From Burkholderia sp. BCC0322 (GTDB lineage: Bacteria > Pseudomonadota > Gammaproteobacteria > Burkholderiales > Burkholderiaceae): a DNA stretch of 64,000 bases. Under the pieces are notes generated by a model. That model ran no database searches, was not told the origin of the DNA, and saw only the letters and a list, made by a program, of their open reading frames with translations. Shown one piece after another: positions 1 through 64,000 of this stretch (its first letter is position 1; every line of letters begins with the position of its first letter). Location of the stretch: the NCBI RefSeq assembly GCF_902833045.1, contig NZ_CADFDU010000001.1, positions 1,071,927 through 1,135,926 of the forward strand, in the 5' to 3' direction. A program made the translations under genes and the position numbers.

Positions 1-248
1 AAGCACGCGTATACGGTGGCTTGAATTTTATTCAGACATGAGAACAAGGTTTCGTCGGGATCGTCGTAAATCCGATATGGTATGCAGAGCGATTCGCCTC
101 GAACAACGACCTGCAATCCATCATCGGTTGCGTTGCCACGTCCAATCAAATCCGCGACGACACTCACATCCGAGCGCAACGCCTTCGGAAAAGCCGCTAT
201 GAATGAACTGAATAGGGTCGCGTTTGCAGTTGGTTGAATGAGAGTCAT
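1..248 (-). CDS. Hypothetical protein, 5' part only (runs off the left edge)
   Basis: An open frame starts at ATG 246-248 and continues past base 1, giving about 82 residues that begin MTLIQPTANA. The reading is protein-like (for example LQVVVRGESLCIPYRIYDD) and differs from the longer overlapping frame on the same strand that stops at 121, which reads like a shadow. The frame is open further upstream to about base 310 without another ATG, and no clear ribosome site precedes 248, so the start is uncertain. I recognise no family. It is the next gene downstream of the efflux operon on the same strand, about 200 bp away. Confidence 0.55.
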   Translation of the reverse strand, partial: MTLIQPTANATLFSSFIAAFPKALRSDVSVVADLIGRGNATDDGLQVVVRGESLCIPYRIYDDPDETLFSCLNKIQATVYAC

Positions 249-363
249 ACATCGTCGCGGGTAGTACGAGGTGTTGCCATTGTGGCATGGGAGCCTCAGA
301 GACCATCAATATTCCTCCCGAATGTCCGTTTCCGGTAACCTCGACTGTCCCCTTCGGGTCGAT

Positions 364-431
364 CACTGCCCTTGATGAGGTGACATCCAGGCAAGCTCAG
401 AGCTAATCCGGCGCTGACTGAAAGGGCAGTG
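364..431. repeat. 10-bp inverted repeat with 48-bp spacer
   Basis: CACTGCCCTT at 364-373 and AAGGGCAGTG at 422-431 are perfect inverted copies. They lie between the efflux operon end and the next gene. A hairpin with such a long loop is a weak terminator and there is no T-run. It could be a transcript end structure or a tiny remnant element, but I see no target duplication at its edges. Confidence 0.4.
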
Positions 432-447
432 TCCAGACTTACACGAC

Positions 448-1887
448 TCAGTTGTTCTTCGCCACCGCCTCCACCTCCGGCCCACCCGCCGCATCATTCC
501 TGCTCCACCCACCCCCAAGCGACCGATACAGCGCCACCGCCGCCAGCGCGTGTTCGCGCTTGACCTGATTGAGCGAATCCGAATCCCGCAGATAGACCTC
601 CTGCGCGGACAGCACATCCAGAAAATCCGTCGCGCCACCTTTATAGAGCTGATTCGCCAACCCAAGCGCTTTATCCGAAGCAGCAAGCGCACTATCAAGC
701 CTGCGCGTCGTCTCATCGGAACTGACGAGATTCGCCCGCGCATCCTCGACTTCCCGCAACGCCTGCAGCATCGTCTGCCGTAACCCGAGTTCCGACTCGC
801 GCATCCGGCTTTCGCTCTGCGCGATATCGGCGGTAATCCGCCCCGCATTGAAGATCGGGCTCGTCGCACTCAACGCGGCACTGAACAGGTTATCGGTCAA
901 CGTCGGCAACCCGAGATAGGAAGCGGCCAGAATCCCGTCCGTAAGGTTCAACGAAAACTTCGGATACCGTTCGGCCTTCGCCACGCCGACTTGCGCCGCC
1001 CGTCGCTCGACCTGCGCATACGCCGTCAGCACATCCGGCCGCCGCAGCAACGCTTGCGAAGGCAACGTCCCCGGCGCGCCCACCGGCGGCGCCGGAATCT
1101 CCCCAGCCTGCGCGAGCACGAGCCGATCGACCGATTCCGGCGTGCGCCCCGAATACACCGCAATCAGATTGAGCTGATGCGCAATCTGCGCCTGCGTCGG
1201 CGGAATCCGCGCTTCGAGCGCGTCGAGCTGGTTCTGCGCACGCGTGACGTCGAGCTCCGTCGACAGCCCGAACGCCTGTCGCTTGCGCGTGAGTTCGAGC
1301 GCATGCTGCCGGATCTTCGCGTTGTCCTGCAGGATCTTCAATTCCTGCTGCGCCCAGCGCAGATCGACATACGCGGAAGCCGCATCGGCCGCGAGCGCGA
1401 GCCGCATCGCATCCTCCGCATGCTTCTGCCCGACCAGCTCGGCTTGCGCGGCAAGCAGGTCGAGCCGTTCGCCGCCGAACACGTCGGGTGACCAGCTCAG
1501 CGCGAGCCCCGCGCCGGCCTGTCGCACATAGCCGAGCGGCGGCGGCGTGTTCTGGCGGGCGTCGGCCGCATGCGCGGTCGCGTCGAGTTCGGGCAGCAGC
1601 ACCGCGCGCTTCTGCACGGTCAGCGCCTGCGCCTGCTTCACGCGTTCGGCGGCCGCCTGCAGATCGAGGTTGCCGTCGAGCACGGTGGCGATCAGCCGGT
1701 CGAGCACGGGATCGTGGAATTGCGCCCACCACGCGGCGGCGTCGATGTCCGCGCGCGGCACATCGGTATCCCAACCATCCGGCGCGAGCGTTCGAACCGA
1801 ATCCTGAAGCGCCGGATGCTGCGCGGGCTGCACCGCACATCCTGCGGCGAGTGCGCTGACGGCGAGGGCGACGAGAAGTTTTTTCAT
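448..1887 (-). CDS. Outer-membrane efflux lipoprotein (NodT/OprM-type OMF)
   Basis: 479 residues, the usual size for outer-membrane factors of tripartite pumps. The N-terminus is a lipoprotein signal (MKKLLVALAVSALAAGC) with the lipobox LAAGC, so the mature protein should begin at Cys17 and be lipid-anchored. Two repeated helical OEP domains follow; phrases such as LRRPDVLTAYAQVERRAA are typical of this family. It forms the TolC-like exit duct through the outer membrane for the EmrA/EmrB-type partners encoded just upstream. It is the third gene of a leftward operon and starts 19 bp after the pump gene ends. The substrate cannot be read from the sequence. Confidence 0.93.
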   Translation of the reverse strand: MKKLLVALAVSALAAGCAVQPAQHPALQDSVRTLAPDGWDTDVPRADIDAAAWWAQFHDPVLDRLIATVLDGNLDLQAAAERVKQAQALTVQKRAVLLPELDATAHAADARQNTPPPLGYVRQAGAGLALSWSPDVFGGERLDLLAAQAELVGQKHAEDAMRLALAADAASAYVDLRWAQQELKILQDNAKIRQHALELTRKRQAFGLSTELDVTRAQNQLDALEARIPPTQAQIAHQLNLIAVYSGRTPESVDRLVLAQAGEIPAPPVGAPGTLPSQALLRRPDVLTAYAQVERRAAQVGVAKAERYPKFSLNLTDGILAASYLGLPTLTDNLFSAALSATSPIFNAGRITADIAQSESRMRESELGLRQTMLQALREVEDARANLVSSDETTRRLDSALAASDKALGLANQLYKGGATDFLDVLSAQEVYLRDSDSLNQVKREHALAAVALYRSLGGGWSRNDAAGGPEVEAVAKNN

Positions 1888-1906
1888 GATGGTGATGACC
1901 TCAACC

Positions 1907-3481
1907 TCAGTGCGCGTCCGGCGGCGGCGCGTTCAGGGAAATGGGTTTGGAGAAGACGACCGCGATCAGCGCGACGACGAAGCACAGCGACAGCGCGTAG
2001 TACGCATCCGCATACGTGAGCGTCAGCGCTTCGCGATAGATCAGGTGGTGCAGGTTCGCCAGGCCGGCTTGCGCGGTGTCCAGCGTGTTGCCGGCCACGG
2101 ACGCCCAGTACGCGGCCTGGCGATCGAGCAGCGATGCGATCTGCGGCTGGCCGGCGCTCACGTGCTCGTTCAGGCGCAGATAGTGAAAGTTCAGCCGGTC
2201 GTTGAGCATCGTCGCACTCACCGCGATGCCGATCGCCCCGCCGAGATTGCGCATCAGGTTGAACAGGCCGCTCGCCGATTTCAGGCGCGACTGCGGCAGC
2301 GAGCCGAGCGCCATCGTCACGATCGGCGGCACGCTGAACTGCTGGCCGATGCCGCGCAGCGCCTGCGGCAGCAGCAGTTCGCGCCAGCCCCAGTCGTGCG
2401 TGATCGGCGTGTACAGGTAGCAGCCGAGCCCAAAGCAGATCAATCCGAACACGAGCAGCGCGCGCAGGCTGAAGAAGCGCGCGGCGAACGCATACGCACA
2501 GAGCGCGACCAGCTGGAACGCGCCGACCGACAGCAGGGCGATGCCGATCTGCAGCGAGCTGAACGCGCGCACCTGCGCAAGGAACAGCGGCGTCAGGAAC
2601 ACGGTCACGAAGATCCCGATGCCGGTCACGAACGACAGCAGGCTGCCGATCCCGAAGTTGCGCACCGCGAGCGCGCGCAGGTCGACAATCGGATCCTTCG
2701 CGGTCAGCGCGTGAACGATGAACAGGAAGCCGCAGATGCCGGAGATCCATGCGCAGATCACGATTGCATCGTCGCCGAACCAGTTCTTGCGCGGGCCTTC
2801 CTCCAGCACGTATTCGAGGCAGCCGAGGAAACCCGACATCAGCGCGATGCCGAGATAGTCGCCGCGCTTGATGAGGCTGAGGTCGGGTTCGTCGATATGG
2901 ACGTAGCGCGGCACGAGTAAGGCCACTGCGATGCCCGGCACGAGGTTCAGGTAGAACAGCCAGTGCCACGACCATTGATCGGTGATCCAGCCGCCGATCA
3001 CGGGGCCGATCGCCGGGGCGAGCGATGCGAGCGCGCCGATGGTCGTCGAGGCGATCAGCCGCTGCCTGCCGGGGAACAGCACGAACGCGGTGGTGAACAC
3101 GGTCGGGATCATCGCGGCGCCGAGCGCACCCTGCAGCCCGCGAAACAGGATCATCGAATTGATGTCCCACGCGAGCCCGCACAGCATGCTGGTGATCGTG
3201 AAGCCGACGGCCGATGCGGCGAACAGCCAGCGCGTCGACATCACTTTCGACAGCCAGCCCGACATCGGGATCACGATGATCTCGGCGATCAGGTAGGCCG
3301 TCTGTACCCACGACAGTTCGTCCTGGCTCGCGGACAAGCCGCCGCCGATGTCGCGCAGCGACGACGCGACGATCTGGATGTCGAGCGTCGCCATGAAGAA
3401 GCCGACGCACATCAGCGCGAACGCGAACACGCGCTGCTTGGTCGGTTGCGACGCCGGGTCGCCGGAAAACGCGGTGGTCAT
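1907..3481 (-). CDS. emrB: DHA2-family MFS multidrug transporter (EmrB/QacA type)
   Basis: 524 residues with about 14 hydrophobic segments, the layout of DHA2 drug:proton antiporters. The N-terminal part shows the usual motif FMATLDIQIVASSL in segment 1, and the conserved phrases LSWVQTAYLIAE and IPMSGWLS follow. It should sit in the inner membrane and drive proton-coupled export through the adaptor and the outer-membrane duct encoded on either side. A GGGAG ribosome site precedes the ATG at 3481. It lies 13 bp behind emrA, so the two are co-transcribed. The symbol reflects family only; the specific drug is unknown. Confidence 0.93.
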   Translation of the reverse strand: MTTAFSGDPASQPTKQRVFAFALMCVGFFMATLDIQIVASSLRDIGGGLSASQDELSWVQTAYLIAEIIVIPMSGWLSKVMSTRWLFAASAVGFTITSMLCGLAWDINSMILFRGLQGALGAAMIPTVFTTAFVLFPGRQRLIASTTIGALASLAPAIGPVIGGWITDQWSWHWLFYLNLVPGIAVALLVPRYVHIDEPDLSLIKRGDYLGIALMSGFLGCLEYVLEEGPRKNWFGDDAIVICAWISGICGFLFIVHALTAKDPIVDLRALAVRNFGIGSLLSFVTGIGIFVTVFLTPLFLAQVRAFSSLQIGIALLSVGAFQLVALCAYAFAARFFSLRALLVFGLICFGLGCYLYTPITHDWGWRELLLPQALRGIGQQFSVPPIVTMALGSLPQSRLKSASGLFNLMRNLGGAIGIAVSATMLNDRLNFHYLRLNEHVSAGQPQIASLLDRQAAYWASVAGNTLDTAQAGLANLHHLIYREALTLTYADAYYALSLCFVVALIAVVFSKPISLNAPPPDAH

Positions 3482-3494
3482 CGTCGTCTCCCGT

Positions 3495-4589
3495 TCAGTT
3501 CGCGTGATCGGTATGCACGGTCACGACCGCGGACAGGCCGGGGCGCAGCACGTGGTCGAGGCCCGGCTGCGGATCGAGATGCACGCGCACGGGCACGCGC
3601 TGGACGATCTTCGTGAAGTTGCCGGTCGCGTTCTCTGGCGGCAGCACGCTGAAGGTGGCGCCGGTGGCGGGGGCGAGGCTGTCGACGCGGCCGTGCAGGC
3701 GCGTGCTCGACGCATCGAGCGACACGTCGACGCGATCGCCCGCGTGCATCTTGCGAAGCTGGTCTTCCTTGAAGTTCGCGTCGATCCACAGCCCGGAAGC
3801 CGGCACGATCGTCAGCAGCGGCACGCCGACGTTCGCGAGCATCCCGACGCGGCCCGTGCGATTGCCGACGTAGCCGTCGACCGGCGCGCGGATCGTCGTG
3901 TATTCGACGTTGAGCGCGGCGACGCGCTGCGCGGCAAGCGCGGTGTTCACGCGGGCCCGCGCGTCGGCGAGTTGCGCGCCGAGCACGTCGAGCTGCCGCT
4001 TCGATGCGAGCAGCGCGGCGTCGCTGCGCTCGACGGCGGCGCCGGCCTTCGAGTAATCGGCGTCCGCGCGTTCGACGATCTGGTTCGACACGGCGTCGGA
4101 TTTCACGAGCTCGCGGTAGCGCACGCGATCCGATGCGGCACGCGTCAGCTCGGCCGACGATGCGCTCTTGTCGGCCGCCTGCTGGCCGATCACCGCGTAT
4201 TGCAGTTGCTGCTTCGCCTCGAGTTCGGTCACGGCGGCGCGCGCGCTGTCGACTTCGGCGCTGGCCTGTGCGAGTTTCGCGTCGTAGTCGCGCGCATCGA
4301 GCTGCACGAGCACGTCGCCGGCCTTCACGCGCTGGTTGTCGGTCACGAGGATCCTGTCGACGAAGCCGTTGACCTTCGGCGCGAGCACCGTCACGTCGCC
4401 GCCGACGTACGCATCGTCGGTGCTCTCCTGGAAGCGCAGCACGAACAGCCAGTCGAGCGCGGCGGCGGCGACGACGATGACGACGGCGCCCACCGCGATG
4501 CGCATCCACGGCACACGGCGCTGTTGCTTCGCGGGCCGGTCTAGAGTGGCTGCTTCACGGGATGAGGCAGCGCCTTGGGTCGTATCCAT
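3495..4589 (-). CDS. emrA: HlyD/EmrA-family membrane fusion protein
   Basis: 364 residues: a short cytoplasmic N-terminus, one membrane anchor at about residues 27-50, then the split biotinyl-lipoyl-like and coiled-coil hairpin regions of a periplasmic adaptor (for example DDAYVGGDVTVLAPKVNG and TTIRAPVDGYVGNRTG). It links the EmrB-like pump to the outer-membrane factor. It is the first gene of the efflux operon. The ATG at 4589 is preceded by TAGGTGA. The palindromic motif at 4599-4615 overlaps this ribosome site, so a bound repressor would block expression of the whole operon. Confidence 0.93.
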   Translation of the reverse strand: MDTTQGAASSREAATLDRPAKQQRRVPWMRIAVGAVVIVVAAAALDWLFVLRFQESTDDAYVGGDVTVLAPKVNGFVDRILVTDNQRVKAGDVLVQLDARDYDAKLAQASAEVDSARAAVTELEAKQQLQYAVIGQQAADKSASSAELTRAASDRVRYRELVKSDAVSNQIVERADADYSKAGAAVERSDAALLASKRQLDVLGAQLADARARVNTALAAQRVAALNVEYTTIRAPVDGYVGNRTGRVGMLANVGVPLLTIVPASGLWIDANFKEDQLRKMHAGDRVDVSLDASSTRLHGRVDSLAPATGATFSVLPPENATGNFTKIVQRVPVRVHLDPQPGLDHVLRPGLSAVVTVHTDHAN

Positions 4590-4598
4590 CGATTCACC

Positions 4599-4615
4599 TA
4601 TGTATATGCACTTAT
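4599..4615. promoter_or_regulatory. Putative MarR operator at the emrA start
   Basis: TATGTATATGCACTTAT matches the motif in front of the second MarR gene (6176-6192) at 14 of 17 positions, and more loosely the start of the first MarR gene (5079-5095). It lies 10 bp from the emrA start codon. The repeated occurrence before co-localised genes is seen directly; the identity of the binding protein is inference. Confidence 0.6.
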
Positions 4616-4653
4616 CAAAACGATCGACGTCGTGTCGTCGATCGGGGAAGGGG

Positions 4654-5085
4654 CTAGCGTTCCGGGAGGTTGTGCGTGATCCGGAACAATTCGTCTCTCA
4701 GGCGGGCCGCCTGGGTCGACCCGAACCGCTGCTCGAACGCTTCCTGCGCGGCGAGCCAGTGCACTTGCGCGTCGGCGATCTTCGTTTCGCCGTGCTCGGT
4801 CAGCGCGAACGTCTGGCGGCGGCACGGCGGCTCGATCCGGCCCGCCACCAGCGCCGCGCCGACGAGCGGCTTGAGCGCGCGCAGCAGCGCGGTGCGTTCG
4901 ATCACCAGCATGGCCGACAGCGTCGCCATCGTCAGGCCCGGCCGATCGCGCAGCAGCGCGAGAATGCTGTACTGCGACGGCGTCACGCCCGCCTGCGACA
5001 GATAACGTTCGTAGAACTGCGAGATCCGGCGGGCGGCTTGCCGGACGGCGAAGCAATCGTCATCGGTGAGCGTTGTCTTGTGCAT
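4654..5085 (-). CDS. MarR-family transcriptional regulator (copy 1)
   Basis: 143 residues with a winged-helix MarR domain: GVTPSQYSILALL, then LSAMLVIERTALLRALKPL as the recognition region. It closely resembles the second MarR protein at 6205-6633, and aligning the two N-termini supports the ATG at 5085 over a GTG six bases upstream. No clear ribosome site is visible, so the message may be nearly leaderless. It lies just upstream of the efflux operon on the same strand and probably represses it, as MarR/EmrR proteins do for pumps of this type. The start codon lies inside a copy of the shared operator-like motif, suggesting autoregulation. Confidence 0.88.
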   Translation of the reverse strand: MHKTTLTDDDCFAVRQAARRISQFYERYLSQAGVTPSQYSILALLRDRPGLTMATLSAMLVIERTALLRALKPLVGAALVAGRIEPPCRRQTFALTEHGETKIADAQVHWLAAQEAFEQRFGSTQAARLRDELFRITHNLPER

Positions 5086-5095
5086 GTACACATGT
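5079..5095. promoter_or_regulatory. Putative MarR operator overlapping the marR copy 1 start
   Basis: TGTGCATGTACACATGT contains the palindrome CATGTGTACATG (on the minus strand) and is a degenerate version of the motif at 4599 and 6176. It covers the start codon of the first MarR gene. It is the weakest match of the three. Confidence 0.45.
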
Positions 5096-5192
5096 TAGGG
5101 CGAGGGGGGGTACGAATCGATGGTCGGGGCAGGATCAGATTGGTGTCGTGGCTGTACCAATCGGCGGCCGACCGGTGCGTTCGCGCGCCGGA

Positions 5193-6113
5193 TCAGGCCG
5201 CGGCCGGAACAATCCAGCCTTCGCGGTCGCAGTAGGCGGCCGTGTAGTCGATGAACGCCTTGACCTTCGCGGGCAGCAGCGCGCGGTTCGCGTACGCGAG
5301 CTTGATCTCGACGAACCCGTCGACGAGATCGGCGTCGGCCAGCAACTGCACGAGCGCGCCCGACGCGAGCTGGGCGCCGACGAGCGTCTTCGGCACGACG
5401 CCGATGCCGAAGTCATGCATCACCATTTCGCGGTTGAAGACGGGGCTGTTCGACGAGATGTCGAAGCGGAACGGCACGGTCAGCGTGTTGCCGTCGACGC
5501 GGAACGACAGCGCGGGCCGGCGCAGCGACGGCGACATCGGCACGAACGGATGGTCGGCGAGGTCGGCCGGCGTGACCGGGCGCGAACGGGCTTGCAGATA
5601 CGCGGGCGTCGCGACGATCACGAGCGGAATCCGTTCGATGAGCCGCACGACGGTCGATTCGTTCGTCAGCATGTACGGCACGACGATGCCGATGTCGTAG
5701 CCTTCGCCGACCAGATCGACCGGGCGCTCGGTCAGCGTCACGTCGAGGCGCACCCTCGGGTGAGCGGCCTTGAAGCCAGCGATCAGCGGCACCAGCTGGT
5801 TCAGCGCGGCCGTCGTGTGCGCGACGAGGCGCAGCAGGCCTTCGGGCTCGCGCGTCGAGGCCTGCGCTTCCGCCTCGAGCGAGTCGAGTTCGTCGAGCAC
5901 GGCCGCGCAGCGCTCGTAGATGCGCTCGGCCGTTTCGGTCAACGACACCTGGCGGGTGGTCCGGTGCAGCAGCCGGCTGCCGAAACGCGCTTCCAGATCC
6001 GCGACCGCGCGCGACACGACAGGCCGTGCGAGGCCGTGGATGTCGGCGGCGCGCGTGAAGCTGCGCATCTCCACCACCGACCGGAAAATCCGCAGCTTGT
6101 CGATGTAGTCCAT
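5193..6113 (-). CDS. LysR-family regulator (CrgA/AaeR-like)
   Basis: 306 residues. The N-terminal helix-turn-helix (MDYIDKLRIFRSVVEMRSFT, then RPVVSRAVADLEARFGSRLL) and the substrate-binding half are typical of LysR proteins that lie next to efflux or aromatic-acid genes. The start at 6113 is chosen because AAGGAG sits 6 bases upstream and the LysR domain begins there; the frame is open 41 codons further upstream but that part lacks a ribosome site. It is divergent from the second MarR gene across a 91-bp region carrying the operator-like motif. The inducer is unknown. Confidence 0.9.
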   Translation of the reverse strand: MDYIDKLRIFRSVVEMRSFTRAADIHGLARPVVSRAVADLEARFGSRLLHRTTRQVSLTETAERIYERCAAVLDELDSLEAEAQASTREPEGLLRLVAHTTAALNQLVPLIAGFKAAHPRVRLDVTLTERPVDLVGEGYDIGIVVPYMLTNESTVVRLIERIPLVIVATPAYLQARSRPVTPADLADHPFVPMSPSLRRPALSFRVDGNTLTVPFRFDISSNSPVFNREMVMHDFGIGVVPKTLVGAQLASGALVQLLADADLVDGFVEIKLAYANRALLPAKVKAFIDYTAAYCDREGWIVPAAA

Positions 6114-6175
6114 GTCCGTCTCCTTGACGCGAGGGCCGGCCACCGGCCTTGTTACGGCGGAGTGTACATTGACTT

Positions 6176-6192
6176 TATGCATATGCACATAT
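6176..6192. promoter_or_regulatory. Putative MarR operator between lysR and marR copy 2
   Basis: TATGCATATGCACATAT is near-palindromic around GCATATGC and is the clearest copy of the motif shared with 4599-4615. It lies 13 bp upstream of the second MarR start codon, and the divergent LysR gene starts 62 bp away. That position suits autoregulation and possibly control of both genes. Confidence 0.6.
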
Positions 6193-6204
6193 AAATTGCG
6201 GAGC

Positions 6205-6633
6205 ATGAACGACACCTCGATTGTCCAGGCGTGCAACTGTCTCGCGCTGCGTCAGGCGGCACGCTTCGTCACGCAACTGTACGAGCGCCATCTGGCCCCG
6301 GTCGGGGTCACGCCCGCCCAGTTCTCGATCATGGCGAACCTGACGCGCCAGCCCGGCCTGCTGATGAGCGAACTCGCCGATGCGCTCGTGATGGATCGCA
6401 CGACGCTGCTGCGCGCGCTGAAGCCGCTGCAGCGCGACGGTGTCGTCGCGACGGCCGCATCCGAGCACGATGCGCGCGCGCACGCGCTGAGCCTTACGCA
6501 GCAGGGCGAGCACACGTTCGCGCGGGCGCGGGTCGCATGGCAGGCCGCGCAGGACGAATTCGAGATGCAGTTCGGCCGCGACCGCGCGAAGGCGCTGCGC
6601 GACGAGCTGTTCAGCGTGACCGCGGAACGCTAG
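6205..6633 (+). CDS. MarR-family transcriptional regulator (copy 2)
   Basis: 142 residues. The core GVTPAQFSIMANL and LADALVMDRTTLLRALKPL is a clear paralogue of the MarR protein at 4654-5085. The start at 6205 is chosen from GCGGAG just upstream and from the alignment with the paralogue; an in-frame extension back to 6112 reads through the operator and is unlikely. It is divergent from the LysR gene and carries the shared motif in its promoter. It may have arisen by local duplication and could cross-regulate the efflux operon. Confidence 0.9.
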   Translation: MNDTSIVQACNCLALRQAARFVTQLYERHLAPVGVTPAQFSIMANLTRQPGLLMSELADALVMDRTTLLRALKPLQRDGVVATAASEHDARAHALSLTQQGEHTFARARVAWQAAQDEFEMQFGRDRAKALRDELFSVTAER

Positions 6634-6710
6634 AGCGATCGGCGGCAAACTGGAGCGAAATTCGAGCCATTGGCCGCTTCATTGGCGTTGAATGGCGGAA
6701 ATTGGTTTTT

Positions 6711-6748
6711 AAACTGTCCGGATAGATGGTGATCTGGACAGTTTTTAT
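6711..6748. terminator. Rho-independent terminator after marR copy 2
   Basis: AAACTGTCC (6711-6719) pairs with GGACAGTTT (6736-6744); the inner bases extend the stem with one G-T pair around an 8-nt loop. A-rich and T-rich flanks on the two sides let it work in either direction. Confidence 0.7.
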
Positions 6749-6817
6749 TTCCAGTTGTAGAGTCCCCTGACGGATGTCATCGACCGGCGCCGCCGGCACG
6801 CGTCAGAGGAGCAATCG

Positions 6818-8065
6818 ATGCTGCAGTTGAGTGACCGCGACAGCGCCATGCTGCGCGGGGATTTCGGCGATGGCGTCGCGCGCGCGATGCGGATCGTCGC
6901 GCGCACGGCGCAAGTGATGTCCGCGCCGCACCTGATCGACATCACGTCCGCCCATATCGACGGCTGTCTTTACCACGGCCGGACGAGCCTCGACTTCGTC
7001 GAGTATTTCGTCGACACCGGCGCGAAGGTTGCGGTGCCGACCACGCTGAACGTCGGGTCGCTCGACCTGATCCATCCCGAGCTGTATCACGGCGATCGCA
7101 CGATCCAGCGCGACGCACAACGTCTGATGGACGCGCATCTGCAGCTCGGCTGCGAATCGAGCTTCACGTGTGCGCCGTACCAGTTGAAGAACCGTCCCGC
7201 GAAAGGCGAGCAGATCGCGTGGGCCGAATCGAACGCGATCGTGTTCGCGAACTCGGTGCTCGGCGCGCGGACGAGCCGGTACGGCGATTTTCTCGACCTG
7301 GCTGCCGCGATCACCGGGCGTGCGCCGTATGCGGGGCTGCATGTCGAAGCGAACCGCGCTGCACGAATCGTGTTCAACGCACCGGACTTCAGCCGCCTGC
7401 CGTCGCGCGACATCCATTTCGCCGCGCTCGGGCTGCTGATCGGCAGGATCGCGGGCGCGGTCGTGCCGGCGATCGTCGGGCTGCCTGCGGACACCACCGA
7501 AGACGAACTCAAGGCGCTCGGTGCGGCCGCCGCGTCGAGCGGGGCCGTCGCGCTGTTCCATGCGGTCGGCGTGACACCCGAGGCGCCGACGCTCGACGCC
7601 GCGTTGCACGGGCAAGCGGCGCCACGCACGGTTGACTTCGCGATGGCCGATCTCGACGAGATTCGCCGCACGCTGAACCACGGCGCGGCCGGCGATGCGC
7701 TCGTCGCGGTGGCGCTCGGCACGCCGCATTTCTCGCTGGCCGAATTCCGTACGCTCGATACGTTGCTCGACGCGTTCGACGGCAAGCCGGCCTGCGATTT
7801 CTACGTGAACACGAGCCGGTTCATCCTGTGGGAGCTGGACGAAGCCGGCCTCGCGGAGAAATTCGCTGCACGCGGCATCCAGATCGTCGTCGACACCTGC
7901 ACGTACATCACGCCGGTGATGAAGCAACTGTCGGGGCTCGTGATGACCAATTCGGGGAAATGGGCGTCGTATGCGCCCGCGAACATCGGCGTGACGGTCG
8001 CGTACGGCAGCATGCGCGAATGCGTGCGTTCGGCGTACGAAGGAAAGGTGCGATTCGATGACTGA
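6818..8065 (+). CDS. Aconitase X catalytic (large) subunit, DUF521
   Basis: 415 residues spanning the AcnX catalytic domain (phrases such as DITSAHIDGCLYHGR, PTTLNVGSLDLIHP, GCESSFTCAPYQL, NSGKWASYAPANIGV). AcnX enzymes are dehydratases related to aconitase; characterised bacterial members act on cis-3-hydroxy-L-proline and archaeal ones on phosphomevalonate. The bacterial activity is the likelier one here, but nothing nearby confirms the substrate. GAGGAG precedes the ATG. The small subunit starts within the last 8 bases, so the two are translationally coupled. No transporter or proline-pathway gene lies beside it. Confidence 0.85.
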   Translation: MLQLSDRDSAMLRGDFGDGVARAMRIVARTAQVMSAPHLIDITSAHIDGCLYHGRTSLDFVEYFVDTGAKVAVPTTLNVGSLDLIHPELYHGDRTIQRDAQRLMDAHLQLGCESSFTCAPYQLKNRPAKGEQIAWAESNAIVFANSVLGARTSRYGDFLDLAAAITGRAPYAGLHVEANRAARIVFNAPDFSRLPSRDIHFAALGLLIGRIAGAVVPAIVGLPADTTEDELKALGAAAASSGAVALFHAVGVTPEAPTLDAALHGQAAPRTVDFAMADLDEIRRTLNHGAAGDALVAVALGTPHFSLAEFRTLDTLLDAFDGKPACDFYVNTSRFILWELDEAGLAEKFAARGIQIVVDTCTYITPVMKQLSGLVMTNSGKWASYAPANIGVTVAYGSMRECVRSAYEGKVRFDD

Positions 8066-8507
8066 GGTCACGCGCAAGGTATTGACGGGCGACACGCTCG
8101 TACCGGGCCGCGCATGCGCACGCCCGTTCGTGCTCGACAAGCCGCTCAGCTTCTGGGGCGGCTATGACTCGGGCGCGGGAAGGATCGTCGATCGCGGGCA
8201 TCCGCAGGCCGGCGCGAGCCTCGCCGGCAAGGTGATGGTGATGCCGCACGCGAAGGGCTCGAGTTCGAGCAGCAGCGTGCTCGCGGAAGCCGTGCGCAAC
8301 GGCACGGGGCCGGTCGGGATCGTGCTGAAGGAGCGCGACCTGATCATCTCGATCGGCGCGATCGTCGCCGCCGAGCTGTATGCGATCGCGGTGCCGGTGG
8401 TGTGCGTGACCGATGACGTGTACGACGCGATCGTTGCCGCGAAGGGGGAGGTGCGGATCGACGCAGACGAGGGTGACGGCGGCGCGCGGATCTGCATCGA
8501 CCCGTGA
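8058..8507 (+). CDS. Aconitase X swivelling (small) subunit, DUF126
   Basis: 149 residues of the DUF126 swivel domain: SFWGGYDSGAGRIVDRGHPQ, then MPHAKGSSSSSSVLAEAVRNG, a serine-rich loop typical of this subunit. It partners the catalytic subunit encoded immediately upstream (8-bp overlap) to form the two-chain AcnX dehydratase. It ends 21 bp before the convergent membrane-protein gene, and I see no terminator in between. Confidence 0.87.
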   Translation: MTEVTRKVLTGDTLVPGRACARPFVLDKPLSFWGGYDSGAGRIVDRGHPQAGASLAGKVMVMPHAKGSSSSSSVLAEAVRNGTGPVGIVLKERDLIISIGAIVAAELYAIAVPVVCVTDDVYDAIVAAKGEVRIDADEGDGGARICIDP

Positions 8508-8528
8508 CACGTCGTGTGCCGGGGCGGC

Positions 8529-9131
8529 TCAAATGAAGCGAATGTGCGGCGTGTCTTCCTTCGCGAGCGACAGTGCATGCCGGGCGGCATTCATTTCGCG
8601 CTTGCCGCCGGGCTGTGCGAGCCGCCGAATCTCCGGCCACACGATCACGCCGAACACGATACGCAGAAGCGTGCTCAGCACGAACAGGCCGATCGCGCCG
8701 GAGGCGAACCACGCAAACGCGTCGAGCATCCCGCTCGTGCTGCGCGATACCGCACACATGATGCCGCCGATGAAGGCCAGCGCGACCAGCAGGCCGATCG
8801 TCACGAAAACATCGGTGCGGCCGCTCGCGACCTTGGCGGTGCGAACGAGATACACGGAGCCGTCGGTCGTATTGCGGATCCCGTAGATGGCGCGGCGATC
8901 CTGGTTGGGGGCGTACGCGACCGTCAACCGGTCGCCCGCGACGATGAACAGGTTGCGCGTGCCGCTGGTCCTGACCGTGAGCGGTGCATCGTGCGTGTCG
9001 AGTTGAAGCGCGATCTCCTCGATGCTCTGCCTGGTCCAGCCGAGGTTGTTGCTCCAGACTTCCGTACTGATCGTCTGCTGGCTGACCGACGTCACGCGAC
9101 CGGATGCGATCTGCATGGTGCGATCGGTCAT
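8529..9131 (-). CDS. Small membrane protein of unknown function
   Basis: 200 residues from ATG 9131, which overlaps the stop of the preceding gene as ATGA. The first 120 residues look soluble and beta-rich; two membrane segments follow (about VFVTIGLLVALAFIGGIM and GAIGLFVLSTLLRIVFGVIV), then a basic tail. The frame is open 15 codons upstream, but the coupled ATG is preferred. I do not recognise a family. It forms a two-gene unit with 9128-9673, which has the same layout of a soluble front and two membrane helices. Confidence 0.72.
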   Translation of the reverse strand: MTDRTMQIASGRVTSVSQQTISTEVWSNNLGWTRQSIEEIALQLDTHDAPLTVRTSGTRNLFIVAGDRLTVAYAPNQDRRAIYGIRNTTDGSVYLVRTAKVASGRTDVFVTIGLLVALAFIGGIMCAVSRSTSGMLDAFAWFASGAIGLFVLSTLLRIVFGVIVWPEIRRLAQPGGKREMNAARHALSLAKEDTPHIRFI

Positions 9132-9673
9132 GGGCTGCTCCGTTCCGCCGTGAAACCGACCGGTTCGAGTTGCCACCTTTCATGGGCCTCGCGCCGCTGG
9201 GGCTGGAGGGCCAGCTCGGATAGACCGGCGATCGCGAGCAGCGTGCCCAGCAGGCTGACGATGGTCACGAACAGGGTGAGTGCGACGACGAGCGCCCAGC
9301 CCAGTTTGAAGGCGGCGGCGCCAATCAGCAGGCTCAGCATGAAGATGCATGTCGCCCATGTGAGCAGCGACAGGTTGCTGTTCCTCTGTCTGAACGCATC
9401 GTAAGGGGCGATTGCCAGATCGTTGCTTCGGATCCACGCAATCCGGCGGCGGCCGCGATCGTCGAAGATGCACGCGCGCACAGCCATCCCGGGCTTCAAT
9501 TGATCGATCTGCTTGAACGCCTCTGCATCGATATCGTAGGCGGAGATGAAGTAGCACGCGCCCTGCATCGTCAGGCGATAAAGCGGCGCCTTCCTGATGT
9601 CGGCCGTGACCCGGATGAGGTTCGTATCGATGCGGTCGATCGTCGATTCGATCACGGTGGTGTGATGGCGCAT
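9128..9673 (-). CDS. Small membrane protein of unknown function
   Basis: 181 residues from ATG 9673 (MRHHTTVIESTIDRI); an upstream ATG at 9715 would add 14 residues, and neither start has a strong ribosome site. The soluble front of about 110 residues (with GMAVRACIFDDRGRRRIAWI) is followed by two strong membrane segments at about 119-135 and 140-165. It is coupled by a 4-bp overlap to the following gene of like architecture, suggesting a complex. No function can be assigned. Confidence 0.7.
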   Translation of the reverse strand: MRHHTTVIESTIDRIDTNLIRVTADIRKAPLYRLTMQGACYFISAYDIDAEAFKQIDQLKPGMAVRACIFDDRGRRRIAWIRSNDLAIAPYDAFRQRNSNLSLLTWATCIFMLSLLIGAAAFKLGWALVVALTLFVTIVSLLGTLLAIAGLSELALQPQRREAHERWQLEPVGFTAERSSP

Positions 9674-9730
9674 GGTCGGGAGAGGGCGCCGGTCGGCGCC
9701 GCTTTGGCGTGGCATCGATCATACCGATGA

Positions 9731-12961
<3,231 letters not shown>

Positions 12962-12987
12962 CGGGCGGCCGTTGCGACCACCGCCCG
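12962..12987 (+). terminator. Hairpin right after the flavoenzyme gene
   Basis: CGGGCGG (12962-12968) pairs with CCGCCCG (12981-12987) directly after the TAA stop. There is no T-run, so it is only a possible termination or message-end structure. Confidence 0.4.
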
Positions 12988-13178
12988 GATGGACGCCGGA
13001 CGTATGCCGGACGTACGCCGCGTGGCGGTGATCCGCCTGCGACGTGGTTCGTGACTCACCGTCCGGGGTACCGATTCGTCGGCGCAGGGATGAAACGGGC
13101 AGCAGCGCCGGCCGCGTCGCCACGCACCGTGGCGGCGCTGCCTCGACAGACCGTGACCGCGAACGGTCATCACACGGC

Positions 13179-13583
13179 TCAGGCCGCTTCGGCGCGTTCT
13201 TCCTCTTCCGCTTCCAGAATCGCCTTGACGATCAGGTAGATGGCCGGCAGGTCGTCGTCGTCGCGGCGCCAGTCGACCGGCTCCTCGACGTCCGCGGCGA
13301 CCAGGCGGCTGTCGCGCAGCCGGATGAACGCGTCGACGACGGCCGGATCATTGCGGCTCAGGAAACCGGCATTCGAGAATGCCAGCTCTTCGACGTTCAG
13401 CAGCGCCTGCCAGCTCATCGTGCGGACGGCCGCAGGATGGGTGCGGCGCCGCAGGCCGAGCGCCCGCTGCGCGGGGCCGCCCGCGACACGCTGCAGATCG
13501 ACGATCGCCCGCTGCGCGGCGCGCTCGAATTGGACGGGGTTGAAGCCGGGTTGCTCGGGATCGAATGCGGATGCCTGGAACAT
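13179..13583 (-). CDS. Unknown acidic-tailed protein behind a LexA box
   Basis: 134 residues from ATG 13583, chosen because GAGG lies just upstream and the region before it is non-coding promoter. The N-terminus (MFQASAFDPEQPGFNPVQFE) is followed by a helical middle (RAIVDLQRVAGGPAQRALGL) and a very acidic C-terminus (ILEAEEEERAEAA). No membrane segment or signal peptide is seen and I recognise no family. A consensus LexA site 65 bp upstream suggests it is induced by DNA damage. It stands alone between the flavoenzyme and a LysR gene. Confidence 0.7.
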   Translation of the reverse strand: MFQASAFDPEQPGFNPVQFERAAQRAIVDLQRVAGGPAQRALGLRRRTHPAAVRTMSWQALLNVEELAFSNAGFLSRNDPAVVDAFIRLRDSRLVAADVEEPVDWRRDDDDLPAIYLIVKAILEAEEEERAEAA

Positions 13584-13647
13584 GGTCGCCTCACAAAAAT
13601 CCGTCCGTCGATGGATGACGGAATTCGGGTCAAATGGTGCAAAAGCA

Positions 13648-13663
13648 CTGTAAATATATACAG
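13648..13663. promoter_or_regulatory. LexA (SOS) box
   Basis: CTGTAAATATATACAG fits CTGT-N8-ACAG with an all-A/T centre, the consensus for beta- and gammaproteobacterial LexA. It is extended by CA and TG to a 20-bp near-palindrome. On the minus strand a TTGAAC-like -35 element overlaps its upstream edge, so LexA binding would cover the promoter of the gene starting at 13583. Confidence 0.75.
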
Positions 13664-13798
13664 TGTTCAAGGCGGTTTCAAGTCCCGGATGAAGAATCTT
13701 GTCGGCGTGGACACGAGCGGACGTCGTGAAGCCGATGGAAGCCGCTACGCGAGCATTGCCCGCGCGTTGTCGCGCCGACTTCGTCAGCCGTGTCCCGC

Positions 13799-14692
13799 TT
13801 ACACCGAATCCGCGATGGTCTCCCGCAACCACCGATGCGCCGGATCGCGATGCACGCGTTCATGCCACAGCATCGACATTTCATAACCGGGCACCTCGAC
13901 CGGCGCTTCCACCACCCGCAATGCGGGCACGTCGCGCACCAGCCGCTCGGGCAGCATCGCGACGAGATCGGAGCTGGCGACCGCCGACATCACGAACAGA
14001 AAATGCGGCACCGACAGCACGACGCGCCGCGTGGCGCCCACCTTCGCGAGCGCTTCATCCGTCACGCCGAAGAAGCCGCCGCCGTCGGGCGACACGATCA
14101 CGTGTTCGAGCGTGCCGAACTGCGCGAGCGTCGGACGCCGCTTCAGCTTCGGATGCCCGGCGCGGCCGATGAGCACGTAACGCTCGACGAACAGCGGCAA
14201 GCGCCGCATGCCGGGCGGTGAACCCTCGGTCGTATGGAAGGCCAGATCGATGCCATTTCGTTCGGCATCCTGCTCGATGCGCGGCGGAACGAGTTCGACG
14301 ACTGCGAGTCGCGTACCTGGCGCGGCCGCTCGCAGCGTGTTCAGCGCGGGCAGCACGATCGTCGATTCGCCGTAGTCGGTCGCGGCCACACGCCACGTGT
14401 TCGTCGCGGTTGCGGGATCGAACGGCGTGGCCGGAACGACCGCACGCTCGACGGCTTCGAGCGCGTCGCGCAACGGCTCGCGCAGCGCTTCCGCACGCGC
14501 GGTCGGCCGCATTCCGCGCGGCCCCGGCAGCAGCAGCGGATCGCCGAACAGGTCGCGCAGCTTCTGCAGTTGCACGCTCACCGACGGCTGCGACATGTTC
14601 AGTTTCTCGGCCGCGCGCGTGACGTTGTGCTCGGCGAGCAGCACGTCCAGCGTGACGAGCAGATTGAGATCGAGTCGCCTGAGATTATTCAT
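13799..14692 (-). CDS. LysR-family regulator (NodD/DntR-like)
   Basis: 297 residues. The N-terminal helix-turn-helix (LRRLDLNLLVTLDVLLAEHN, VTRAAEKLNMSQPSVSVQLQ) is followed by a LysR effector domain of the type found near aromatic or nitroaromatic genes. It is divergent from the quinone reductase gene across 86 bp carrying a perfect ATGAATTCAT palindrome, so it probably regulates that gene and itself. The inducer is unknown. Confidence 0.9.
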   Translation of the reverse strand: MNNLRRLDLNLLVTLDVLLAEHNVTRAAEKLNMSQPSVSVQLQKLRDLFGDPLLLPGPRGMRPTARAEALREPLRDALEAVERAVVPATPFDPATATNTWRVAATDYGESTIVLPALNTLRAAAPGTRLAVVELVPPRIEQDAERNGIDLAFHTTEGSPPGMRRLPLFVERYVLIGRAGHPKLKRRPTLAQFGTLEHVIVSPDGGGFFGVTDEALAKVGATRRVVLSVPHFLFVMSAVASSDLVAMLPERLVRDVPALRVVEAPVEVPGYEMSMLWHERVHRDPAHRWLRETIADSV

Positions 14693-14710
14693 GGCTATAC
14701 CTGGAATATC

Positions 14711-14720
14711 ATGAATTCAT
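14711..14720. promoter_or_regulatory. Palindrome in the lysR/quinone-reductase intergenic region
   Basis: ATGAATTCAT is a perfect 10-bp palindrome in an A/T-rich stretch, 18 bp from the LysR start and 58 bp from the reductase start. It is the best candidate for the LysR binding site. Confidence 0.4.
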
Positions 14721-14778
14721 TTCAAATATAGCGTGGGTAGCGGCATCCTGCAGTCATTCAATCCACGGAGTGACGAAC

Positions 14779-15561
14779 ATGAATGTGCTGATCGTGTATG
14801 CCCATCCCGAGCCGCGCTCGCTGAACGGCGCGTTGCGCGACTTTGCCGTCGAGCATCTCGTAGCGGCCGGCCACACGGTACACGTGACCGACCTGTACGC
14901 GATGAACTGGAAGGCGGCGTTCGATGCGAACGACGTGACCGATCGTGCGCCCGATGCGCGGTTCGATCCGTCGCTCGACTCGAAGCGCGCGTTCGCGGCG
15001 GGCACGCAAAGCGAAGACATCGCACGCGAGCAGGAGAAGCTGAAGTGGGCCGACGCGGTGATCCTGCAGTTTCCGCTGTGGTGGTTCTCGATGCCGGCGA
15101 TCATGAAGGGCTGGTTCGAGCGCGTGTATGCGTACGGTTTTGCGTACGGTGTCGGCGAGCATTCCGATACGCACTGGGGCGATCGCTACGGTGAAGGCGC
15201 GTTTGCCGGCAAGCGCGCGATGGTGATCGTCACGACCGGCGGGTGGGAATCGCATTACAGCCCGCGCGGCATCAACGGGCCGATCGACGACGTGCTGTTC
15301 CCGATCCAGCACGGCGTACTGTATTACCCGGGCTTCGATGTGCTGCCGCCGTTCGTGATCTACCGGACGGGCAAGATGAACGATGCGCGCTTCGACGACA
15401 CGCGCGCGGCGCTCGGCAAGCGTCTGGATGAACTGTGGACGACGCAGCCGATTCCGTTTCGGCGGCAGAACGCGGGCGACTACGAGATTCCGGCGCTGAC
15501 GCTCAAGCCGGAGATCGCGCCGGAGAAGGTGGGGTTTGCCGCGCATCTTGCGTACGAGTAG
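14779..15561 (+). CDS. NAD(P)H:quinone oxidoreductase, flavodoxin fold (NQO1/KefF-like)
   Basis: 260 residues. The N-terminus MNVLIVYAHPEPRSLNGALR is the FMN-binding start of the Flavodoxin_2 family; QFPLWWFSMPAIMKGWFERV and TTGGWESHYSPRGINGPIDD are the usual flavin and quinone site phrases. Such enzymes carry out two-electron reduction of quinones in the cytosol. GGAG lies 9 bases before ATG 14779; a GTG at 14770 in frame is less likely. It is divergent from a LysR gene that probably senses quinone or aromatic stress. It ends 13 bp from the convergent tssE. Confidence 0.88.
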   Translation: MNVLIVYAHPEPRSLNGALRDFAVEHLVAAGHTVHVTDLYAMNWKAAFDANDVTDRAPDARFDPSLDSKRAFAAGTQSEDIAREQEKLKWADAVILQFPLWWFSMPAIMKGWFERVYAYGFAYGVGEHSDTHWGDRYGEGAFAGKRAMVIVTTGGWESHYSPRGINGPIDDVLFPIQHGVLYYPGFDVLPPFVIYRTGKMNDARFDDTRAALGKRLDELWTTQPIPFRRQNAGDYEIPALTLKPEIAPEKVGFAAHLAYE

Positions 15562-15574
15562 TGACTGCGCGAGA

Positions 15575-15993
15575 TCATGACGGGTCGATGCGCCGTTCGA
15601 CGCGCAGGCGGCCCGGCGGCTCGAAGTAGGTGCCGAACCGCACGAGCCCGGCGTTCTTCAGGTGGCAGGTCATCTCGAAGCTGACGAGGATGCCGGGATC
15701 GCGATTGTCGACGATCCCGACGTCGATCGAGCGAATGCGCGGCTCGTACTTCAGCAGCGTGGCTTCCATTTGCTGCTTGAGCAAATGCGCCGATGCGGGC
15801 AATGCCTTGTAGATGTTCGTGAGGTCGGGCAGCCCGTAGTCGGGTAGATGCTTGAGCGAGCCTGCCCGCGTATTGAGAATGCGGCGCACGTTTTGCTGCA
15901 CGCTCAGGCATTCGAGCGTGCGATCGTCGTGAGCGCCAATCGGTTCGCCGCCGATCTGGCCGAGCAGCATGTCATACAGCGACGGGCCGGCGG

Positions 15994-15997
<4 letters not shown>
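15575..15997 (-). CDS. tssE: T6SS baseplate protein TssE (gp25-like)
   Basis: 140 residues with a gp25-like domain: VQQNVRRILNTRAGSLKHLP, DYGLPDLTNIYKALPAS, then YEPRIRSIDVGI and FEMTCHL. TssE is the wedge component that starts sheath polymerisation in the cytosolic baseplate. It is the last gene of the left T6SS operon, overlapping clpV by ATGA. All expected conserved parts are present. Confidence 0.95.
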
Positions 15998-18708
<2,711 letters not shown>

Positions 18709-18797
18709 GTGGATAGCAGAGCAGGAAGGGAGAGGGTGTGCGTTCGCCCATGCCCATGCGAATCGAGGGGCGCGACTGCGAATGGGCGAGCGGTGGA

Positions 18798-18831
18798 GCG
18801 GAATCCGGCGCACGGGCATGCCGGATTCCGC
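18798..18831. terminator. Strong hairpin between hcp and clpV
   Basis: An 11-bp perfect stem (18798-18808 with 18821-18831) closes a 12-nt loop just after the hcp stop codon. There is no T-run, so it fits an attenuator or a 3' stabiliser of the hcp message within the operon better than a full terminator. Confidence 0.6.
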
Positions 18832-18846
18832 CAGTCGGTCAGCGCA

Positions 18847-19332
18847 TCAGGAACGTTCGTTCCACGTGTCCTTGTGGATAATGTTGCCGTCCTTGTACGA
18901 CCACGTGATCGTCTCGTAGCGCAGTTCGACGTCTTCGAGATGGTTGTGTTTCTCGTAGTCGGGGTTCTTGATGTCGAGCATCTTCGGCTTCACGGCGACG
19001 ATCTTCACGTTGTCGAGCTTCGTGTTGAAGTACTCCTTTTCCTTGCCCGCGTCGTCGATCTTGTACCACTTGATCTCGACCGACTTCAGCGTCTGGCCGC
19101 TCGTCACGGCCTTGTACAGGTACGGCGTCGATGCGTCCGTCTCTTTCGTCAGCGTGATCGGCTTGTGCACGCGCGTGCCGGTGAGCTTGCCCGTATTGCC
19201 GTCGGTCGGAATGTGCACGCCGTGATCGAACGCGACCAGTTCGACGCTGCCTTCACGATCCTGGACGGTCACCGAACCCTTGATGTCCGCACCGCCGTCG
19301 TCCTTGAGCCACATGTAGGCCGGAATTGCCAT
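18847..19332 (-). CDS. hcp: T6SS tube protein Hcp (TssD)
   Basis: 161 residues, usual Hcp length, from ATG 19332 (MAIPAYMWLKDDGGADIKGS) with AAGGAG upstream. Conserved Hcp phrases include FDHGVHIPTD, HKPITLTKETDASTPYLYKA and VELRYETITWSYKDGN. Hexameric rings stack into the tube that carries effectors and is thrown by the sheath. It lies between the OmpA-domain protein and clpV and is flanked by hairpins on both sides, which may raise its message level above its neighbours. Confidence 0.97.
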   Translation of the reverse strand: MAIPAYMWLKDDGGADIKGSVTVQDREGSVELVAFDHGVHIPTDGNTGKLTGTRVHKPITLTKETDASTPYLYKAVTSGQTLKSVEIKWYKIDDAGKEKEYFNTKLDNVKIVAVKPKMLDIKNPDYEKHNHLEDVELRYETITWSYKDGNIIHKDTWNERS

Positions 19333-19363
19333 TTGTCCACTCCTTCTTGTTCGTACTGCGAAT

Positions 19364-19384
19364 CGCCGGAACCAAAATCCGGCG
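19364..19384. other. Small hairpin upstream of hcp
   Basis: CGCCGGA (19364-19370) pairs with TCCGGCG (19378-19384) around a 7-nt loop, 32 bp before the hcp start. Together with the hairpin after hcp it frames the gene and may mark processing ends of a stable hcp message. Confidence 0.4.
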
Positions 19385-19426
19385 CTGACAAACCCGGAGC
19401 GGATGCCCCGGGAACCAAAACGCGTG

Positions 19427-21190
19427 TTACCGCACGGTGCGAATCGAAGCGGCCGGCGCCGGCATGTCGGGCACCAGCGTGATTTCGACCCGGCGATTCC
19501 TTGCCCGTCCTTCGGACGTGGTGTTGTCCGCGACCGGTCGCGTATCGCCGTAGCCCTGGATCGCGAATTGCGTCGTCGGTATCCCGGACGCATCGACGAG
19601 CCAGTCGCGCACGGCGGCTGCACGGTCGATCGACAGCTTCAGGTTGCGCTCGGGGCGGCCCTGAGCGTCCGTATAGCCGGCGACAAGAACGCGCTTGCCC
19701 GGATGCGCGTTGATCAGTGCGAGCGCATCGACCATCGCGCGCGTGGAGCCCGGCTTCAGTTGTGCTTTGCCGCTGTCGAACAGCGACATGCTGTCCAGCG
19801 TGACGACGGCGGGCGGCGGTGCGGGCGGCTCGTAGGAGGCGATCGCGTCGTTGAGTATCGGCAGCAGTCGAGCGCCGCGATACATGCCGAACGACAGCCG
19901 GAGCGGAATGCCGATACGTGCATACCGGTCGAGCTGGTCCCGGTCCGACGAAAGGGATTTGAGCGCGTCGCGCTTCGCGGCGTCTTGCGTGGCGGGGAGA
20001 CGGTTGTAGCGCTCGACGTGCTCGCCGATTCGGGTCATCAGCGTTTCGTTGTTTTTCGCGGCGCCGCAGACGGCGATGGTGGCCGCGCAAGCAATGATCG
20101 CGACGACATGCACGACAGCGGCGACGCGCGGCGATCGCCGCGACCGGCGCGGCATCGCGTCGATCAGCGGCTGCGGCAGCGGCCATGGAGAAGGCGATGC
20201 AGGTAGCGCGGCCGGTGCGATGCCGATGCGCGATCGGACTTCGCGCTCCCATGGCTTGCCGGGGCCCGTCGTGGGGCCATGGTCGACCCAGCCGGCGCCG
20301 AACAACGGCCAGGGCGGCGCAGGCTGGCGTCGGTCCGTAAGCGTATTGAACACGGTACGGCGCGTCCATCCGATCATTGATCCGATCCCGGCGGCGCGTG
20401 CCGCGACCGTGCGACTTCCGTCGGCATGGAGGGCGTCGGATTCGGCTGCTTCGATCGCGGAGTCGAAACGGTGCATGTCCGCGATCGGCGAGCCTGCCGA
20501 TACGCCATACCACTGGGCCGCCGGCTTCGCTGGAGCGGCTGTATCGGAGAATCGCTGATAGATGGCGACGTAGCCCGGCAGTGACGCGCCGAGCATGCGC
20601 GACGTGTCTGCAACTGCCTGTCGGATGACGCGCAGCGTTTGCGACAACACATCGTCGTTCGCATGCAATCCCGGCGCGACCGACAACACGACGCAATCGG
20701 GGGCATGACCGTCCCGCCACTGGCGGACGGCGACGGCAAGGCGGGGAAGATCCTGCGGGCGATCGGCCCGCAACCAGATGGCGCCGTCTCCGACGTGGAC
20801 GAAGCGCGACCCGGTTGCGTCGCGATCGAACAAGGCGGGCAGCCCGTCTCCGGTGACGAGGGCGAGCGGCATCCTGGTGCGCAGCGCGACGGGCAGGTCG
20901 GCAGTCGCCGCCCCGAGTTGCGCAAGCACGTGCACGTTCCGCTTGCGGGCATGCGTCAATCTGCGCGAATGCAACCAGACGATCAGCGCCGAAAGCGCGA
21001 TGACGATCGCAATCAATCCCCACATGATGCCGCGGTCGACGGGCAGGACCCATCCGATGACGGCAAGCGCCAGGGCGGCCGAGATCGTCACGACCGTGCG
21101 CAGCGGGTAGCCGAGGCCCGTCAGGGCCGCGCGGGCGGCGTCGGCGTCGACGCGTGTTGGCGCCGGCGGGAGAACGGTATCGGAAGTCAC
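19427..21190 (-). CDS. T6SS OmpA-domain membrane protein with TssM-like scaffold
   Basis: 587 residues. Two membrane segments (about 32-50 and 54-72), a cytosolic region (about 75-350), a third membrane segment (355-377), a periplasmic stretch, then an OmpA/MotB peptidoglycan-binding domain (463-575; LFDSGKAQLKPGS, GYTDAQGRPERNLKLS, GYGDTRPVADNTT). The N-terminal layout copies TssM of the same cluster, and local stretches look alike (LVTGDG here, LVAGDG in TssM; PLRLSFGMYRG here, PLSARFGLNRD in TssM). It should anchor the membrane complex to the cell wall, the role played by TagL or TssL extensions elsewhere. Its start overlaps the tssL stop. Confidence 0.88.
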   Translation of the reverse strand: MTSDTVLPPAPTRVDADAARAALTGLGYPLRTVVTISAALALAVIGWVLPVDRGIMWGLIAIVIALSALIVWLHSRRLTHARKRNVHVLAQLGAATADLPVALRTRMPLALVTGDGLPALFDRDATGSRFVHVGDGAIWLRADRPQDLPRLAVAVRQWRDGHAPDCVVLSVAPGLHANDDVLSQTLRVIRQAVADTSRMLGASLPGYVAIYQRFSDTAAPAKPAAQWYGVSAGSPIADMHRFDSAIEAAESDALHADGSRTVAARAAGIGSMIGWTRRTVFNTLTDRRQPAPPWPLFGAGWVDHGPTTGPGKPWEREVRSRIGIAPAALPASPSPWPLPQPLIDAMPRRSRRSPRVAAVVHVVAIIACAATIAVCGAAKNNETLMTRIGEHVERYNRLPATQDAAKRDALKSLSSDRDQLDRYARIGIPLRLSFGMYRGARLLPILNDAIASYEPPAPPPAVVTLDSMSLFDSGKAQLKPGSTRAMVDALALINAHPGKRVLVAGYTDAQGRPERNLKLSIDRAAAVRDWLVDASGIPTTQFAIQGYGDTRPVADNTTSEGRARNRRVEITLVPDMPAPAASIRTVR

Positions 21191-21942
21191 GGCCGCTGAG
21201 CTTTCTGGACGAGTTGTGCCAGTTCCGCGTCAAGCACGCGATCCCACGCGAACCACACGCCTATCGCGATCACGCATGCCGTTCCCGCGATCGCCCACGG
21301 CGACAGGCGTCTGAGCCGGTCGATCAGCCGCGCGTTCGAGCGGTCGGTGACGAACCCCGGTTGCGAGGCCGGTCGCAACCGATCGATCCGTGCGACCAGC
21401 GCGGCGATCACGGCCTGACGTTTCGCTTCGCCTTCGTGGGTTTGCGCCGAGAGGCCCGAGCGGGCAGTGTAACGACCGCGGAACCCGAGGCCGAGCACGG
21501 CTGCATAGCATTCGAGCAGGTCGACGTTCGGCGCGGGTTCGCGCATCCGGTGCTCGATGCGGTCGTAGATGCGCGTTCCCGCATCGTGAGTGCCGAAGCG
21601 CTCGACCTGCAGCGGCCGGGATTCCCAGTTCCCCTTGTCCGACGCGGGAAGGTAACGCAATGCCGCTTCATCGATCAGCCCGCACTGGGCGAGGACGGCG
21701 TCGTCCCGGATGTCGGCGGCGATCCCTTGCGCATCGAGTGCCGTCGCGAACTGCGCGATGAGCCGGATGCACTGTTGACGCAGGTTCTCCTGGCTGTCGA
21801 CCTGCCCACCGTTCGACAGGTGGGTGACGAGCAGTGCCGTATCGCGCAGCAGCGCGCGTATCGAAGGCCCGGGCGGGCGCCTGGACGATGGCTCCCGCGC
21901 CAGCAGTGCGGATTCGTGACGAGTGGAAACGATGGTATTCAT
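21187..21942 (-). CDS. tssL: T6SS inner-membrane protein TssL (DotU)
   Basis: 251 residues from ATG 21942, which overlaps the tssK stop as ATGA. The cytosolic DotU domain (about 25-215) carries conserved phrases such as CGLIDEAALRYLP and LLECYAAVLGLGFRGRY. A single C-terminal membrane anchor follows at about 224-242 (WAIAGTACVIAIGVWFAWD). It joins TssM and TssJ in the trans-envelope complex and docks the baseplate. It has no peptidoglycan-binding extension of its own; that function sits in the next gene. Confidence 0.93.
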   Translation of the reverse strand: MNTIVSTRHESALLAREPSSRRPPGPSIRALLRDTALLVTHLSNGGQVDSQENLRQQCIRLIAQFATALDAQGIAADIRDDAVLAQCGLIDEAALRYLPASDKGNWESRPLQVERFGTHDAGTRIYDRIEHRMREPAPNVDLLECYAAVLGLGFRGRYTARSGLSAQTHEGEAKRQAVIAALVARIDRLRPASQPGFVTDRSNARLIDRLRRLSPWAIAGTACVIAIGVWFAWDRVLDAELAQLVQKAQRP

Positions 21943-23291
21943 CGGCGCAGCACCGCATAGAGTTCGATCGACGCGTCCGGAATCGACGCGGGCAGGTAGA
22001 TCTGGCAAGCGCGCGCGGCGAGCATCCGCGCATGCGCGGCGTCATGTGCGTCGAGCGCGAAATAGTGGTTGTCCAGCCTGACCGGAATGGCGCCGGGTAC
22101 CCGCTGCACGGCCTTGAGCGGAATGCCGGCCACGGCGGAATTGACGATGTGCTCGACGTCGTCCGGCGCGCCGATCTTGCACAGTCGCGGGAACTGTTCG
22201 ACGAGCTCGAATGCCGGCAGCGCGGCGTTGACGGACAGGTACCAGTCGGCCGCGCCTTCGACGATGCGCTCGTCGCGGAACTGGCCGGCCCAGGTTGTGG
22301 GCGTCGTGTGTGAAAGCCCGATCGACACGACACGCGACGGGATGATCGCGTCCAGCAGATCGCGGATCAGCGATTCGAGCGTCGCGAAAACCTCATGTGC
22401 CGCGGCGTGATCGTAAGGCGGGAGGTCGGTCAGCGACACGCGCGTCGAGAACGTGGTGAGCGATCCTGCCAACTGGGCGAGTACCTGGTACAGGCGATCC
22501 GTGGGTTGCCCGGGATGCGACGCGAGAAAGCGCAGTTGCGGCCACGCTTGATGAATGCAGTGGAGGAGCCAGAAGAGCTGGACGTCGGCGACCCCGTATT
22601 CGGCCACCTGCTCGATCCGCTCGCTGCGGCGCTCGCCGAGAAGCGCACTTTTGGCGGCGAGGATATCCGCCAGCCGCCGGATGCGCTCGATATGCAGTGC
22701 ATGACCCGACAGCGACAGGCAGGGCGGCACATATCCGCGATCGAGCTGGAACTGACCGCTCGTCGCGCGCGTCAGGCGGGCTATCGCGCATGCCGTATCG
22801 TCGGCGTGCGATTCGTACCCGTACAGCAACCGGACCGCGTGGCGCTCGGCGGCGATCTCGGTTTCCGCGGTTCCGTTCAGGTCCGCCACCTTCACGAATT
22901 CCCGGTACGCGCGACGCGGGCGGGCGAGCGCCGTTTCGTCGAAACGACAGTTGCCGCCGTTCGCATCGGGCAGCGCGAGTGCGGCGAGCACATCGACAGT
23001 CTGGGTATCGGCAGGAATTTCGCCGACGAGGTCGCGAGCGGGCGGCAGTGCATCGGCGACGGTCGTGTCGACCGGCGTTCCGTCCGGGAAGCGTAGCTGC
23101 AGCCGCGTGAGCTTCAGGCGGCCGGAGGCCAGTGCTTCTTCGTCGACGTCGACGTTCAGCGTTCCCCAGGGCGATACGGCGATGGCCGACGCGAACTGTT
23201 GCAGCGCGAATCCGTTCCAGCGGTCCTGCTGCTGGAAATGCTGCTGCGTAAGAATCAGCCCTTCATGCCAGAGCGGCTTTTCGATCCGCAT
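21939..23291 (-). CDS. tssK: T6SS baseplate protein TssK
   Basis: 450 residues with the canonical TssK start MRIEKPLWHEGLILTQQHFQ; the phrase PVRLDNHYFALD lies in the C-terminal part. TssK trimers connect the baseplate to TssL/TssM in the cytosol. It is the first gene of the left operon, reading away from the 575-bp intergenic region. No clear ribosome site precedes the ATG. A TAGAAT-like -10 element lies about 40 bp upstream on the minus strand. Confidence 0.95.
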   Translation of the reverse strand: MRIEKPLWHEGLILTQQHFQQQDRWNGFALQQFASAIAVSPWGTLNVDVDEEALASGRLKLTRLQLRFPDGTPVDTTVADALPPARDLVGEIPADTQTVDVLAALALPDANGGNCRFDETALARPRRAYREFVKVADLNGTAETEIAAERHAVRLLYGYESHADDTACAIARLTRATSGQFQLDRGYVPPCLSLSGHALHIERIRRLADILAAKSALLGERRSERIEQVAEYGVADVQLFWLLHCIHQAWPQLRFLASHPGQPTDRLYQVLAQLAGSLTTFSTRVSLTDLPPYDHAAAHEVFATLESLIRDLLDAIIPSRVVSIGLSHTTPTTWAGQFRDERIVEGAADWYLSVNAALPAFELVEQFPRLCKIGAPDDVEHIVNSAVAGIPLKAVQRVPGAIPVRLDNHYFALDAHDAAHARMLAARACQIYLPASIPDASIELYAVLRR

Positions 23292-23866
23292 GGTGTGGTC
23301 TATATCGATTAGGAATTATGAGGCGACGATTCTAACCATCGTTTTCCGATTTCGTATACCCCGGAATTGGGTAAATCGTTGACGAATGTGTAATTTATAT
23401 CGAGATATGTGGGGTTTAATTTTTGAGATTTTGTGGGTGAATTGGTTTTGTGGTTGGTGGATTTGTGGCGCGCCGTTTTATTGGGACTGAAGTGCTCTTT
23501 TGGAACGAATTTTGTGCATAAAAATCAGCTATGTGGGTGGTGTGTGGTGATATTTGAGATTGGCTTTTGGTGTGGGTGGGGATGGGCTTGTTGAAGTGTG
23601 ATTGGGTTTTGTGTGTTCGTACTAGTATTATTCGGAAGGTTGTATTTTAGGTTGGCGGTCGATTTTGAATTTTGGTGGTTTACTTCGTGTGAAAGGGCGT
23701 GATATTTTTTGCCGCCTGAATCGGATGTCCTGCCGCAAATATCCGATTCGGTCGTCCGTCAATACGTGTTGCGGGGTTGAGCAAAGGTGACGTGAACGAC
23801 GGTGCACCTGCGATTGCGGGTGCACATCGCGGATGTCTTCATGCTTCCTGAGATAAGGAAAACGAA
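23292..23866. promoter_or_regulatory. Divergent T6SS promoter region, G/T-rich on the plus strand
   Basis: 575 bp without a credible gene. GC falls to about 40% at 23385-23700. On the plus strand this part is almost free of C: 23401-23460 has one C against about 23 G. It separates the two T6SS operons and must hold both promoters. A possible -10 for tssK is at 23329-23334 (TAGAAT on the minus strand). I found no convincing sigma-54 site. Low-GC, curved DNA of this kind is a usual target of H-NS-type silencers (inference). Confidence 0.6.
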
Positions 23867-24379
23867 TTGGATAGCTTTCAGCGAGAGATCCCGAAGAGCC
23901 GGGTGTCGATCACCCTTGATCTGCACACGGGCGGGGCGCAAAAGAAGGTCGAGCTACCGCTGAAGCTGCTGGTGGCGGGCGACTTCAGCGCCGGTCGCGA
24001 GCAGGCGCCGCTGGCCGAGCGGAAGAAAGTGAACATCGACAAGAACAACTTCGATGCCGTGCTGGCCGACTACGCACCGGATCTCAGGATCGCTGCGGAC
24101 AACACGCTGGCCGGCGACGGCTCGGAGCTGCCCGTCAACCTGTCGTTCCGGTCGATCAAGGATTTCGAGCCCGAGCGGGTGGCGCGCCAGATTCCCGAGC
24201 TTCAGGCGCTGCTCGCGATGCGCAATCTGTTGCGCGACTTGAAATCAAACCTGCTCGACAACGGCACGTTCCGTCGCGAGTTCGAGAAGGTGCTGAAGGA
24301 CGACCGCCTGTCCGCGAAGCTCCGTGGCGAACTTGCGCAGATCGCGACCGCCGCGACGCAGCCGGAAGGGCATGCGTGA
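23867..24379 (+). CDS. tssB: T6SS sheath small subunit TssB (VipA)
   Basis: 170 residues with the family pattern SRVSITLDLHTGGAQKKVEL, LPLKLLVAGDFSAGRE and LAERKKVNIDKNNFDAVL. TssB pairs with TssC to build the contractile sheath. The start is TTG at 23867, supported by AAGGA 6-7 bases upstream; the nearby ATG at 23841 is out of frame. It opens the right operon. Confidence 0.95.
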   Translation: MDSFQREIPKSRVSITLDLHTGGAQKKVELPLKLLVAGDFSAGREQAPLAERKKVNIDKNNFDAVLADYAPDLRIAADNTLAGDGSELPVNLSFRSIKDFEPERVARQIPELQALLAMRNLLRDLKSNLLDNGTFRREFEKVLKDDRLSAKLRGELAQIATAATQPEGHA

Positions 24380-24452
24380 ACGACGCCGGGCAAAGCGCGC
24401 GTTCAGCGCATTCCGCAACATCGTAGCGATTCGATCGCAGACAGGATCCGAC

Positions 24453-26003
24453 ATGAAATCCACTGACACGCAGCAAACTGGCGCGACCGAGACCGTCGTG
24501 CTGGACGCCCCGCACGGGGATATCGACAGCGTCTATGCATCCCTGTGCAGCAAGATCAACCTGAAACCCGTCAACGAAGCGCGCCCGCTCGAGGCGTTCC
24601 GGGACAACGACATGCTGTCCGAGGCGTCGGCCGACGAGCGCATCGCGCGCGGGATGGGCGCGTTCCTCGAGTTGGTCGTGAACGCGCGCCAGCCCGTCGA
24701 CCGGCTGGACAAGTCGCTGCTCGACTTTCATATCGGCCAGATCGACCGGCAGATCGGCCGCCAGCTCGACGCGGTGATGCATACGCAGGAATTCCAGGCG
24801 CTCGAAGCGCGCTGGCGTGGCCTGAAGATGCTCGTGAGCCGTACCGATTTCCGCAAGAACGCGCGAATCGAGGTGCTGGACGTGTCGAAGGAGGCGCTGC
24901 AGCGCGACTTCGAGGACACGCCTGAACTGATCCAGAGCGGCTTGTATCGCTTGACGTACATCGAGGAATACGACACGCCGGGCGGCCAGCCGATCAGCGC
25001 GATGATCAGCGACTTCGAGTTTGCGAATTCGCCGATGGATGTTGCGCTGCTGAGGAACATCTCGAAGGTTGCCGCTGCCGCGCACATGCCGTTCATCGGC
25101 TCGGTCGGGCCGGCATTCTTCGGCAAGCAGTCGATGGAGGAAGTGGCCGCGATCCAGGACATCGGCAACTACTTCGACCGCGCCGAATACATCAAGTGGA
25201 AGAGCTTCCGCGATACCGACGATGCCCGCTACGTCGGTCTGACGATGCCGCGCGTGCTCGGCCGTCTGCCGTACGGCAAGGATACGGCGCCGGTGCGGGC
25301 GTTCAACTACGAGGAAGCCGTCAAGGGCCCCGATCACGACAAGTACCTGTGGATGAACGCGTCGTTCGCGTTCGCGGCAAACATGGTGCGCAGCTTCGTC
25401 AGCAATGGCTGGTGCGTGCAGATTCGCGGGCCGCAGGCGGGCGGCAAGGTCGAGGATCTGCCGGTTCACCTGTACGACCTCGGCACCGGTTACCAGCCGA
25501 AGATTCCGACCGAGGTGCTGATCCCGGAAACGCGCGAATTCGAGTTTGCGAATCTCGGCTTCATCCCGTTGTCGTTCTACAAGAATCACGACTTCGCGTG
25601 CTTCTTCTCCGCGAGCTCGGCGCAGAAGCCTGCGCTGTACGAGACCAAGGAAGCCACGGCGAACAGCCGCATCAACGCGCGGCTGCCATACATCTTCCTG
25701 CTGTCGCGTATCGCGCACTACCTGAAGCTGATCCAGCGCGAAAACATCGGCACGACCAAGGATCGCCGTCTGCTCGAACTCGAACTGAACGGCTGGATCA
25801 AGGGGCTCGTGACCGAAATGAAAGATCCGGGCGACGAACTGCAGGCGTCGCACCCGCTGCGCGACGCGAAGGTAACGGTCGAGGACATCGACGACAACCC
25901 GGGTTTCTTCCGGATCAAGCTGTTCATCGTGCCGCACTTCCAGGTCGAAGGGATGGATATCGGGCTGTCGCTCGTGTCGCAGATGCCGAAGGCCAAGAAC
26001 TGA
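24453..26003 (+). CDS. tssC: T6SS sheath large subunit TssC (VipB)
   Basis: 516 residues from ATG 24453 (MKSTDTQQTGATETVVLD). Conserved TssC phrases include EFQALEARWRGLKMLV, FGKQSMEEVAAIQDIG, NGWCVQIRGPQAGGKVEDLP and the C-terminal FRIKLFIVPHFQVEGMDIGL. It interlocks with TssB to form the contractile sheath. It follows tssB after 73 bp with AGGA before the start. The longer open frame upstream overlaps the tssB end and is not used. Confidence 0.96.
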   Translation: MKSTDTQQTGATETVVLDAPHGDIDSVYASLCSKINLKPVNEARPLEAFRDNDMLSEASADERIARGMGAFLELVVNARQPVDRLDKSLLDFHIGQIDRQIGRQLDAVMHTQEFQALEARWRGLKMLVSRTDFRKNARIEVLDVSKEALQRDFEDTPELIQSGLYRLTYIEEYDTPGGQPISAMISDFEFANSPMDVALLRNISKVAAAAHMPFIGSVGPAFFGKQSMEEVAAIQDIGNYFDRAEYIKWKSFRDTDDARYVGLTMPRVLGRLPYGKDTAPVRAFNYEEAVKGPDHDKYLWMNASFAFAANMVRSFVSNGWCVQIRGPQAGGKVEDLPVHLYDLGTGYQPKIPTEVLIPETREFEFANLGFIPLSFYKNHDFACFFSASSAQKPALYETKEATANSRINARLPYIFLLSRIAHYLKLIQRENIGTTKDRRLLELELNGWIKGLVTEMKDPGDELQASHPLRDAKVTVEDIDDNPGFFRIKLFIVPHFQVEGMDIGLSLVSQMPKAKN

Positions 26004-26083
26004 TCCGACGTTTGTGTGCGAGCCGCCGGGGCGTCGATGGTTGCCCTGGCGGCGCAGCGCGTGTTGCGCAACCGGGAGAATCC

Positions 26084-28558
26084 ATGTCGATGATTTTGCC
26101 TACGCAGGCTTATGAATTGAAGCTGGCGCCGCATCCGGCGCCGTTCTCGATCCTGAAGTTCACCGGGCTGGACCGCGTGAGCCATCTTTATCGATACGAG
26201 ATCGAATTCACGAGCCCGGCGGCGGGGATTCCGATGGACCAGGTGCTGGGCCGGCCCGCGAAGTTCAGTGCCGATCCGGTCGATCCGAACATGGATTACC
26301 TGCGGAAGATGTTCGGGGAGAACGCGGCGCAGTTCAGTGCGAAGCCTGCGGCGTATACCGTTCACGGCGTGATCACGCAGTTCGACGAGTTGGAGACGTC
26401 GGCGGATGAAACGCGCTACCGGGTCGTGCTCGAGCCGACGCTGGCCGATCTCGATCGTGGTGTGACCAGCCGGCTGTTTCAGAAGCAGTCGGTCGAGGAG
26501 ATCGTGACCGATACGCTGCGGCATTACGGGTATCGCGCGGGTGTCGATTTCCGGTTTCAGTTGCGCGGGCAGTACAAGCGTCGCGAGTACGTGACGCAGT
26601 ATCACGAGACGACGTTCGCGTTCATCCGGCGCATTTGCGCGGAAGAGGGGATCTGGTTTCGCTGGGAACAGAAGAAGGATCGCGCCGTGGTCGTGTTCGG
26701 CGACGATCTGGATGCGTATGCGCGCAAGCAGCGCACGGTGCCGTATCGACGTGATTCGGGGCTGGAGAGCGCCGGCGCCGATTCGATCAAGACACTCGGG
26801 CGCGAGACGAAGCGTGTACCGGAGGCGGTGCGGCTGCATGACTACAACCATCGGCAGGCCGAGCTGTCGTTGCTGGTCGAGGAAAACACGGCGCGCGACG
26901 ACAAGACGACGAATGCCATCGATTATCGCTGGGGCGAGCATTACGAGACACCCGAAGAGGGCAAGCGGGTTGCCCGGTTGCGGCATGAAGCCTATCTGGC
27001 TGAGCAGATTACGTTCAAGGGGGTGGGCAATCCGTTCTGGCTCGAAGCCGGCGAGGTGATGCGGGTCGAACCGAGTCAGGTCGATGCGAAGCACGGGATT
27101 TTCGTGACGTCGGTGGAGTCGCGTGGCGGGCGCAGTGACGCATATTGGGTGGCGTTCGAGGGGATTCCGTCGGATCGCGTGTGGCGTACGCCAATGGCTT
27201 CGGTTTCGCGGCCGGTCGTTGACGGGATTCTGCCGGCGCGGATTACGTCGCCGGGGAACTACAAGTACGCGTATCTGACCGAGCAGGGCTGGTACGTGAT
27301 CAAGCTTCCGTTCGATCTCGACGAATGGAGCCCGGGTGGGACGAGCCGGCCTGTGCGGTTTGCGAAGCCTTATAGCGGCGACAACTACGGGCATCACTTT
27401 CCGCTGATCGACGGGGCGGAGGTGGCCATTGTCCATACGGACGGCGATCCAAATCGGCCGGTGATCATCGGGGCGATGCACGACAGCGTGCATCCGGATC
27501 TGGTCAACAACCTGAACCATACGCGGAATCTGATTCGTACGGCTGCGCGGAATGAGTTGCGGATGGAGGATAAGGAGGGTGTCGAGCATATCCACCTGGC
27601 CACGCCGAATCAGACCAGTGAGTTGAATCTCGGGCATATGGTCGATGTAGGTCGCAAGGAGCGAGGGCGCGGCGCGGAATTGCGCACGGACGGTCCGGTT
27701 GCGGTCCGAGGCAAGGGAATCTATGTCACAGCTACCGTGCAGAAAGCAGGGAGTGGAAAACAGCTCGACATGGATGATGCGCTCTCTCAGCTCGAGAGCG
27801 CGTTACAAATCGCGAAGTCGCTTAGCTCGTCGGTCGAAACTGCTAGGGCTGACGTTGCCGACACTGCGACGCAGCAGCAGGTGAATACCGAACTGAAAGG
27901 GCTGGTTCAGCCAGGTCTTTTGTTGAGTGCCCCGGCTTCTGTCGGCATTGTGACAAACAGTAGCGTACAGCTCGCTGCGAGAAACAACATTTCGGCGGTA
28001 GCAGGGAAGAGCCTCGATGTCAGCATCATCAAGAAATTCAGCGTTGCAGCCGGCGAGGCAGTCTCATTGTTCGCACAAAAGCTCGGGATCAAATTGTTCG
28101 CAGGGCGTGGTCCTGTCGATATTCAGGCCCAAAGTGACGCAATGACGCTTATGTCGGACAAGGACCTCACCGTTTCGAGCGTCGACGGGAAAGTGCGTAT
28201 CCATGGGCAACGTGAGATTGTCCTCGAGTCAGGTGGTGCTTACATCCGAATCGCAGATGGCAACGTCACCATTGGTGGTCCTGGCGACCTGATTCTCAAA
28301 GTGATCACCCTGCAAAAGCAGAGCGCGAGCTCGTTGAGCGATGCACTCAACGGAATGCCGAAGCCTGGTGGCCTCTACGACGAACAATTCACGCTTCGCG
28401 ACGAGCATACAGGTGAAGTGCTCGCGCACATGCCATACCGGATCGAAACGCCGTCGGGGCCAATTGAAGGCGTTACAGACGCCGCTGGTCGGACTGCTCG
28501 GGTGTATTCGGATAAGGCCCAGGCGCTGAAAATTTTCAAGGGCGACAGCGATGCCTAA
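26084..28558 (+). CDS. vgrG: T6SS spike protein VgrG (TssI) with DUF2345 extension
   Basis: 824 residues from ATG 26084. The gp27-like base (1 to about 380; SHLYRYEIEFTSPAAGIPMD, ETTFAFIRRICAEEGIWFRW) is followed by the gp5 OB domain (HHFPLIDGAEVAIVHTDGDP, NRPVIIGAMHDSVHP) and a C-terminal DUF2345 beta domain and tail (about 620-824). GC drops from about 62% to about 52% near 27650, at the junction into the DUF2345 part, so the tail appears to have been swapped together with the downstream cargo genes. The end overlaps the candidate effector by 8 bp, marking that protein as its cargo. Confidence 0.95.
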   Translation: MSMILPTQAYELKLAPHPAPFSILKFTGLDRVSHLYRYEIEFTSPAAGIPMDQVLGRPAKFSADPVDPNMDYLRKMFGENAAQFSAKPAAYTVHGVITQFDELETSADETRYRVVLEPTLADLDRGVTSRLFQKQSVEEIVTDTLRHYGYRAGVDFRFQLRGQYKRREYVTQYHETTFAFIRRICAEEGIWFRWEQKKDRAVVVFGDDLDAYARKQRTVPYRRDSGLESAGADSIKTLGRETKRVPEAVRLHDYNHRQAELSLLVEENTARDDKTTNAIDYRWGEHYETPEEGKRVARLRHEAYLAEQITFKGVGNPFWLEAGEVMRVEPSQVDAKHGIFVTSVESRGGRSDAYWVAFEGIPSDRVWRTPMASVSRPVVDGILPARITSPGNYKYAYLTEQGWYVIKLPFDLDEWSPGGTSRPVRFAKPYSGDNYGHHFPLIDGAEVAIVHTDGDPNRPVIIGAMHDSVHPDLVNNLNHTRNLIRTAARNELRMEDKEGVEHIHLATPNQTSELNLGHMVDVGRKERGRGAELRTDGPVAVRGKGIYVTATVQKAGSGKQLDMDDALSQLESALQIAKSLSSSVETARADVADTATQQQVNTELKGLVQPGLLLSAPASVGIVTNSSVQLAARNNISAVAGKSLDVSIIKKFSVAAGEAVSLFAQKLGIKLFAGRGPVDIQAQSDAMTLMSDKDLTVSSVDGKVRIHGQREIVLESGGAYIRIADGNVTIGGPGDLILKVITLQKQSASSLSDALNGMPKPGGLYDEQFTLRDEHTGEVLAHMPYRIETPSGPIEGVTDAAGRTARVYSDKAQALKIFKGDSDA

Positions 28559-30941
28559 GCCACTCGACAATGCACGCACCAACAGCACGAACGTCGGCTC
28601 AAGTAATGTCGACGTCAAGGTTCCTCCTGAGCCGTTGGCCGTCATTCATACTGGGACTGGAGAAATTTTCTTCATTCCGGCGAAGGACAGTACCGAATTC
28701 ACGAATCATCACAAGTCGCTGAGCGATGCGGTAGCGGAGTTCCATTCGGCAAACTATGTCGTCCAATTGCTTGACGAGCATCATGCCGAGCTATTGTGTA
28801 GGAGCGGGCCTGGCTGCCCGAGTCTCCAGCCCACCATCGACGCCCTCAAGATGGCGTTGCAGTGGCAAGATGATGCACACGCCAAGTATCGCCAGATCTT
28901 CGCCGATCTCGATCCGTTACCCGTGACATCGAAGCCAGATGCGGGAGAACCTAAATCCACTACTCCGAACGCAGAAAAGGAGAAGGAGGACAGCAACAGG
29001 CTGGACGGGGCCGGTAAGAAGCTCATCGAACTGATTGCTTTGAAGAAGCTTTCTCCGGAGGAGCAGGCGAAGAAGGCTGCCGAGGAAAAGAAAGCAAAGT
29101 TCGAAAAGGGGACCTTGAAGAAACAACTTGCGTCCGCAAAGACCTTGCCACAGCTGAAAGAACTCGGTAAATGGCCGAAGGTTCCATCTGAAACGCTCTT
29201 CTATGTCCGATCGGACAAGATCAAGACACACTGGCCCAAGGCAAAAAATCTTGACAAGACGAAGTGGAGCGATGTTCTTCGCGATGAACAGGGAAATCGA
29301 CGTTTCGATGGAAAGAAGATGCGCCGGTACGTTCTCGAGCAGGCAGACAAGAAGGGCATTGATTGGGTGAAGAAGAAGTTTCACCTGGACGACCTCGAAT
29401 TCAGTCGCAGTACGACGGTAGGACAGTGGTGTGAACAGTGGAACAAGAAAGCCGTTTGGGAGCCGAAAGGTGGCACGTGGACGGTTAAAGACGCTGCGAT
29501 CGCGGACTGGGACGCCAGCGCGAAAGCGCAACTCATGCGGTTCTCCTACGGTGCCAGCCTCAATCCGGACTTTTCGATCGTTGGAAAGCAAGCAAGCGTG
29601 CGCGCAGAAGGCCATGCGGAGATTGACCTTGCAAAAGCGGAAGCCGGCCTCAAGCTCTATTTCCCACGCAAGGAAGGATGGTTGTGGTGTCACACCGGAT
29701 CGGACGGCAAGGAATATGACCTTGTTGCAATGGTATTCGAGGCCGATCTGCGGGCTTCTGGTGTTGTAGGGGTCAGCATCGCGGCTGAACTCGCGTTGGA
29801 AGTGAAACCAGCGCTAGTCACGGAACGCGCCGCTCCCTGGGTGAAGGGAAAACCGGGTCCAAAGGGGCGGGAGGCTCGCCGGCAGAACCGTGCAGAACTC
29901 AAGAAGGGGCAGGAAATCAGTGTGGGGGCGCTGGAAGCAGGAGCAAACGTCTTTGCTGGCGCGAAGGCTGACGCGTCGCTACAGGGTTCCTTGAACTGGC
30001 GTGACCCTGCAAAGAAAAATAAGGCGTTCGCCCCGATCGCGACGATCCAGCCTCTAGCGGGCGGAGAGTTGGGTCTTGGTGGTAATGCGAATTTCTCGAT
30101 CGAGTATACCAACGGCATGTTTCGATGTACCGCGCATGCCGGCCTGTGCATCGGTGTAGGCGCGGAGGGAGCGGTGACTTTCTCAGTTGGCGTTAACGAA
30201 ATCGAATCCTTCTTCCGTTGCATTGCGACCAAGATCGCCTATGGGAAATTCCAGAATCTGCAGATATTTTCGCCTACCGACTTTGAAGTATTCGCGAAGA
30301 TAAAGGTCATGTCCGTTCTCGGCAGGAAACGCCTATCGGATTTTGTCAACAAAACACGAGATGATCTCGACCAGTTGTGGCGGGACATCTACGCGGCCTC
30401 GACGCCCGAGGATTTCCAACGAGTCGCGGCCGTTGATCCTGCCATGCTTGATTCAGTGGCTGAGGCCCGTGCAATGATTGCAAGCCGCGTTATGGATCTG
30501 TCGACGCAAGCCCAGATCCAGGCCTCCATTCCGGACGCAGTTCCGCAGGCAAAGGCAACCGTACTTTCCCTGCTTGAGAACGTCACGGCAAGGCCCGAAC
30601 TGGACAACGCGATTCAGCACATGACATCGGATGGAACAAAAGCCGGTTTTGACGCGATCATGGCCGAACTGGACGCGTTCTTCAAGCTCGGTGCCAACGG
30701 ATCTACTCAGTCGATTGAGGATGCCGATGGTGGTCCGGGGACGTCGCTACGCTCCATCGCTTTGTCAGGCGATTTCCGCGGCTGGTACGACGCATTCTCG
30801 AGCACCCTGATGGACGAAGTGCCTCACGGCCATGTGTTGCACCCCGCGACTTCGGTTGCCTACGAGATTCAGCGCGGCATGAAAGATCACCCGCTCTATG
30901 CCTCTTCCGGCTGGGGGGCTTATTACACGGATGAAGCGTAA
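28551..30941 (+). CDS. Putative VgrG-linked T6SS effector, unknown toxin type
   Basis: 796 residues, no signal peptide. An N-terminal domain (1 to about 115) is followed by a Lys/Glu-rich linker (about 120-210; SPEEQAKKAAEEKKAKFEKG), a large central region with glycine-rich and mildly hydrophobic strands (about 340-560; GVVGVSIAAELALEV, GGELGLGGNANFSIEY, AGLCIGVGAEGAVTFSVGV) and a helical C-terminal part. I recognise no catalytic motif. The position between vgrG and paar, the 8-bp overlap with vgrG and the low GC all argue for a VgrG-delivered cargo. The hydrophobic strands would fit a membrane-active toxin, but that is speculation. Confidence 0.72.
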   Translation: MPKPLDNARTNSTNVGSSNVDVKVPPEPLAVIHTGTGEIFFIPAKDSTEFTNHHKSLSDAVAEFHSANYVVQLLDEHHAELLCRSGPGCPSLQPTIDALKMALQWQDDAHAKYRQIFADLDPLPVTSKPDAGEPKSTTPNAEKEKEDSNRLDGAGKKLIELIALKKLSPEEQAKKAAEEKKAKFEKGTLKKQLASAKTLPQLKELGKWPKVPSETLFYVRSDKIKTHWPKAKNLDKTKWSDVLRDEQGNRRFDGKKMRRYVLEQADKKGIDWVKKKFHLDDLEFSRSTTVGQWCEQWNKKAVWEPKGGTWTVKDAAIADWDASAKAQLMRFSYGASLNPDFSIVGKQASVRAEGHAEIDLAKAEAGLKLYFPRKEGWLWCHTGSDGKEYDLVAMVFEADLRASGVVGVSIAAELALEVKPALVTERAAPWVKGKPGPKGREARRQNRAELKKGQEISVGALEAGANVFAGAKADASLQGSLNWRDPAKKNKAFAPIATIQPLAGGELGLGGNANFSIEYTNGMFRCTAHAGLCIGVGAEGAVTFSVGVNEIESFFRCIATKIAYGKFQNLQIFSPTDFEVFAKIKVMSVLGRKRLSDFVNKTRDDLDQLWRDIYAASTPEDFQRVAAVDPAMLDSVAEARAMIASRVMDLSTQAQIQASIPDAVPQAKATVLSLLENVTARPELDNAIQHMTSDGTKAGFDAIMAELDAFFKLGANGSTQSIEDADGGPGTSLRSIALSGDFRGWYDAFSSTLMDEVPHGHVLHPATSVAYEIQRGMKDHPLYASSGWGAYYTDEA

Positions 30942-32041
30942 TGATGAAACGATACTTGACATTAGTCTTGTGCGGGTGTTTTGGACTGCTCGCTTCGGCC
31001 GCAGTGGGCTCCGAAGAAGTCGTTCGCCCGCCGGCAATACCGCACGTTCCACCCGAGACGCAATCTCTTGAAGAGGCGAAGCAGTTGCCACGCGTGACGC
31101 AACCGACCGCGTTGCGGGACGCTTTACTTGACCTCCAGAAAGGCCCCCTTCAGGAGCGGATCGAAAAACTGAAGCATAAGGTTCTGAACGATCTCGTGTC
31201 GGTGCGAGGCGGCACATACATGATGGGCGATTTCGGCAGCGTCTTCTTGAAAAGCGGCCTCCCGTTCACGCCCTATTCGGACAACAAGCCACTTCACGAG
31301 GTTACGTTATCGAGCTTCAGAATCAGCCGTTACAAGACGACCTTTGCGGAGTTCGACGTATTTCTCGATGCGACTCATCAGCCTCATATTGATAACGACG
31401 TCCTGCCCTATCGAAATGCGCTCGTGCCTGCGGGCGCCCCCTGGCAGCAGGCAAAAGATTACTGCCAGTGGCTTGGCAAGCTGACAGGCGAGCCATTTGA
31501 TCTGCCAACGGAAGCGCAGTGGGAATATGCGGCCCGCAGTCGCGGGCAGAACTTCCTGTTTGCAACGGACGATGGGAATCTGAATTTTGGTCGCAATATC
31601 GATAGTTCCTACCAACGCAAGTTGATTCTTCCACTGGCTGACAATCTAGATAAATGGGGCAAGCTTAGTCCGACACGGAATTACCCAATTGGGATGTTTC
31701 CTGGAAACCCGATCGGACTGTATGACATGAACTCGAACGGATTTGAGTGGGTGAACGACTGGTATGCCGCTGACTACTACCAGCACAGCCCAGAAATCAA
31801 TCCTCGAGGACCCGCGAGCGGTCAATGGAAAGTGATCCGAAGCACCGCAAGTGACGAACATAAAGGGCAGTTCAACAACAATTTGAGCCGAGGCTATGCT
31901 GACCCGAGTCTGACTCTCGACGCAACTACAGGAAAAGTACATACCAATTTCTGGACCGGCAAGCCGCAGCCAATCAGTTCCGGAGCATACACATTTCGCT
32001 GCGCGTCGAGTTCGATGGAAGCGGTACACGGCAGTCAATGA
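30941..32041 (+). CDS. Periplasmic FGE/SUMF1-fold protein; candidate immunity or T6SS accessory
   Basis: 366 residues. An N-terminal signal peptide (about 1-23; LVLCGCFGLLASAAVGSEE) is followed by a linker and a formylglycine-generating-enzyme-like domain (about 90-360; GGTYMMGDFG, DLPTEAQWEYAARSRG, YDMNSNGFEWVNDWY, YTFRCASSS). Its start codon shares one base with the effector stop codon, so the two are coupled. Being periplasmic and paired with a candidate toxin suggests an immunity protein. The fold is also used by TagR, a periplasmic regulator of other T6SSs, so an accessory role is the alternative. There is no sign of a sulfatase substrate gene. Confidence 0.75.
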   Translation: MMKRYLTLVLCGCFGLLASAAVGSEEVVRPPAIPHVPPETQSLEEAKQLPRVTQPTALRDALLDLQKGPLQERIEKLKHKVLNDLVSVRGGTYMMGDFGSVFLKSGLPFTPYSDNKPLHEVTLSSFRISRYKTTFAEFDVFLDATHQPHIDNDVLPYRNALVPAGAPWQQAKDYCQWLGKLTGEPFDLPTEAQWEYAARSRGQNFLFATDDGNLNFGRNIDSSYQRKLILPLADNLDKWGKLSPTRNYPIGMFPGNPIGLYDMNSNGFEWVNDWYAADYYQHSPEINPRGPASGQWKVIRSTASDEHKGQFNNNLSRGYADPSLTLDATTGKVHTNFWTGKPQPISSGAYTFRCASSSMEAVHGSQ

Positions 32042-32115
32042 GGCGCTGTCGCATGAGATAACGGCGGCACCATGCCGGAAATGATTTTCTGTCGATATCA
32101 ACTTATCAGTCCACT

Positions 32116-32379
32116 ATGAAAGGCCTTGTATTTGAAGGTGACCCCACCGATCACGGTGGCTACGTCAAGACGGCGACGTCAACAATTATCGAGAACGGCA
32201 AGCGCGCGGCGCTTGTCGGCGATCTCGTTCATTGCCCCCGCGATGGGCATGGAACCAACCCGATTGTCGAAGGGGATCCGAACATGATTTCGGATGGGCG
32301 GGCGCTCGTCACGCATCTTTGCCGCGCAGCCTGCGGATGTCGTGTATTGGCACGCCACACCACGCTGCTCGCGGGCTGA
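32116..32379 (+). CDS. PAAR-domain spike tip protein
   Basis: 87 residues, a single PAAR domain with no toxin extension: HGGYVKTATSTIIENGKRAA, GDLVHCPRDGHGTNPIVEGD, then HLCRAACGCRVL. The His and Cys residues fit the metal-binding tip of the PAAR cone. It caps the VgrG spike and may carry or clamp the effector encoded two genes upstream. It follows the FGE-fold gene after 74 bp and precedes the next gene by 3 bp. Confidence 0.9.
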   Translation: MKGLVFEGDPTDHGGYVKTATSTIIENGKRAALVGDLVHCPRDGHGTNPIVEGDPNMISDGRALVTHLCRAACGCRVLARHTTLLAG

Positions 32380-32382
32380 TCG

Positions 32383-33564
32383 ATGTCTTGGCCGATTCCC
32401 GACCTTCCTCCACCCAAGCCGCCTGAACCTATTGATTGGCGGATGTGGCTGTTGACGTTCATTGCGATTTTTGGCTTGGGAACTGCCGCGATTCTATTTC
32501 TATGGCCGCGCGGACGTACGGCTCATCCGGAGGCGTTCTGGATTTTGCTTTTCGGTCTTCCGTCAAGTTTATTTGCCGTGTTGTTTGGGATGAGACTCAA
32601 CCAGTGGGAGCAGAAAAAACTCGAATTCGAAGAAGTCGAGCGCGAAAACAGCAGATTGATGTCCATGTGGCGTCGGTGGGCGAACAGTCGCGCCGAGGTG
32701 GTACATGCGACGACGATTCTTGGGGGTGTCGGTAGTACCGGGGGCTGGGAAGTGAGCGACGCGGCGCTACCGGTCAATCTGGACCGTCCTCGCGGAATCT
32801 CGGCGCCGAGTTTGACGGAGGGAGATCAACGCCGGAAAACGCTGTTCGAGTTGATCTCGGACCGCATGTCGGGGCATCTGGTGCAAACGCGCAATCTGGA
32901 AGTTGCGTTAATACTGGACGAAAAATCCGGCAAGGATCGTGCGAAATGGGAGGCGGTCGCACGTGAAGCTTTTTTGCAGCACGGACGTCGAGTGACTGTC
33001 GAGACGCTCCCCGATTCCACAGGCCTGGAATACTTGCAAGCGCGAATGGATACCGACACGGCATCTGCCAAATTGATCGTTGCCTGTCAGCTGTGGCAGG
33101 ACGCGAAGGAAAAGCCGTACAGCGAGGGAGTGGCTGGCATCTTGCTTCAGCGGAAGGCAAAAGCGAATCATTTGCGGCAGACGGAGGCGTCTTCAACGGG
33201 AAGGTATGTGCTTCGTCCCATGTTGTCTGCTTTGGATGAGCTAAAGAGCGACTTCAATCAGCTGCTGGATCTGCAGTTCGTGCGAGAAAAGGTCGAATAC
33301 GTGTGGCTTTCCGGGGTAGAGGACGAGGCGTGCTCCGCTGTGCAGGTTGGGGCGGGTAACCATCCCGTGACCGATAGCGCTTGTGTTCGGAATCTGGATG
33401 TCGTACTTGGGATTCCAGGCCCCGTTAATTCATGGGTCGCGTTGGCTCTGACGCTTGACATCGGTTCACGAACCGGGAGTCCGCAGTTGCTGGCAGTCGG
33501 GGACGGTGGAACGCGGGCTGCGATGTGCGTCGTGAAGTCGACAAAAAAGGACGTATCGAATTGA
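32383..33564 (+). CDS. T6SS-associated inner-membrane protein, unknown; faint ketosynthase-like features
   Basis: 393 residues. Two N-terminal membrane segments (about 20-41 and 50-69) are followed by a coiled-coil-prone stretch (about 72-95; NQWEQKKLEFEEVERENSRL) and a cytosolic domain of about 290 residues. Two stretches recall the ketoacyl-synthase fold: PYSEGVAGILLQ and VVLGIPGPVNSWVALALTLD. I see no Cys-His-His triad, so any such domain would be catalytically dead. The two-helix plus cytosolic layout and the place before tssM suggest a membrane-complex partner. It ends with a TTGA overlap onto tssM. Function unknown. Confidence 0.68.
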   Translation: MSWPIPDLPPPKPPEPIDWRMWLLTFIAIFGLGTAAILFLWPRGRTAHPEAFWILLFGLPSSLFAVLFGMRLNQWEQKKLEFEEVERENSRLMSMWRRWANSRAEVVHATTILGGVGSTGGWEVSDAALPVNLDRPRGISAPSLTEGDQRRKTLFELISDRMSGHLVQTRNLEVALILDEKSGKDRAKWEAVAREAFLQHGRRVTVETLPDSTGLEYLQARMDTDTASAKLIVACQLWQDAKEKPYSEGVAGILLQRKAKANHLRQTEASSTGRYVLRPMLSALDELKSDFNQLLDLQFVREKVEYVWLSGVEDEACSAVQVGAGNHPVTDSACVRNLDVVLGIPGPVNSWVALALTLDIGSRTGSPQLLAVGDGGTRAAMCVVKSTKKDVSN

Positions 33565-36500
33565 AGAACAAATATACGTGGGGGCGGTGGCTGTCATTTA
33601 CTGGTATTGCAGTTATCGCGACTTTCTTCGTCTATTTGACTGTTGATGCTGCGCAGTTGAACGGGTGGCTGTCGAAATACGGCAAGGTTCTCGGTGCCGC
33701 GGCGCTTGCGGTTCTGATTTTTGGGGCGATAGCGTTACCGCGGCGACGTCAGATACGACAGGAACTGCAGAACGAATCGAAGATACAAGGCCTGGAGCCG
33801 CCGAAGACGGAGGCGACTGCCGGCGGCGCCCAATCTTCCGCGGCTCGGTCCCGCGCAGCTAACCTGCATACCCTCCTGGCCGATAGACATGGCTGGCTCT
33901 GGCGTTATCGAGAGCGATGGGTGCTGGTTGCCGGAGACGGGCCGTTGGTAGGACGTCTGGCACCGGGTCTTACCGATACAGGTTATGCGATCGTCGGCGA
34001 CGCGGTCCTGTTGTACGGGAAGCAAACGAACAACGAACTCGATGCCGAGTGGCTTGGTGAGATCCGACGTTTGCGTCGCCGTCGTCCGATCGACGCGATC
34101 GTCGCGGTGACGCGCAACGAGAACGCGGCGAATGGTCGATTCGATGTCGATGGTGTTGCTGAACGGCTCGTGCGTCATGCGCGCGCCTTGCGTTGGGCCG
34201 CGCCCGCTTATCTGCTCAATGTCACCGACTTTGGCGACAAATCGTCGGGACCAGACGAGGCCATCGGCTTGACGTGGTCGAACAGCCATATCTGCTTCGA
34301 TGATATTGATGGATCTTTGCGTGAACTGGCTTACAACTTGGCGGATGACGGTGTCGAGCGGTTGAGGATGGATTCGCACGACCGCTACCCGGCTGATCTG
34401 TCTCGGTACATATCCGGTATTCAACACGGGTTCTCGAATTTCGTGGCGCAGACCGGTCAGTCCCTTTGCATGTCTGCCGCTGTGCACGGTCTGCTGTTTG
34501 CTCCGCTATTCAAGGAGCGGGAGTTGGTGCTGTCTATATCCGGTGACGATCCGGCGCCTGGTATCCAACACCGAACGATCTGGCAAACCGTCGCCGATCA
34601 CAGCCGCAAGGTTCATGGTCGCCGTGTCGGCTTTTCGCTGTCGACCACGGCCGCATGGATGGCGACTGCCGTGATCGGCTGCTGGCTCGCCGGCACGATG
34701 CTGTCCGGCTTCGTCAACCGCGCGGCGATAGGAAGTGCGGCAGACACGGTCATGAATCTCAACGAAGCCCGGGACCCGACACAGTCCCTGCAGACGCTTA
34801 CCCATCTTGAACGACAGATCGACACACTTGAAATCCACCAGCGCAACCGCGCACCGCTGAGTGCCCGCTTCGGCCTGAACCGCGACCACGCATTGCTCGA
34901 TGCCCTCTGGCCGCACTATGCCGATGCGGCCAACCGCATTCTCGTCGGCCCGATTCGCCGGCAGCTCGAGGCCCGACTGCATCAACTGGCGTCGCTATCC
35001 GACGCAGAAATCGCCAGCGGCGGCGATGCGCAAGTACAGGCCGCATACGACACGCTCAAGACCTATCTGATGCTCGCGAAGCCGGAGCACGCGGTGGCTG
35101 CATTCCTGACGCCTCAGCTCGTCGCAACGTCCATGCCGGCGCGCCCCGTCAATTCGCCGTTGTCGCCAGGCAGATGGGAGGACTTGCGGCAGCAAGCCAT
35201 TACATTCTTCACGCACCATCTGGGACCCGGTGCGAAGTCGACGGCGGCTGCGTTGGCAGTCGTTCAGGACAGTACGTTGATCGCAGCGACTCGCCAGACG
35301 GTGATCGGCGTTCGGGGCATTCAGAATTCGCGGGACGCGGTCTACCAGCAGATCCTGGACGAAGCGACGCCGAAGTACCCGCCGATATCGCTCGCCACGC
35401 TGTTGGGTGACGCGGCATCCCAGGCAGGTGCCGGTGGCGCGACAAGCCGTGGTTTGTTCAACACGACCTTGACCATACCGGGCGTATTCACGCGCGCGGC
35501 ATGGGACGAACGGATCGCCAAGGCCATCGACGAAGCCGGCGAGCAACACGACGTGTCGAGCGACTGGGTGCTTTCCGATACCAAGGCCGCCGGTCAGTCC
35601 TCGTCGACCCTAAAGGACGAGCTGCGCCAACGCTATTTCGACGACTATGCGCGAGCCTGGGCACAGTTCCTCAACAGCGTGCGCTGGCAACCGGCGCCGA
35701 CGCTTTCCGCCACGGCCGATCAACTGACGTTGCTGGGCGATCCACAACGTTCTCCGCTCGTCGCGCTGATGAATGCGATCGTCTATCAGGCGGGCACGGG
35801 CGCCAACACGCAGTCGCTGTCCGACACGCTGATCAGCAAGGCGCAGCAGCTCGTCGGCGCCGACGAAAAAGATCCGTCGAAGCAGGTCAAGCCGCAGCTC
35901 GCACCGCTGGCGGGCGCGTTCGGCCCGATCCTGCGTCTGACCGGCAGCGATCTCGTCTCCGTTGCGCCGGCAAACGGTAAAACCGCCGTCGCGCAAATGG
36001 CCGCGACCGGTGACCTGAGCCTCGCCCGATATCTGGAGCGCATCACGGCCATGCGCCTGAAGACTTCGCAGATTGTCTCCAGCGCCGATCCGGACGCGGT
36101 TGCGCGACTGGCCGCCCAGTCGGTGTTGCAGGGCAAGACATCCGACATCGCCGATAGCCGTGACTATGCGAGCCGGGTCGCCGCGAGCCTTGGCGAGCAA
36201 TGGTCCGGCTTCGGCGCACTGTTCCGCGCGCCGTTCGACCAGGCATGGCAGGTCGTCGTGCAGCCGGCCGCGTCGAGCCTGAACGAGATCTGGCGCGCGG
36301 CGATCGTGGCCGACTGGAACAGGTCGTTCGGCGGCCGCTACCCGTTCGCGGATTCGGACAACGACGCGTCGCTGCCCGAAATGGCGCGCTTCATGCGGCC
36401 CGATGGCGGCGTGATCACGCAATTCGTGACGACGCAGCTCGCCGGCGTCATCGAGCGGCAGGGCGACCGCTGGGTGCCCGCGCAGGGCACCGATTCCGGT

Positions 36501-37334
36501 GCGCTGACGATCGATCCGGGTTTCCTGAGCGGGTTGAACAAACTCGCGCGCATTTCGACGGTGCTGTTCCCGTCCGGTGACGCGCGCGTGCGCTACGAGT
36601 TGCAGGCGGTGCCGACGCCGGGTGTCACCGACATGCGATTCGTGTTGTCCGGCCGCGAATTGCACTACTTCAACCAGAAACAGGAATGGACGCCGTTCGA
36701 ATGGCCCGGCCAGTCGCTCGAAAACCTGTCGCATATCGAATGGCAGACCGAGCAGGGCGGCTTGCGGACGGCGCTCGATTCGCAGGGGCGCTTCGGACTG
36801 GTTCGCCTGTTCGAGCGAGCGAAGGTCACGCAACAGGACAACGCACGCTACCTGCTGACCTGGACGCCGGACACCAGCCAGGGCATCCCGCTGAAGGTGC
36901 AACTGCGCAGCGAGGCGGGCGCGGGCCCGCTCGACGTTCTCCAGTTGCGCAACTTCGTGCTGCCTGCACGGATTTTCATGACCGGAGCGGCGAGCGCCGG
37001 GCCTAAGGTGTCGACGGCCAGTCCGCCGCCGTTGCCGGCTGCGGCGATTGCCGCGGCCAGGCACGCCGCCGTGCCGTTGCCGCCGGGGCTGCCGGGTGCG
37101 ATGACGTGGCCGGATGAAGCGATGCCGGTGGAGGCCGAAAAGGTTTCCCGTCAGCCGACCGCGATAGCGGAAGCGCGACCGAGTACACCTGTCGAGCCCC
37201 CCCAAAAGAGCGATCCGCGGATGGCGCTGTCCTCGCTGGCGACGGCTTCGGCATCTTCCGACGCCTCCATCAAACCGTTCGGACACGCCCTCCGTCTGCT
37301 GGGCGACGCATTTGCATTCCGGGACCTGCCATGA
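33561..37334 (+). CDS. tssM: T6SS membrane-complex protein TssM (IcmF)
   Basis: 1257 residues from TTG 33561, preferred because AAAGGA lies 8-9 bases upstream and the codon overlaps the previous stop; a GTG at 33525 would add 12 residues. Membrane segments lie at about 10-30 and 43-60, then a cytosolic domain, a third segment near 362-382 and a long periplasmic part. The P-loop site reads LVAGDGPLVGRLAPG (about 123-137): the Lys-Thr/Ser of Walker A is missing, so NTP binding is unlikely. It spans the periplasm and contacts TssJ and TssL. GC is low at the start (about 43% near 33600) and normal from about 34000. Confidence 0.94.
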   Translation: MKNKYTWGRWLSFTGIAVIATFFVYLTVDAAQLNGWLSKYGKVLGAAALAVLIFGAIALPRRRQIRQELQNESKIQGLEPPKTEATAGGAQSSAARSRAANLHTLLADRHGWLWRYRERWVLVAGDGPLVGRLAPGLTDTGYAIVGDAVLLYGKQTNNELDAEWLGEIRRLRRRRPIDAIVAVTRNENAANGRFDVDGVAERLVRHARALRWAAPAYLLNVTDFGDKSSGPDEAIGLTWSNSHICFDDIDGSLRELAYNLADDGVERLRMDSHDRYPADLSRYISGIQHGFSNFVAQTGQSLCMSAAVHGLLFAPLFKERELVLSISGDDPAPGIQHRTIWQTVADHSRKVHGRRVGFSLSTTAAWMATAVIGCWLAGTMLSGFVNRAAIGSAADTVMNLNEARDPTQSLQTLTHLERQIDTLEIHQRNRAPLSARFGLNRDHALLDALWPHYADAANRILVGPIRRQLEARLHQLASLSDAEIASGGDAQVQAAYDTLKTYLMLAKPEHAVAAFLTPQLVATSMPARPVNSPLSPGRWEDLRQQAITFFTHHLGPGAKSTAAALAVVQDSTLIAATRQTVIGVRGIQNSRDAVYQQILDEATPKYPPISLATLLGDAASQAGAGGATSRGLFNTTLTIPGVFTRAAWDERIAKAIDEAGEQHDVSSDWVLSDTKAAGQSSSTLKDELRQRYFDDYARAWAQFLNSVRWQPAPTLSATADQLTLLGDPQRSPLVALMNAIVYQAGTGANTQSLSDTLISKAQQLVGADEKDPSKQVKPQLAPLAGAFGPILRLTGSDLVSVAPANGKTAVAQMAATGDLSLARYLERITAMRLKTSQIVSSADPDAVARLAAQSVLQGKTSDIADSRDYASRVAASLGEQWSGFGALFRAPFDQAWQVVVQPAASSLNEIWRAAIVADWNRSFGGRYPFADSDNDASLPEMARFMRPDGGVITQFVTTQLAGVIERQGDRWVPAQGTDSGALTIDPGFLSGLNKLARISTVLFPSGDARVRYELQAVPTPGVTDMRFVLSGRELHYFNQKQEWTPFEWPGQSLENLSHIEWQTEQGGLRTALDSQGRFGLVRLFERAKVTQQDNARYLLTWTPDTSQGIPLKVQLRSEAGAGPLDVLQLRNFVLPARIFMTGAASAGPKVSTASPPPLPAAAIAAARHAAVPLPPGLPGAMTWPDEAMPVEAEKVSRQPTAIAEARPSTPVEPPQKSDPRMALSSLATASASSDASIKPFGHALRLLGDAFAFRDLP

Positions 37335-38914
37335 CGCTTGCCAATTTCGTCAAGACACTCGTCGGCGGTCCTCGCGTCGATTCGCTACAGGCGTCCCGAC
37401 AGACTACCTGGGCGGCATGGCTGGTTCCGATACCCGGGGAGCAAGCATGCGGCCGCGATCCCGGTTACGAGGATGCGTTCTTCGAACTGAAGGACGAGGC
37501 AAACAAGCTATCGGGAATCGACGACGGGCGGATCGTTCGCACCTGCGAGCAGTTGCTCAAGGAAACCGGGAAGGATCTGCGTCTGGTTGGCTACTACACG
37601 TTTGCGAGATTACGGCAAGACGGTCCGGCAGGCTTTAGCGACGGGCTCGAGCTGGCTGCTTCGCTCGTCGACCGGTTCGGCGAGGCCGTGCTGCCCGCGC
37701 GGGCCGAGGCGAAGCGGGCGGCGCTGGAAATGCTGGCGACTTCGCGCATGATCGAGACGCTGGACAGCCGCGGCGACTTCGCGCCGGCCGATCTCGAACG
37801 TGCGCTTGCTGCACTCGACGTGCTCGTCGAACGAACGGGAAACTGGCCGGAAGCCGCGCGCCCGAATCTGCAGCCGCTGGTTGCCCGTTTCGAGCGCAAG
37901 GAGGAACCGGCTCGCGGCGCGAATCCGGGGAAGATTCCGCCGCAAAGGACTGCGCCGGTTCCCGCGTCGAACGGGGAGATCGCGTCGACGCGCGACCTGC
38001 TCGATCAGGCACGTTCGATGTCGGCGTGGTTGCGGGAGCAGGAAAACGGCTACTTGCCGTCGGTGCGCGTCGTGCGCAGCGTTCGCTGGGACACGTTGCA
38101 TGAGGTGCCGCCGTCGGACGCCGCGTCGCATACGCGTCTGGCGCCGCCGCGCGCCGAATTGCGCCAGCAGATGAAGCGTCTCGTGCTGCAGAAGCATTGG
38201 CACGAATTGCTCGAGCGGGTCGAAGGTGCGTTCATGGAAGGCGTGAATCACTTGTGGTTCGACCTGCAGTACTTCCAGCACGTCGCGCTCGATCATGTCG
38301 GCACGCCGTACAGCGCGTGGCGCGAACTGCTGCGCGCCGACTTTGCGCTGTTTCTCGAACGACTGCCGGGCATCGAGCGGCTGGCATTCAGCGACGGCAC
38401 GCCGTTCTCCGACGACACGACGCTCGAATGGATTGCCCGGCATGCGGTCGTGCGCGACCTGGAGGCAGGCGAGACGGTTGCGCCGTTGCCGGTTTCCGCC
38501 GATAGCGAAAGCGATGCCGCCAGCGACTGGCCGGAGATTGAAACCCAGGCCCGCGAACTGGCCGCGCGCGACGGCATCGAGACGGCCTTCGCATGGCTCG
38601 AAACGCTTCCGGGCATGAAGACCGACCGCCATCGCTACTTGCAGCGGTTCGTGATGGCTCGTCTGGCCGATCATGCCGGCCGGCCCGATACGTCGCTCGC
38701 GCTGCTGGCCGAACTTGACGCGTCCGCCCGGTCGCTGCCGCTGATGCGCTGGGAGCCGGCGCTGACGTTCGATGTCAAGCAGCAACTGATGAAAGCACTG
38801 AAGGCGATGAGCAACCGGAAGGATGCCGACAAGCCGGCGCTCGCGCGGCGCATCGCCGAACTGCAGGCGGAGCTGACCGTGCTCGATCCCGCCCGCGCAT
38901 TGACCCTGTCGTAA
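37331..38914 (+). CDS. tssA: T6SS cap/baseplate protein TssA
   Basis: 527 residues with the ImpA-type N-terminal domain (CGRDPGYEDAFFELKDEANK; DLRLVGYYTFARLRQDG) and a VasJ-like C-terminal half (LEWIARHAVV, HRYLQRFVMARLADHAGRPD). TssA primes tube and sheath assembly and, in some subtypes, stays at the distal end. It overlaps tssM as ATGA and is followed by tssF after 9 bp. The length fits the long TssA class. Confidence 0.92.
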   Translation: MTLANFVKTLVGGPRVDSLQASRQTTWAAWLVPIPGEQACGRDPGYEDAFFELKDEANKLSGIDDGRIVRTCEQLLKETGKDLRLVGYYTFARLRQDGPAGFSDGLELAASLVDRFGEAVLPARAEAKRAALEMLATSRMIETLDSRGDFAPADLERALAALDVLVERTGNWPEAARPNLQPLVARFERKEEPARGANPGKIPPQRTAPVPASNGEIASTRDLLDQARSMSAWLREQENGYLPSVRVVRSVRWDTLHEVPPSDAASHTRLAPPRAELRQQMKRLVLQKHWHELLERVEGAFMEGVNHLWFDLQYFQHVALDHVGTPYSAWRELLRADFALFLERLPGIERLAFSDGTPFSDDTTLEWIARHAVVRDLEAGETVAPLPVSADSESDAASDWPEIETQARELAARDGIETAFAWLETLPGMKTDRHRYLQRFVMARLADHAGRPDTSLALLAELDASARSLPLMRWEPALTFDVKQQLMKALKAMSNRKDADKPALARRIAELQAELTVLDPARALTLS

Positions 38915-38923
38915 CGGATTCCC

Positions 38924-40738
38924 ATGGACAACAACGATCCCATCCTGCGCTACTACGAAGCGGAAATGCGCTATCTGCGCGAATCCGGCAAGGAATTCGC
39001 GAAGGCGCATCCCGACCGTGCACGCCTGCTCAATCTCGACCGCGTCGGTGATCGCGATCCGTACGTCGAACGTCTGTTCGAAGGTTTCGCGTTCCTGACC
39101 GGCAGGCTCAGGCAAAAACTCGACGACGAATTGCCCGAGCTCACCGAAGGTCTCGTCAGCCTGTTGTGGCCGCACTATCTGCGGATGATCCCTTCGCTGT
39201 CGATCGTCGAGCTGACGCCGTTCGCCGAGAAACTGCAGAAAACGGTAACCGTGCCGGCCGGCGTGCCGGTGCGTTCGGCGCCGATCAACGTGCCATCTCC
39301 GGGCGGCGTGGAAGGCGTGGCGCCGCGGACGGTGCAATGTCTGTATCGGACGACGCAGACCGTTGCGCTGCAGCCGGTCTCGATCACGCATGCGGGGCCG
39401 GCCGTGCGTCACGACGGCCGCTCGGTGATCCGTGTCGGCTTCGCGTTGCACGGATCGGCGCTGCGCAAGGAGACGGATCTGTCGCGGCTGCGGCTGCACC
39501 TGAACGCCGATCTGCCGACCGCGTTCGCGATGCATCTCGCGTTGACGCGTCAGGTCGATTCGATTCACTGGCGCGTTCCGGAAATACGCGATGGCGAAGC
39601 CGTACCGCTCCCGGGCGTCACGATCGAGCCGGCGGGATTTTCGACGGAAGAGCGGCTGTGGCCCAAAGCCGATGCGGCGTTTTCCGGATATCAGCTGCTG
39701 CTCGAATACTTCACGTTCCGCGAGAAATTCCTGTTCGTCGATCTGTGCGGACTGGAGGTCACGACGCTGCCCGAAAAATCCACCCGCTTCGAACTGGAGA
39801 TCGTGCTGAAGGAGGCTTATCCGTCGGATCAGCGGTTCAACGCGGATCACGTGCGACTGTTCTGTTCGCCCGTGATCAACCTGTTCGAACTGGATGCCGA
39901 GCCGATCGAGATCGACCATCACGAAACGGAATATCGCGTCGTGCCGGCCGGTCATCAGGGCGAGCATGTCGAAACGTATTCGGTCGACGCGGTCGCGACT
40001 TTCGACCACGATACGGCCGAGCGATACGAATACGTGCCGTTCGCGACGTTCCGGCATCGCGGCGGCATGTTGCGTCACGAGGCGCCGGAACGCTATTTCC
40101 ATACCTGTGTGCGTTCCAGCGTATCGGGGCTGCACGAAATGTGGGTGATTCTCGGCGGCCACGCGTGGGAAACGATGGACACCCTGCCGGAGGAGAGCCT
40201 GTCGCTGCGTGTGACGGGCACGAACGGGTTGCTGCCGCGCAAGGGGTTGCGCGAGGCGAGCCTCGATGAGTTGGCGGCCAGCACCCCGAACGTCGCGGGC
40301 GTGCGCAATCTGGTGTCGCCGACGTTGCCGCTGTATCCGCCGACGGAAGATCGCTTCCAGTGGCGCGTACTGTCGCATCTCGCGCCGAACTTTCTGTCGA
40401 TGATGAATGCGGAAGTGCTGCGCGGCGCGTTGGCGCTGTACGACTGGACGAACGAGGAACTGAACCGGCGGCGGCTCGCCGGCATCCTGCATGTGTCGCA
40501 GCACATGATCGAGGAGGTGTCGGGCGGCGCGGTCGAGCGCGGCGTGCTGATCGAGGTCACGCTCGATTCGCACGCGTTCTCCGGCGAAGGCGACGTGATG
40601 TTGTTCGGCGAGCTGCTGCACCGGTTCTTCGGCGCGTATGCGGAGATCAATCTGTTCACGAAGCTGGCAATCGTCAGCCTGCCGTCGCGATTCCGGACGG
40701 AATGGCCGCGCAGCAAGGCGCAGCGGGCGCCGCTATGA
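38924..40738 (+). CDS. tssF: T6SS baseplate protein TssF
   Basis: 604 residues starting MDNNDPILRYYEAEMRYLRE, with the diagnostic family phrases KEFAKAHPDRARLLNLDRVG, DPYVERLFEGFAFLTGRLRQ and LLWPHYLRMIPSLSIVEL. The C-terminus (HRFFGAYAEINLFTKLAIVS) is also typical. TssF forms the wedge of the baseplate with TssG, TssE and TssK. It overlaps tssG as ATGA. Confidence 0.96.
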   Translation: MDNNDPILRYYEAEMRYLRESGKEFAKAHPDRARLLNLDRVGDRDPYVERLFEGFAFLTGRLRQKLDDELPELTEGLVSLLWPHYLRMIPSLSIVELTPFAEKLQKTVTVPAGVPVRSAPINVPSPGGVEGVAPRTVQCLYRTTQTVALQPVSITHAGPAVRHDGRSVIRVGFALHGSALRKETDLSRLRLHLNADLPTAFAMHLALTRQVDSIHWRVPEIRDGEAVPLPGVTIEPAGFSTEERLWPKADAAFSGYQLLLEYFTFREKFLFVDLCGLEVTTLPEKSTRFELEIVLKEAYPSDQRFNADHVRLFCSPVINLFELDAEPIEIDHHETEYRVVPAGHQGEHVETYSVDAVATFDHDTAERYEYVPFATFRHRGGMLRHEAPERYFHTCVRSSVSGLHEMWVILGGHAWETMDTLPEESLSLRVTGTNGLLPRKGLREASLDELAASTPNVAGVRNLVSPTLPLYPPTEDRFQWRVLSHLAPNFLSMMNAEVLRGALALYDWTNEELNRRRLAGILHVSQHMIEEVSGGAVERGVLIEVTLDSHAFSGEGDVMLFGELLHRFFGAYAEINLFTKLAIVSLPSRFRTEWPRSKAQRAPL

Positions 40739-41847
40739 CGGGTTCGAGCAATCGGATGGCGGCCGAAGCCGCCGCATCGAAGGGGCCGCCGGTGTTGACC
40801 GGGGCGCTGTTCCAGCGGGCGCAGCAGATGACTTTCATGCAGTTCTGTCGTCTGCTGGAGGCATGTGCGCCCGAACGTCCCGGATTCGGTACGCGCGACA
40901 CGCCGGAACATGAGCCGGTGCGATTCAGGCCGCGTCCGCGGTTGGGGTTTCCGGCGGGCGAGGTGGCCGCTGTCGAATTCGACGATGCGCACCCCGATGC
41001 GCCGCCGACCGTACGCACGACGTTCATGGGGCTTTACGGCGTCGATGCGGCCATGCCGTCGCACATGATCGACGAGATCGTGCTGCGGGAGGAAGGGCAC
41101 GAGGCGGTCGAGGCATTTCTCGATCCGTTCAATCATCGCGCGGCGACACTGCTGTATCGCGCATGGAAGAAGTATCGCTATCCGGAGCGTTTTCGGGCCG
41201 GTGGTGCCGACGAATATTCGCGGAGCCTGCTGTGTCTGGCCGGATTCGGATGGGGCGACAAGCCGTTGCGGGCGGGCTTGCCGAATTCGCGGGTGCTTGG
41301 GTTGCTGGGCTTGCTGACCCAGCGCACGCGTACGTCGGCAGGGCTGGCCGGTGTGGTGGCGCTCGCGGCGCCCGGGGTCGATGTTCGCGTCGACGAGTTC
41401 TGGGCGGTGACGACGAGTACCGGGCGACCGACGCCGTTGACGTCGGCGAAGCCGGTTGCGGACGGGAAGCGCAGCGGGCTCGGTGGCGGTTACGTGCTCG
41501 GCAGGCGCCTCACATATCGCAGCCGGGCGGTGCGCGTGACATTACGGCCGGTCGACGAGCGGCAGGCGCAGGACCTGTTGCCCGGTGCGTGGCTGCATCG
41601 GGAGGTGATGGCATTCATCCAGCTGTATGTCGGCATCAAGGCCGATGTGCATTTGCGGATGGAAGTGTCGTCGCGGTTCGTTCCGCACCCGACCGTCGGC
41701 GTCGAACGCGCGGGCCCGGCGCCGCGTCTGGGCTGGACGACGGTGCTCCCGTCGGTCGATGAACGCATGATCGACATCGCGCTCGGCGTGTACGACGCGT
41801 TTCCCTTGCCGCAACCCAACCCGCATCTCGTGCCGCACACGATCTGA
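40735..41847 (+). CDS. tssG: T6SS baseplate protein TssG
   Basis: 370 residues from ATG 40735 within the tssF stop overlap. Family phrases: MTFMQFCRLLEACAPERPGF, VRFRPRPRLGFPAGEVAAVE, TTFMGLYGVDAAMPSHMID and FLDPFNHRAATLLYRAWKKY. TssG completes the TssE/F/G wedge. The long open frame upstream of 40735 is a shadow of tssF. Confidence 0.95.
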   Translation: MTGSSNRMAAEAAASKGPPVLTGALFQRAQQMTFMQFCRLLEACAPERPGFGTRDTPEHEPVRFRPRPRLGFPAGEVAAVEFDDAHPDAPPTVRTTFMGLYGVDAAMPSHMIDEIVLREEGHEAVEAFLDPFNHRAATLLYRAWKKYRYPERFRAGGADEYSRSLLCLAGFGWGDKPLRAGLPNSRVLGLLGLLTQRTRTSAGLAGVVALAAPGVDVRVDEFWAVTTSTGRPTPLTSAKPVADGKRSGLGGGYVLGRRLTYRSRAVRVTLRPVDERQAQDLLPGAWLHREVMAFIQLYVGIKADVHLRMEVSSRFVPHPTVGVERAGPAPRLGWTTVLPSVDERMIDIALGVYDAFPLPQPNPHLVPHTI

Positions 41848-41860
41848 TCCCGGAGGTTCC

Positions 41861-42379
41861 ATGTTCCATCGAATGAGTGCGGCCGCCGCTGCCGCCGTAT
41901 TGCTGCTGTCGGGTTGCGGTGCCTGGCAGTCCGTGTCGGACGCGTCGTCGAATGCGTATCGCGCCGTATTTTTCAAGCAGGTGAAGGTGCTCGACGTGGA
42001 TCTTTCCGCGCGCGCCGCACTGAACCCGGACGACGCAGGGCGGCCGACATCGGTGGCCGTTCGCGTCTATCAGTTGAAGGACCGCAAGCTGTTCGACGGG
42101 GCGTCGTACGACGATCTGTTGAAGAACGACCGGATGGTGCTTGCCCAGGATTTGCAGGCGGATATGTCGGCTGTTGTAAACCCCGGTGCTTCGTCGAGTT
42201 TGTCTCAGCCGATGCAACGCGAGACGGCGTATGTGGCGATCGTGGCGTTGTATCGCGTCCCCGGAGCCGCCGGAGACTGGAGACGAGTTATCGAGAAAAA
42301 GAAGCTTGATCCGGATAAGCCGTTACGCCTCGATCTGACGTCGAGCAGATTACTGATGACGGAGGACATGCCTAAGTGA
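41861..42379 (+). CDS. tssJ: T6SS outer-membrane lipoprotein TssJ
   Basis: 172 residues with a lipoprotein signal: MFHRMSAAAAAAVLLLSGCG, so Cys19 should be lipidated. The mature part has the transthyretin-like TssJ pattern (RPTSVAVRVYQLKDRKLFDG, PMQRETAYVAIVALYRV). It holds TssM at the outer membrane. GGAGG lies 5 bases before the ATG. With it the cluster has all 13 core tss genes. Confidence 0.94.
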   Translation: MFHRMSAAAAAAVLLLSGCGAWQSVSDASSNAYRAVFFKQVKVLDVDLSARAALNPDDAGRPTSVAVRVYQLKDRKLFDGASYDDLLKNDRMVLAQDLQADMSAVVNPGASSSLSQPMQRETAYVAIVALYRVPGAAGDWRRVIEKKKLDPDKPLRLDLTSSRLLMTEDMPK

Positions 42380-43140
42380 AAGTCGCGCAATCTATTCTGA
42401 GTGGGAGCAAGCCCTTCGGGTTCTCTAAACAGCTAGGACTGGCAATTTGGCTTGGCGCCATCGTGTCCGTTCGCGTGGCGGCTCAAGATTTACCGTCCCC
42501 ACTCATCGTGCCCCTCGCTGGAAAGCCCGAAGACTTTGTTCCAAAGGGCTGGAAGCTCGAATTTGAGACGAAGGGCGATCTGAACGGCGATGGCCGCGAC
42601 GATCTTGCGCTGGTTCTGCGTGACAATGATCCCGAGAACGTGATATCTGATGACGGCATGTGCGAGAGTCCGTTCGACGCGAATCCGCGCATCCTTGTCG
42701 TCGCCTTTGCACAGCCAGATGGGCAGTACGCTCTCGCGCTGCGAAACGAAACGCTGATACCGACCCGGGAATCACCGTGTCTGGCGGATGCGCTGGAAGA
42801 GGGGAACGTGAGCATCGACCGGGGTACGTTGCAGGTCAGGCTGGGTCGCTTTGCCAGCGCTGGGAGTTGGGAAATGGGATCGACCACCTATACGTTTCGG
42901 TGGCAGGATCGGAATTTCATGCTGATCGGCTATGACAACTTCTCGGTGATGCGTAATACGGGCGCCGTGCGTACGCTCAGTGTGAACTACTCGACGGGCA
43001 AGGCCAAAATGTCGATCGGGCGTGTATCCGACGACCGCGAACGCACTCGATGGGTAAAGCTGCACGCGCCGCGTCGCTGGACGCTCGACCAAGTCGGCGA
43101 TGGGTTCGAATTAGCCCAGTCGTTGCCGACAGTCGAATAA
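42376..43140 (+). CDS. Periplasmic protein with calcium-loop motif, unknown, end of T6SS operon
   Basis: 254 residues from GTG 42376, which overlaps the tssJ stop. A signal-peptide-like segment (about 18-36; LGLAIWLGAIVSVRVAA) is followed by a mature domain with a calcium-loop or FG-GAP-like motif DLNGDGRDDLALVL (about 67-80) and beta-rich repeats (TYTFRWQDRNFMLIGYDN). GC is about 55%, lower than the tss genes around it, like the effector cassette. It is co-transcribed with the T6SS and ends it. It could be an immunity protein or an envelope accessory; no family is recognised with confidence. Confidence 0.68.
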   Translation: MKVAQSILSGSKPFGFSKQLGLAIWLGAIVSVRVAAQDLPSPLIVPLAGKPEDFVPKGWKLEFETKGDLNGDGRDDLALVLRDNDPENVISDDGMCESPFDANPRILVVAFAQPDGQYALALRNETLIPTRESPCLADALEEGNVSIDRGTLQVRLGRFASAGSWEMGSTTYTFRWQDRNFMLIGYDNFSVMRNTGAVRTLSVNYSTGKAKMSIGRVSDDRERTRWVKLHAPRRWTLDQVGDGFELAQSLPTVE

Positions 43141-43184
43141 TCATTCATGCAGGTTTGCGTAGCGTCACCGCGACACCATGTCTC

Positions 43185-43222
43185 GCGGCCCATGCCGCCG
43201 GATACCCGGCGGCATGGGCCGC
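43185..43222. terminator. Bidirectional terminator hairpin between the T6SS operon and catC
   Basis: A perfect 17-bp stem (43185-43201 with 43206-43222) closes a 4-nt ATAC loop, placed between the convergent T6SS operon end (43140) and catC end (43231). There is no long T-run, but the stem is very stable. Confidence 0.75.
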
Positions 43223-43230
43223 TGCCGGAA

Positions 43231-43521
43231 TTACCGATCGTCTTCCCGCACCGAAGACGGATGCCGGCACAGCGCCCGCACTTCCATCTCCATATACGGA
43301 AACAGCGGCAACTGGCTGAGCACGTCATGCAGCTGCTGCACACTTTCGACGTCGAAGATGCTGACATTTGCATACTGTCCGGCGATCCGCCATAGATGCC
43401 GCCAGGTCCCTTCGTTCATCAGCCGCTGGCACATCGCCTTTTCTTCCGCCTTCAGCGTGGCCGCCTTGACCGGATCCATGTCCGTCGGCAGGCGAACGGT
43501 CATTTCCACATGAAACAGCAT
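43231..43521 (-). CDS. catC: Muconolactone delta-isomerase CatC
   Basis: 96 residues, the full length of this small family: MLFHVEMTVRLPTDMDPVKA, LMNEGTWRHLWRIAGQYANV, HDVLSQLPLFPYMEMEV. It converts muconolactone to 3-oxoadipate enol-lactone in the catechol branch of the beta-ketoadipate pathway. It is the last gene of the leftward catB-catA-catC operon, 43 bp after catA. The next pathway gene (enol-lactone hydrolase) is not in the window. Confidence 0.95.
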   Translation of the reverse strand: MLFHVEMTVRLPTDMDPVKAATLKAEEKAMCQRLMNEGTWRHLWRIAGQYANVSIFDVESVQQLHDVLSQLPLFPYMEMEVRALCRHPSSVREDDR

Positions 43522-43564
43522 GCTGCACTCCTTGTGTTGTCGATTCGTCGAACGGGAAGGCCGC

Positions 43565-44467
43565 TCAGGCCTGCGCGCGGGCCCGCTCGACTTCGCTCGC
43601 CGGCACGTCCTGCTTTTCCTTGAGCAGCGAGAAATCGAAGTCGATCAGCGCGAACGGCCCGTCGACGCCATACGGCTTGCCTTCCGCGCCTTCGGCCTGC
43701 TTCACCGGCGGGATCAACCCGTCGCGCGTCGCGAAGGCGAAGTCGTCCCACAGATGCGGATCGCCATCGATGTTGATCTGCGTCGTCAGCTTACGATAAC
43801 CGTCCGCCGAAACGAAGAAGTGAATGTGCGCCGGGCGATGGCCGTGGCGGCCGAGCTGGTCGAGCAGCTGCTCGGTCTTGCTGCCCGGCGGCACGCTGTA
43901 GCCGACCGGCAGCACGCTGCGGAAGCTGTAGCGGCCTTCGGCATCGGTGCGGATCGAGCGGCGCAGGTTGAATGCGGGCTGCGATTGATCGAAGTACGAG
44001 TAGTTGCCGAGATGGTTCGCGTGCCATACCTCGACCAGTGCGTTCGCGATCGGCGCGCCATCCTGGCCGAGCACTTGGCCGCGCATGATCAGCGTCTGGC
44101 CCGGATCGCTGCCGTCGTCGAGACGCGCATGGCCGACCGATTCCGGCGCACCGGCGACATACAGCGGCCCTTCGATCGTGCGCGGCGTGCCGCCCTGGAT
44201 GCCGGCCTTTTCCTCGGCTTCGTCCATGCGCACGTCGAGGAAGCGCTCGAGGCCGAGGCCCGCGGCGATCAGCCCGAATTCGCGGCCGGCTTCGTTCAGG
44301 TAGTTCAGCGCCGTCCAGAATTCGCTCGGCTGCACGTCGAAGTCCTCGATCGTGTAGCAGATGTCCTTCACGATCCGGTTGACGATCGCGCGCACGCGCG
44401 GGTTGCCCGGCTTCTCGGCGGCGTCGTCGAAGGTCTTCAGCAGTGCATCGATGGCTTGCTTGTCCAT
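43565..44467 (-). CDS. catA: Catechol 1,2-dioxygenase CatA
   Basis: 300 residues. Iron ligands of intradiol dioxygenases are visible: Tyr in EGPLYVAG, Tyr in GNYSYFDQSQPAF, and two His in HRPAHIHFFVSADGY. The N-terminal helical dimer domain (about 1-100) is present. It opens the catechol ring between the hydroxyls to give cis,cis-muconate. It sits between catB and catC in one operon, matching the reaction order. Confidence 0.96.
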   Translation of the reverse strand: MDKQAIDALLKTFDDAAEKPGNPRVRAIVNRIVKDICYTIEDFDVQPSEFWTALNYLNEAGREFGLIAAGLGLERFLDVRMDEAEEKAGIQGGTPRTIEGPLYVAGAPESVGHARLDDGSDPGQTLIMRGQVLGQDGAPIANALVEVWHANHLGNYSYFDQSQPAFNLRRSIRTDAEGRYSFRSVLPVGYSVPPGSKTEQLLDQLGRHGHRPAHIHFFVSADGYRKLTTQINIDGDPHLWDDFAFATRDGLIPPVKQAEGAEGKPYGVDGPFALIDFDFSLLKEKQDVPASEVERARAQA

Positions 44468-44498
44468 GTGTGTCTCCGGTTTCGGTTGTCGTGTGGGG

Positions 44499-45632
44499 TC
44501 AGCGGGCGTCGCGTCGCATCCGTTCGATGCGGGCCCAGTCGAAGGTGATGCCGAGGCCGGGCGTCACCGGCAGGTGCAGCTTGAAATCCTCGTAGCGCAG
44601 CGGCTCGACGAGGATCTCCTCGGTGAGCAGCAACGGGCCGAACAGCTCGGTGCCCCATTTCAGCGAGTCGAACGTGCTGAACAGTTGCGCGGACGCCATC
44701 GTGCCGGCCGCGCCCTCGAGCATCGTGCCGCCGTACAGTTCGATGCCGGCCGCCGCCGCGATCGACGCGACGCTCGCGGCACCCTGCAGGCCGCCCGATT
44801 GCGCGATCTTCACCGCGAACACGTCGGCCGCGCGATCCTGCGCGAGCGCGAATGCATCGACGGGGCCGTGCAGCGCCTCGTCGGCCATGATCGGCACTTG
44901 CGCCAGTTGCGTGAGGCGTTTCAGCCCCGCGCGGTTGGTCGCGGCGATCGGCTGCTCGACGAGGCTCACGCCGGCTTCCGCAAGCCGTGCGCCGGCCCAG
45001 ATTGCGTCGGTTTCGCTCCATGCCTGGTTCACGTCGACGCGCACGTCGCCGCGCGCGCCGAGCGCGCGCTTGATCGCGATCACGTGCGCGACGTCGTCGG
45101 CCACCGCGTTCGAGCCGATCTTCAGCTTGAACGCACGGTGGCGACGCGCGTCGAGCATCGCTTCGGCTTCCGCGATGTCGCGCTGCGTGTCGCCGCTCGC
45201 GAGCGTCCATGCGACATCGACCGCATCGGTCCGGCGGCCGCCGAACAGCTCGGACAGCGGCACGCCGAGGCGGCGCGCCTGCGCGTCGAACAGCGCGGTC
45301 TCGATCGCGCACTTCGCGAAGCGGTTGCCCTGGAACAGCTTGCGGGCGCGCGCCAGCGCAGCGCCCGGGCGGGTCGCGTCCATGCCCTGCAGCAGCGGCG
45401 CGAAGTAGGTGTCGATGTTGACCTTGATGCTTTCGGGGCTCTCCTCGCCGTACGCGAGGCCGCCGATGGTCGTCGCCTCGCCGACGCCTTCGATACCGTC
45501 CGTGCATCGAACTCGGACCAGCACGAGGGTCTGGCAATTCATCGTGGCGACCGATAATTTGTGGGGCCTGATCGTCGGCACATCGACGAGCAGCGTCTCG
45601 ATGCGTTCGATGGTGGCGGCAGTTGCTATCAT
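44499..45632 (-). CDS. catB: Muconate cycloisomerase CatB
   Basis: 377 residues from ATG 45632, with AGGAGG 7 bases upstream; the open frame extending to 45707 overlaps the promoter and is not used. Enolase-superfamily residues are visible: the KxK pair in FKLKIGSN, metal ligands in DVNQAWSE, VEQPI and ADEALHGPVD. It turns cis,cis-muconate into muconolactone. It is the first gene of the cat operon and is divergent from catR. Confidence 0.95.
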   Translation of the reverse strand: MIATAATIERIETLLVDVPTIRPHKLSVATMNCQTLVLVRVRCTDGIEGVGEATTIGGLAYGEESPESIKVNIDTYFAPLLQGMDATRPGAALARARKLFQGNRFAKCAIETALFDAQARRLGVPLSELFGGRRTDAVDVAWTLASGDTQRDIAEAEAMLDARRHRAFKLKIGSNAVADDVAHVIAIKRALGARGDVRVDVNQAWSETDAIWAGARLAEAGVSLVEQPIAATNRAGLKRLTQLAQVPIMADEALHGPVDAFALAQDRAADVFAVKIAQSGGLQGAASVASIAAAAGIELYGGTMLEGAAGTMASAQLFSTFDSLKWGTELFGPLLLTEEILVEPLRYEDFKLHLPVTPGLGITFDWARIERMRRDAR

Positions 45633-45705
45633 GCGATTCCTCCTGTTGGTGCACATGGTAGGAATTCCCGCCCCGCGTCGTCCAACACTCTTTCCGACTA
45701 CTTCC

Positions 45706-45720
45706 ATACCTTTGAGGCAT
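45706..45720. promoter_or_regulatory. Putative CatR binding site (T-N11-A type)
   Basis: ATACCTTTGAGGCAT is an imperfect inverted repeat (ATACC / GGCAT) in the 91-bp region between divergent catB and catR, just before the catR start. It fits the LysR-type site, where CatR bound to muconate activates catB and represses catR. Confidence 0.5.
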
Positions 45721-45723
45721 GAA

Positions 45724-46614
45724 ATGGAATTGCGTCAGCTCCGCTACTTCATCGCCGTCGCCGAGGAAATGAACATCACGCGGGCGGCGGAGCGGCTGCA
45801 CATGACGCAGCCGCCGCTGAGCCGCCAGCTCCAGGCGATCGAGGACGAGATCGGATTGCCGCTGTTCGAGCGCGGTGCACGGCCGCTGAAACTGACGGAT
45901 GCGGGGCGCGTGTTCTACGCGCAGGCGAAGCGCCTCGTCGACCAGGCCGACGAGCTCGGCCCGCTGACGCGGCGGCTCGCGCAGCTGTCGGAGCGGATCG
46001 TGATCGGCTTCGTGCCGTCGACGCTGTACGGTGCGCTGCCGGACGTGATCCGCGCGTTTCGCGAGGCGCAGCCGGACGTCGAACTGTCGCTGATCGAAAT
46101 GTTCACGCTGGAGCAGCTCGGCGCGCTGAAGGGCGGCCGGATCGACGTGGGCTTCGGCCGGCTGCGGTTCGACGACGACCAGCTCGTGCGCGAGGCGCTG
46201 ATCGAGGAAAAGCTGATCGCGGCGCTGCCGGTCGGGCATCCGCTTGCCGATCTCGACCGGCCGCTCGCGCTCGCGGATATCGCGAACGAGACGCTGATCG
46301 TCTATCCGAGCACGCCGCGGCCGAGCTTCGCGGACCAGCAGCTATCCGCGTTGCGCGACGGCGGGCTGGTGCCGGCGGCCGTCCATGAGGTGCGCGAATT
46401 GCAGACGGCGCTCGGGCTCGTCGCCGCGAAAGTCGGCGTGTCGCTGGTGCCGGAGAGCGTGGAGGGCGTGCGCGTGAGGGGCGTCGTCTACCGGCGCCTG
46501 CCGGAGCCGACCGCGACGTCGCCGATCATCATGAGCCGCCGGCTGCACGGCGAAAGCGCCGCGACGGCCGCGTTCTGCGCGATTGCGCGGGAAATGTTCG
46601 CGCCGGCGGCGTAA
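45724..46614 (+). CDS. catR: LysR-family regulator CatR
   Basis: 296 residues starting MELRQLRYFIAVAEEMNITR, the standard CatR/BenM-type LysR beginning, with RLHMTQPPLSRQLQAIEDEI as the recognition helix region. The effector domain includes IGFVPSTLYGALPDVIRAFR. It is divergent from catB and should activate the cat operon with muconate. The open frame upstream (from 45409) lies in the catB antisense strand and is discarded. Confidence 0.92.
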   Translation: MELRQLRYFIAVAEEMNITRAAERLHMTQPPLSRQLQAIEDEIGLPLFERGARPLKLTDAGRVFYAQAKRLVDQADELGPLTRRLAQLSERIVIGFVPSTLYGALPDVIRAFREAQPDVELSLIEMFTLEQLGALKGGRIDVGFGRLRFDDDQLVREALIEEKLIAALPVGHPLADLDRPLALADIANETLIVYPSTPRPSFADQQLSALRDGGLVPAAVHEVRELQTALGLVAAKVGVSLVPESVEGVRVRGVVYRRLPEPTATSPIIMSRRLHGESAATAAFCAIAREMFAPAA

Positions 46615-46838
46615 GGGCACGCCGATTGGGCATTACTGCAACTAACGGTCGGGTTGGGGGTATCCGGTCAAATGCACATCAGGGCGGCACGAGGCGATGT
46701 TGTTCGGCACGGGCGGCGCGGCGCGCCCTCTGGTGTCGGCCGGGCAGGCCTGCAAGCCGGAAGCCGGCAAACAGTCGGTCGTGCCCCCGGCCCTTGATCC
46801 AGCTGGCCTTCGATTCACCGAGCCGGACCAGCGCCCGC

Positions 46839-47798
46839 CTACTGCTTCCCGCCGAGCGTCTCCGACGGCGATTCCCCGAATTTCTCCCGATAAGCGATCG
46901 CGAACCGCCCGAGGTGCGTAAACCCGCAATCGAGCGCGATATCGGCAATGCGCCGGTCTGACGCCGCGCCGCGCAACAGCTCGCGCGCATGGTCGAGCCG
47001 CGTCGCGCGCAGGTATTGCATCGGGCTCGTCCCGCGGAACTGCAGAAACGCGTCGCGCAGCGTCCGCTCCGGCACGTTGGCGGCGCGGACGATATCGGCG
47101 AGTTGCAGCGGCTGCGCGTAATGCGCGTTCACGAACTCCTGCGCGCGCCGTACGAAGCCGGGCGCCGGGTCGCGGTGCGACGCGTGTAGTACGGACGGCG
47201 GGTGGCCTTCGATCAGCAGGTCGATCAGCAGGTGCTCGAGTTGCGACGCGACGCGCGGGTTCGCGTTCGCGCGTTCGAGCAGTTCGGGCGAACGCGCGAC
47301 GAGCATCAGTTGCTGGCGCCATGCGGCGAGCGCGGCGTCGCTGATATGCAGCACGGGGTCGAGCGTCGCGCGCGGGTCGCCGGTCAGCGAGCCGACGGTC
47401 GCCGCGTCGATGCGCAGCACGAACTGCTCGCAATCGGCGGACAGCACCGCGTCGAAGCGCTCGCCGGGCGCGCACAGCACGCCGGTCTGGCCGTCGACCC
47501 CGAGCTGCCGCCCCATCGCGCGCACCTCGGCCTGGCCGGACAGGCAGAACATCAGCAGGTAATAGCCGTCGACCGCGTCGACCTGCACGCGCATCGCGTC
47601 GCCGAACGCGATCGTGCCGATCCCGAGCCCGCCGAGCCTGACGAAATCCATATGCGACGCCCCGTGCACGCGGCCGTTCGGCAGCAGCGCGTGCGGCTGC
47701 ATCACGCGCGAGATCCGCTCGCGCGTCTCGTCGAGATCGCGGGATTCGAACAGCCGGTGCGCGCGCAGCGCGAGCGGCTCGAACGATGTTGGGGACAT
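46839..47798 (-). CDS. andR: AraC/XylS-family regulator of anthranilate genes (AndR-like)
   Basis: 319 residues from ATG 47798; AGG lies 9 bases upstream, and ATG 47804 is an alternative. An N-terminal sensing domain (AraC_binding_2-like; [20 protein letters not shown]) is followed by a C-terminal AraC helix-turn-helix ([40 protein letters not shown]). It is divergent from the anthranilate dioxygenase operon, the position of andR in B. cepacia, and should activate it with anthranilate. The symbol is by context. Confidence 0.85.
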
Positions 47799-47898
47799 GG
47801 GCATCAGCCTGATTGTGGGCGGCGCGCTTCGATCCGACGAATGGGTCTCGATCAAATGCCGCATCGTGCGTGCCGCCATGCTAGCTCAGAAATCCGCC

Positions 47899-47933
47899 GA
47901 AAGTGGATATTGCACCGCCGCAATCGCACTTTC
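47899..47933. promoter_or_regulatory. Nested inverted repeat in the andR-andAc region
   Basis: GAAAGTG (47899) pairs with CACTTTC (47927), and inside it ATTGC (47909) pairs with GCAAT (47920). The element lies 101 bp from the andR start and 77 bp from the andAc start. It could be a regulator site or a message structure. Confidence 0.4.
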
Positions 47934-48009
47934 CGGATAGACGGCGAATATTAGCCTTTCAAAAATGGACCCCATCTTATTAATGCAACGGATCAACAAG
48001 GAGTCCGAC

Positions 48010-49281
48010 ATGGAGCAGACAGAATCGCCCGTCGTGTTCGCCGCGCGCGGCGACGCGTCCGACGTGAGCTTTCCGCACGACGACGGCTCGCGCGTGCCGT
48101 ACAAGGTGTTCAGCTCGCAGGCCGTCTACGAACGCGAGCAGGAACGCATCTTCCGCGGGCCGACGTGGAACTTCGTCGCGCTGGAAGCGGAAATCCCGAA
48201 CGCCGGCGACTTCAAGAGCACGTTCGTCGGCGACACGCCGGTCGTCGTCACGCGCGCCGAGGACGGCACGCTCGCCGCATGGGTGAACCGTTGCGCACAC
48301 CGCGGCGCGCAGGTGTGCCGCAAGTCGCGCGGCAACGCGAGCTCGCACACGTGCGTGTATCACCAGTGGAGCTTCGACAACACGGGCAACCTGCTCGGCG
48401 TGCCGTTCCGGCGCGGCCAGAAGGGGATGACCGGGATGCCGGCGGATTTCGATCCGAAGCAGCACGGGCTGCGCAAGCTGCGCGTCGACAGCTATCGCGG
48501 GCTGGTGTTCGCCACTTTCAGCGACGACGTGATGCCGCTGCCCGACTACCTCGGCGAGCAGATGCGCCCGTGGATCGACCGGATCTTCCACAAGCCGATC
48601 GAGTATCTCGGCTGCACGCGCCAGTATTCGAAGTCGAACTGGAAGCTGTACATGGAGAACGTGAAGGATCCGTATCACGCGAGCATGTTGCACCTGTTCC
48701 ATACGACCTTCAACATCTTCCGCGTCGGGATGAAGGCGCGCTCGATTCCGGACGCGAACCACGGGCTGCACAGCATCATCACGGTGACGAAGACGAACGA
48801 CGACACGTCGGCCGCGTACAAGCAGCAGAACATCCGCTCGTTCGACGAGGGCTTCCACCTCGAAGACGAATCGATCCTGGATCTCGTGTCGGAATACGAC
48901 GAGGACTGCACGAACCATATCCAGCCGATCTTCCCGCAGCTCGTGATCCAGCAGATCCACAACACGCTGGTTGCACGACAGATCCTGCCGAAGGGCCCCG
49001 ACAACTTCGAGTTGATCTTCCACTTCTTCGGCTATGCGGACGACACGCCCGAGCTGCGCGCGCTGCGCATCAAGCAGGCGAACCTCGTCGGGCCGGCCGG
49101 CTATATCTCGATGGAAGACACCGAAGCGACCGAGCTCGTGCAGCGCGGCACGGTGCGCGACGCCGATGCGACGTCGGTGATCGAGATGTCGCGCGGCAAT
49201 CCGGACCAGCAGGACACGGTGATCACCGAAAGCCTGATCCGCAAGTTCTGGGTCGGCTACCAGAAGCTGATGGGCTATTGA
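48010..49281 (+). CDS. andAc: Anthranilate 1,2-dioxygenase large (oxygenase alpha) subunit
   Basis: 423 residues from ATG 48010 with AAGGAG upstream; 15 further open codons upstream are non-coding. The Rieske cluster is complete (NRCAHRGAQVC, then HTCVYHQWSFD), and the mononuclear iron ligands are visible in KDPYHASMLHLFH. It hydroxylates anthranilate, releasing ammonia and CO2 to give catechol, which feeds catA in the neighbouring operon. It is the first gene of four (andAc-Ad-Ab-Aa), the order known for the three-component enzyme of B. cepacia. Confidence 0.93.
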   Translation: MEQTESPVVFAARGDASDVSFPHDDGSRVPYKVFSSQAVYEREQERIFRGPTWNFVALEAEIPNAGDFKSTFVGDTPVVVTRAEDGTLAAWVNRCAHRGAQVCRKSRGNASSHTCVYHQWSFDNTGNLLGVPFRRGQKGMTGMPADFDPKQHGLRKLRVDSYRGLVFATFSDDVMPLPDYLGEQMRPWIDRIFHKPIEYLGCTRQYSKSNWKLYMENVKDPYHASMLHLFHTTFNIFRVGMKARSIPDANHGLHSIITVTKTNDDTSAAYKQQNIRSFDEGFHLEDESILDLVSEYDEDCTNHIQPIFPQLVIQQIHNTLVARQILPKGPDNFELIFHFFGYADDTPELRALRIKQANLVGPAGYISMEDTEATELVQRGTVRDADATSVIEMSRGNPDQQDTVITESLIRKFWVGYQKLMGY

Positions 49282-49295
49282 AGCGGGAGCGAGAA

Positions 49296-49772
49296 ATGAC
49301 GGAAGACATGAAGACGTGGTTCGAGATTTACATGCTCCAGAACCGCTATATCGGGCACCTCGACAACGACCGGCTCGAACACTGGCCGGAAATGTTCACC
49401 GAGGACTGCACGTACGAAATCGTGCCGAAGGAAAACGCCGATCTCGGGCTGCCGGTCGGGATCGTCCACTGCACGAACCAGCGGATGCTGCGTGACCGCG
49501 TGGTGTCGCTGCGGCACGCGAACATCTACGAAGAGCATACGTACCGGCACATGACGTCGGGCCTGACGATCGTCGCCGAACGCGACGGCGAGATCGACAC
49601 CGAGAGCAACTACGTCGTCGTGCAGACGCGCAGCAACGGCGAATCGAACGTGTACCAGGCCGGCAAGTACTACGACACGGTCGTGCGCACGCCCGACGGG
49701 CTGCGCTACAAGACCAAGCGCGTGATCTACGACACGTCGCGCGTGCAGACGCTGCTCGCCACCCCGATCTGA
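49296..49772 (+). CDS. andAd: Anthranilate 1,2-dioxygenase small (beta) subunit
   Basis: 158 residues from ATG 49296 (MTEDMKTWFEIYMLQNRYIG), a Ring_hydroxyl_B/NTF2-like fold: HWPEMFTEDCTYEIVPKEN, SLRHANIYEEHTYRHMTSG. It supports the alpha subunit in the hexameric oxygenase and has no cofactor. It lies 14 bp after andAc and 17 bp before andAb. The long frame that starts inside andAc is a shadow. Confidence 0.92.
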   Translation: MTEDMKTWFEIYMLQNRYIGHLDNDRLEHWPEMFTEDCTYEIVPKENADLGLPVGIVHCTNQRMLRDRVVSLRHANIYEEHTYRHMTSGLTIVAERDGEIDTESNYVVVQTRSNGESNVYQAGKYYDTVVRTPDGLRYKTKRVIYDTSRVQTLLATPI

Positions 49773-49789
49773 CGAAGCAAGGAACCGAC

Positions 49790-50116
49790 ATGACCGAAGC
49801 AACGCTCGCCGAGTGGCACCCGCTCGGCGCTTACGACGAATTCACCGAAGACGAACCGGCCGCGCGTGTGGCCGGCCAGAAGCCGATCGCCGTGTTCCGG
49901 ATCGGCGACGAGCTGTTCGCGATGCACGACCTCTGCACGCACGGCCATGCGCGGCTGTCCGAAGGTTATGTGGAGGACGGTTGCGTCGAATGCCCGCTGC
50001 ACCAGGGGTTGATCGACATCCGCACCGGTGCGCCGAAATGCGCGCCGATCACGGAGCCGGTGAAGACCTATCCGATCCGGATCGTCGACGGGCAGGTGGA
50101 AGTCAATGTCGGCTGA
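49790..50116 (+). CDS. andAb: Anthranilate dioxygenase Rieske ferredoxin
   Basis: 108 residues with one Rieske 2Fe-2S site: Cys and His in DLCTHGHARLSEG, then CPLHQGLIDIRTG. It passes electrons from the AndAa reductase to the oxygenase. Its last 11 bases overlap andAa, so translation is coupled. AAGGA precedes the ATG. Confidence 0.93.
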   Translation: MTEATLAEWHPLGAYDEFTEDEPAARVAGQKPIAVFRIGDELFAMHDLCTHGHARLSEGYVEDGCVECPLHQGLIDIRTGAPKCAPITEPVKTYPIRIVDGQVEVNVG

Positions 50117-51326
50117 TCCGTTCGTGATCGTCGGCGCGGGCCACGCGGCCCGGCGCACGGCCGAAGCGCTGCGCGAGCGCGACGCCGCCGCGCGCATCGT
50201 GATGATCGGCGCGGAGCGCGAGCTGCCGTACGACCGGCCCGCGCTGTCGAAGGATGCGCTGATGAGCGACGGCGGCGAGCAGCGCGCGTTCGTGCGCGAC
50301 GCGGCGTGGTACGACGCACAGCGCATCGAGCTGCGGCTCGGCACGCGCGTCGATGCAATCGAGCGTGACGCGCGGCGCGTGCGGCTCGACGACGGCGCGA
50401 CGCTGCCGTACGCGCGGCTCGTGCTCGCGACGGGTTCGCGGGTGCGCAGGTTCGGCGGCGCGATCGACGAAGGCGTCGAGCCGCATTACGTTCGCACGGT
50501 TGCCGATGCGCGTGCGTTGCGCGCGCAACTCGCGCCGGGCCGCCGTGTCGCGGTGCTCGGCGGCGGTTTCATCGGCCTCGAGGTCGCGGCGGCGGCGCGC
50601 CAGCTCGGTTGCGACGTGACGGTGATCGATCCGGCGCCCCGGTTGCTGCAGCGTGCGTTGCCGGAAGTCGTCGGTGCGTATGCGCGTCAGTTGCACGACG
50701 CGCGCGGCGTGGTGTTTCAGATGGCGACGCTGCCGCGTGCGATTCGTCGTGCACCGGCCGGCGGTGCGATCGTCGAGACCGATCGCGGCGACGTGCAGGC
50801 CGATATCGTCGTGGTCGGCATCGGTGTCGTGCCCAACGTCGAACTTGCGCAGGCGGCCGGGCTCGACGTCGACAACGGGATACGCGTCGACGCGGGCTGT
50901 CGCACGACCGATCCCGCGATCTTCGCGGCGGGCGAGGTGACGATGCACTTCAATCCGCTGCTCGGGCGTCACGTGCGGATCGAATCGTGGCAGGTCGCCG
51001 AGAACCAGCCGGCCGTCGCGGCCGCGAACCTGCTCGGGGCCGACGAAAGCTATGCCGAGCTGCCGTGGTTATGGTCCGATCAGTACGACTGCAACCTGCA
51101 GATGCTCGGGCTGTTCGGCAGCGAATGCACGACCGTCGTGCGCGGTGATCCGGCGAGCGGGCCGTTCACGGTGTTCGGGCTGGGCGACGATGGCAAGATC
51201 GTCGCGGTGGCCGCGGCGAACCTGGGGCGCGACATCGGCGCGTCGCGCCGGCTGATCGCGGCGGGGGCGGTGCCCGATCCTGTGAAGCTCGCCGATCCGG
51301 CGGTGAACCTGAAGACGTTCCTGTAG
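50106..51326 (+). CDS. andAa: Anthranilate dioxygenase ferredoxin reductase
   Basis: 406 residues of the FAD-dependent reductase family used by ring dioxygenases: FVIVGAGHAARRTAEALRE (FAD site), RRVAVLGGGFIGLEVAAAAR (NADH site) and IFAAGEVTMHFNPL (second FAD motif, with Glu where Asp is usual). It oxidises NADH and reduces the AndAb ferredoxin. It is the last gene of the and operon. Confidence 0.93.
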   Translation: MSADPFVIVGAGHAARRTAEALRERDAAARIVMIGAERELPYDRPALSKDALMSDGGEQRAFVRDAAWYDAQRIELRLGTRVDAIERDARRVRLDDGATLPYARLVLATGSRVRRFGGAIDEGVEPHYVRTVADARALRAQLAPGRRVAVLGGGFIGLEVAAAARQLGCDVTVIDPAPRLLQRALPEVVGAYARQLHDARGVVFQMATLPRAIRRAPAGGAIVETDRGDVQADIVVVGIGVVPNVELAQAAGLDVDNGIRVDAGCRTTDPAIFAAGEVTMHFNPLLGRHVRIESWQVAENQPAVAAANLLGADESYAELPWLWSDQYDCNLQMLGLFGSECTTVVRGDPASGPFTVFGLGDDGKIVAVAAANLGRDIGASRRLIAAGAVPDPVKLADPAVNLKTFL

Positions 51327-51449
51327 CAGCCGCATGGTCGTCCGGCCCGGCATGCTGACGATGCCGCCCGCCCGATGGGCGTCGCAATGTTTGTCGGCGG
51401 CACCGCAACCGGTGCATATTAGCGGCATCGTTCGCCCGACCGGTTGCCC

Positions 51450-52736
51450 ATGACGCCAGACAAAGCCCTTGAACTGACACGCAGCAAGCGCCGCGCGCTG
51501 TGGCTGCTGCTGGCCGCGGTCGCGGTGTTCGTCGCGACGATCCTGCTGCCGCGCGGCCCGTGGGTCGACGGCTTCAAGGCCGTGGCCGAAGCCGCGATGG
51601 TGGGCGCGCTGGCCGACTGGTTCGCGGTCGTCGCGCTGTTCCGCCGCGTGCCGATCCCGTTCGTATCGCGCCATACCGAGATCATTCCGAAGAACAAGGA
51701 CAAGATCGCCGACAACCTCGCGGTGTTCGTGCGCGAGAAGTTCCTCGGCCCCGATGCGCTCGCCGCGCAGATTCGCCAGCACGACCCCGCGCAGAAACTC
51801 GGCGCGTGGCTCGGCGAGCCGGCGAACACCGATGCGCTCGGCGGCTATGTGACGAAGCTGATGAGTTTCGCGCTCGACATGACCGACGACGCGCGGATCC
51901 AGTCGTTCGTCCATGACGCGTTTCGCGCGGTGCTCGACCGGGTCGACCTGTCGCAATCGGCCGGCGCGATCCTCGACACGCTGACGAAGGACGGCCGCCA
52001 CCAGGCGCTGCTCGACGATGCGATCGAACAGGTGGTCGACGTGCTCGACAAGGAGGAGAACCGCGAGGTGATCGCGGGCTTCATCGTCGAATGGCTGAAG
52101 ACACAGTACCCGAAGGTCGAGAAGATCATGCCGACGCAGTGGTTCGGCGAGAACGGCGCGCGGATGCTCGCGAGCGCGGTGAGCCGCGTGCTGGAAGGCG
52201 TGGCGGCGGATCCCGAGCACGAGCTGCGGCAGCGCTTCGACCGGACGGTCGTGCGCTTGACCGAGCGGTTGAAGCACGATCCCGCGTTCATCGAGAAGGG
52301 CGAGGAGATCAAGCGGTATATCCGCGACGGTGCCGCGTTCAACGAATATGCGCGCGATCTGTGGGACCAGTTGCGCGAATGGCTGAAGGCCGATCTCGCG
52401 CACCCCGACTCGGCGCTGCACCGGCAGGCCGCGCTGCTCGGCGGCTGGCTCGGTGCGCGGCTGGCGGAAAGCCCGGCATTGCGCGCGTCGCTGAACGAGC
52501 ACGTCGAGAAGGCCGTGCACGAGATGGCGCCGGATTTCGCGGATTTCCTGATGCGTCACATTCGCGACACGGTGCGCAACTGGGATGCGCGCGAGATGTC
52601 GCGGCAGATCGAGCTGAACATCGGCAAGGATCTGCAGTACATCCGCATCAACGGCACGCTTGTCGGTGGACTGATCGGGCTCGGGTTGTACCTGGTGTCG
52701 CTGGTGCCGCGCTGGGCGGCCGGCTGGCTGCATTGA
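51450..52736 (+). CDS. DUF445-family membrane protein
   Basis: 428 residues from ATG 51450; a TTG six bases upstream is also in frame. Hydrophobic segments lie at the two ends (about 17-33, LWLLLAAVAVFVATILL, and about 403-420, LVGGLIGLGLYLVSLVP), and the long middle is helical. Characteristic DUF445 phrases: AEAAMVGALADWFAVVALFR and PFVSRHTEIIPKNKDKIADN. The family has no settled function. It stands alone, with a hairpin between it and the convergent antitoxin gene. Confidence 0.88.
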   Translation: MTPDKALELTRSKRRALWLLLAAVAVFVATILLPRGPWVDGFKAVAEAAMVGALADWFAVVALFRRVPIPFVSRHTEIIPKNKDKIADNLAVFVREKFLGPDALAAQIRQHDPAQKLGAWLGEPANTDALGGYVTKLMSFALDMTDDARIQSFVHDAFRAVLDRVDLSQSAGAILDTLTKDGRHQALLDDAIEQVVDVLDKEENREVIAGFIVEWLKTQYPKVEKIMPTQWFGENGARMLASAVSRVLEGVAADPEHELRQRFDRTVVRLTERLKHDPAFIEKGEEIKRYIRDGAAFNEYARDLWDQLREWLKADLAHPDSALHRQAALLGGWLGARLAESPALRASLNEHVEKAVHEMAPDFADFLMRHIRDTVRNWDAREMSRQIELNIGKDLQYIRINGTLVGGLIGLGLYLVSLVPRWAAGWLH

Positions 52737-52746
52737 TGCGGCCGCG

Positions 52747-52771
52747 GCCATCGCGCAGACGGCGCGATGGC
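52747..52771. terminator. Hairpin between convergent DUF445 and antitoxin genes
   Basis: GCCATCGCGC (52747-52756) pairs with GCGCGATGGC (52762-52771) around a 5-nt loop. It sits right after the DUF445 stop and before the convergent antitoxin end; no T-run. Confidence 0.55.
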
Positions 52772-52784
52772 GCGCGCCCACGCA

Positions 52785-53084
52785 TCACGCGTGCGCTTTC
52801 GAGCCGTGCAGTTGCAGGCCGAGCGCCTTGATGACCTTCAGGATCGTGCCGAAGCTCGGGTTGCCGTCGTGCGACAGCGCCTTGTACAGCCCTTCGCGCG
52901 ACAGTCCCGCATCGCGCGCGACCTGCGACATGCCGCGGGCGCGTGCGATCACGCCGAGCGCGTGCGCGATGAAGGCCGGATCGTCGCCGGCTTCTTGCAG
53001 GCAGGCTTCGAAGTAGTCGGCCATGTCGTCTTCGGTTTTCAGATGGTCGGCCGAATCCCACGGCCGGGTGTGGATCTTGTCCAT
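52785..53084 (-). CDS. HigA-like antitoxin (addiction module antidote)
   Basis: 99 residues with the HI1420-type antidote layout: IHTRPWDSADHLKTEDDMAD, then a helix-turn-helix SQVARDAGLSREGLYKALSH and NPSFGTILKVIKALGLQL. It should bind the toxin encoded just upstream and repress their shared promoter. It starts 3 bp after the toxin stop, the toxin-first order of higBA-type modules. Confidence 0.9.
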   Translation of the reverse strand: MDKIHTRPWDSADHLKTEDDMADYFEACLQEAGDDPAFIAHALGVIARARGMSQVARDAGLSREGLYKALSHDGNPSFGTILKVIKALGLQLHGSKAHA

Positions 53085-53087
53085 CGA

Positions 53088-53405
53088 TTACTCCATGTCG
53101 AGATGCGCAAGCATCGCGTGCGCGGCGCGGATGTCGGCCTGTTGCGTCGATTTATCGCCGCCGCAGAGCAGGATGACCCAGATCGTTCCGCGCCGGACGT
53201 AGTAGACGCGGTAGCCGGGACCGTGGTCGATACGCATTTCGACGACCGGCGAGCCGACGGATTTCCAGTCGCCCGGATTGCCCATCGACAGGCGGTCGAT
53301 GCGTGCCTGGATGCGGCGCTTCGCGACGCGATCCGCCAGGCCGGCAAACCATGCGTCGAAGACGTCGGTGGTCCGGATGCTGAACGTAGGCGCACTGTAG
53401 GGCAT
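53088..53405 (-). CDS. RelE/HigB-like toxin (phage Gp49-type)
   Basis: 105 residues from ATG 53405; an ATG at 53426 would add 7. Family phrases: FDAWFAGLADRVAKRRIQAR, GDWKSVGSPVVEMRIDHGPG, YRVYYVRRGTIWVILLCGGD. Members are usually ribosome-dependent mRNA interferases. It is the first gene of a toxin-antitoxin pair with the gene at 52785. It looks intact. Confidence 0.88.
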   Translation of the reverse strand: MPYSAPTFSIRTTDVFDAWFAGLADRVAKRRIQARIDRLSMGNPGDWKSVGSPVVEMRIDHGPGYRVYYVRRGTIWVILLCGGDKSTQQADIRAAHAMLAHLDME

Positions 53406-53764
53406 TGATTGCAGTATGTCAACCATGGTTCACAGATGTATCGGGCTATTCCGCAGCCGCTACATTAGGGCCGCCAGCTTCGTTTGCGCGCCAAATGGCC
53501 GTTCGGCCGAAGTCGAAGTTTTCCGAATCCGTCTACAATCAATCACGTCTTTGCCGCCCGTGCGCGCTCGCCGCGCACGGGCGGGTCCGTTTGTCCTCCG
53601 GTATCCGGGGGCGCCGCCGCGCATCGCGCATTGCGTGCATTAGGTGGCGGGAAGTGCCGTGGTTTGTGTCCAGTAGGTAAAGCGTCCGCGTGCCGTAGGC
53701 CGGCGCGCGTTCTGAACGCCGCGCGTCCGTAGGCCGGGCAGGCGGCATCAACCGAGAGTCCCCC
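53406..53764. promoter_or_regulatory. Intergenic region upstream of the ThDP enzyme
   Basis: 359 bp without a credible gene. It holds the divergent promoter of the toxin-antitoxin pair, a possible -10 TACAAT at 53534-53539, a stable hairpin at 53556-53582 (11-bp perfect stem, 5-nt loop) and a direct repeat of CCGTAGGCCGG at 53693-53703 and 53727-53737. The hairpin lies in the likely leader of the gene at 53765. Confidence 0.5.
53556..53582. other. Leader hairpin upstream of the ThDP enzyme
   Basis: GCCCGTGCGCG (53556-53566) pairs with CGCGCACGGGC (53572-53582). No T-run follows closely, so it may be a leader structure rather than a terminator. Confidence 0.45.
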
Positions 53765-55405
53765 ATGAAAGCATCGGATCTGTTCGTGAAGGCGCTGGAA
53801 GCCGAAGGCGTCGAGTACGTGTTCGGCATTCCCGGCGAGGAAAACCTCGATCTGCTCGAATCGCTGCGGCGATCGAAGATCAAGCTCGTGCTGACCCGGC
53901 ACGAGCAGGCGGCCGGGTTCATGGCCGCCACCTACGGCCGCCTGACGGGCCGCACCGGCGTGTGTATCGCCACGCTCGGGCCCGGCGCGACGAACTTCGT
54001 GACGGCCGCCGCGTATGCGCAGCTCGGCGGCATGCCGATGCTGATGATCACCGGGCAGAAGCCGATCAAGTCGAGCAAGCAGGGCCACTTCCAGATCGTC
54101 GACGTCGTCGACATGATGCAGCCGCTCACGAAGTTCACGCGGCAGATCGTATCGATCGGCAACATCCCGTCGGCCGTGCGCGAGGCGTTTCGCCGCGCGG
54201 AGGAAGAGCGCCCGGGCGCCGCGCACCTCGAACTGCCGGAAGACATCGCGCACGAGGAGGGCGACGGCAAGCCGATTCCGCGCAGCTTCAGCCGGCGGCC
54301 GGTGGCCGAGGAGAAGGCGGTCGCGCACGCGGTCGACGCGATCCAGGCCGCGCGCCATCCGCTGCTGATGATCGGCGCGGGCGGCAACCGCAAGACCACC
54401 TGCAAGATGCTGCTCGAATTCGTCGACAAGACGGGCATCCCGTTCTTCACGACGCAGATGGGCAAGGGCGTGATCGACGAGACGCACCCGCTGTGGCTCG
54501 GCAACGCGACGCTGTCCGACGGCGATTTCGTGCACCGCGCGATCGAGCATGCGGACTGCATCATCAACGTCGGCCACGACGTGATCGAGAAGCCGCCGTT
54601 CTTCATGCGTACCGACGACAAGACCGTGATCCACGTGAACTTCCTCGGTGCGCAGGTCGACCCCGTCTACTTCCCGCAGATCGAGGTGGTCGGCGACATC
54701 GCGAATGCGGTGTGGCAGATGAAGGAGGCGCTTGCGCCGCAGCCGCACTGGGATTTCGAGCGCTTCGCGATGATCAAGGCGCATTTCGACGCCCATCTGG
54801 AGAAGGGCCAGCACGATGCGCGCTTCCCGATGTACCCGGTGCGAATCGTCAACGATCTGTACAACGCAATGCCGGTCGACGGCATCGTCTGTCTCGACAA
54901 CGGGATGTACAAGATCTGGTTCGCGCGTTACTGGCGCGCGCACGAGCCGAATTCGCTGCTGCTCGACAACGCGCTCGCGTCGATGGGCGCGGGGCTGCCG
55001 TCGGCGATCGCGACGAAGATCGTGCATCCGCAGCGCAAGGTGATCGCCGTGTGCGGTGACGGCGGCTTCATGATGAATTCGCAGGAGCTCGAAACGGCCG
55101 TGCGGCTGAAGCTCGACCTCGTCGTGATGATCCTGCGCGACGACGCGTTCGGCATGATCCGCTGGAAGCAGGAGAACATGAACTTCCCCGATTTCGCGAT
55201 GACGCTGCAGAACCCCGACTTCGTGGCGTATGCGCAAAGCTATGGCGCGCACGGGCATCGCGTCGAATCGGCCGACGATCTCGAGCCGCTGCTGCGCGAG
55301 TGTTTCTCGTCGCCGGGCGTGCACGTGATCGACGTGCCGATCGACTACTCGGACAACGAGCGCGTGCTGAACCGCGAGATCAAGCGCCTGTCGGCGCAAC
55401 TCTGA
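53765..55405 (+). CDS. Acetolactate-synthase-like ThDP enzyme
   Basis: 546 residues of the ThDP-dependent large-subunit family: catalytic Glu in LTRHEQAAGFMAATYGR, TLGPGATNFVTAAAYAQLGG, and the ThDP/Mg site VCGDGGFMMNSQELETAVRL. Members condense pyruvate with a second keto acid or act on related substrates. No regulatory small subunit is adjacent, so the catabolic AlsS-like type or another carboligase is likelier than the biosynthetic IlvB type. It is followed after 29 bp by an aldehyde dehydrogenase, which suggests that the two act in one pathway; the substrate is unknown. Confidence 0.85.
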   Translation: MKASDLFVKALEAEGVEYVFGIPGEENLDLLESLRRSKIKLVLTRHEQAAGFMAATYGRLTGRTGVCIATLGPGATNFVTAAAYAQLGGMPMLMITGQKPIKSSKQGHFQIVDVVDMMQPLTKFTRQIVSIGNIPSAVREAFRRAEEERPGAAHLELPEDIAHEEGDGKPIPRSFSRRPVAEEKAVAHAVDAIQAARHPLLMIGAGGNRKTTCKMLLEFVDKTGIPFFTTQMGKGVIDETHPLWLGNATLSDGDFVHRAIEHADCIINVGHDVIEKPPFFMRTDDKTVIHVNFLGAQVDPVYFPQIEVVGDIANAVWQMKEALAPQPHWDFERFAMIKAHFDAHLEKGQHDARFPMYPVRIVNDLYNAMPVDGIVCLDNGMYKIWFARYWRAHEPNSLLLDNALASMGAGLPSAIATKIVHPQRKVIAVCGDGGFMMNSQELETAVRLKLDLVVMILRDDAFGMIRWKQENMNFPDFAMTLQNPDFVAYAQSYGAHGHRVESADDLEPLLRECFSSPGVHVIDVPIDYSDNERVLNREIKRLSAQL

Positions 55406-55434
55406 ATGTCCCGTTCACAGGAAGGAGCCGCTCC

Positions 55435-56868
55435 ATGTTGAAGGAAACCTATCCGTACTACCTCGCCAACGAAGCCGTCTACGCGAACACCGATCTGGAA
55501 GTGACGGACAAGTTCAGCGGCGAGGTTGCGACGCGCGTCGCGCTGGCCGACGCGAAGGCGATCGATGCGGCGATCGGCGCGGCGGTTGCCGCCGCGAAGC
55601 CGATGCGCGAGCTGCCGGCCTACAAGCGGCAGGCGGTGCTCGACCATTGCGTCGCGCGCTTTCGCGAGCGCTTCGACGAGCTGGCCGAGGCGCTGTGCAT
55701 CGAGGCCGGCAAGCCGATCAACGATTCGAAGGGCGAAGTCACGCGGCTGATCGACACGTTCCGCGTGGCGTCCGAGGAATCGGTGCGTATCGACGGCGAA
55801 ATCATCAACCTCGAGATCTCCGCGCGTGCGCAGGGCTATACGGGCTACACGAAGCGCGTGCCGGTCGGCCCGTGCTCGTTCATCTCGCCGTTCAACTTCC
55901 CGCTGAACCTCGCCGCACACAAGGTCGCGCCCGCGCTCGCGGCCGGCTGTCCGTTCGTGCTGAAGCCCGCGAGCCGCACGCCGATCGGCGCGCTGATCAT
56001 CGGCGAGGTGCTCGCCGAAACCGACTTGCCGAAGGGCGCGTTCTCGGTACTGCCCGCGCATCGCGACGGCGCCGATCTCTTCACGACCGACGAGCGCTTC
56101 AAGCTGCTGTCGTTTACGGGCTCGCCGGCCGTCGGCTGGGCGCTGAAGGAGAAGGCCGGCAAGAAGAAAGTCGTGCTGGAGCTCGGCGGCAACGCGGCCG
56201 CGATCGTCGACGCGGACCAGCGCGACCGGCTCGACTACGTGGTCGAGCGTCTCGCGTTCGGCGCGTACTACCAGTCGGGCCAGAGCTGCATCGGCGTGCA
56301 GCGGGTCCTCGTGCATGCCGACCTGTACGACGCGTTGCGGGAAAAGCTGATCGCGAAGACCCGTTCGCTGAAGATGGGCGATCCGAAGGATCCGTCGACG
56401 TTCGTCGGCCCGATGATCTCCGAATCCGAATCGCGCCGGCTGTCGGGCTGGATGGATGCGGCCGTCGCGGCGGGCGCGAAGATCGTCGCGGGCGGCAAGG
56501 TCGATGGCGCGATGTTCGAGGCGACGCTGCTCGAAAACGTCGGGCACGATCAGGACCTGTACCGGAAGGAGGCCTTCGGCCCCGTCGCGATCCTCGAGAA
56601 ATTCGACCGCTTCGACGATGCGCTCGCGCGCGTGAACGACAGCGACTTCGGGCTGCAGGCCGGCGTGTTTACCGATTCGCTCGCACATGCGCAGCGTGCG
56701 TGGGACGAGCTGGAGGTCGGCGGCGTCGTGATCAACGACGTGCCGTCGTTCCGCGTCGACAACATGCCGTACGGCGGCGTGAAGGATTCGGGGCTCGGCC
56801 GCGAAGGGATCCGCTACGCGATCGAGGACATGACCGAGCCGCGGCTGATGGTCGTGCGGCGCCGGTAA
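55435..56868 (+). CDS. Aldehyde dehydrogenase (NAD(P)-dependent)
   Basis: 477 residues from ATG 55435 with GGAAGGAG upstream. Catalytic residues are visible: Glu in KVVLELGGNAAAIV and Cys in QSGQSCIGVQRVLV; NAD-site phrases SFTGSPAVGWALKEKAGKKK and SPFNFPLNLAAHKVAPALAA. It oxidises an aldehyde to the acid. Co-transcribed with the ThDP enzyme upstream and ended by a strong terminator at 56896. The family is broad (GapN/lactaldehyde-type similarity), so no substrate is assigned. Confidence 0.88.
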   Translation: MLKETYPYYLANEAVYANTDLEVTDKFSGEVATRVALADAKAIDAAIGAAVAAAKPMRELPAYKRQAVLDHCVARFRERFDELAEALCIEAGKPINDSKGEVTRLIDTFRVASEESVRIDGEIINLEISARAQGYTGYTKRVPVGPCSFISPFNFPLNLAAHKVAPALAAGCPFVLKPASRTPIGALIIGEVLAETDLPKGAFSVLPAHRDGADLFTTDERFKLLSFTGSPAVGWALKEKAGKKKVVLELGGNAAAIVDADQRDRLDYVVERLAFGAYYQSGQSCIGVQRVLVHADLYDALREKLIAKTRSLKMGDPKDPSTFVGPMISESESRRLSGWMDAAVAAGAKIVAGGKVDGAMFEATLLENVGHDQDLYRKEAFGPVAILEKFDRFDDALARVNDSDFGLQAGVFTDSLAHAQRAWDELEVGGVVINDVPSFRVDNMPYGGVKDSGLGREGIRYAIEDMTEPRLMVVRRR

Positions 56869-56895
56869 CGCGCGGGCAGGCAGCGCGGCGCCGCG

Positions 56896-56939
56896 ACGGC
56901 ACGCAGGCGGGCGATCGGGCCGGCCCGCGTGCCGTTTTT
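56896..56939 (+). terminator. Rho-independent terminator after the aldehyde dehydrogenase
   Basis: ACGGCACGC (56896-56904) pairs with GCGTGCCGT (56927-56935), with an inner GGGC/GCCC pair, followed by a run of five T. Confidence 0.85.
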
Positions 56940-56947
56940 CATGGCGT

Positions 56948-56999
56948 CGTGCACCTCGTGCACCTCGTGCACCTCGTGCACCTCGTGCACCTCGTGCAC
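56948..56999. repeat. Tandem repeat of a 9-bp unit (5.8 copies)
   Basis: CGTGCACCT is repeated five times without change, then a partial CGTGCAC. Each unit contains the palindrome GTGCAC. It lies between a terminator and the antiporter gene, outside any credible gene. Copy number may vary between strains by slippage. Confidence 0.9.
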
Positions 57000-57154
57000 G
57001 TCGGGCCGGCGCCGGCTCGCACGGTGCCCGCGGCACGCGGCGGGCCGCCCGAACGCGCTCGACTGCGGGCCTCGCCTCGTGATGTAATCGCGCGAAACTG
57101 CCGACCGGGGTACGACGCCGGAAAGCGCGAATTCATTCTTCACGAGGTCGATTC

Positions 57155-58738
57155 ATGTCTCCCGTCTCGGCATTCAAGCTGGTTTTGTTGTCATTCCTCG
57201 CGATCGTCGCGCTTGAATGCATCGCCAAGCGGCTGCGGCTGCCGCCCGCGGCCGCGCTGCTGATCGGCGGCATCGGCATCGCGTTCATCCCCGGCCTGCC
57301 GCCGATCAATCTCGACCCCGAACTGGTGCTGCTGGTGTTCCTGCCGCCGCTGCTGATGGACGGCGCGTACTTCTCGGTGTGGGAGGAGTTCAAGCGCCAC
57401 GTCGGCGGCATCCTGCTGCTCGCGATCGGCGCGGTCGTGTTCACGACGTTCGCGGTCGGATTCGCCGTGCACTGGGTGGCGCCGTCGTTGCCGTGGGCCG
57501 CGTGCTTCGCGCTCGGCGCGATCGTGTCGCCGCCCGACGCCGTTGCAGCGAAGGCCGTGCTCGAGCGCGTCGCGCTGCCGCGCCGGCTGATGGTGCTGCT
57601 CGAGGGCGAGAGCCTGTTGAACGATGCGGCCGGCCTCGTGCTGTTCCGCTTCGCGGTCGCGGCCGCGCTGACCGGCGCGTTCAGCCTCGAGCACGCGGTC
57701 GTGCGCTTCGCGGAGCTGGGGCTCGGTGGCGTGGCGATCGGCTTTGCGGTCGGCAAGCTCGTCGTGTGGTTCCTGAAGCTGCTCGACGACGACTATCTCG
57801 TGATCACCGTTGCGGTGATCGCCGGCTGGATCGCGTACATCGCGGGGGAAATGGCCGAAGTGTCCGGCGTGATCGCCACCGTCACGGCCGGCATGATCAT
57901 CGGCTGGCATCAGCACGAGGTGTTCTCGGCGGCCGTGCGCACGCGCGGCACCGCGTTCTGGCAGGTCATCGTGTTCCTGCTCGAAGCGATGGTGTTCGTG
58001 CTGATCGGGCTGTCGCTGCGCGGCGCGATCCACCGGCTCGGCGGCTTCGAGCAGGTGCTCGCCACGATGGTGCCGCCGATGCTCGCGGTGCTGGCGGCGG
58101 TGATCGTGTCGCGCTTCGTGTGGATTTACGCGGTCGAGGCGCTGAAGTGGCCGGTGCGCGGGATCGCGCGGCGCGGTGAAGCGCCCGACTGGAAGGCCGC
58201 GACGATCATGAGCTGGGCCGGGATGCGCGGCGTCGTCACGCTGGCGATCGCGTTGTCGCTGCCCGAGGCGATGCCCGGCCGCGACGTGATCCTGGTCGCG
58301 TCGTTCGCGGTGATCCTCGTCACCGTGCTGCTGCAGGGCACGACGATCGGGCCGCTGATCCGGCTGTTGCGCCTGCCGCAGCGCGAAGAACGCGCGGCCC
58401 ACCACCTGACCGAGCCGCAGACGTGGGCGTACGTCGAGGCGGCGCAGCTCGCGGCGATCCAGCCGCTCGTGCGCGACGAGAACGGGGTCGTGATCCATCC
58501 ACGCCTGCTCGAGCAGTACACCTATCGCGCGGAATTGACCGAGCGGGCGAAGAACGAGCCCGCGTATCCGGCAGAAGTGCGTGCCGCACACTATGACGTC
58601 GTGCTGGCCGCGATCAAGGCCGGGCGTGCGGAACTGTTGCGCCTGCACCGTTCGGGCCACATCCACGACGAGATGCTGCACGCACTCGAACGCGACCTCG
58701 ACCTGCAGGAAGTGTCCGCGCAGCACGCGCGCGGGTAA
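57155..58738 (+). CDS. CPA1-family Na+/H+ (cation/proton) antiporter
   Basis: 527 residues with about 12 membrane segments over the first 400 and a cytosolic C-terminal tail rich in charged residues. Diagnostic phrases: SPPDAVAAKAVLERVALPRR, EGESLLNDAAGLVLFRFAV (the ND pair of CPA1 transporters) and SWAGMRGVVTLAIALSLPE. It exchanges protons for Na+ or K+ across the inner membrane for pH and salt balance. It is monocistronic, with a terminator behind it. Confidence 0.93.
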   Translation: MSPVSAFKLVLLSFLAIVALECIAKRLRLPPAAALLIGGIGIAFIPGLPPINLDPELVLLVFLPPLLMDGAYFSVWEEFKRHVGGILLLAIGAVVFTTFAVGFAVHWVAPSLPWAACFALGAIVSPPDAVAAKAVLERVALPRRLMVLLEGESLLNDAAGLVLFRFAVAAALTGAFSLEHAVVRFAELGLGGVAIGFAVGKLVVWFLKLLDDDYLVITVAVIAGWIAYIAGEMAEVSGVIATVTAGMIIGWHQHEVFSAAVRTRGTAFWQVIVFLLEAMVFVLIGLSLRGAIHRLGGFEQVLATMVPPMLAVLAAVIVSRFVWIYAVEALKWPVRGIARRGEAPDWKAATIMSWAGMRGVVTLAIALSLPEAMPGRDVILVASFAVILVTVLLQGTTIGPLIRLLRLPQREERAAHHLTEPQTWAYVEAAQLAAIQPLVRDENGVVIHPRLLEQYTYRAELTERAKNEPAYPAEVRAAHYDVVLAAIKAGRAELLRLHRSGHIHDEMLHALERDLDLQEVSAQHARG

Positions 58739-58790
58739 GGCCGCAGGCCTGCGTCATACCGCCATCGAGCGGCCGGCGCCAGCCGGCTCG

Positions 58791-58831
58791 AAGCGCGTCC
58801 GGTCCGATCGCGGTCCGGCGCGCTTTTTTTT
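58791..58831 (+). terminator. Rho-independent terminator after the antiporter
   Basis: A GC-rich, slightly bulged stem (GCGCG, CCGG, CCG paired with CGG, CCGG, CGCGC) around an ATCG loop is followed by eight T. Confidence 0.85.
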
Positions 58832-59218
58832 CGCGCGCCCGTCGATTGGGGGGATTTTCATCCGGCCCTCAAATGTGGCGGGCAAGCAGCCTTGCGGCGC
58901 ATGCAAACCTTATCGCACCGGTCTCGCAAACGTTATCGTCTTTCGAATCCGGAAATGATCTGATTTAACTCTTTCCGTCTCTTTCTGCATATTTGGCAAA
59001 ACTAAACCGGAAGGAGATAGATGCTGTGTTCTAATTTCATTTAGAATCAGCCGGTTATGTTTATTGAGAGAAAGGATGCGGAGGTAATGCGGCCGCTAAC
59101 GGGGAGAAATCGGCGTCCGGAGCCCTGCAAGGCAGTGCCGACAGGCCAAATCGGCAAAATCAGGCGGGTTTTTCAACCGCCAAAATAAGATAGCGTCCAA
59201 GTCTGATAAGCAACTCCT
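58832..59218. promoter_or_regulatory. A/T-richer leader region of the wsp operon
   Basis: About 390 bp with no confident gene. It holds an AAGGAGAT site before a 7-codon frame (59021-59044), a 33-codon frame (59087-59188) whose GGAGG is only 2 bases from its ATG, and hairpins near 59135-59156 (TGCCGA with TCGGCA) and 59163-59181 (GGCGG with CCGCC). This may be a structured leader for the wsp operon; no known riboswitch is recognised. Confidence 0.4.
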
Positions 59219-60352
59219 ATGAAAGAATCGATTGGAGAATCGGCGTTTGAAACTGTATTCATGAAAGAATCGAGCGGTGATAATGCCTCGGATTGTCTTG
59301 AATCGGGGTTATCGGTCCTTCTCGTCGACGATCAACCGTTCGTCGGTGAGGTGATCCGCCGCGCGCTGCGCAGCGAACATGACATCGACCTGCACGTGTG
59401 CACCGACGCGCACCGGGCGATGGCGGTCGCGCGCGACGTGAAGCCGACGGTCATCCTGCAGGATCTCGTGATGCCGGAGATCGACGGCCTCGATCTGGTC
59501 CGCGCGTGGCGCGCGGACGCCGCCACCGCTCGCGTGCCGATCATCGTGCTGTCCGCGAAGGAGGAGCCGATCGTCAAGCGCGAGGCATTCATCGCCGGCG
59601 CGAACGACTACCTGGTGAAGCTCCCCGATGCGATGGAACTGGCCGCCCGCATCCGCTATCACTCGAATTCTTACCTGATGTCCCGGCAGCGCGACGAGGC
59701 GCTCGATTTCCTGTCGCACGACATGCGTTCGCCGCAGACGTCGATCCTCGCGCTGCTCGACGTCTACCGGAGCGAGCACGGCGAGATGCCGGCGATCATG
59801 GAGCGCATTGCCGGCCATGCGCGGCGCGCGCTCGCGCTTGCCGACGGCTTCATCCACCTGACCCGCGCGCAGTCCGAGCGCCGCGCGCACGAGGTGGTGA
59901 GTCTCAACGAGATCGTGCTCGATGCCGTCGACCAGCTGTGGGAGAAGGCGGCCGGGCTTGGCAGCCGGGTCGTCGGCCACGTGCCCGATGCCGAATGCGT
60001 GACGATGGGCGACCGCATGATGCTGACGCGCGCGGTCGCGAACCTGATCGACAACGGGCTGAAGTACGGCCCGGCCGGCACGGACGTGCACTGCACGCTG
60101 AGCAGCGAGGACGGTGCATGGCTGATCGGTGTCGAGGATACCGGCGCCGGGATCGCGCCGGAGCAGCGCACGGCCGCGACCGAGTCGTTCGTGCAACTCG
60201 AATCCGCGCATGGCGCGGCGCGCGGCGGCTTCGGCCTCGGGCTCGCGTTCGTCCGCGCGACGGCGGCGCGGCATCGCGGCCAGATCCTGATGCGCAATAC
60301 GGCGCGCGGCTTCATGGTCGCGCTTCGGCTGCCGGCGCAAGCGGAGCGGTGA
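59219..60352 (+). CDS. Hybrid response regulator-histidine kinase of the wsp operon (WspHRR-like)
   Basis: 377 residues. A receiver domain (about 31-150; phosphoacceptor Asp82 in ILQDLVMPEIDG, Lys114 in VLSAKEEP) is followed by a HisKA box (His167 in FLSHDMRSPQTSI) and a HATPase domain (NLIDNGLKYG, GVEDTGAGI, GFGLGLAF). There is no DNA-binding or GGDEF output. In Burkholderia wsp clusters a protein of this design is known in place of the diguanylate cyclase WspR. The first 14 codons look like a repeat: ATGAAAGAATCG occurs at 59219 and again at 59261, so the start may be either. Neither has a good ribosome site. Confidence 0.87.
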   Translation: MKESIGESAFETVFMKESSGDNASDCLESGLSVLLVDDQPFVGEVIRRALRSEHDIDLHVCTDAHRAMAVARDVKPTVILQDLVMPEIDGLDLVRAWRADAATARVPIIVLSAKEEPIVKREAFIAGANDYLVKLPDAMELAARIRYHSNSYLMSRQRDEALDFLSHDMRSPQTSILALLDVYRSEHGEMPAIMERIAGHARRALALADGFIHLTRAQSERRAHEVVSLNEIVLDAVDQLWEKAAGLGSRVVGHVPDAECVTMGDRMMLTRAVANLIDNGLKYGPAGTDVHCTLSSEDGAWLIGVEDTGAGIAPEQRTAATESFVQLESAHGAARGGFGLGLAFVRATAARHRGQILMRNTARGFMVALRLPAQAER

Positions 60353-60475
60353 TTTCGCGGCGCGGCCTGCCGGCGCCGCGCTGCCCGCAGACCCCGATGC
60401 GCTCGTGGCGCGCCGTTCGGCGCGCAGGCGGGCGCGGATTTTTTCAACGCTGATTTTATAAAGCCCATAACGAAC

Positions 60476-62152
60476 ATGGCCACCGTGACGCCCCGCGCGA
60501 CCAATGAAAGCCTGCATCCGACGATCGGCGCTGCCCGGCTGACGCTCGGCAATCGCATCCTGCTCAGCTTCGGCGTGCTGTTCGTGCTGATGCTGGTGAC
60601 GGCCGGCGTGTCGTACGAGCGACTGCGCGCGATCAACAGCGAGGCCGTCAGCATCGAGCGCGACTCGCTGCCCGGCGTCTACCTCGCGGCGTCGCTGCGC
60701 GGCTCGGTCAACGAATCGTTCGCGCTGCTGCAGCAGGCAACGTTCGTCGACACCGACCCCGAAGCCGTACAGCGCGATCTCGCGAAAATCGCCGACGCGC
60801 TGAAGGAGGTCGAGTCGCTGTCGGTCGATTACCAGAACACGACGTTCCGCGACGACGACCGTCAGCGTTTCGCGACCTTTCGCAGCGCCTACGACCGCTA
60901 CCAGCCGCTGCTGAACGAAGCCGTGCAGAAACACCGCGTATCGCACGACGAGGCCGTTGCCGCCTACGCGAAGGTGCAGCCCGTGTGGGTCGAGGTCGTG
61001 CGCAATGCCAATACGCTGGTGCAGGAGAACCGCAAGTTCGCCGACCAGTCCGCGAAGCTGATCCGCGAATCCGTGCAGGACACCGAGGTCGTCCTCGCGA
61101 CCGCACTGGCGGTGATGCTGCTGTCCGCGATCGCGCTCGGCTATTTGCTGTTCCGTTCGGTCACCGTGCCGATGGCGCGGCTCGTCGAGGTGCACGACGT
61201 GATGCGCACCGGCAACCTGACGCGCCGCCTCGACCTGCGCCGCCGCGACGAATTCGGCACACTCGAGACGGGCTTCAACCGGATGGCCGACGAGCTGACC
61301 GAACTCGTCTCGCGCGCGCAGCAGTCGTCGCTGCAGGTGACGACGTCGGTCGCCGAGATCGCCGCGACGTCGCGCGAACAGCAGGCGACCGCGAACGAAA
61401 CCGCGGCGACGACGACCGAGATCGGCGCGACCTCCCGCGAGATCTTCGCGACGTCGCGCGACCTGTTGCGCACGATGAACGAGGTGGCCGGCGTGGCCGA
61501 GCAGTCGGCGACGCTCGCGGGCGTGAGCCAGAGCGGGCTCACGCGGATGGGCGAGACGATGCGCAGCGTGATGGACGCGGCCGGTTCGGTGAACGCGAAG
61601 CTCGCGATCCTCAACGAGAAGGCGCTGAACATCAACCAGGTGGTCGCGACGATCACCAAGGTGGCCGACCAGACCAACCTGCTGTCGCTGAATGCGGCGA
61701 TCGAGGCCGAGAAGGCCGGCGAGTACGGCCGCGGCTTCGCGGTCGTCGCGACCGAGATCCGCCGTCTCGCCGACCAGACGGCGGTGGCGACCTACGACAT
61801 CGAGCAGACGGTGAAGGAAATCCAGTCGGCGGTGTCGGCGGGCGTGATGGGGATGGACAAGTTCTCCGAGGAAGTGCGCCGCGGAATGCTCGACGTGCAG
61901 CAGGTCGGCGGGCAGCTGTCGCAGATCATCGCCGAGGTGCAGACGCTCGCGCCGCGTTTCCAGATGGTCAACGAAGGCATGCAGACGCAGGCGAACGGCG
62001 CCGAGCAGATCACGCAGGCGTTGTCGCAGCTGTCGGAGGCCGCGCAGCAGACGGCCGAGTCGCTGCGCCAGTCGTCGCAGGCGATCGACGACCTGACGCT
62101 CGTCGCGAACCAGTTGCGCACCAGCGTGTCGCGCTTCAAGGTCGACGCGTGA
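60476..62152 (+). CDS. wspA: Methyl-accepting chemotaxis protein, WspA-like
   Basis: 558 residues: a membrane segment (about 27-48), a periplasmic four-helix sensor (about 50-205), a second membrane segment (about 207-228), HAMP (about 229-280) and a long signalling coiled coil with the conserved tip [20 protein letters not shown], then [18 protein letters not shown]. The tip interacts with the CheW and CheA homologues. In WspA systems the receptor senses surface contact. It overlaps the following cheW gene by 4 bp. Confidence 0.92.
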
Positions 62153-62661
62153 CGCGCGCCGACACGCAGCACGGCGCTCACGCGCTGTTCCTGATATTCG
62201 CGCTCGACGGCGAACGCTATGCGCTCGACGCGGCCGGCATCGACGAGGTGCTGCCGCTTGCGGTCACGAAGGCCGTGCCCGGCGCCCCCGAATGGATCGC
62301 CGGGCTGCTGATGCGCGGCGGCCAGCCCGTGCCGGTGATCGACGTGCCGATGCTGGCGCTCGGGCGACGCGCGCATGCGTTGCGCTCGACGCGGCTCGTG
62401 ATGGTCCGCTATCGCACGGACGAAGCGGGCGGCGAGCGTACGATCGGGCTGATCGTCGAGCGTGCGACGCAGACGATGCGGATCGACCGCGCGGCGTTTC
62501 GGTCGAGCGGCATCTCGACCGCGCGCACGCGCTGGCTCGGGCCCGTCGCGAATACGCCCGATGGGGTCGTGCAGCAGGTATCGGTATCCGACCTGATCGA
62601 CGACATGGCGCACCTGTATCTGTTCGACGGCCTGCCGGGCCATGGGGGAGAGTCCGCATGA
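62149..62661 (+). CDS. wspB: CheW-like coupling protein, WspB-like
   Basis: 170 residues from GTG 62149, which overlaps the receptor stop. CheW fold phrases: [56 protein letters not shown]. It links the receptor to the kinase. It overlaps the following CheR gene by 4 bp, so receptor, coupler and methyltransferase are translationally chained. Confidence 0.9.
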
Positions 62662-64000
62662 AAGAGTCCGAATCGCGATTTCGCGGCTGGCTGCTGCGCG
62701 AGACCGGCATCGACCCCGATTCGCTCGGCAACGATTTCCTGACCCGCGCGCTGACGGAACGCGTGCACGCGCTGCAGGCGGACGGCGAGCGCCTGCCGTC
62801 GGCGGCGCGGCCGCCCGTGACGCAGGATGCGCTCGACGCCTACTGGCAGCAGCTCAACGCGTCGGCCGACGAGCGGCGTGCGCTGATCGAGCTGTTCGTC
62901 GTGCCCGAGACCTGGTTTTTCCGCGACCGCGAGGCCTTCGCGACGCTCGCGCGGCTCGCGGCCGAGCGGCTCGCCGCGCTGCCCGGCCGGGTGATCCGCG
63001 TGCTGAGTGCTCCGTGCTCGACAGGCGAGGAGCCGTATTCCGCGGCGATGGCGCTGCTCGACGCGGGGCTCGACCCGGCCAGCTTCACGATCGACGCGAT
63101 CGACCTCAGCGCGCGCGCGATCGAGCAGGCTCGGCTCGGCTGCTACGGGCGCAACGCGTTCCGCGGCACCGCGACGGAGTTTCGCGCGCGGCATTTCACA
63201 CCGACCCGCGACGGCTGGCTGCTCGACGAGCGCGTGCGCGCGTGCGTGCAGTTCAGTCAGGCGAACCTCGTCGAACCGGCCGCGGACACGGGCTTTCGCT
63301 ACGATTTCGTGTTCTGCCGCAACGTGCTGATCTACTTCGATCGCGACGCGCAGGATCGCGTGATCCGCTCGCTCGACGAGCGCCTGGCCGACGACGGCGT
63401 GCTGTTCGTCGGGCCGGCCGAGACGGGTGTCGCGATGCGGCACGGGATGCGCTCGGCACGCGTGCCGCTGGCATTCGCGTTTCATCGCGAGACCGCGGGC
63501 GCTGTGCCCGACGTATTCGCGGCCCGGCCGGCGGCGCCGTTCTCAGCGGCAGCACCGTATCGGCGCGCGGAGCGTTTCACGGTGGCACCGCTCGCGGCGA
63601 CCCGCTCGGTGCTGGCGGTCGCACCGCCGGCCTGGGTCGGCGACACGCGTCAGGCGTTCGCGGCGCCGCCGGCCGTGCGCGCGGGCGCGTTCGACGCACG
63701 GGGCGACCTGCCGGTGACGGCGGCCGAACCGGCCGCGTCGCTCGCCCCGGCCGCCGAAAGTGCCGCACCGACGCTGGAAGATGCGCAGGCGCTGGCGAAT
63801 GCCGGCGCGTTCGACGAGGCCGAGCGCGTGCTCGCGCAGTTCTCGGCGCGCGTCGGGCCGCATGCCGATGCGTTCTACCTGAACGGGCTGATCGCGGATG
63901 CGCGCGGACGCGCCGCGGAAGCCGGCGACTTCTACCGGAAGGCGCTGTACCTGCGGCCCACGCACCACGAAGCGCTGACCCATCTTGCGACGCTGCTCGA
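62658..64000 (+). CDS. wspC: CheR methyltransferase with TPR tail, WspC-like (3' end beyond window)
   Basis: 447 codons are visible; the gene continues past the right edge. The CheR domain (1 to about 270) shows the SAM site VLSAPCSTGEEPYSAAMALL and the motif YDFVFCRNVLIYFDR. A Pro/Ala-rich linker follows, then a TPR region (ALANAGAFDEAERVLAQFSA, AGDFYRKALYLRPTHHEALT). It methylates the WspA receptor for adaptation. The linker plus TPR architecture is that of WspC. The rest of the operon lies outside. Confidence 0.92.
   Translation, partial: MKESESRFRGWLLRETGIDPDSLGNDFLTRALTERVHALQADGERLPSAARPPVTQDALDAYWQQLNASADERRALIELFVVPETWFFRDREAFATLARLAAERLAALPGRVIRVLSAPCSTGEEPYSAAMALLDAGLDPASFTIDAIDLSARAIEQARLGCYGRNAFRGTATEFRARHFTPTRDGWLLDERVRACVQFSQANLVEPAADTGFRYDFVFCRNVLIYFDRDAQDRVIRSLDERLADDGVLFVGPAETGVAMRHGMRSARVPLAFAFHRETAGAVPDVFAARPAAPFSAAAPYRRAERFTVAPLAATRSVLAVAPPAWVGDTRQAFAAPPAVRAGAFDARGDLPVTAAEPAASLAPAAESAAPTLEDAQALANAGAFDEAERVLAQFSARVGPHADAFYLNGLIADARGRAAEAGDFYRKALYLRPTHHEALTHLATLL

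Follow-up and report, generated by a model that had tools for sequence, protein, structure and literature searches.

The tagL gene and its cluster

The window analysed here, a stretch of 64,000 nucleotides from Burkholderia sp. BCC0322, contains all 13 core genes of a type VI secretion system (T6SS), as recognized by Pfam and NCBIfam, placed around a gene that we identify as tagL. The tagL gene (positions 19427–21190, minus strand) has a GTG start and encodes a protein of 587 amino acids, as judged from its reading frame and translation, its OmpA domain and its homologues. The cluster genes tssE, clpV, hcp, tagL, tssL and tssK lie on the minus strand, and tssB, tssC, vgrG, tssM, tssA, tssF, tssG and tssJ on the plus strand. 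The minus-strand genes include tssK (21939–23291; TIGR03353) and a tssL of the DotU type without an OmpA domain (21187–22008; PF09850, TIGR03349), the stop of which overlaps the start of tagL by 4 bp in the open reading frame (ORF) calls. On the other side of tagL are hcp (tssD), in an open frame at 18847–19623 (TIGR03344), and clpV (tssH) at 15994–18819 (TIGR03345); the Hcp match covers residues 98–257 of its frame, and the gene start therefore falls inside it. On the plus strand, tssM (33525–37334) encodes a protein of 1269 residues which lacks a Walker A motif in a motif scan and is matched by PF06761, PF21070, PF06744 and, under the cut-off, TIGR03348, and the tssJ lipoprotein gene is located at 41861–42379 (PF12790).

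Two further observations concern the plus-strand genes. The window TssM extends about 120 residues past the end of the TIGR03348 match at residue 1147 with a Pro/Ala-rich sequence (36966–37334). The interval between vgrG and tssM (28551–33564, plus strand) encodes a 796-residue protein that Pfam and NCBIfam leave unmatched at E ≤ 1e-5, a protein resembling formylglycine-generating enzymes (PF03781) and a 393-residue protein without a Pfam match, which perhaps constitute a cargo module. Other T6SS-7 clusters are reported to contain a phospholipase D domain; none was recognized in this interval by Pfam or NCBIfam.

In the predicted layout of the protein, a pair of membrane segments near the N-terminus is followed by a cytosolic domain, a third membrane segment and a periplasmic OmpA-type domain. 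By hydropathy, the three segments span residues 33–51, 55–73 and 356–374 (21038–21094, 20972–21028 and 20069–20125, respectively, all on the minus strand), while those of the window TssM are found at residues ~22–40, 53–71 and 379–397, in agreement with an earlier sequence-only reading of the locus, in which the layout was likened to the first part of the TssM in the same cluster. The same reading had proposed a peptidoglycan-binding domain fused to the TssM-like head, and an OmpA domain is indeed found at residues 470–566 (19493–19783, minus strand; PF00691, E 1.1e-21). Its residues Asp508 and Arg523 are invariant in an alignment of all 53 homologues; residues of this kind in OmpA domains bind peptidoglycan. 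The best matches of the domain among solved structures are 7rjj, 5m38 and 7bba, the last of which carries the entry title 'Putative type VI secretion protein' and is, we presume, a TagL domain. OmpA is the sole Pfam family found in the protein at E ≤ 0.1, a limit at which the IcmF-related, helical and IcmF_C domains were not found. Single-sequence Pfam and NCBIfam searches likewise return OmpA-type domains alone at their stated limits, and the solved structures listed match in the OmpA domain alone (best 60 of 77 and 60 of 84), so that any homology to TssM is invisible without profiles.

On the strength of its sequence, the protein is TagL, an orthologue of the known T6SS cell-wall anchor; the assignment follows from the layout, the position after an OmpA-less TssL and similarity over the full length both to proteins from other bacterial orders and to an E. 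coli gene at the same place in its cluster. The gene adjoins tssL, followed by hcp and clpV, as is characteristic of tagL, and the order tssK-tssL-tagL-hcp-clpV is common to the window and the E. coli T6SS locus (L144). The nearest homologue found, from Burkholderia sp. D-99, is 89% identical, and TagL-type proteins outside the Burkholderiales (genomes G376, G092 and G330) share 32–35% identity with it in alignments that begin at residue 19 or 34 and end at residue 578. The cluster to which the gene belongs is of the Burkholderia T6SS-7 type, of which, according to the available part of PMC6612558, a TagL orthologue is a marker and which resembles the E. coli Sci-1 cluster. The published topology of TagL, as given in the accessible text of PMC8253398, is the topology seen here, and the OmpA-type domain is described there as binding peptidoglycan. 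As far as these partial sources go, TagL from the EAEC Sci-1 cluster (SciZ) and from Burkholderia T6SS-7 has the same three membrane segments, the last two of which enclose the cytosolic domain, the same C-terminal OmpA-type domain, an OmpA-less TssL and the same gene order; in these described features no essential difference from the window TagL was seen.

A search of 398 genomes of the phylum with the whole TagL sequence matched 397 of them; most of these matches were due to the OmpA domain, and a head-only profile was used afterwards. TagL-type proteins are present in at least 10 of the 398 genomes, with the best three candidates per genome scored. In a few loci there are signs of either gene decay or an assembly break: an incomplete tagL that contains an in-frame TAG and lies some 13 kb from a tssM (G010:C125:26864-27877), a tssM in pieces by a contig end beside tagL (G028:C346), and a 1019-residue tssM frame without IcmF_C beside tagL (L207, genome G330).

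Relation of the TagL head to TssM

The region preceding the OmpA domain was compared with TssM by aligning profiles of the two heads with hhalign. In the first comparison, of 65 TagLs with 29 TssMs, a local alignment over 299 columns had a probability of 96.4%; the values listed for other set-ups of the same comparison include 22.9%, as well as 2.8% and 0.1% when global alignment was forced. The four motif pairs matched by eye in the sequence-only reading all recur in this local alignment in the same order, two of them column for column (LVTGDG with LVAGDG and PLRLSFGMYRG with PLSARFGLNRD) and a third, GYVAIYQRFSD with AYLLNVTDFGD, in the first 9 of its 11 residues, while the fourth, FVHVGDGAIWL with AIVGDAVLLYG, occupies the same place but is shifted by two columns. 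Against a diverse set of 30 TssMs, each checked by HMM, the 65 TagLs gave a higher probability, 98.5%. When the profile was built instead from 10 non-Burkholderiales TagLs (9 of them belonging also to the main set of 65), the probabilities were 97.6% with the diverse TssMs, 96.7% with Walker-A TssMs, 89.4% with Burkholderia-type TssMs and 27.6% with a set of just 5 P-loop-less TssMs. For the whole head, 69 TagLs and TagL-like proteins compared with 75 TssMs reached 98.7% over 338 columns, against control values of at most 1.6%.

A resemblance of this kind might in principle be produced by layout alone, with TagL an unrelated three-pass membrane protein that has converged on the arrangement and membrane composition of TssM. 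Hydrophobic segments can mislead in this manner, and the TagLs do have weak matches to several membrane-type Pfam models. IcmF-related_N has subthreshold matches in 17 of 53 TagLs (best E 0.0027), the window protein not being among them, and DUF4131, probably an artefact of the membrane segments, is matched by more of them (21 of 53); in the head-only set the numbers are 9 of 36 (best E 0.0011) and 10 of 36, respectively. In neither the 53 full-length TagLs nor the 36 heads does any of the IcmF models of Pfam attain its cut-off. Against convergence, the probability never exceeded 1.6% (score 25, compared with 80 for the real profile) in 100 shuffles of the TssM columns within 40-column windows, a procedure that leaves the hydrophobic layout intact. 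Three reversed-profile comparisons stayed at or below 0.8%, and ten other families from the window, of 2 to 41 sequences each and set beside the TagL–TssM comparison as a control, reached at most 0.6%. The regions without membrane segments also match on their own. The cytosolic parts alone, compared with wide TssM profiles, gave 84–95% in 12 of 12 comparisons (E 7e-6 to 6e-8; at most 0.9% in 100 shuffles of the cytosolic columns), the opposite of the missing profile match that the sequence-only reading had named as refuting, and 17–54% against the narrow profile of 29 TssMs. The stretch following the third segment, on its own, gave 92% with the narrow TssM set, 86% with full-length TssM and 95–97% with the wide sets. 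The kinship of TagL and TssM therefore does not rest on the membrane segments, and convergence is already contradicted to the point of being barely credible.

A narrower relationship would confine the shared part to the third segment and the periplasmic stretch, leaving the cytosolic domain of TagL with another origin. The distribution of signals along the protein offers something to this proposal. An HMM built from 59 TssMs and no TagL, run unfiltered against 5199 ORFs of at least 100 residues from loci L001–L055 and the window, recovered every one of the 55 TagLs at E ≤ 1e-3 and 45 at E ≤ 1e-5, and the next ORF apart from TssMs and TssM fragments had an E-value of 0.046. The block after the third segment is the strongest single signal, being present in all 55 TagLs, whereas the cytosolic block was detected by HMMER in 34 of the 55; in the window TagL (E 7.6e-7) the signal resides in the third segment and the block behind it, and the cytosolic block, at E 1.9, is not significant. 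The modest cytosolic values with the narrow TssM set point the same way. They are outweighed by the cytosolic matches to the wider profiles, by the subthreshold IcmF-related_N matches, and by the order of the blocks, which is that of TssM in all 40 TagLs with two or more of them, and we consider a separate origin of the cytosolic domain improbable. The reverse search agrees with a kinship of TagL and TssM: an HMM of 36 TagL heads with the OmpA domain left out had, in 29 genomes, 17 matches beyond TagLs and TagL-like proteins, all 17 in ORFs that also contain IcmF_C. Among 329 genomes of the class, with up to five candidates scored in each, the same HMM found matches in five; one of these has both a TagL and a TssM match, and the three examined from the remaining four are TssMs by Pfam (G578 being left out).

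By profile comparison, the TagL head is homologous to the TssM head, and the first three quarters of TagL share ancestry with it. The aligned cytosolic core pairs TagL residues ~104–213 with residues 120–265 of TssM L116; in the window TagL, the core without a P-loop, which aligns with the NTPase-like region of TssM in the cytosol-only comparisons as well, spans residues ~104–214 (20549–20881, minus strand). The TssM-like stretch after the third segment, as delimited by profile comparison and the TssM-only HMM, covers residues ~376–449 (19844–20065, minus strand) and includes the sequence GMYRG at the position of GLYQG or GLNRD in TssM; L089–L092 have GLYQGERL in its place. TagL has accordingly retained the membrane hairpin, the NTPase-like cytosolic core, the third segment and the start of the periplasmic part (~70 residues, as far as the GLYQG-like motif), all of which are common to TssM (IcmF), and differs from it in lacking the Walker A motif and the IcmF-related, helical and IcmF_C domains and in possessing an OmpA domain. 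In place of the long periplasmic part that follows in TssM, TagL has a short linker and the OmpA domain.

P-loop loss and the origin of the TagL clade

None of 78 TagL and TagL-like rows, 69 of them distinct, contains the Walker A pattern in a motif scan. The pattern is likewise absent from the P-loop position in all 30 examined TssMs that lie within 25 kb of a typical TagL on the same contig, a count that leaves out at least two further pairs (G024:C7 and G010:C125); in the TssM paired with the TagL of L078 the pattern occurs at residue 99, away from the P-loop position at 146. Ten TssMs with a TagL on another contig, kept out of the count, also lack it (0 of 10). In contrast, the motif is present in 35 of 37 TssMs without a TagL found nearby, the absence of TagL referring, for many of these, to the matches listed in the whole-sequence search, with part of their genomes covered by the head profile as well. 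The paired sequences are related and largely of one clade, and the count is consequently not a test of independent events. Absence of Walker A from TssMs beside a typical TagL was not found stated in the literature searched.

The association has exceptions. Two Walker-A-less TssMs, L141 (genome G088) and L142 (genome G128), come from genomes without a TagL-head match, and 19 kb of sequence flanking L141 on one side (L208) has no TagL match. Divergent TagL-like proteins of 561–567 residues with an OmpA tail are encoded at L204:1415-3097, L205:1322-3022 and L206:702-2384; their profile matches TagL with probabilities of 100% and 99.7% and the diverse TssMs with 96.9%, compared with 15.1% for these three sequences against the 29 Burkholderia-type TssMs. 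This family is possibly TagP. All three members, found in three of 29 genomes, lie about 11–12 kb from Walker-A TssMs, which indicates that a protein with a TssM-type head and an OmpA domain can accompany a TssM with a P-loop. The rule that TagL always occurs with a P-loop-less TssM was rejected on these grounds, and the P-loop-less companion marks the common TagL subtype instead. With the Walker A motif missing from TagL and from its companion TssM alike, the two heads in this subtype probably have a structural role and are not driven by ATP. The P-loop-less companion marks T6SSs of a subtype for which an ATPase step by TssM is unlikely.

In the window, the sequence GD replaces the P-loop in both proteins (LVTGDG in TagL and LVAGDG in TssM), which is what might be expected if TagL were a recent duplicate of the head of the cluster's own TssM. 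A FastTree phylogeny on two blocks (170 columns) places 66 TagLs and the three TagL-like proteins in one clade (0.97) separate from 72 TssMs, with Walker-A types as the TssMs nearest to TagL and the companion TssM far from it. The tree is weak because its branches are long, but the placement leaves a recent duplication very unlikely, and the common GD is probably a parallel change, given that the companion is not the nearest relative. In this tree, TagL looks like one old clade and not a recent copy of the TssM beside it; of the duplicated TssM head suggested by the sequence-only reading, the kinship is upheld and a copy made recently from the neighbouring gene is not.

Anchoring of the membrane complex

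Taken together, it is very probable that the locus carries a T6SS-7-type tagL, the product of which has a head of TssM ancestry and serves as an OmpA-type wall anchor for the TssJLM complex. In such a model, TagL would reside in the inner membrane alongside TssM and TssL and would be held at TssL by contacts of the kind made by the TssM head, while its OmpA domain would grip the peptidoglycan and thereby fasten the TssJLM complex to the wall, countering the recoil as the sheath contracts. A direct TagL–TssL interaction is reported in PMC8253398, and PMC3213119 describes TssJ, TssL, TssM and TagL as an immunoprecipitable complex with a TssL–TagL interaction, as well as interactions of TssM homologues with TssL homologues. 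A more far-reaching version, in which TagL is a second, wall-gripping TssM that takes TssM-equivalent places round TssL in a mixed TssM/TagL ring, with the NTP-dependent step that is reported for some TssMs either absent or replaced by wall attachment, is a plausible but tentative and on the whole doubtful proposal. A TssM-type head in TagL points to contacts on the TssM-facing side of TssL and on TssM itself, and it raises a concrete question, that of the stoichiometry of the membrane complex in systems that carry TagL.

The sequence-only reading had regarded anchoring through the OmpA domain as a distinct way of attaching the complex. As the protein corresponds to the anchor TagL known from PMC6612558 and PMC8253398, to the extent that their accessible text describes it, this mode of anchoring is not new. 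The architecture, too, has precedents: TagP has been described as derived from TssM and equipped with a peptidoglycan-binding domain, an account repeated for TagP1 in the consulted part of the review PMC10433429, and another review names TssM-like proteins with peptidoglycan-binding domains '(TagL/TagP)' in the passage available (PMC5813230). The description of TagP and this grouping mean that the architecture is known and that a link between TagL and TssM is at least implied. The published account of the cytosolic domain of TagL, in the text accessible, is confined to topology; an alignment or test of the TagL–TssM kinship was not found in the literature searched, leaving aside the 2019 TagL paper and the 2010 SciZ and TagL/TagP papers, and may be published. 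TagP1 of the Pseudomonas putida K1-T6SS, compared here by its description, is characterized by a TssM-derived head with an OmpA domain replacing the periplasmic C-terminal part, a combination that is also seen in TagL. The evolved TssL, a long form with an OmpA domain, brings the same type of wall-anchoring domain to the same complex as TagL, but its cytosolic part is DotU, which in the window is encoded by the separate gene at 21187–22008. The evolved TssL, TagL and TagP thereby represent three published anchoring solutions in which OmpA domains are carried by different inner-membrane parts.
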